Program-made: the position numbers and the translations under genes
The notes under the pieces: generated by a model
The model's input: only the letters and a program-made list of their open reading frames with translations
The model's database searches: none
Told to the model about the DNA's origin: nothing
Source of the DNA: a virus
Direction: 5' to 3' (one strand)
DNA length: 21,302 nt
IMG/VR virus record: IMGVR_UViG_3300029908_000169
Coordinates: 1 to 21,302 of that record
Shown here: positions 1 through 21,302 of the stretch, one piece after another
Position numbering within the stretch: position 1 is the first letter of the stretch
Layout of the letters: each line of letters opens with the position of its first letter

Positions 1-166
1 GCTCTGCCGGATCACTGTAGCGCCGTAATTGCATTGCACTTCGTTTTGCACATTCAGCAGGGTCTTTGCATAATAGTATCTGGCTAGCCCGCTGTTTCTC
101 ATGCTCCGCTGGATTAGCGTAACGCCGTAGTTGACCGTCCTGCATCTTCGCACGTTCAGCTGGGTC
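1..166 (-). repeat. 51-bp tandem repeat coding for 17-residue DPAE units
   Basis: Three full units and the start of a fourth lie in frame inside the left GIY-YIG gene. Each begins with Asp/Asn-Pro-Ala-Glu, and the first and third share LRRY. Units one and three are more alike than either is to unit two, which suggests a 102-bp duplication. The array continues past the window edge. Confidence 0.75.
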
Positions 167-577
167 TTCAAAACGACGCTTTACACCAATACTCATCTTT
201 TTACGCGACGCCTTAGAGTGCTTACCACGAAAACCCTCACCGCCAACAGTAAGATTGTAACTTTTATCGCCCAATAAATCAGCGTTATATGTATGAAGTT
301 TCTTAATGTAAGAGACTTCTTTTTCAAGTAGGTTTTTGCGTGGTCCGCGCCAGATTACTTCAAACTTAAAGCTCTTCCAATGCTTATCAATCTTCCACGC
401 TTTGCGCATAGCGCGATGGAGTGGACCCTTTGACACGCCAGTACAAGCATGCCAAATATGCTTCTTCCACCTATTAGTCTCCGGTTTACCAGTGGTATCA
501 CATCCTACGTAGCGTTTACCATTTACTAAATTAGTAATTAGATAAACACAACCCCAACCTTCTCGATGTTTTCTCAT
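1..577 (-). CDS. GIY-YIG homing endonuclease, incomplete (runs off left edge)
   Basis: Reading the minus strand from the ATG at 577 gives 192 codons with no stop before the window edge, so the C-terminus is missing. The N-terminus fits the GIY-YIG nuclease fold: CVYL (residues 10-13) and KRYVG (21-25) stand for the two name motifs. Arg36 and His40 follow, then a candidate catalytic Glu87 in EKEVSYIKKL, then SYNLTVGGEG (106-115). After a basic NUMOD3-like stretch, 17-residue repeats beginning D/N-P-A-E start at residues 138, 155, 172 and 189; such segments normally bind DNA next to the target site. The start is supported by GAAGGT 6 bases upstream. The gene lies just downstream of the major capsid gene, whose end looks intact, so this looks like a free-standing intergenic homing gene. 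It differs from the GIY-YIG protein at 17611-18330. Family assignment is confident; the target is unknown. Confidence 0.88.
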   Translation of the reverse strand, partial: MRKHREGWGCVYLITNLVNGKRYVGCDTTGKPETNRWKKHIWHACTGVSKGPLHRAMRKAWKIDKHWKSFKFEVIWRGPRKNLLEKEVSYIKKLHTYNADLLGDKSYNLTVGGEGFRGKHSKASRKKMSIGVKRRFEDPAERAKMQDGQLRRYANPAEHEKQRASQILLCKDPAECAKRSAMQLRRYSDPAE

Positions 578-609
578 GATTACCTTCATGTACCATTTAA
601 GAATTCAGG

Positions 610-636
610 GAAGCGCGGCTGGTAAGACCGCGCTTC
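610..636 (-). terminator. Hairpin between capsid gene and homing endonuclease gene
   Basis: The arms at 610-618 and 628-636 form a perfect 9-bp GC-rich stem (GAAGCGCGG with CCGCGCTTC) around a 9-base loop. It lies in the short gap after the major capsid stop. On the minus strand it is followed by CCTGAATTCTT rather than a clean T run, so it may be a weak terminator, an RNA-stability element or a processing site. A TATAAT lies upstream on the minus strand (675-680) but has no good -35 partner. Confidence 0.45.
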
Positions 637-704
637 TCATGCAAGGTCATGACCCCTGCACTATCCCTGTAATTATTATACCTCAGTTTGCCGCTTTGTG
701 CCGA

Positions 705-1748
705 CTAAATTCCGTCAGCATACACGGCAGTGCTTGGCCGCTTGAAAATGACCTGTGAAATGCAGCCTGCAAACATCGTTTCATAGGCGCCGCCACGCCG
801 TGTAGTAGGCACTGTCATAGCGATTGTCATCGGTTGGGGCACCTTGAGGTACAGTGCTTTTTTCTGGTTGTGATAAAACACGGCGCGATCCAGTCCGTTA
901 CCAGTCTGCCCAGCCGTCGCAGTGTTGCCGACGCCCTGACCACTGATCCACGGGTTGGGGAGGAAGTCAATGGAAAATTTTACGCCGTGATGGGCCGCGA
1001 CGCAGTTCTCTTCCACATACTTGATGATTGATGTCGCGACCGGCGCCCCGCCAATGGCCATCGGTTGGGTCAAGTACGCAAATTGAGTGTAAGGAATCAG
1101 CAGATGGTCAGCCATACCTTCAGAGGCGTCATATCCACTGTTCTGAACGGTCTGGTTGAGCGCAGTGTTGATGTCGGCTAGAATCTCCTGGGGTGTCTTC
1201 TTGCTCCAGTTGGTGCTGCCGCTGCCGCCGCCTGCTACTGTATATTCGTACACATTGGGGTTGTTGATGAGCGCGGGATCGCCCAGGAACCCAGCGTAGA
1301 CAACGAAGTCCAGCGCCTTTGCCCAGTTCGTCTCCACGCTCTCCTCGTACAGTTCTTGCAAGCTGAACGGAGGCGCTTGTCCGACTCGCAGCGCTGTTTC
1401 CATGCGCTTAAGATCGATCCAAGTGATCGTCATTCCCATGGCCCATGTATACGTGCGCCAGATACCCTTCTGAATGTCAGCCTGCGCAGACGGAATGTCA
1501 GTATTACTGGTTCCTTGCAAACCAAAATACTGAGTGCCGGTGGTTGCGTAATTACTGGCGAACGCCGTGATGAACTCGGGGAAGCCTCCGCCTACTTCAA
1601 CAGCGATGTCGCGCTTGTGCGTCACCGCCTGCAATGGACGTACGAGGTCCAGGGTGCTCTGCAGGAACGCGAAGCCAGTTGCTCCGGCAGCGTCAAAAAC
1701 CCGCGCGCGACCTGGAGCCGCGCCGTGATTGCGATTGTTACGAATCAT
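705..1748 (-). CDS. Major capsid protein, DUF2184-like
   Basis: This 347-residue protein would form the head shell. It shows the pattern I associate with DUF2184 capsid proteins: an N-terminal FLQSTLDLVRP segment, a Gly-rich stretch before the first conserved block, a central IDLKRMETALRVG region, and a C-terminus with RRGGAYE and a final VYADGI. It is also the last structural gene of the protease, cement, capsid series, the usual place for the shell protein. The start has AGGAG about 12 bases upstream, just after the cement-protein stop. Residues 18-22 (FDAAG) resemble tags in the neighbouring modular proteins (for example FDAAG in the 975-residue protein), so N-terminal trimming by the head protease is possible but not shown. 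An alternative would be another HK97-fold capsid family. Confidence 0.85.
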   Translation of the reverse strand: MIRNNRNHGAAPGRARVFDAAGATGFAFLQSTLDLVRPLQAVTHKRDIAVEVGGGFPEFITAFASNYATTGTQYFGLQGTSNTDIPSAQADIQKGIWRTYTWAMGMTITWIDLKRMETALRVGQAPPFSLQELYEESVETNWAKALDFVVYAGFLGDPALINNPNVYEYTVAGGGSGSTNWSKKTPQEILADINTALNQTVQNSGYDASEGMADHLLIPYTQFAYLTQPMAIGGAPVATSIIKYVEENCVAAHHGVKFSIDFLPNPWISGQGVGNTATAGQTGNGLDRAVFYHNQKKALYLKVPQPMTIAMTVPTTRRGGAYETMFAGCISQVIFKRPSTAVYADGI

Positions 1749-1766
1749 GGTAAGCTGTTCTCCTTC

Positions 1767-2600
1767 TTAGGCCGCGTTGCGGACCTTGATTGTGATTTCA
1801 AGCATGTTGTTGGCGTCGACGTAACCAGTGCGCGCAACCACGTTCGGCAGCGCGATGAGGTTGCTGAAAGTCAGCACGCTGGTGGCTGTGATAGCAGTGG
1901 TGAGGCCAGAGCTGATAACGATCGTTGTGTACGAACCGGCCGTGCCCGTGCCACTCACGACGTAGCTGCCAGGAGCGATGCCAGGGCCAGTAACCACCAT
2001 GCCGACATAGACACCCGTAAAGGTGATGCCGGTCAAAGAGGTCGCAGCCGCGGCAGCCGCGGTGATGCCGTTCAACGTGAACAAGTCAGTAGCGACGGGG
2101 TTGGTTTCCCAGTCACCGATAAGGCCCGCAGAGACAGCCGTATTGAGGACGGCGCGAGTGTAGACCTGTGCACCGGCAGCAGGAGCGCCGACGCTGAGCA
2201 GGATGGTTCCTGCACCGCGCTCTAGCACCTCAGCCATCTGCAGGTTGGCATAGCTGCCGACCGACTGAACGCCCGGCGTGCCTGCGCCATAGCTCGAAGA
2301 CCCTTGGTAAGTGAGCTGAGTCTTGACTTCACGGACGGCCATGCCGGCGAAGTAGTTAGCGATGTTGGCGGTGTTGGCGATGGTGGCGATGTAGTCCTTC
2401 ACCGAAGTGAAAGCGCCGCCGCTGTTCGTGGTGCTCGGAATAACAACCGCCGGGTCGCCGAAGTTGAGGGTGTTGGTGGACGTCAGCGGCACGAACGAAC
2501 GCGCCGTGATGATCGTATCACCGAAGCGAGAGACCGCCCCAGGGAAGCCGATATTCGGCCCAGTGACGGGAATGACCTGACCAAAAGCATACTGGGTCAT
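1767..2600 (-). CDS. Head cement/decoration-like protein with inserted beta domain
   Basis: The protein has 277 residues and is probably a capsid-stabilising (cement, Gp24-like) protein. The N-terminus FGQVIPVTGPNIGFPGAVSR and the C-terminus LIALPNVVARTGYVDANN fit the cement family seen next to DUF2184 capsid genes. Residues about 173-246 are a Thr/Ser/Gly/Ala-rich beta segment with VYVGMVVTGPGIAPGSYVVS, resembling adhesin-like beta repeats. I expect cement proteins to be shorter, so this segment looks like an extra surface domain. The start follows AGGAGG by 8 bases; that site lies over the end of the upstream gene, whose stop is at 2603. The family assignment rests on resemblance and context. 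Confidence 0.7.
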   Translation of the reverse strand: MTQYAFGQVIPVTGPNIGFPGAVSRFGDTIITARSFVPLTSTNTLNFGDPAVVIPSTTNSGGAFTSVKDYIATIANTANIANYFAGMAVREVKTQLTYQGSSSYGAGTPGVQSVGSYANLQMAEVLERGAGTILLSVGAPAAGAQVYTRAVLNTAVSAGLIGDWETNPVATDLFTLNGITAAAAAATSLTGITFTGVYVGMVVTGPGIAPGSYVVSGTGTAGSYTTIVISSGLTTAITATSVLTFSNLIALPNVVARTGYVDANNMLEITIKVRNAA

Positions 2601-2602
2601 TG

Positions 2603-4276
2603 TTACTTGCCTCCTTTATGGGCATTGTGTGCAGCATCGTATGCGGCCTGTATGTCCGCAATACGCTTGTCAGCGCCGGCAGCGCCAGAATCAGCGGCAT
2701 GGGCGCGGTTGAGTGGTGCGCGAGGCAGCTTGCTATCACGTGCACGGGCTGCTCCGGCAAAGCTGCCGTAACCGCCGTTGCTGGCGCGAGAGCTGCGGGT
2801 AACGCTGCTCAGCGCCGAGTTGAAAGCGTCCTGCACCTTACTATCCTTGCAGCGGGCCACGACCGGCCGAAGCATCTTCAGCACCGCAGCGGCGCCGTCA
2901 GCAGCGCGGGCGCGGTCCTTAGCATGGCGCTTGTCACCCACAGGCTCCAAGTCCTCTTCGCCCTCTTCAAGGTCGTCGTCCTCAGCGCCCTCTTCTTCTT
3001 CGAGTTCCTCAGGATCTTCGTCCTTGGCGTCCTCAGCTTCAGGCTCTTCATTGCCGAGAACTTCATCCAAAGGCGCGGCATCAACTACCGGCTCATCCTC
3101 TTCCTCGAGGTCTTCGTCGCTAGCATGCGCCGGCTCTTTCTCCTCTTCAGAGAAGAACTGGCCGAGCAGGGACTTCAGCTCTTCCAGGTCAGCGTCGTTA
3201 ACCTTGCGGTCCTTTGCGCGGTGCTTGTCGCCGGCTTCTTCCTGGTCAATGAGGTCGTCCAGGGCGTCGTGCATGGCCTTGCGTTTGCCGTCCATTACTG
3301 GTTCGTCCTCCTCGTCAAGCTCGGCATCGCGCAGCTTGCGATCACGTGCCTTGCGCTTGGCGTCTGCCACCTCTTCGTCATGGTCGTCTTCTTCCATGAG
3401 CTCATTGTCGCGGGCCTTGCGGTCTCGCGCCTTCTTGTCCTCAGCGGGCGGAGGTGATTGCTTAATGGCCTCAGCCGCCTCAGCCAACGCTTCTGGCTCC
3501 GCATCGGTAGCATAAGCCTTCAGGCCCAGACCGAGCAGGTGCTTCAAAACATTCGCCACGGGTTTGTTCTCCTTTTTCGAGGGTTGTACAGCGGTTGAGG
3601 TTTTAGACGTCGCCGCCCTTTCGACGGCGGGCGGCGCTATGGAACTAATGGGCGGTGAACTTGCAGGGTCAGGGGCGGAGTCGCCGATGGCTACTTCCAA
3701 ACCGGCGCGGCCCTTGGGGACAATGGCGGCGTGGTTGCCGACCATATTGCATTGAATGATCTTCTTGCCGTCTCGCGCGATTGAGAAGTCATAGCCAAGG
3801 CTGACATCACGCGAAGTCTTATTGCGGACCTTATCGATAAGCGGCGCCCGCGAGATCACAAGGTCGGCGATCACTGGCCACTCACCGCTGTCCAGCTGCT
3901 CGTCGCCTTTGCGCACATTCTGGATGTGGCCGCAGGCATACTCGGCAAAGTTGTTTGGAGTGATAAAGCCAGGCGGATGGTTGTCTGCGATTGGCTTGCC
4001 GTTCAGCGATGCCAAGAACTCTGGCGCGAACACTTCGCTCGCCGGCCGGTACAAGTCAATAAGCGCCGATGGGTTGCCGATGTCAATGCCCAGGTCCTCC
4101 GCGCTCTCCTGCGGCAGGTCGCGCACAGCATACTCTTGGAAACCAGTCCGCGCAATGGGACAGCCAACCACGATAAGGAAACCCTCTGGCGTCTCGCTGA
4201 TGTGCTCACTGAGTTGAGATACCAAGTAGCCATGAGCAGTCTGCGTGGCGTCGATCACTTCTTCGTTATTGGGCAT
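2603..4276 (-). CDS. DUF2213-type prohead protease fused to acidic scaffold-like region
   Basis: The protein has 557 residues. The N-terminal part (about 15-200) fits DUF2213: FLIVVGCPIARTG, YRPASEVFAPE, GKPIADNHPP, VSLGYDFS and GNHAAIVPKGRAG. His100, Ser159 and His182 could form a Ser-His-His site as in herpesvirus assemblin-like prohead proteases; that role is inferred. Residues 280-460 are highly charged, with runs of Glu/Asp alternating with K/R-A-K/R-D units (KARDRKARD, KRKARDRKLRD, KHRAKDRK, KRHAKDRA), as expected for an internal scaffold. The C-terminus (about 465-557) is helical and Ala-rich. The start has AAGGA upstream and lies 12 bases after the 975-residue gene. The likely job is procapsid scaffolding and self-cleavage before DNA packaging. 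The repeated A-K-D units resemble tags in the neighbouring large proteins. Confidence 0.8.
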   Translation of the reverse strand: MPNNEEVIDATQTAHGYLVSQLSEHISETPEGFLIVVGCPIARTGFQEYAVRDLPQESAEDLGIDIGNPSALIDLYRPASEVFAPEFLASLNGKPIADNHPPGFITPNNFAEYACGHIQNVRKGDEQLDSGEWPVIADLVISRAPLIDKVRNKTSRDVSLGYDFSIARDGKKIIQCNMVGNHAAIVPKGRAGLEVAIGDSAPDPASSPPISSIAPPAVERAATSKTSTAVQPSKKENKPVANVLKHLLGLGLKAYATDAEPEALAEAAEAIKQSPPPAEDKKARDRKARDNELMEEDDHDEEVADAKRKARDRKLRDAELDEEDEPVMDGKRKAMHDALDDLIDQEEAGDKHRAKDRKVNDADLEELKSLLGQFFSEEEKEPAHASDEDLEEEDEPVVDAAPLDEVLGNEEPEAEDAKDEDPEELEEEEGAEDDDLEEGEEDLEPVGDKRHAKDRARAADGAAAVLKMLRPVVARCKDSKVQDAFNSALSSVTRSSRASNGGYGSFAGAARARDSKLPRAPLNRAHAADSGAAGADKRIADIQAAYDAAHNAHKGGK

Positions 4277-4288
4277 GTAGAGTCCTTA

Positions 4289-7216
4289 TTACTTAGTGAC
4301 TTTGACTGGAAGCGGGAGAGCGTCTTTTGCCTTATCTTTCCAGTAATGCACATCCGCCCTCTGGTACAGTACCTGGGCCTTATTGTCTAAGCGAGTGAAC
4401 TCTGACTTTGACAGTGCTTTTGGTCCTTTGTTGCCGACTTCTATTGCAGCAAGGTATTTCTTGCCATCAGGCGAAGACTCAAAAGCTTTTACAGCGCGCT
4501 CGCCCTCGTCAGCTTTATCGTATGGATCAAATGAAGCGTCTTTCGCCCTGGCGGAGTTAGGGATGCACATACCGCTAATACGCTCACGCGCAGAACTATT
4601 TATCTGCGCCCAGGACTTTCTAGCCCACATGTGCGCATCGTCCTCATCGAAGTCATCAAGTAACCAACCTACGCGCGTCTGTGGGCTTGCAGCATTCCAG
4701 GTGCGCTCGTCGCGCGGGTCAGTGGCATCCTTTCCCACTGTAAGTGGTTCCACTACCTCTTCCCCAGTCTTCGCGTCATGCGCCACCCGAACACGCTCGC
4801 CAGCCCGCGTCCGTTCTACAGCACTTCGCAACGCCGGACCAGCAGCGTCGAATGCCTGGACCTTGCCGACTGATGGGTGCTCGTACTGCCCATGGTAGCT
4901 GCGCACGGCCTGACGCTGGCACTCGGCAATTCCGTCCCTGGCGATCTGCTCATTATGCTGATCGCCGACCTTACGGAAGCCTGAGGCAGCTTGGCGATAA
5001 GAGTCCATCGCTATGGCGTGATTGCCTGTGACTTCTTGGTGCTGGGCCGTGTACAGTGAGATTGGCGAAGCTGAATCATAAGCCTTGCCAGACCGCGCGG
5101 CTTTCAAGGCGGCATCGACTTCGGCTACAAGGTTTGGGTCGCTCTTGAATAAGCCGCGTGCCTGTTCATATAGCCTAATAGCTGTAGGAAAGTCGCCCGC
5201 TTGCGCAGCTTTATCGCCGCGTTCAGCGACTTTCTTGCCATTGTGCAACATCACTTCATTTTCAGAGTTGTTATAAGCTTGACCCACTGTCACGCCATCC
5301 TTTGCAAGAGCTTTACCAGTGACAACGATGTTTCTACCTCCACTAACAGGTTTGATGTCATAGCGATCACCATCAGCAGTAGCGCCTGTATGATAAACAG
5401 CCACAACTTCGCAAGCCTCACCTTTGTAGGTGACTTTATCACCTACGTCAAATGTAGAGGAGTCCTTCGCTTGTGTTTTCAAGAAACGCTCCAGATCGGC
5501 CATCTTTTCAACCTGTCGATGATCAGGGAATTTAATTGCTTTGAGCCGCGTAAGTTCCTGGCGCAGGCCTTCAGTAGCGCTTTTGGCTTGCTCTTCACTA
5601 TAGGGCGGAAGAGAGTAGTCCTTTGCCTTCTTTGTGGTCTCAGCTTTGTACTCGCGCAATGCTTCAGCACGTGTTGGATAGCCGCCGTATGTTTCACCAT
5701 TTAGCTTGAAGTAGTAGCCGGCGATGTTTCGGCCTATGCTAGGTTCAGCGTCCTTCCCCAATGGATACGCTTTCACCTTCTCCCCCATCTCTCTCAGCGC
5801 CTGCTCATGCGCGCGCAGTTTATTGGTCGTATCGCCAGGCTTTTCTTTTTCAAGTTGCGCCTGAATCTTCTTGCGGCGCTTGAAGTATTCGTCCTCGTCG
5901 GAACGGGGAGAGTCGGTGGCATGGAATTTGTTTCCAACGGCGACAGCCTTACCAGACATGGCACAGCGCTCATTAGATGAATTTCCCTCACCACTATGAT
6001 TCAAGAATTTCCCTTCAACCACACCTACGTATTTTTTACACGTTGGGCACTGTGCACCATGACCAACGTCCTTCCCCTTCACCGCAATAGGAAGCGGGAG
6101 GGCGTCTAGCCCGTGATTAGCGTGCCCATCAGGCGTGGTGTCTGGGATTCCTTCTTTGCGCATGAACGTTTTCAGCGCGGCTTTTGTGCCTTTATTAAAA
6201 ACGGTGTACTTCTTTTTATTACCGTTCATGTCAGGCGCTTCAGTGGTCACACTCCAGGAGCCGTCACTGTTTTGCTGAATGTCATACTCTTGGCCCTTGG
6301 TACTGCGTGCCCAGTAGGAGTCGTCCTTCGCCTTCCCCACAGGAAGCGGAAGGGCGGCTTCTTTTGCGGCGCGGTGTTCGGCACGCTTCTGCATCGGCGC
6401 AATCGCCGCCTCAGCTGCTGATTTAGAGTAATAACCCTCACCTACAACAGTGTGGTCAGGTCGATACACGAACCACCTTACTCCGCGCTGCGCAATGTAG
6501 TAACCAGAGTCAGCGGCCTCATCCCTCCCCTTCACCGCAACAGGAAGCGGGATGGCGTCTCTCATGGTGGCCTTCTTGCCATTGTTATAGATACTGTGTG
6601 TTTTCCAAGTGGTACCGCCGTCAGTGCTCACCTTGATCTTGGCCTGGCCATCGAGTGACTTAGCGTCCCTGACGGCGCTAGGCAGTGTATCGAACTTCTT
6701 GCCCTCTACCATGTAAGTTGGCGCTTGGGCATCACTCCCCTTCACTGCACCCTTTCGCTTTGATGCTTCCAGGTATTGCTTCAACTCTCGCAAGTCTTCA
6801 CCCTCAGCGCCCGCCTTGATGGCGTCTTCACACATATCGATGCACATGCCATAGTCACGCTGTGTCCACGCGACTCTGACGTCTTTCAACAGTTTGCTTG
6901 CATAGCCACTGTCATTCACCGGCACAGGGCGAAGGGAGTCTCTGCTTTGTGCACGTTTAATTTCGTACTTCAAATCTTTGATTTTTTCTTCAATCTCACG
7001 CGTGTTACCACCATGTTGTGAATGCCCTGGCTTGCGTACTTCGCGTAAAATACTTTCTTCCTCGGCTAGTTCACGTTGCAGACTGCCAAGCGACCGGTCG
7101 TCCTTCCCACCCGCCTTGTTCAGCGCGATCGCGACAGCCTGCTTCTTCGGCTTCCCAGCTTCTTCCTCAACCTTGATGTTGTGTCCGATGTTCTTCTTTC
7201 CAGCGAGTAGCGGCAT
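4289..7216 (-). CDS. Large modular phage protein (975 residues), possible polyprotein
   Basis: Function unknown. The N-terminus (1-36, with AGKPKKQAVAIALNKA) is a short segment common at the start of phage head-region proteins. Many small modules follow: coiled coil (43-90), TPR-like helices with Cys residues (104-159), beta modules (165-215, 238-280, 305-360), a Cys/His zinc-type module (C390, C393, H407, C418), coiled coils (440-482, 541-583), an SH3/KOW-like barrel (588-635), TPR-like pairs (645-775), a Trp-rich helical module (840-890) and a C-terminal module. Most are separated by short tags such as GKD, AKD, GRD, TDS, and by four copies of DA(I/L)PLP-like sequence; the last, AKDALPLPVKVTK, ends the protein. 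The start has AAGGAG 10 bases upstream. I see no catalytic signature. Candidates are an internal virion protein, an ejected multi-domain protein, or a scaffold; none is proved. Confidence 0.8.
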   Translation of the reverse strand: MPLLAGKKNIGHNIKVEEEAGKPKKQAVAIALNKAGGKDDRSLGSLQRELAEEESILREVRKPGHSQHGGNTREIEEKIKDLKYEIKRAQSRDSLRPVPVNDSGYASKLLKDVRVAWTQRDYGMCIDMCEDAIKAGAEGEDLRELKQYLEASKRKGAVKGSDAQAPTYMVEGKKFDTLPSAVRDAKSLDGQAKIKVSTDGGTTWKTHSIYNNGKKATMRDAIPLPVAVKGRDEAADSGYYIAQRGVRWFVYRPDHTVVGEGYYSKSAAEAAIAPMQKRAEHRAAKEAALPLPVGKAKDDSYWARSTKGQEYDIQQNSDGSWSVTTEAPDMNGNKKKYTVFNKGTKAALKTFMRKEGIPDTTPDGHANHGLDALPLPIAVKGKDVGHGAQCPTCKKYVGVVEGKFLNHSGEGNSSNERCAMSGKAVAVGNKFHATDSPRSDEDEYFKRRKKIQAQLEKEKPGDTTNKLRAHEQALREMGEKVKAYPLGKDAEPSIGRNIAGYYFKLNGETYGGYPTRAEALREYKAETTKKAKDYSLPPYSEEQAKSATEGLRQELTRLKAIKFPDHRQVEKMADLERFLKTQAKDSSTFDVGDKVTYKGEACEVVAVYHTGATADGDRYDIKPVSGGRNIVVTGKALAKDGVTVGQAYNNSENEVMLHNGKKVAERGDKAAQAGDFPTAIRLYEQARGLFKSDPNLVAEVDAALKAARSGKAYDSASPISLYTAQHQEVTGNHAIAMDSYRQAASGFRKVGDQHNEQIARDGIAECQRQAVRSYHGQYEHPSVGKVQAFDAAGPALRSAVERTRAGERVRVAHDAKTGEEVVEPLTVGKDATDPRDERTWNAASPQTRVGWLLDDFDEDDAHMWARKSWAQINSSARERISGMCIPNSARAKDASFDPYDKADEGERAVKAFESSPDGKKYLAAIEVGNKGPKALSKSEFTRLDNKAQVLYQRADVHYWKDKAKDALPLPVKVTK
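5948..6055 (-). repeat. CxxC-His-Cys module, copy in the 975-residue protein
   Basis: CPTCKKYVGVVEGKFLNH followed by a Cys about 11 residues later matches in spacing a module at the C-terminus of the 600-residue protein (8048-8140, CKVCRQYIP...LSRHYL...C). Both copies come straight after a K/A-K-D tag (VKGKDVGHG and GRAKDAVS). The four residues could bind zinc. The sharing suggests module exchange between the two genes. Confidence 0.6.
6071..6106 (-). repeat. DNA repeat encoding the PLP(V/I)-AVKGKD linker, copy 1
   Basis: This stretch is almost identical to 6523-6559; both read CCCCTTCACCGCAA then AGGAAGCGGGA on the plus strand. On the minus strand they encode DALPLPIAVKGKD and DAIPLPVAVKGRD. 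Shorter relatives lie near 4303-4320 and 6325-6358. The similarity is at the base level, not only the protein level, which suggests recent duplication or gene conversion between linkers. Confidence 0.7.
6523..6559 (-). repeat. DNA repeat encoding the PLP(V/I)-AVKGKD linker, copy 2
   Basis: This is the partner of 6071-6106, about 450 bp away in the same gene. It encodes residues about 219-231 of the 975-residue protein. See copy 1 for the shared bases. Confidence 0.7.
6725..6907 (-). repeat. TPR-like module shared by two large proteins, copy in the 975-residue protein
   Basis: Residues about 104-164 contain MCIDMCEDAIKAGAEGEDLR and end KRKGAVKGSD. The 600-residue protein has the same module at 8405-8593 (DCIDDCQDAIAAGADGEDLR, ending KRKGAVKATD). 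More than half of the residues match, and the DNA is visibly similar. Both copies are bounded by D-S or A-K-D tags. Confidence 0.8.
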
Positions 7217-7278
7217 GGCGGTGGTGCTCCTTCTTTGGTTATTGAGTTAGGCGCGGCCATGCCGCTGTCTTGGAGGTG

Positions 7279-7560
7279 TTACTCCGGTTGATTGAGAATC
7301 GCGTCCAACTCTTCTATAGTGGGCAGTGGCGCAGTGATATTGCGCACAGGCTGGCTCAGTACGCCCATCACGTCATCGAGGTGCAGGCACTCTTTCAGGT
7401 TTGGGCAAGGGTCACCGACCGATGTAGGAGCGAGTCGCCCATTACAGTAGTCATTGCCAGCCACTGCATCGTAGAGAATACCCACCATCGGATTCCCATA
7501 ACTCGGCAGCAAAATAACCTTGTCGCCGTTCTTTGCTTCACGTCCGTTTTTGTAATGCAT
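7279..7560 (-). CDS. Small conserved phage head-region protein (93 residues)
   Basis: The protein starts MHYKNGREAKNGDKVILL and contains VAGNDYCNGRL and CLHLDD. I recognise this type (K-x-G-x-EAKNGDKV..., a beta-rich N-terminal half) as a small protein often encoded beside DUF2213-type head genes; its function is not known to me. I chose the ATG at 7560 rather than one 8 codons upstream because it overlaps the TGA of the 36-residue gene as TGATG, a coupling pattern seen elsewhere in the operon, and because the motif starts there. A GAGGAA lies about 9 bases upstream. The 93-residue length suits a single small domain. Confidence 0.7.
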   Translation of the reverse strand: MHYKNGREAKNGDKVILLPSYGNPMVGILYDAVAGNDYCNGRLAPTSVGDPCPNLKECLHLDDVMGVLSQPVRNITAPLPTIEELDAILNQPE

Positions 7561-7670
7561 CAGTGCATGTTCCTCTCGTACCAAGTAAGGTCCGGCTTCG
7601 GCGGAACCCTAACGCCGCCTATCACAGGTGGAAGTGTTGGGTGCTTCTTAGTGCTAGTCTTTACCTTCAT
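7560..7670 (-). CDS. Very small hypothetical protein (36 residues)
   Basis: The frame reads MKVKTSTKKHPTLPPVIGG at its start and ends WYERNMH. It is basic and Pro-rich at the N-terminus. It begins 5 bases after the 105-residue gene's stop, and its TGA overlaps the next ATG (TGATG), so it fills an otherwise empty gap with a coupled reading frame. No strong Shine-Dalgarno sequence is visible, so it may depend on translation of the upstream gene. The function is unknown; the case rests on packing rather than on a recognised family. Confidence 0.5.
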   Translation of the reverse strand: MKVKTSTKKHPTLPPVIGGVRVPPKPDLTWYERNMH

Positions 7671-7675
7671 AGCAC

Positions 7676-7993
7676 TTAGTGCGCAGTGCCAGTAGTGAGG
7701 CTGACGGTGGATGTGCATCCTGGGACGCCTGTCATCATTGCGATATAGGTGAAACTGCCAGTGTGAATGTCTACCACCAGTGCCTGTCCCGGCATAACCA
7801 CGGTGCCGTTGGGATTCACCACAGTTACTGCGCTGCTTGTGCCCAGGTTGAAGTACACCGGCAGGTTGCCCACGTTCTGGATAAGCAGGGCAGTATCGGT
7901 GGAGACCGTGGTGCCAGGCAGTAGGACGGCCGCGGTGGTACTGCCTACGCTTGTGCCGATGGAGGCGTCGATGGTGATGAAATTGAGTGCCAT
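7676..7993 (-). CDS. Small beta-rich virion-type protein (105 residues)
   Basis: The protein starts MALNFITIDASIGTSVGS and is rich in Val, Thr, Gly and Ser, with predicted beta strands throughout: ALLIQNVGNLPVYFNLG, then TVVMPGQALVVDIHTG, then FTYIAMMTGV. This pattern (a signal that equals a measured value, a PG turn, then a final Thr/Gly-rich strand) is typical of small phage head or fibre-associated beta-sandwich proteins annotated near portal and capsid genes, but I cannot name a family. The start has AAGGAG 4 bases upstream. The gene sits between the 600-residue protein and the 36-residue gene. A minor structural or decoration role is plausible. Confidence 0.65.
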   Translation of the reverse strand: MALNFITIDASIGTSVGSTTAAVLLPGTTVSTDTALLIQNVGNLPVYFNLGTSSAVTVVNPNGTVVMPGQALVVDIHTGSFTYIAMMTGVPGCTSTVSLTTGTAH

Positions 7994-8020
7994 GTTTCTC
8001 CTTGCTACTTAGTGACTGGT

Positions 8021-9823
8021 TTACTCATACTCTGGTGCTTCAGCGCCTGAACCACTGCACACCTTGCCATTCAGGTAGTGCCGCGAAAGAACACCCCGTA
8101 CATTTGGTATGTACTGGCGGCAGACCTTGCATAAACTCACGGCATCCTTCGCTCTCCCACGCGCCGAGTCCATCACCGCATCCAAAGCCCTGTGGAGCCG
8201 CGTGCGGCGGGAGTCGGTGGCATCATATCCGCGTGTATTACCAATCTTCCACTCACCTGTTCTGCGCGTGCTTACCAAGAACTTCAAAGCTATGCGCGTC
8301 CCATTTGAAAGCGTGGCTGTATCGCTGCCGATGCTCTCAATAGTGACGCCACCGACTTTATCGCCAACGCACGGCCTGTACCCTGTAGGATTCGTTATGA
8401 TACCGGAGTCGGTGGCTTTAACGGCACCTTTACGCTTGCAGGCTTCAAGGTACTGCTTTGCCTCGCGTAAATCTTCACCATCAGCACCCGCCGCAATTGC
8501 ATCTTGACAATCATCAATACAATCGCCATATGAATGCATCTGCCAATGCTCGCGCGCTTCACGCAGAAACTTCTGCGCTCTATCTGAGTAATCCTTCGCT
8601 CTGCGGGAATCAGTGGCCTTCTTAGGCTCACCAAGACTTTCCTTCACGCCCTTAAAAAGTTGGTTTGCTAACCGTATGGCGTCTGGCTCAGGAATACCTC
8701 GCTGCTTCAACTTATAAACGTAAGTTTGTAACGCATCTGCCACAGCGTCCTTCGCTCTCGTCACTACGCTACCACCCTTCTTGCTCAACTTACCGAGCCG
8801 TTCCAGTTCATTGAATGCAGTTTCGAGCAGCACATCGCGCTGCTGCGGTGGGCGGTCAATAAACGCTTTGATGTCAATGCCCAGAGTATCGAGTAGTGAT
8901 TGCATAGAATACTTGTCAAGCTGTCTTGTAGAAAGCCTGTCTTGTGTCCTAGTAGCTGAGTCACGTGCACCAGGCTTTAAGCTCCTGGCTAGCTCACCGC
9001 GTCTCACGGCTTTGTGGTATGCTTCACGTAGTTCAGATTCTTTCTTCGGGTCTTTATTCAGTATCCAGGCGAGACGCGCTTGATTTTCAGGCGAAGCGTC
9101 GCTCCCGCGCGAAGTTCCAGATTTTCTCATTTTATCAATCACCGAGTGTGCTATACTAAAGGCGCAGTCTTGATATGCTATTGCGCGGCCAAAATCATTT
9201 GACTTAGCGAATTGCTCGGCCTGCTTCAAAGCGTCTTTTGCAGTCTGGAGTTTCTTCTGCCAGTAAACAGGGTCATCATCCAGTTTGGCATTGCTGAGAA
9301 GTGCCTCGGCTTGCCTTACCAAATCAACGACAGCTTGATGGGTGGCACGATAACTCGCCGCCTTATTTTGATCAAAGCGCGCGGGGTTGTTATAGATGTC
9401 ATCATGTTTAGCTCGCAGAAGTTCAGCAGCGGAGTTAAGGCGCTTGCCAGAGAGCACATCTTTCGCCTCACCCTTCACCCTAGTCAGCACCCCATACTTC
9501 AAAGGTTTAACCAAGCCGCGTCCAGTCCCGTCCATAGGATGAGGGTCCATTTTTACTACGCCGTCAACTCCCACTACAGCGTGCATTCCACCGCGCGGCG
9601 AGATTCCTAGAATAAGGTGCTCTCCGACTGGTGGTTGCTCGGCATCATACGGAAGCTCTTCATAACGGAGGCCGTGCTTGGCAAGGAACGTGTTAACATA
9701 TGGGTCCTCGTTGGCGTCTAGGAAGTCTGGTACATCAGATTCTTGGAGATTGAGGATGGAAGCTAGTGAAGTGCGGAAGCATGTTCCCGTGCCGCCTGTT
9801 CTCGATTGTGTGAGCTTCCGCAC
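8021..9823 (-). CDS. Modular protein with N-terminal papain-like peptidase candidate (600 residues)
   Basis: The start is a GTG with AGGAGG 8 bases upstream, 10 bases after the previous stop. Residues about 8-105 fit a papain-like cysteine peptidase fold seen in phage proteins: Cys15 in GTCFRTSLASIL, VPDFLD, His81 in GGMHAVVGVDG and Asp93 in KMDPHP; the triad Cys15-His81-Asp93 is my assignment. Helical modules follow (125-235, 245-285, 300-345, 360-400), then a TPR-like module (411-473) shared with the 975-residue protein, a small beta module with VGDKVGGVTI (485-517) and a Cys/His module (C565, C568, H582, C589). Tags lie between modules: EAKD (119-122), GSDA (240), ARDS (286), RAKDA (356), RRAKDYS (407), TDS (404, 471, 536), RAKDA (557). 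It could be a virion peptidase or a polyprotein; the substrate is unknown. Confidence 0.78.
   Translation of the reverse strand: MRKLTQSRTGGTGTCFRTSLASILNLQESDVPDFLDANEDPYVNTFLAKHGLRYEELPYDAEQPPVGEHLILGISPRGGMHAVVGVDGVVKMDPHPMDGTGRGLVKPLKYGVLTRVKGEAKDVLSGKRLNSAAELLRAKHDDIYNNPARFDQNKAASYRATHQAVVDLVRQAEALLSNAKLDDDPVYWQKKLQTAKDALKQAEQFAKSNDFGRAIAYQDCAFSIAHSVIDKMRKSGTSRGSDASPENQARLAWILNKDPKKESELREAYHKAVRRGELARSLKPGARDSATRTQDRLSTRQLDKYSMQSLLDTLGIDIKAFIDRPPQQRDVLLETAFNELERLGKLSKKGGSVVTRAKDAVADALQTYVYKLKQRGIPEPDAIRLANQLFKGVKESLGEPKKATDSRRAKDYSDRAQKFLREAREHWQMHSYGDCIDDCQDAIAAGADGEDLREAKQYLEACKRKGAVKATDSGIITNPTGYRPCVGDKVGGVTIESIGSDTATLSNGTRIALKFLVSTRRTGEWKIGNTRGYDATDSRRTRLHRALDAVMDSARGRAKDAVSLCKVCRQYIPNVRGVLSRHYLNGKVCSGSGAEAPEYE
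8048..8140 (-). repeat. CxxC-His-Cys module, copy in the 600-residue protein
   Basis: This C-terminal module (CKVC, then His about 14 residues later, then Cys) matches the module at 5948-6055. It follows the tag GRAKDAVS directly. Confidence 0.6.
8405..8593 (-). repeat. TPR-like module shared by two large proteins, copy in the 600-residue protein
   Basis: Residues about 411-473 match 6725-6907 in the 975-residue gene. The match includes GEDLRE.KQYLEA.KRKGAVK. It is flanked by RRAKD and ATDS tags. Confidence 0.8.
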
Positions 9824-9833
9824 TTACAGCCTC

Positions 9834-10046
9834 CTACGCCATTACTCCACTAGCCGTATCTGGTACATGTTGATGCTCAAGTTCCCGCTCTTCACGCCAC
9901 AGCAGCAGGTTCAGCGGATTAGATCTGACCGGAACGTAACGGCCATCATCGCCTAGAGGCGCGGCGTTTGGAGCAGTAACTTTCTGATGACAAGTTGGAC
10001 AGCTGTATGTGAACGACCGACCGCATTGACACATTTTGAATAGCAT
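9834..10046 (-). CDS. Small zinc-ribbon-like protein (70 residues)
   Basis: The N-terminal half has CQCGRSFTYSCPTC: two Cys pairs (C6, C8 and C16, C19) that look like a compact zinc knuckle. The rest is polar with a short helix (NLLLWREERELEHQH). The ATG at 10046 overlaps the portal stop as TGATG, which argues for translational coupling. An internal ATG four residues on (MCQCG) could be the true start. The function is unknown; the position between portal and peptidase-like gene suggests a minor virion or assembly role. Confidence 0.6.
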   Translation of the reverse strand: MLFKMCQCGRSFTYSCPTCHQKVTAPNAAPLGDDGRYVPVRSNPLNLLLWREERELEHQHVPDTASGVMA

Positions 10047-13012
10047 CAGGGTTTCACCGTTCCGGCTGGTTTACTCATGTCATGCTTTTTGAGCCACTTC
10101 TTGAAATCGTCAACTTGCATTGGTGTCACATCCATGTAGATGGAGCAAGCGCGGTCGTGGCCGGCATTGAATGCCTTGATGGCGTCATCCATAGATGAAT
10201 AACCGACAAAACACTTGTGCTCGTCAAACCCACGCCGTGGCGGCAAATGCTTCTGATCGAAGATGTAAACCCAGGTAGACGCTGGATCAGGCCCGATGCA
10301 GATGTCGAGCGAATCACCGTCCGCACCAGGAATGCCGTCAAAGTAGCCGTAGTCATACGCCATGCGCACTCGCCAGCCTTGCCCTGTGCGCCATTGGCCG
10401 CGTTTCTGCTCGATGACCACTGGAAGGCCGTGGATAGTTTTAGTTTCAACTGCGGGGCCGTCGGCGTCGCGGGCCTGGCCTGTGTCACCAACGAAACCAC
10501 GACTTCTAGCGTATGCTTTACATTTAGCCGGATCAACACCGTACTGGTCTGCGTAGATATACAGGTTATCAAATGCGCGCCTATAAAGCAGTGCTACACC
10601 TTCGTCAGTACCGCGCAGTGCTTTTGGCAATGTTTCCGCTTCATTATCGCAAGCTTCCAGCCAGATAAGCTCGGGCGTCATCTTAGTGTCTTCGGCCCTC
10701 GTACGCGCCTTCCCCTGAGCACGCTGTACATACTTTAATACTTGCTGCTGCACATGCTCTGGCTTGAACCCGCGCTCAGTAGTAACATAGGCACCCCTAA
10801 CCCACACACCCATTTCATACTGTCCGTTGCCGCTCACTGTCGCTCGCAAGTCCAGGTCAGGTTTGCGCGCGCCAGGCGCCTCTGTCCCAAACCAAACAAT
10901 GTAGGCATAGTTTGAATCACTTGTTATTCGGAAGCCAGCGCTACGCAGCGCCTCTACTGTTGCCAGTTTAGCCGCACTCCATGGTTTGACGTCGTTCGCC
11001 CTTCCGCGTCTATAAGCATCAGAACAAGACGGGCAGACTACCGAGCCGTTCACGTCATCGCCATCCAAGTCAGCGGCACACCATTGGCACTTGGTGACGC
11101 CCTTGCGGAGGTCGGCATCTTGTGCGAAGCCTCTAGACCGTGCATACGCCATACATTTAGCTGGGTCAACGTGAGCCTGCTCTGCATAAAAGCTGAGGTT
11201 TCTAACTACACGTTTATGAAGTTCGATCTCGCCTTGTTCCGTACCCCGCAGTGCTTTTGGCAGTGTTAAAGCCTCATTGTCACAGGCGTCCAACCAAACA
11301 AGCTCAGCGCGAGTTGTCGCATACTTAGACCCGGCATCCTTCGCCTTTGAAGTGCCTTCCGAACCCTCCTCCACAGACCCATTTGGTGGAGCCTGGTGAC
11401 CCTGTGGCTCATCCGCCTCACCCGGCTGGCCGTTTACCTTACCGGCCTTATTCTCTTCCGTCAGGGCCTTAGCGGGCGAGGACGCAGGATTCAGCCCTCC
11501 GCCCTCAGCACCGAATAACCCTTCGCCCATTTCGCCTTCGGCTTGGACCTTGTCACTAAGCTTCTCGATGTCCTCGTCAGTGATGTTGGTGAAGATCTCG
11601 GTGCGGGTGCTGGACTGCTTCAGTTCCTTGGCGAATGTGCGCAGGCTGATGCCGCCTGCATTCAACGCCACTACGGCGGTATCTACTACGGTCTTAGCCA
11701 GCTCAGCCTTCTCTTTGTCATCCAGCACGCGGATGGAGGGGAACAGTAGGTCAAGGTCGTCCGGCACTTCTCCCAACTCGCTCATACACAGGACCGGGTA
11801 CAGCTTTTCCAAAGCTGGCCGCAATGTAACGTCGGACTCAGTGGAGATGGTCTCTTCGTAAATCTTCTCGTCACCGTCACCGGCCTGTCCGAGCCCGCTG
11901 TAAGTACGGCCCCACAACCGAGTGACCGGCATCTTGGCGGCACCGCTAATAGCCAACTGCCACATCTGCATCATGTCCGACAAGCCGGCGAAGCTATACT
12001 GCGTTTGGCTCAGCTCACCGTCCTTCTCGAGCAGCGCGAGGCTTTGATTCGACAGCATCTCATTGAACCGCTGCATGCGCTGCTCGAACTTCTGCGCCGC
12101 TGCTTGGTTCATACTGAGACCGGACATCATGCCGGCAAGGTCTGGCGCCTTCATCCCAAGAATGTTAGCTCTGAAGGAAAGCGACAATGCGTTCGACGTC
12201 AGCGTGTCATAACCTTGAATGGTTTGAATCACTGGAGCTAGGACGCTGATGCCCCAATCCTGATAAGCTGAGTTCTCCGGCTCCGGCATTCGCGGGCCGC
12301 TAAAACGAAGGATGCGGCTGTTGTGCACTTTGAAGCTGTCGCCGCCTTTGACCTTAACTTCGTAGAATTCTGAATGACCAAAGTCCAATGGGCGATTGAG
12401 GTCGTCGCAAACGTCGCCCGTTGGTGAGATCCCACTCCAGCGATCGAAGGTGATAAGACCTGCGTAGTCATGAATACCCACGCTGTCAAGTTCTAGGGGT
12501 TGATCCAGTTCTTTGTCTTGCTTCTTGATAGCGATCAGCGCGCCTGCGCCGCCAAACAACCGCGCCTTCTCAATAGCCTCGCGAACCTTACTGCGCGTGT
12601 TGGTGCGGCGAACGGCGCGATCGATACGCGTAAGATCTTCAGGATCAATGTCGCTAGTGATCTTCGGCCAAGTCTTGACGATATCCTCAGCGGGCGCGCA
12701 GACGATGCGGCGGGCGATCCAGGACGACTCGAAGAAGGAGATGATAGCCCAAAAATTAAGCGAGAACCGCATTAGCGGGTATTCAGCATAGTTCTCAAGG
12801 CTGGAAGTGCCATAACCCGTGCGTGCCGCTGGGTTGCTGAAGACGTCGATGGCATGGGCCAAGTTGGAGGTAGTGGGTCCTATCAAACCAAGATGATCTT
12901 CTTGCTTAGTGATCTTACTGCGCTTTGAATACTGTGCGCCAACGGGCGCTGTGCGGGCGTCGAACAATGTGTCAAGAGCGGAGCGGGCCGCTTTGTTTTT
13001 GCTAGATGGCAT
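10046..13012 (-). CDS. Portal protein fused to zinc ribbon, duplicated modules and pyrophosphatase-like domain
   Basis: The protein has 988 residues, about twice the length expected of a portal. Residues 1-500 fit the DUF1073-type portal: YAEYPLMRFSLNFWAIISFF, SWIARRIVCAPAEDIVKTW, RLFGGAGALIAI, MPVTRLWGRTYSGLGQAGDG and a helical ending. The portal forms the dodecameric DNA channel at one head vertex. A Gly/Pro/Glu linker ends in SKAKDA (555-560). A helical module (566-630), a four-Cys zinc ribbon (C642, C645, C660, C663), a beta module (676-765), a second copy of the helical module (778-842) and the tag QARDA follow. The C-terminal domain (about 860-975) has GLPVVIEQKRG, YDYGYFDG, GADGDSLDICIG and FDEHKCFVGY; DGDSLD resembles the Asp cluster of soluble inorganic pyrophosphatases and fits the InPase domain of phage polyvalent proteins. 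The start has AAAGGAGG 11 bases upstream. Confidence 0.88.
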   Translation of the reverse strand: MPSSKNKAARSALDTLFDARTAPVGAQYSKRSKITKQEDHLGLIGPTTSNLAHAIDVFSNPAARTGYGTSSLENYAEYPLMRFSLNFWAIISFFESSWIARRIVCAPAEDIVKTWPKITSDIDPEDLTRIDRAVRRTNTRSKVREAIEKARLFGGAGALIAIKKQDKELDQPLELDSVGIHDYAGLITFDRWSGISPTGDVCDDLNRPLDFGHSEFYEVKVKGGDSFKVHNSRILRFSGPRMPEPENSAYQDWGISVLAPVIQTIQGYDTLTSNALSLSFRANILGMKAPDLAGMMSGLSMNQAAAQKFEQRMQRFNEMLSNQSLALLEKDGELSQTQYSFAGLSDMMQMWQLAISGAAKMPVTRLWGRTYSGLGQAGDGDEKIYEETISTESDVTLRPALEKLYPVLCMSELGEVPDDLDLLFPSIRVLDDKEKAELAKTVVDTAVVALNAGGISLRTFAKELKQSSTRTEIFTNITDEDIEKLSDKVQAEGEMGEGLFGAEGGGLNPASSPAKALTEENKAGKVNGQPGEADEPQGHQAPPNGSVEEGSEGTSKAKDAGSKYATTRAELVWLDACDNEALTLPKALRGTEQGEIELHKRVVRNLSFYAEQAHVDPAKCMAYARSRGFAQDADLRKGVTKCQWCAADLDGDDVNGSVVCPSCSDAYRRGRANDVKPWSAAKLATVEALRSAGFRITSDSNYAYIVWFGTEAPGARKPDLDLRATVSGNGQYEMGVWVRGAYVTTERGFKPEHVQQQVLKYVQRAQGKARTRAEDTKMTPELIWLEACDNEAETLPKALRGTDEGVALLYRRAFDNLYIYADQYGVDPAKCKAYARSRGFVGDTGQARDADGPAVETKTIHGLPVVIEQKRGQWRTGQGWRVRMAYDYGYFDGIPGADGDSLDICIGPDPASTWVYIFDQKHLPPRRGFDEHKCFVGYSSMDDAIKAFNAGHDRACSIYMDVTPMQVDDFKKWLKKHDMSKPAGTVKP
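10487..10681 (-). repeat. Internal duplication in the portal, second copy
   Basis: Residues 778-842 (TPELIWLEACDNEAETLPKA and onward to KAYARSRGF) repeat the module at 11123-11317. Long runs are identical, including LPKALRGT and AYARSRGF. Confidence 0.88.
11123..11317 (-). repeat. Internal duplication in the portal, first copy
   Basis: Residues 566-630 (TTRAELVWLDACDNEALTLP and onward to MAYARSRGF) form a helical module that returns at 10487-10681. The two copies are separated by a zinc ribbon and a beta module, each bounded by an A-x-D tag. Confidence 0.88.
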
Positions 13013-13056
13013 AACTCAGCGGCCCTCCTTTCCCTTGTTAGGTGTATGTGGTCGAC

Positions 13057-13581
13057 TTAGACTGAAACTGTGAATGATGCTGTCGCAGGTGTACTACTGA
13101 CGCACTCCGGCAATCGCTGCAAATCATCGGTCAGGCGGCTGTGTACACCGAACTTACTCAGATCGATGTGCCAGGTTGGCCAGCCATTTTGCAATCGTTC
13201 CAGCGCGCTCAGCCACGCGCCATCTTCAGTGGCGGCGAAAGTAGAGTTTGCACTAATAACGAGGTAACTACCGCCTTCCACATCAGATCGCAATCGTTCG
13301 CCTAGCACCACAAAACCTACATGACCAAGCATAACGGCATTAGCCAGTGGAAAGTCCTCAGTTACACGCGAACTAGCTGAAAAACTTTTACGCGCCAGTA
13401 CTAGTTTGGGGTCACAGACGTGTGGGTACCATTCTGTATTGGGGTAAATAGGTCCGACTGGATTGTTGAACGCCGTCCCGCCCCACTCAGTTCCCATCTT
13501 GACAATAAGTTCGCCGCAATTCTCACAAGTGTGCGGCCCGTAATAAACGATTTTCGAATTTCTAAACGTAATCAATGCCAT
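13057..13581 (-). CDS. Hypothetical protein with CxxC motif (174 residues)
   Basis: I start this protein at the ATG at 13581 (MALITFRNSKIVYYGPHTCE) because AGGAGA lies about 10 bases upstream; the frame is open for 13 more codons. An early CENCGE pair and a later Cys (PHVCDPK) could bind a metal. The middle has a hydrophobic beta stretch (AVMLGHVGFVVLGERL), and the C-terminal third holds an amphipathic helix (GAWLSALERLQNGW). No family is recognised. It lies between the small secreted-type protein and the portal. A small head, adaptor or regulatory role cannot be separated from sequence alone. Confidence 0.6.
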   Translation of the reverse strand: MALITFRNSKIVYYGPHTCENCGELIVKMGTEWGGTAFNNPVGPIYPNTEWYPHVCDPKLVLARKSFSASSRVTEDFPLANAVMLGHVGFVVLGERLRSDVEGGSYLVISANSTFAATEDGAWLSALERLQNGWPTWHIDLSKFGVHSRLTDDLQRLPECVSSTPATASFTVSV

Positions 13582-13667
13582 TTGCGTATTCTCCTGCGTA
13601 AGTAGGTCGCGCGCTGTCAAGTCGAATGCTACAAATACCGCGCATTAAGTATTCGTATCACTATGGA

Positions 13668-13961
13668 CTACTTATCAGGCGCTTCCAACTCAGTTTTCGC
13701 GGCGTACGCATCAAGCCGCGCGTTCATCACGTCGTCAAGCGTAAAGCCCTTTTCAATTTCGCACTTACTAAGTGTCGGCTCTGTTCCAGTGAAACTCAAC
13801 TTTGTACAAACGGCAACCTGTTCACCCGTCGGTTTGTACAAAGTAAGACTAGTGGGCATGCTGAGCGGCGCCGTAACACCCGACTGAACGAGCCGGGGCG
13901 CGGCTGATGTAGGAGGAGCATGAACTGACACGCTCAGTACAAGCGCAAGCAGAAAGTACAT
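13668..13961 (-). CDS. Small exported protein candidate (97 residues)
   Basis: Residues 1-21 (MYFLLALVLSVSVHAPPTSA) form a hydrophobic segment ending in small residues, consistent with a Sec signal peptide, though the basic N-region is absent. The mature part has two Cys residues (VAVCTKL and LSKCEIE) that could form a disulfide in the periplasm, and a charged helical tail (DDVMNARLDAYAAKTELE). No lipobox is seen. The start has GGAGG 8 bases upstream, 2 bases after the previous stop. It is an odd resident of a head operon; a lysis accessory or cell-envelope protein is possible, but no family is recognised. Confidence 0.6.
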   Translation of the reverse strand: MYFLLALVLSVSVHAPPTSAAPRLVQSGVTAPLSMPTSLTLYKPTGEQVAVCTKLSFTGTEPTLSKCEIEKGFTLDDVMNARLDAYAAKTELEAPDK

Positions 13962-13963
13962 AC

Positions 13964-14236
13964 TCAGACCTCCGTGCCCAGATTCACTTCATCAGAGGTA
14001 AGCCAGATGACTTCATCTTCACTATAGCACCGCGGTTTGATATCGCCGCCCTGCTTGACGAAGGCCCAGAGCACGCGCTTGCTAGGCGAAACGATCTCAC
14101 GCAAGATGGCAGCATCAAGTTCCATACCGTTGATGACAAGGATGTCGTTTTTACTAACAATGAGGCGCCATCGTGCGGGCGCGACCGTGCCGCTAGGCCG
14201 TGTTACGCCCGCCGTGTGGGTCAAGCGCTTAATCAT
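13964..14236 (-). CDS. Hypothetical protein (90 residues)
   Basis: I use the ATG at 14236 (MIKRLTHTAGVTRPSGTVAP) because it overlaps the upstream TGA as ATGA, so translation is probably coupled. The frame stays open 38 codons further up, but that extension lies inside the 268-residue gene and is Arg-rich, as expected for a shadow frame. The protein is mixed alpha/beta: RWRLIVSKNDILVINGMELD, a helix, then a second beta part (KRVLWAFVKQGG). No family is recognised. It lies between two genes for exported-type proteins. Confidence 0.55.
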   Translation of the reverse strand: MIKRLTHTAGVTRPSGTVAPARWRLIVSKNDILVINGMELDAAILREIVSPSKRVLWAFVKQGGDIKPRCYSEDEVIWLTSDEVNLGTEV

Positions 14237-15039
14237 TGCTGGACGTAAGTTAGGACGCCGATCTGCGTACCAGCGCCGCCGTTGACAAGGCAAAGCCCTG
14301 AGCCAGCCGGCGCAGTAAATGTAGTTCCGCCCCACCCCATCGTAAGCCACATGCCCGCAGTAGGCACGATAGTGCCTGTCAAAGCGGTTGGCGACGTGCA
14401 GGTAGTGCTGCCGCCCGATTCAAACGCCGCGGTAGCAGTAGTGGCGGAGATGCCCATGGCGACATTGCAAACGTAGATAGCCTTGCCAGCTGACACTGCA
14501 ACAAGCTGCGTTGTACCGGCGCCGCTCGTACTGATAACGACAGACGACTTCACCACATTAGGGTTCACGCATGGATCACCGCCGATTGTGTGCGTAACGA
14601 CGATGAGCGCTGGACTGAATGTTACATTGATAGTACCAGCGGTTGGGTATGTAGTACAGGCGTACGTTGCTACATACTGATCACCCTCAGCAACAGTTGG
14701 CGTAATGCTGAATTGCTGAATACCTGTCGATGGCGTAAAAGCCGTGCTAACTGCCAATATAGTGCTAGAATTGACCACGTTGTTCTGCACATAATAAAGA
14801 TTCAAAGTGCAGGCATTCGGCGATCCGGTAATGCCAGTCTCAGTGATATTCAAAGTACCGATACCGCTGAACGTTGTCAACCTGATAGCCGAACTAGTGA
14901 CCGTGGCTGTAGCGGGCGCGCCTGTGATCAACGTAATGCCGCCATATCCGACATTAGTGATGGAAGGTGTTTGAGTGGAAGCGGGCAGCGCCGTGAAGAG
15001 GCCGAGGACAGCTGCCAAGAGAGCTACGAAATACTTCTT
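14233..15039 (-). CDS. Secreted beta-rich protein candidate (268 residues)
   Basis: I start at the ATG at 15039 (MKKYFVALLAAVLGLFTALP) because it gives a textbook Sec signal peptide: two Lys, a 14-residue hydrophobic core, then ALPASTQ as a likely cleavage region. AGGAG lies about 9 bases upstream; an ATG 15 codons earlier lacks such a site. The mature part is rich in Thr, Gly, Val and Ala and is predicted all-beta, with several Cys residues (NACTLNLYYV, ATYACTTYP, YVCNVAMG, TTCTSPT), which would suit disulfides outside the cytoplasm. The end, GTQIGVLTYVQQ, resembles small phage beta proteins. The role is unknown: it could be an exported envelope-modifying protein, or a virion protein whose N-terminus mimics a signal. 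Confidence 0.65.
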   Translation of the reverse strand, partial: KKYFVALLAAVLGLFTALPASTQTPSITNVGYGGITLITGAPATATVTSSAIRLTTFSGIGTLNITETGITGSPNACTLNLYYVQNNVVNSSTILAVSTAFTPSTGIQQFSITPTVAEGDQYVATYACTTYPTAGTINVTFSPALIVVTHTIGGDPCVNPNVVKSSVVISTSGAGTTQLVAVSAGKAIYVCNVAMGISATTATAAFESGGSTTCTSPTALTGTIVPTAGMWLTMGWGGTTFTAPAGSGLCLVNGGAGTQIGVLTYVQQ

Positions 15040-15080
15040 CATGTGCTGCGTCTCCTGTGGTTCTTGGTGCGTTGAAGTTG

Positions 15081-15929
15081 TCAAGCCGCGCTCTGTAAAT
15101 TGAATGCGGTGATGAATTGTTGCTTATTCATTTGCTGCAGAGTACCATGGCGATACACTTTGCGAGGCCAGGTTACGTCGTCGATTGAAAGCAGCGGAGC
15201 GATGGTACAACGGCAGTTGAAGATGCCGCCTGGGCCGTAGTGGCCATGCGACGGTTCACCATGCAGAACCTCGGGGTCAGGCAAGTCATCAAGTGCGAAG
15301 ATTATCTTGTCCATCGCTTTGTGGCTAGGGCGAACCCGTGCATCCTCACTTGTCATCCACTCTGCAAAGTTGATGCCGATGTCAGCGCACCTCGCCTGCG
15401 TTAAGGCAAGCGACGCCTTTGAAGTCTCCGTCCGCGAGATAAGCTGCACTCGTGAACGAAGCAATTCCGGGAACCGCGCCCGCATCATTTTCGTCACTGT
15501 GCCAGGCCGCGCGCCGTTCTGCTGTGCTTTGCTTACCTCATCGACTAGGGTCTGCGCGGCTTCGAGCGGAAGCGAACTGATATAAGCGGCATTCTCACGG
15601 ATGATAGCAGCGATGCGCGCGCCGGTAGCAGTGCCTGTGAGTTCCTTTTGAAGCAGGGTATAGAGTTTGCGGGCGTTCGTAGACTTCGCCGCGGCAGCGC
15701 GCCAGGTTTTCATGTTCGAAACATGGCACCAACTGACCATGCGCTGCGCAAGGGTAGCTGATGCATCCTGGATATCTTGGGCCTTGCTACGAGCGGCGAG
15801 TTCTTCAAGCCATTGCTGAAGAGTTTGGTCTTTACGCTGCGGGGTGAGGACGCGCCCTGTTATTTGGCGAATGCCGGCGGCATATTCCCTTTGGATGCGC
15901 TGGGGGAGGGTGAACTTAGGTGGAGGCAT
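15081..15929 (-). CDS. Mu F / SPP1 gp7-like head morphogenesis protein
   Basis: The protein has 282 residues, in the usual range for this minor head protein, which in related phages associates with the portal and is needed for head assembly or DNA ejection. The N-terminal two thirds are helical. The family signature lies at about 160-250: QLISRTETSKASLALTQAR, EWMTSEDARVRPSH (191-203), HGHYGPGGIFNCRC (228-241) and IAPLL. The start has GGAGG about 12 bases upstream, somewhat long. The gene lies upstream of the portal gene; in most phages the order is portal first, then this gene. Assignment is confident. Confidence 0.87.
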   Translation of the reverse strand: MPPPKFTLPQRIQREYAAGIRQITGRVLTPQRKDQTLQQWLEELAARSKAQDIQDASATLAQRMVSWCHVSNMKTWRAAAAKSTNARKLYTLLQKELTGTATGARIAAIIRENAAYISSLPLEAAQTLVDEVSKAQQNGARPGTVTKMMRARFPELLRSRVQLISRTETSKASLALTQARCADIGINFAEWMTSEDARVRPSHKAMDKIIFALDDLPDPEVLHGEPSHGHYGPGGIFNCRCTIAPLLSIDDVTWPRKVYRHGTLQQMNKQQFITAFNLQSAA

Positions 15930-15956
15930 GATGAGGAGTTACCTCCATAAACTTAA

Positions 15957-16310
15957 CTACTGAATCGTTCCAGCTTCGCGCCGATTACGCCACGCGCTCA
16001 TCGCCTGGTCTTGCTTTGTCGCTGCCATCACTATCGCAGCGTGTTCATCAGGCAACCATAAGTAACGGAAGCAACCTAAACGCTGGTCTCGCAGGTCTGG
16101 CTTCACTCGCGCGAGTTTGCCGTGCGATAAGCGCAAGTTGATAATCCCCTCGACTGGTCCACCTGCTGCCTTGAGCTTCTCAAGCAGCTTCTGATTGAAC
16201 CCATCCGGACTGGTGTGCTCCGTTGCCATGGTGGAGAGCTCGAACCAATCCAGTGTTATGGGGATGGGAAGCTCCTCGCAGTTCGGGAGGGCTAAAGTCG
16301 TAGTACCCAT
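15957..16310 (-). CDS. Hypothetical protein (117 residues)
   Basis: The ATG shares one base with the upstream TGA (TGATG). The protein is mixed alpha/beta with ITLDWFELSTMATEHTSPDG, a helix (FNQKLLEKLKAAGG), EGIINLRLSHGKLARVKPDL, FRYLWLPDEHAAIVMAAT and a short basic tail. No family is recognised. It sits just before the Mu F-like gene; tight coupling to its neighbours suggests a real gene in the head operon. Confidence 0.6.
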   Translation of the reverse strand: MGTTTLALPNCEELPIPITLDWFELSTMATEHTSPDGFNQKLLEKLKAAGGPVEGIINLRLSHGKLARVKPDLRDQRLGCFRYLWLPDEHAAIVMAATKQDQAMSAWRNRREAGTIQ

Positions 16311-16765
16311 CAGAGACCTCCCAGTACATCATCGGGTCCATCCAACAAACCGTCTTGGCGCTTTCCTAGTGGAAAGGCTCGGTTGTAGGGTATCTGCAAG
16401 CCATACACACCATCAACCCAGTCTTCATCAATCTTACGACGGCGGTTATGCGCATTGTCGTAGCGCCGCTGCAAGCGCTCGGTAACTGCGAACTCTTTAG
16501 TCTTACAGCCTTTGTCGAACCACACAACGGCGAGGCGATGGTAGCCGGCAGTTACTTCGATGAACTTCACCACACCAGTCAGCGTTACGCCAACCGTCAG
16601 TCCACGCCAGTGAAACACAGTACGAGCCAACTCGTGCGGCTGCCAATGATCATCGTGAGCGACAATCTGCGCCCACATCAATTTCAAGCGGCCTAAACTA
16701 TGACCACCGCATTTACGACTGGCTGCCCACAGCGGACCGTCAATTACAAACTCAGCAAAACTCAT
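16310..16765 (-). CDS. Hypothetical protein (151 residues)
   Basis: The start has AAGGAG about 5 bases upstream. The N-terminus MSFAEFVIDGPLWAASRKCG leads into a beta-rich middle (TVFHWRGLTVGVTLTGVVKF, RLAVVWFDKG) and a basic C-terminal part (RLQRRYDNAHNRRRKIDE) that could contact nucleic acid. No family is recognised. It overlaps the next gene by one base (TGATG). Confidence 0.58.
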   Translation of the reverse strand: MSFAEFVIDGPLWAASRKCGGHSLGRLKLMWAQIVAHDDHWQPHELARTVFHWRGLTVGVTLTGVVKFIEVTAGYHRLAVVWFDKGCKTKEFAVTERLQRRYDNAHNRRRKIDEDWVDGVYGLQIPYNRAFPLGKRQDGLLDGPDDVLGGL

Positions 16766-16787
16766 TCAGTCTCCTTGCAAAAGACTT

Positions 16788-16919
16788 CTAGTGAACTACC
16801 GTGACGACGCCGTCAAGCGCCACGTGGACCCTGCAGCATGAAACTGCGTTCAACGCCGTCTCCAGCTTCTTCGCCGCCTTGCGTTTACGGCGAAGCTTGA
16901 ACCACTCGAACAAGAACAT
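16788..16919 (-). CDS. Very small basic hypothetical protein (43 residues)
   Basis: The ATG at 16919 begins MFLFEWFKLRRKRKAAKKLE and has GGAG about 9 bases upstream, just after the stop of the 182-residue gene. The layout is a short hydrophobic N-terminus, a strongly basic segment, a helix, then VHVALDGVVTVVH. The frame is open far upstream, but that part overlaps the previous gene, so the short form is preferred. It could be membrane-associated or nucleic-acid binding; no family is recognised. Confidence 0.5.
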   Translation of the reverse strand: MFLFEWFKLRRKRKAAKKLETALNAVSCCRVHVALDGVVTVVH

Positions 16920-16932
16920 GCGTGCTATCTCC

Positions 16933-17481
16933 TTACCAAGTTTTACGTTCCGGTTGATAAGTGCGCAGATCGTAACTGCCCATCCCCACGGTTTCTTTTG
17001 GGCCGTAGTGCTTAGCAATGAGGGCGGCAATAATGCCGGCCCAGAAGAGAGTGTTGAAAGAGAGGGAGTCGTGGGCTTTGGACTTGATAAGCTTTGCCAT
17101 CTTGTCCTGCAGAATGATCTGCTGGCCGTAGTTCAGACCTTTAATCTTCTCAGCCCACAACCTACGCGCCGCCGCTTCGCTTTGCGTCTTGTACGCGTTG
17201 GCAAGCTCAGCGGCGTCCGTGTCAACTTGGGCGTCGGTGGCTTTGCCGATTAGCCGATCCAAGTCTACGTTAGACGGCGCACCCAATATAGTGCGTACTA
17301 GCTCTGAACTTCCATCTGAGCGACAGATGATCCGCGTGATAGTTGCACCAGGATCGCGCTTCTCTACGCTCCAGCCATTCGCCGTAGGTACTACATATCG
17401 ACGTGCTCCGCTGTTCTGTGCGCTGCTAAGCGCGGCTTTAACAGCTGAGTCTTTATCAGCTCGATTATACCTAGCCACCAC
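16933..17481 (-). CDS. Hypothetical protein with C-terminal membrane segment (182 residues)
   Basis: The start is GTG (17481 or the next codon) directly after the TGA of the displaced terminase fragment, with GAGG a few bases upstream. Residues about 26-45 (ARRYVVPTANGWSVEKRDPG) loosely resemble short DUF2188-like beta modules. Residues 80-140 are helical (AAELANAYKTQSEAAARRLW). Residues about 147-160 (TLFWAGIIAALIAKHYG) form one hydrophobic segment that may cross or touch a membrane. Its tight junction with the terminase-like fragment implies that it once followed the terminase gene directly. The function is unknown. Confidence 0.62.
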   Translation of the reverse strand: MVARYNRADKDSAVKAALSSAQNSGARRYVVPTANGWSVEKRDPGATITRIICRSDGSSELVRTILGAPSNVDLDRLIGKATDAQVDTDAAELANAYKTQSEAAARRLWAEKIKGLNYGQQIILQDKMAKLIKSKAHDSLSFNTLFWAGIIAALIAKHYGPKETVGMGSYDLRTYQPERKTW

Positions 17482-17610
17482 TCACCCTCGCAACATCCGC
17501 CACGCGGGAATCTTTTCATGCACTCCATAGCGCAAAGCGTCGCAATCATCGTCCTCAACCTTAAACGGCTGCTCTTTACCAGCCTTTGCTGCAGTGGCAT
17601 CCCACGTCAG
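17482..17610 (-). pseudogene. Displaced C-terminal remnant of the large terminase gene
   Basis: These 42 codons plus TGA follow the endonuclease stop (TAG) in the same frame and have no start codon of their own. The peptide LTWDATAAKAGKEQPFKVED then DDCDALRYGVHEKI aligns without gaps to the last 42 residues of the intact terminase (AWDKKKSENGTEQVVKKRDH then CPDAGRYIVNDVFA). About 12 positions are identical, including W-D, G, E-Q, K, D, D-A, R-Y and V. D-x-x-x-D-A-x-R-Y is a usual ending of large terminases. The TGA abuts the start of the next gene, as a native gene end would. I read it as the original C-terminus, pushed aside when the endonuclease cassette supplied a new one. Confidence 0.78.
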
Positions 17611-18330
17611 CTACGCATGAAGTACATGGCCCATGCGTTTATGCTGCGCACTGGCTTTAGCGCTAAGCACTGTGAGCGTTTTATCAGAGAAGTAACGCCC
17701 GCTAGCTGCACGACGTTTGCCAGCCTCTGATTGTTTGCGCCGTGTTACCACACCAGCTAGACTAGCATAGTGGCGCATCGATGCTTCACGCGTCTTTACG
17801 TGCTCGGCTTCACTCGCGTAACGAATACGAAGTCCGGTTGAATGATTAGCGCATTCACGCTTGCTAAGCTTACGGCCGGACAACTTCGCTGCTATACGAG
17901 CTTTGCACGCTGCACCTTCAGGCGTAGCATAGTACGCAATTTTCTTAGCGGCAACTTTGCCCTTATTAGCCGCACCAATCTTCGCGCCGATGGCTTTGCG
18001 TTCTTTGTAACTACGATGCCCATAACCGCCGCCATCGCCACCGAGTGTAAGGTTGTAGCCATGCGGCGTAATTGTATTTAGCTGCTTAATAAAGCACCGC
18101 TCAGCTTCGCGCAATAAAGGCTCAGTACATTGATGCAGTGTTTCTATGACAAAATTTGCCGCGCCCCATTTGCGTAATGCGCGATGAAAGTAAACGTCAC
18201 TACCATGCGCAGCATCATAGAGATGTCGCGCAAATCGCTTTTCGACAGCGACGATTGTCCACCCAACGTAGCGCTTACCATTCAGTTTGTTAGTTACGCT
18301 GTAAACATTACCGACACGATAACTTTTCAT
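17611..18330 (-). CDS. GIY-YIG homing endonuclease with NUMOD-like DNA-binding tail
   Basis: The protein has 239 residues. NVYSV (8-12) and KRYVG (19-23) are the GIY-YIG motifs; Arg32 and His36 follow, Glu77 in REAERCFIKQL is the likely metal-binding residue, and GYNLTLGGDG (91-100) closes the nuclease domain. The tail is basic with NUMOD3-like stretches (KERKAIGAKIGAANKGK, KRECANHSTGLRIRY, TRRKQSEAGKRRAASGRY). I start at the ATG at 18330 because it overlaps the terminase TGA as ATGA, with GGAGG 9 bases upstream inside the terminase gene; the frame is open five codons further. Such enzymes cut alleles lacking the insertion and spread by repair. This one is followed in the same frame by a displaced terminase C-terminus. 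Confidence 0.92.
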   Translation of the reverse strand: MKSYRVGNVYSVTNKLNGKRYVGWTIVAVEKRFARHLYDAAHGSDVYFHRALRKWGAANFVIETLHQCTEPLLREAERCFIKQLNTITPHGYNLTLGGDGGGYGHRSYKERKAIGAKIGAANKGKVAAKKIAYYATPEGAACKARIAAKLSGRKLSKRECANHSTGLRIRYASEAEHVKTREASMRHYASLAGVVTRRKQSEAGKRRAASGRYFSDKTLTVLSAKASAQHKRMGHVLHA

Positions 18331-19592
18331 GCCGACAGCCTCCACTCCTGCGCAAACACATCATTGACAATGTAACGTCCGGCGTCGGGACAGTGATCAC
18401 GCTTCTTGACAACTTGCTCAGTGCCATTCTCACTTTTCTTCTTATCCCATGCGTAGCTTTGAAACTCAACAGGCGAGTGCGGACACCGGACACGGTGGAA
18501 CCGCAGCTTCTTCTGCGCCAGCACAGAGGCCACACGGCGAATGCCGTAAGTCATGACGTCATTGTCACAATCACCCACCCACATACCTCTGCGCACCAAC
18601 TCAGCGCGAAAGCTAGCGGCCGAAGGATCGACGATTATCTTTGGTTCGGCGGGGCAATTAGATTCCTTGATGAACTGCTCGAGGTCATCAGCCAGTTCAG
18701 AATCCGTTTTCTGCCGCATCTCCTTGATGGAATCCCAGTAATACTCATTGTCAATCCAAACGGTACGGTTGTCATCAATTCCGTCTAAGAAAACGGTAGG
18801 GTTGGTCGTTCCGTAATCCACACCTATAAGGTGCCCCGTGTAACCAGTACCACCACCTGCGCTATACAACGATGGCGGCCGCGTGCGGTCATCATATAAG
18901 GTGCCATCGTTCCACGCTCCGGCGTAGACCGCACCAGACGCCATTTTCCACTCGCCCAAAATCATACGGTCATAAAAAACTCCAGTATAGAGTTTCTTTT
19001 GATCAGCAACATATGACGGGTCTAAATTTGGGTTGTCCTCCATGGTGTAGGTGTCCCACCACAGAATTTTGCCATCGCGCAGTTTGACGTTGTCTAGGTA
19101 ATCAGTCTTCAACCAGTGGAACGGGGAGTCAGCATTAGTGCTGAAGTACAGCCGCGCACCGGGCGGTGAGAGCCTGGTTAAAAGCATTTGCCAATATGAT
19201 TGCGGCATGAGCACAGCTTCGTCGCATACCGCTGCGCCGATCGTAGCACCGCGTAGGTACTTCTCAGAGCCTTCGTCCTTCGCACCGTAGACTAACCAAT
19301 CAGTATTAAAGAGCCGCAGTTCCCCAGACTGACTGTTGTAGTGGTATGAGTTTTTACCGACAAGATCGAAGAGGTCAGTAAGCACATTCGTTTTGATACT
19401 AGACTTACTGACGCCGGTGATAAGCCTGCGCCCTTGCACCGGATAGTCACACAAATACATAATCTTGCTATGAAGGCCCCAAGTTTTTCCGGACCTAACT
19501 GAACCCACAAGACCGTTGATCTTGGCATCCAGCTCCGGCGGGCGCATCGCAAAGCGTTCCATACGCGGACCGTAGTTCAACCTAGGAGGCAT
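18327..19592 (-). CDS. terL: Terminase large subunit (packaging ATPase and nuclease)
   Basis: The protein has 421 residues from the ATG at 19592 (MPPRLNYGPRMERFAM). I prefer this start because GGAG lies 8 bases upstream and it overlaps the small-subunit gene by 11 bases; 21 more open codons upstream look like shadow. Walker A is GSVRSGKT (30-37), Walker B AAVCDEAV (Asp124, Glu125), and the coupling motif is YFSTNADSP (149-157). The nuclease domain has GVDYG (Asp259), IIVDPSAASF (Asp322) and RDHCPDAGRYIV (Asp399, Asp403). The set fits the PBSX/Terminase_3-like group. It cuts concatemers and drives DNA into the procapsid through the portal. The last ~42 codons have a second, divergent copy at 17482-17610, so the present C-terminus may be of foreign origin. 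Confidence 0.95.
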   Translation of the reverse strand: MPPRLNYGPRMERFAMRPPELDAKINGLVGSVRSGKTWGLHSKIMYLCDYPVQGRRLITGVSKSSIKTNVLTDLFDLVGKNSYHYNSQSGELRLFNTDWLVYGAKDEGSEKYLRGATIGAAVCDEAVLMPQSYWQMLLTRLSPPGARLYFSTNADSPFHWLKTDYLDNVKLRDGKILWWDTYTMEDNPNLDPSYVADQKKLYTGVFYDRMILGEWKMASGAVYAGAWNDGTLYDDRTRPPSLYSAGGGTGYTGHLIGVDYGTTNPTVFLDGIDDNRTVWIDNEYYWDSIKEMRQKTDSELADDLEQFIKESNCPAEPKIIVDPSAASFRAELVRRGMWVGDCDNDVMTYGIRRVASVLAQKKLRFHRVRCPHSPVEFQSYAWDKKKSENGTEQVVKKRDHCPDAGRYIVNDVFAQEWRLSA

Positions 19593-20304
19593 TCTCAATC
19601 TCCTGGCTACGGCTACGGAACTGAGCAAGCAGCTCTTGGAGCGCATCATTACCACTATCAGGGTCTACCGGCTGCACGCCGTACTTCTTGGGCGACTCAC
19701 GCGCCAGCAACCACTTCTGTGTTTCTACCGCGAGGCGTGCACGATCGACGTTATCAAACTCTCGGGTCTCAGTAGTGTCACCGTCGCGGCCACCTGTACG
19801 CTTCACAGTGATAGTGCCAATCAAAGGCAGCTGACTGGCGTGAACTATTTGAGCAGCTCTGATGTCACACCATAAAGACCGCGCGCGAGCGTAAGCTTTG
19901 TCAAACTCAGGGTGATCGTGGAGCCACTCATAGAAGCTCCAAACCGTCGGTAACGTTGGATCTGCATTCAACCGCAGCAAATCCATAGTAGGATCTGTCG
20001 CAAACATAATGCAAATCTTCTTACCAATCTCGGGGTCGTACGCAACGGGCTTTGGCGTAGCGCCGTGAATTACAATAGCGCCCTTGCCGCCCTTTGTCTT
20101 CTGCAGCACTGGCTTCTTTGCTTTATGTGCATCAAACTCTTCAAGCTGAGCTTTACGATATGTAGCCTTATTGATTACACGCTTCGCCTTACGGGTAAGT
20201 TCACCGTTGCGCTTCCGCCCTTCAATGGGGGCGGCCTTTACTATACTTATACTCTGGCGCTTCCGCTCAGCTGGCGTCGGCGCGCCTCGCTTCACGGTGG
20301 CCAT
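19582..20304 (-). CDS. terS: Terminase small subunit
   Basis: The protein has 240 residues. It would bind the packaging site in the phage DNA and hand it to the large subunit. The N-terminal half is basic (RGAPTPAERKRQS, RKRNGELTRKAKRVINKATY), typical for DNA contact. The middle has LPTVWSFYEWLHDHPEFDKA and YARARSLWCDIRAAQIVHAS, a pattern seen in phage small terminases (helix-turn-helix followed by a long helix). The C-terminus (ALQELLAQFRSRSQEIENAS) is helical and could contact the large subunit. The start has AAAGGAG about 9 bases upstream, and the gene overlaps terL by 11 bases. Sequence pattern and position agree. Confidence 0.88.
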   Translation of the reverse strand: MATVKRGAPTPAERKRQSISIVKAAPIEGRKRNGELTRKAKRVINKATYRKAQLEEFDAHKAKKPVLQKTKGGKGAIVIHGATPKPVAYDPEIGKKICIMFATDPTMDLLRLNADPTLPTVWSFYEWLHDHPEFDKAYARARSLWCDIRAAQIVHASQLPLIGTITVKRTGGRDGDTTETREFDNVDRARLAVETQKWLLARESPKKYGVQPVDPDSGNDALQELLAQFRSRSQEIENAS

Positions 20305-20371
20305 GTTGATGTTCTCCTTTGTGATGCAGTAGCGGTCTTGCCTCGTACCGCCATGACGGCCCGACGCGATA

Positions 20372-20377
20372 ATTATA
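20372..20377 (-). promoter_or_regulatory. Possible -10 box upstream of terS
   Basis: The minus strand reads CAATTATAATTATCG here, a perfect TATAAT in a 130-base gap between a likely terminator and terS. No good -35 hexamer is found at 16-18 bases, so a phage-specific activator or another sigma factor would be needed. Weak evidence. Confidence 0.25.
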
Positions 20378-20434
20378 ATTGACGATTCTCAAATCGCCTG
20401 GGTCGCGCTCTTCTCGCCGTTCCCTGAACACAAA

Positions 20435-20470
20435 TGAAAAGGCACCGCCAAGTTAATGGAGGTGCCTCTT
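20435..20470 (-). terminator. Rho-independent-like terminator after tRNA-Pro
   Basis: On the minus strand AGAGGCACC pairs with GGTGCCTTT (arms 20461-20469 and 20438-20446 on the plus strand; one G-T pair) around a 14-base loop, followed by a short T-rich stretch (TTTTCATTTG). It lies just after the encoded CCA of the tRNA, so it may end a leader transcript or protect its 3' end. Confidence 0.55.
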
Positions 20471-20477
20471 ATAAACT

Positions 20478-20554
20478 TGGTCGGAGTAGATGGATTTGAA
20501 CCACCGACGTCTCGGTCCCAGGCCGAGTGCGCTACCAGACTGCGCCATACTCCG
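20478..20554 (-). tRNA. tRNA-Pro (UGG anticodon), CCA encoded
   Basis: All arms of a standard tRNA can be drawn: acceptor CGGAGTA with TACTCCG, D arm GCGC/GCGC with AGTCTGGTA loop, anticodon arm CTCGG/CCGAG, variable ACGTC, T arm GGTGG/CCATC with TTCAAAT loop (one G-T pair), then A73 and CCA. The C1-G72 pair with A73 is the hallmark of bacterial tRNA-Pro. The anticodon loop reads CCTGGGA, so the anticodon is UGG, but position 33 is C where U is nearly universal. It begins two bases after the stop of the 99-residue gene and shares its transcript. It would supply a proline decoder during late expression if functional. Confidence 0.93.
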
Positions 20555-20556
20555 AA

Positions 20557-20856
20557 TTAACTACTTCGTGCTAATCCCCACGTCCGCATACCCATCAACC
20601 TAGAGCCATCACTGCTTCCAGCGGGTACTGGCTGCCACATCCGCCCAACGACTATAGGCACAATCATGCTAACCTTGCCGGCATCCTTCATCATCGTATC
20701 AGCGCCGCCTACGTAGCGGTGTGTCTCCGCGGCGATCATCTCCGCAGCTTCACTGGCTTTTATATGATGGTGGCATTTACGACAAGACGGCCACACTGAC
20801 CAATTCTCGAACCGCGCGGCCTCTTCTACGGATAGGACGCAAATCTCTCGACTCAT
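20557..20856 (-). CDS. Small Cys/His protein upstream of tRNA-Pro (99 residues)
   Basis: The protein starts MSREICVLSVEEAARFENWS, with GGAG about 11 bases upstream; this ribosome site lies in an arm of a hairpin (20864-20912). CRKCHHH (25-31) plus His46 could bind zinc, followed by a helix (ASEAAEMIAAETHRY) and a C-terminal stretch (VPIVVGRMWQPVPAGSSDGS). No family is recognised. It is the first gene of the leftward block and lies directly before the tRNA. Confidence 0.6.
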   Translation of the reverse strand: MSREICVLSVEEAARFENWSVWPSCRKCHHHIKASEAAEMIAAETHRYVGGADTMMKDAGKVSMIVPIVVGRMWQPVPAGSSDGSRLMGMRTWGLARSS

Positions 20857-20863
20857 CTTAGGG

Positions 20864-20912
20864 AATACTCCGGCAAGGCGAGCCGTTGGTCTTCCGGCCA
20901 GGCCGGAGTATT
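20864..20912 (-). promoter_or_regulatory. Leader hairpin covering the ribosome site of the 99-residue gene
   Basis: The arms at 20864-20874 and 20902-20912 are an exact 11-bp inverted repeat (AATACTCCGGC with GCCGGAGTATT) around a 27-base loop. In the minus-strand RNA the 3' arm holds the GGAG used by the next start, so the closed form would hide it. A second palindrome, CCGGCCAGGCCGG (20894-20906), overlaps one arm and offers an alternative fold. No T run follows, so a terminator is less likely. Confidence 0.5.
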
Positions 20913-20944
20913 CAACGCGGGCCGCTCAACGCCGAGCATTGAAA

Positions 20945-20984
20945 GTGTTCACTATTGACCATCAAATGTGTGCACTATTGACCA
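20945..20984. repeat. 17-bp direct repeat, two copies, 23-bp spacing
   Basis: GTGTTCACTATTGACCA (20945-20961) returns as GTGTGCACTATTGACCA (20968-20984) with one mismatch. A 23-bp step is about two helical turns, which suits a protein binding one DNA face. It lies upstream of the leftward block. Repeats ending in ATTGACC also occur at some IS21-family ends, but no transposase gene is present here. Confidence 0.6.
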
Positions 20985-21074
20985 CACGCTTAATAGTACA
21001 CCACCGCGGCCTCTAACGGAGGGAATTATTTGCGGCGGCGCGGCTTTGGTCATAAGCCCTTAAAAACAAACACT

Positions 21075-21125
21075 TATACGGTACTCATCCGGCAAATTGA
21101 TACCGTATATTTCAGACCGTATATT
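21075..21125 (+). promoter_or_regulatory. Rightward sigma70-like promoter overlapped by ACCGTATA operator-like sites
   Basis: TTGATA (21097-21102) and TATATT (21120-21125) are separated by exactly 17 bases on the plus strand. Both lie within repeated sites: ACCGTATATT occurs at 21102-21111 and 21116-21125. TATACGGTA at 21075-21083 is an exact inverted copy of TACCGTATA at 21101-21109. A further TACGGTA-like site lies near 21185. The overlap of sites and promoter is typical of repression; the regulated gene would be to the right of the window. Confidence 0.55.
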
Positions 21126-21302
21126 CCATAAACCCTTTATTATCTTATATATATACTCTCTAAATATACAGTAATACAGATAATACGGTAATATATTAAC
21201 TCTACGAAGTGATATGCATTAACACCATTATTACTCAGCCTAAAACGTTCTCTCCGTAAGGTTTTACTCGACCCCATCCGTATCAGCTCCTGTATAATTT
21301 TG

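Follow-up and report, generated by a model that had tools for sequence, protein, structure and literature searches.

Homing endonuclease genes are well established at the boundaries of gene exchange between phages, including boundaries near terminase genes (Barth, Dunham and Seed 2023, PMC10448857), and in the HEG-islands described there the mosaic boundary coincides exactly with a homing-type nuclease gene that neighbours an essential terminase gene. The sections of that paper that concern the islands describe them at the level of gene neighbourhood, with no mention of a leftover end of the displaced gene. In phage T4 the Seg proteins are free-standing GIY-YIG endonucleases known from intronless homing and marker exclusion, the genes flanking them are co-converted between related phages, and one-sided illegitimate repair of breaks is known in the same phage (PMC2988022). 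A third arrangement occurs in fungi, in atp6 of Allomyces and in atp6, atp9, cox2 and nad3 of Glomus, where the functional gene end is followed by an endonuclease gene and then by a divergent second C-terminus; in these hybrids a native core has acquired a foreign end to make the functional gene, and the end that was displaced is the core's own (PMC3630166).

The window analysed here, the whole 21,302-nt stretch of IMG/VR record IMGVR_UViG_3300029908_000169, has the same order as the fungal hybrids. Along the minus strand come terL, a GIY-YIG gene, a 6-nt spacer, a terL-like 3' end and the next gene. The terL gene (18327–19592) encodes 421 residues with a complete C-terminus (...DHCPDAGRY...WRLSA and stop), and the ATG (18330–18328) of the GIY-YIG gene (17611–18330, 239 residues) lies on the TGA of terL (18329–18327) as an ATGA overlap at 18330–18327. 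The GIY-YIG gene ends at 17611 and the start-less frame 17610–17482 translates to LTWDATAAKAGKEQPFKVEDDDCDALRYGVHEKIPAWRMLRG and a stop, the TGA of which directly adjoins the GTG of the next gene (16933–17481, 182 residues), and the hexamer TGGGAT is present both at 18449–18444 and at 17604–17599. An earlier note on this DNA had described the intact terL, the ATGA overlap, the abutting TGA and the common hexamer, all of which are confirmed. The layout is found in four further IMG/VR contigs (L003, L004, L006 and L015), and the 981 nt compared contain one base difference altogether. The identical junctions in five contigs rule out an assembly artefact.

As in the HEG-islands the nuclease gene borders an essential gene at the point where one phage lineage gives way to another in the mosaic, but unlike what is mentioned of those islands the window also has the leftover end of a displaced gene. 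The gene is free-standing like those of the T4 Seg enzymes, to which the window nuclease is likened by its sequence. It differs from the fungal hybrids in that terL is of one lineage across the point of the supposed fusion, and in that the relic comes from another gene lineage. What is new here is a readable scar, which we interpret as that of a terminase swap, with the relic of the loser behind the nuclease gene, and the locus is a variant of the known homing genes at boundaries. Such genes commonly neighbour phage terminase genes and lie at mosaic boundaries, but as a rule the sequence of events can no longer be traced; the relic of the displaced terL together with a close relative in which that terL is intact (L192), a nuclease-free relative (L008) and an apparently live polymorphism makes the swap readable at base resolution.

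The earlier note had regarded the start-less frame as the old end of the window's own TerL, aligned over 42 residues without gaps at about 30% identity. The match is real, but it covers 38 residues with about 37% identity and one 1-residue gap. Its score of 52 compares with 26.9 ± 4.4 for shuffled sequences, 1 of 2000 of which reaches 52, and a blind search of 50,697 phage records with the 42 residues of the fragment found TerL C-termini (E 3e-6), so the resemblance is not due to chance. True homology starts at the TGG at 17604, and the preceding six nucleotides (CTGACG, 17610–17605) form the spacer with the seam and have no terL-B homology upstream of the Trp codon. The relic proper (17482–17604) consists of 40 codons and a stop, and retains the residues that are invariant among TerL tails. 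A search based on the fragment aligned to two similar tails gave TerL genes with matching uninterrupted ends, and the best match is the uninterrupted gene of L192 (L192:3001–3123), with 89.4% DNA identity from the Trp codon to the stop. Over the final 63 nt of the relic L003 is identical to L192, and the window has one base different there.

The TerL of L192 is 41% identical to that of the window, and a tree of the tails places the relic as the sister of L192 (support 0.988) within a lineage here called B, with the window TerL in lineage A. The fragment is accordingly classed as a displaced terminase end, as the earlier note had held, but as the end of a different TerL lineage and not of the window's own. 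The same kind of end is found on the TerL-B genes of L193, L195, L196, L030 and L223–L227, uninterrupted at that point, and none of the 31 TerL-B loci retrieved is interrupted at the relic site. In L227, which is 88% identical to L192, terL-B is immediately followed by a gene homologous to the next gene of the window. Both have the boundary GAGTGGTGGCTA, where the next gene starts, indicating that the relic and the next gene represent a native lineage-B junction. The C-terminal part of the next gene is homologous in L008 and L227, and no relatives of it were found among the phage records. Compared with L192, 7 of the 11 changed codons of the relic are synonymous and neither a stop codon nor a frameshift interrupts it, so that its loss of the role of a gene end was probably recent.

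DNA similarity to L008 is lost beyond 18342, where four codons of terL and its stop are still to come, and restarts at 17079 within the next gene (16766–17079, 89%), and between 18342 and 17079 similarity to L192 is limited to 17604–17482. Homology to terL-B continuing into the 3' end of the nuclease gene was not convincingly above background, as the score was reached by a fraction of 0.17 of random stretches for L192 and 0.04 for L227. Both outer flanks are nearest to L008, an A-type phage, with 96% identity in terS and 89–91% in stretches from 17079 on. The DNA upstream of terS in L222, the whole contig of L192, is 83% identical to the window and 82% to L008, indicating that phages with A and B terminases share a backbone.

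The locus is probably the scar of a terminase allele swap, in which a lineage-A arm with the nuclease gene was joined to a lineage-B right arm. The incoming DNA would have been a lineage-A terminase arm with a free-standing, I-TevI-like GIY-YIG gene directly behind terL, and the recipient a phage with a terL-B similar to that of L192 or L227, which contributed the right arm. The seam would be located at the codons for the conserved Trp-Asp of terL-B, 6 nt past the end of the endonuclease gene, and the resident gene would have been replaced whole or nearly so, leaving its last 40 codons and stop as a start-less dead relic. We infer that lineage B was the resident and lineage A the incomer, but the polarity of the swap is uncertain since both outer flanks are nearest to L008 while L192 shares the 83% identical upstream DNA.

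The L008-like DNA on both outer sides would also follow if the nuclease gene, the relic and the start of the next gene had moved as one segment from a B-type into an A-type phage, from a source that already had the nuclease gene immediately ahead of a terL-B tail, the terL-B being split or redundant. In L192 and L032 a GIY-YIG gene lies directly upstream of terL, and if such an order came to stand in tandem and the redundant terL-B core was then deleted, a nuclease gene and a tail would remain. We consider this history unlikely, however, as no nuclease-interrupted or 5'-deleted terL-B is present among the 31 loci, and the window nuclease is just 35% identical to that of L192.

A hybrid TerL, as suggested in the earlier note, is much less probable still. 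The nuclease cassette would have brought a foreign terL C-terminus and displaced the original one downstream, in the manner of atp6 in fungal mitochondria. The fungal analogue does exist, and the two divergent C-termini flanking an endonuclease gene reproduce the architecture seen in Allomyces and Glomus mitochondria (PMC3630166), but the window does not show a native core with a foreign end. The TerLs of L007 and L008 are 91% identical overall to that of the window with the final 75 residues identical, that of L009 is 79% identical with a similar end, and all three phages, which have no nuclease gene behind terL and thereby make the site polymorphic for its presence, have TerL ends matching 18327–18449, an observation that the earlier note had itself named as speaking against its model. 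Identity to L008 is 100% both at residues 331–380 and at 381–421, and to L009 82% and 83% respectively, so identity stays level across the proposed fusion point. In separate trees the core groups with L008 and L009, far from L192, and the core and tail of the window TerL fall in one clade, while the relic falls with L192. Since nuclease-free relatives share the tail, identity does not jump and core and tail cluster together, the tail is judged to be native; the lineage of the relic is moreover just 41% identical to the window TerL. On the basis of these relatives, segment identities and trees the foreign tail is rejected. In the last four terL codons and the stop (AGG CTG TCG GCA TGA, 18327–18341) all four codons differ from those of L008 (CGG CTT AGC GCG TGA) and yet keep R-L-S-A, which fits a carried end, and this is the only C-terminal stretch that may have been carried along.

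The window TerL is a mosaic, but upstream of the proposed fusion point. Residues 1–95 are nearest to L010 (88%), and from about residue 185 to the end the nearest is L008 (95–100%). The 5' part of terL is about 70–80% identical in DNA to L008, unlike the block 18342–19041 that is near-identical to L008 with a divergent patch near 18879–18825, indicating recent gene conversion. The protein belongs to the same terminase family as TerL of phage D6E (PDB 5oe8; residues 29–413, E 7e-59), for which, unlike the window, neither a nuclease gene nor a second tail is described. The working TerL is predicted to be a complete lineage-A protein.

The product of the GIY-YIG gene matches Pfam PF01541 with 26.1 bits (cut-off 22.6), a PHROG homing endonuclease family (7.8e-26) and NCBIfam TIGR01453, group I intron endonuclease (62 bits, cut-off 56), and the gene is assigned to the homing type, in agreement with the earlier note. 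Its GIY-YIG domain resembles the catalytic domain of I-TevI (PDB 1mk0 and 1ln0) over 88 residues (E 4e-4), with the C-terminal part outside the match, but the window gene is free-standing and has no intron. The GC3 is 0.43, compared with 0.54–0.64 in most neighbouring genes. Among the best relatives of the nuclease are GIY-YIG genes located between terS and terL in L192 (35%) and L008 (29%), and L032 has one in the same place, by which the terS–terL locus of this phage group is seen to be a repeated home of such genes. In L192 and L032 the gene likewise has its start in an ATGA shared with the gene before it. In L008 (3343–4008) it is the 3' end of the GIY-YIG gene that overlaps the start of terL, mirroring the ATGA at the terL stop in the window. 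A search of viral contigs and bacterial genomes for relatives of the window nuclease yielded no close ones outside the same phage, with a single weak match over 34 residues, and no contig was found with terL-A and the window nuclease minus the relic, or with this nuclease in another setting.

A group I intron in terL, with a conserved RNA fold and a frame restored on splicing, is hardly credible even though the nuclease scores above the NCBIfam cut-off for group I intron endonucleases and a related TerL (L014) has an intein, as no Rfam intron matched in the window or, at relaxed thresholds, in 17200–19700, terL is complete with no need for splicing, in agreement with the earlier note, and has a tail as in uninterrupted relatives, and with the nuclease stop 6 nt from the relic a 3' intron core would have no space beyond the gene. 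The nuclease gene is within neither an intron nor an intein.

The intein of L014 (IMGVR 3300012411_000446; L014:1880–2970) is inserted between DH and CPDALRY of the TerL nuclease-domain motif. It is recognized by Pfam Intein_splicing (5.7e-14) and by N- and C-terminal intein motifs of NCBIfam, and has an HNH-like frame within it. TerL inteins of mycobacteriophages have been reported solely in the ATPase domain (PMC5050341). The terL frame of L014 also shifts near 1575 (1559–1575), with residues 290–295 in two frames, by a sequencing error or a frameshift.

With regard to how a terminase swap of this kind could have taken place, a break in terL-B made by the window nuclease or a related one, repaired by homology on the left and by microhomology or end joining on the right, would give the product in one step, and we infer that such a break was the cause. 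In T4, breaks in the td intron system, which has a GIY-YIG nuclease, are known to be repaired by a one-sided illegitimate route at microhomology (PMC2988022). The seam reads ACG-TGGGAT where L192 has ACGCATGGGAT, and 2 nt are lost. The overhang of GIY-YIG enzymes is 2 nt (PMC2988022), and the loss fits this length but proves nothing. A tentative and rather doubtful extension is that the nuclease itself cuts terL-B at the Tyr-Ala-Trp-Asp codons (ACG/CA/TGGGAT, the seam being this sequence minus CA), and drives the replacement of terminases across lineages by one-sided repair, leaving the relic. If so, the packaging motor would be subject to an allele drive by a selfish gene. The 13-mer TACGCATGGGATA, common to terL-A and L192, was considered as a cut site and is kept as a lead only, as TAC GCA TGG GAT is present in several other TerL genes. 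DNA of this locus and its relatives could serve directly as substrate in cleavage assays.

Two contigs of metagenome 3300037166, 000041 (L005) and 000005 (L015), share exactly 127 nt, at the end of the former and the start of the latter. The shared stretch corresponds to 18468–18342 of the window, and the contigs diverge at the position where, by comparison with L008, alleles with and without the nuclease gene first become different. An assembler run with k = 127 leaves an overlap of exactly 127 nt at a branch in the graph. The overlap and the position of the split, a coincidence that is hard to explain otherwise, indicate from the assembly that both alleles probably coexist in this metagenome.

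Elsewhere in the window, a second GIY-YIG gene (2–589, minus strand) is truncated by the window end and is about 32% identical to the first. The portal protein is encoded by an ORF of 988 residues (10046–13012, minus strand) with a C-terminal domain fused on, which is recognized as InPase by Pfam and as DarB-like by PHROG. A tRNA gene is located upstream of terS (20481–20554, minus strand), and its 3' part is conserved in L192.
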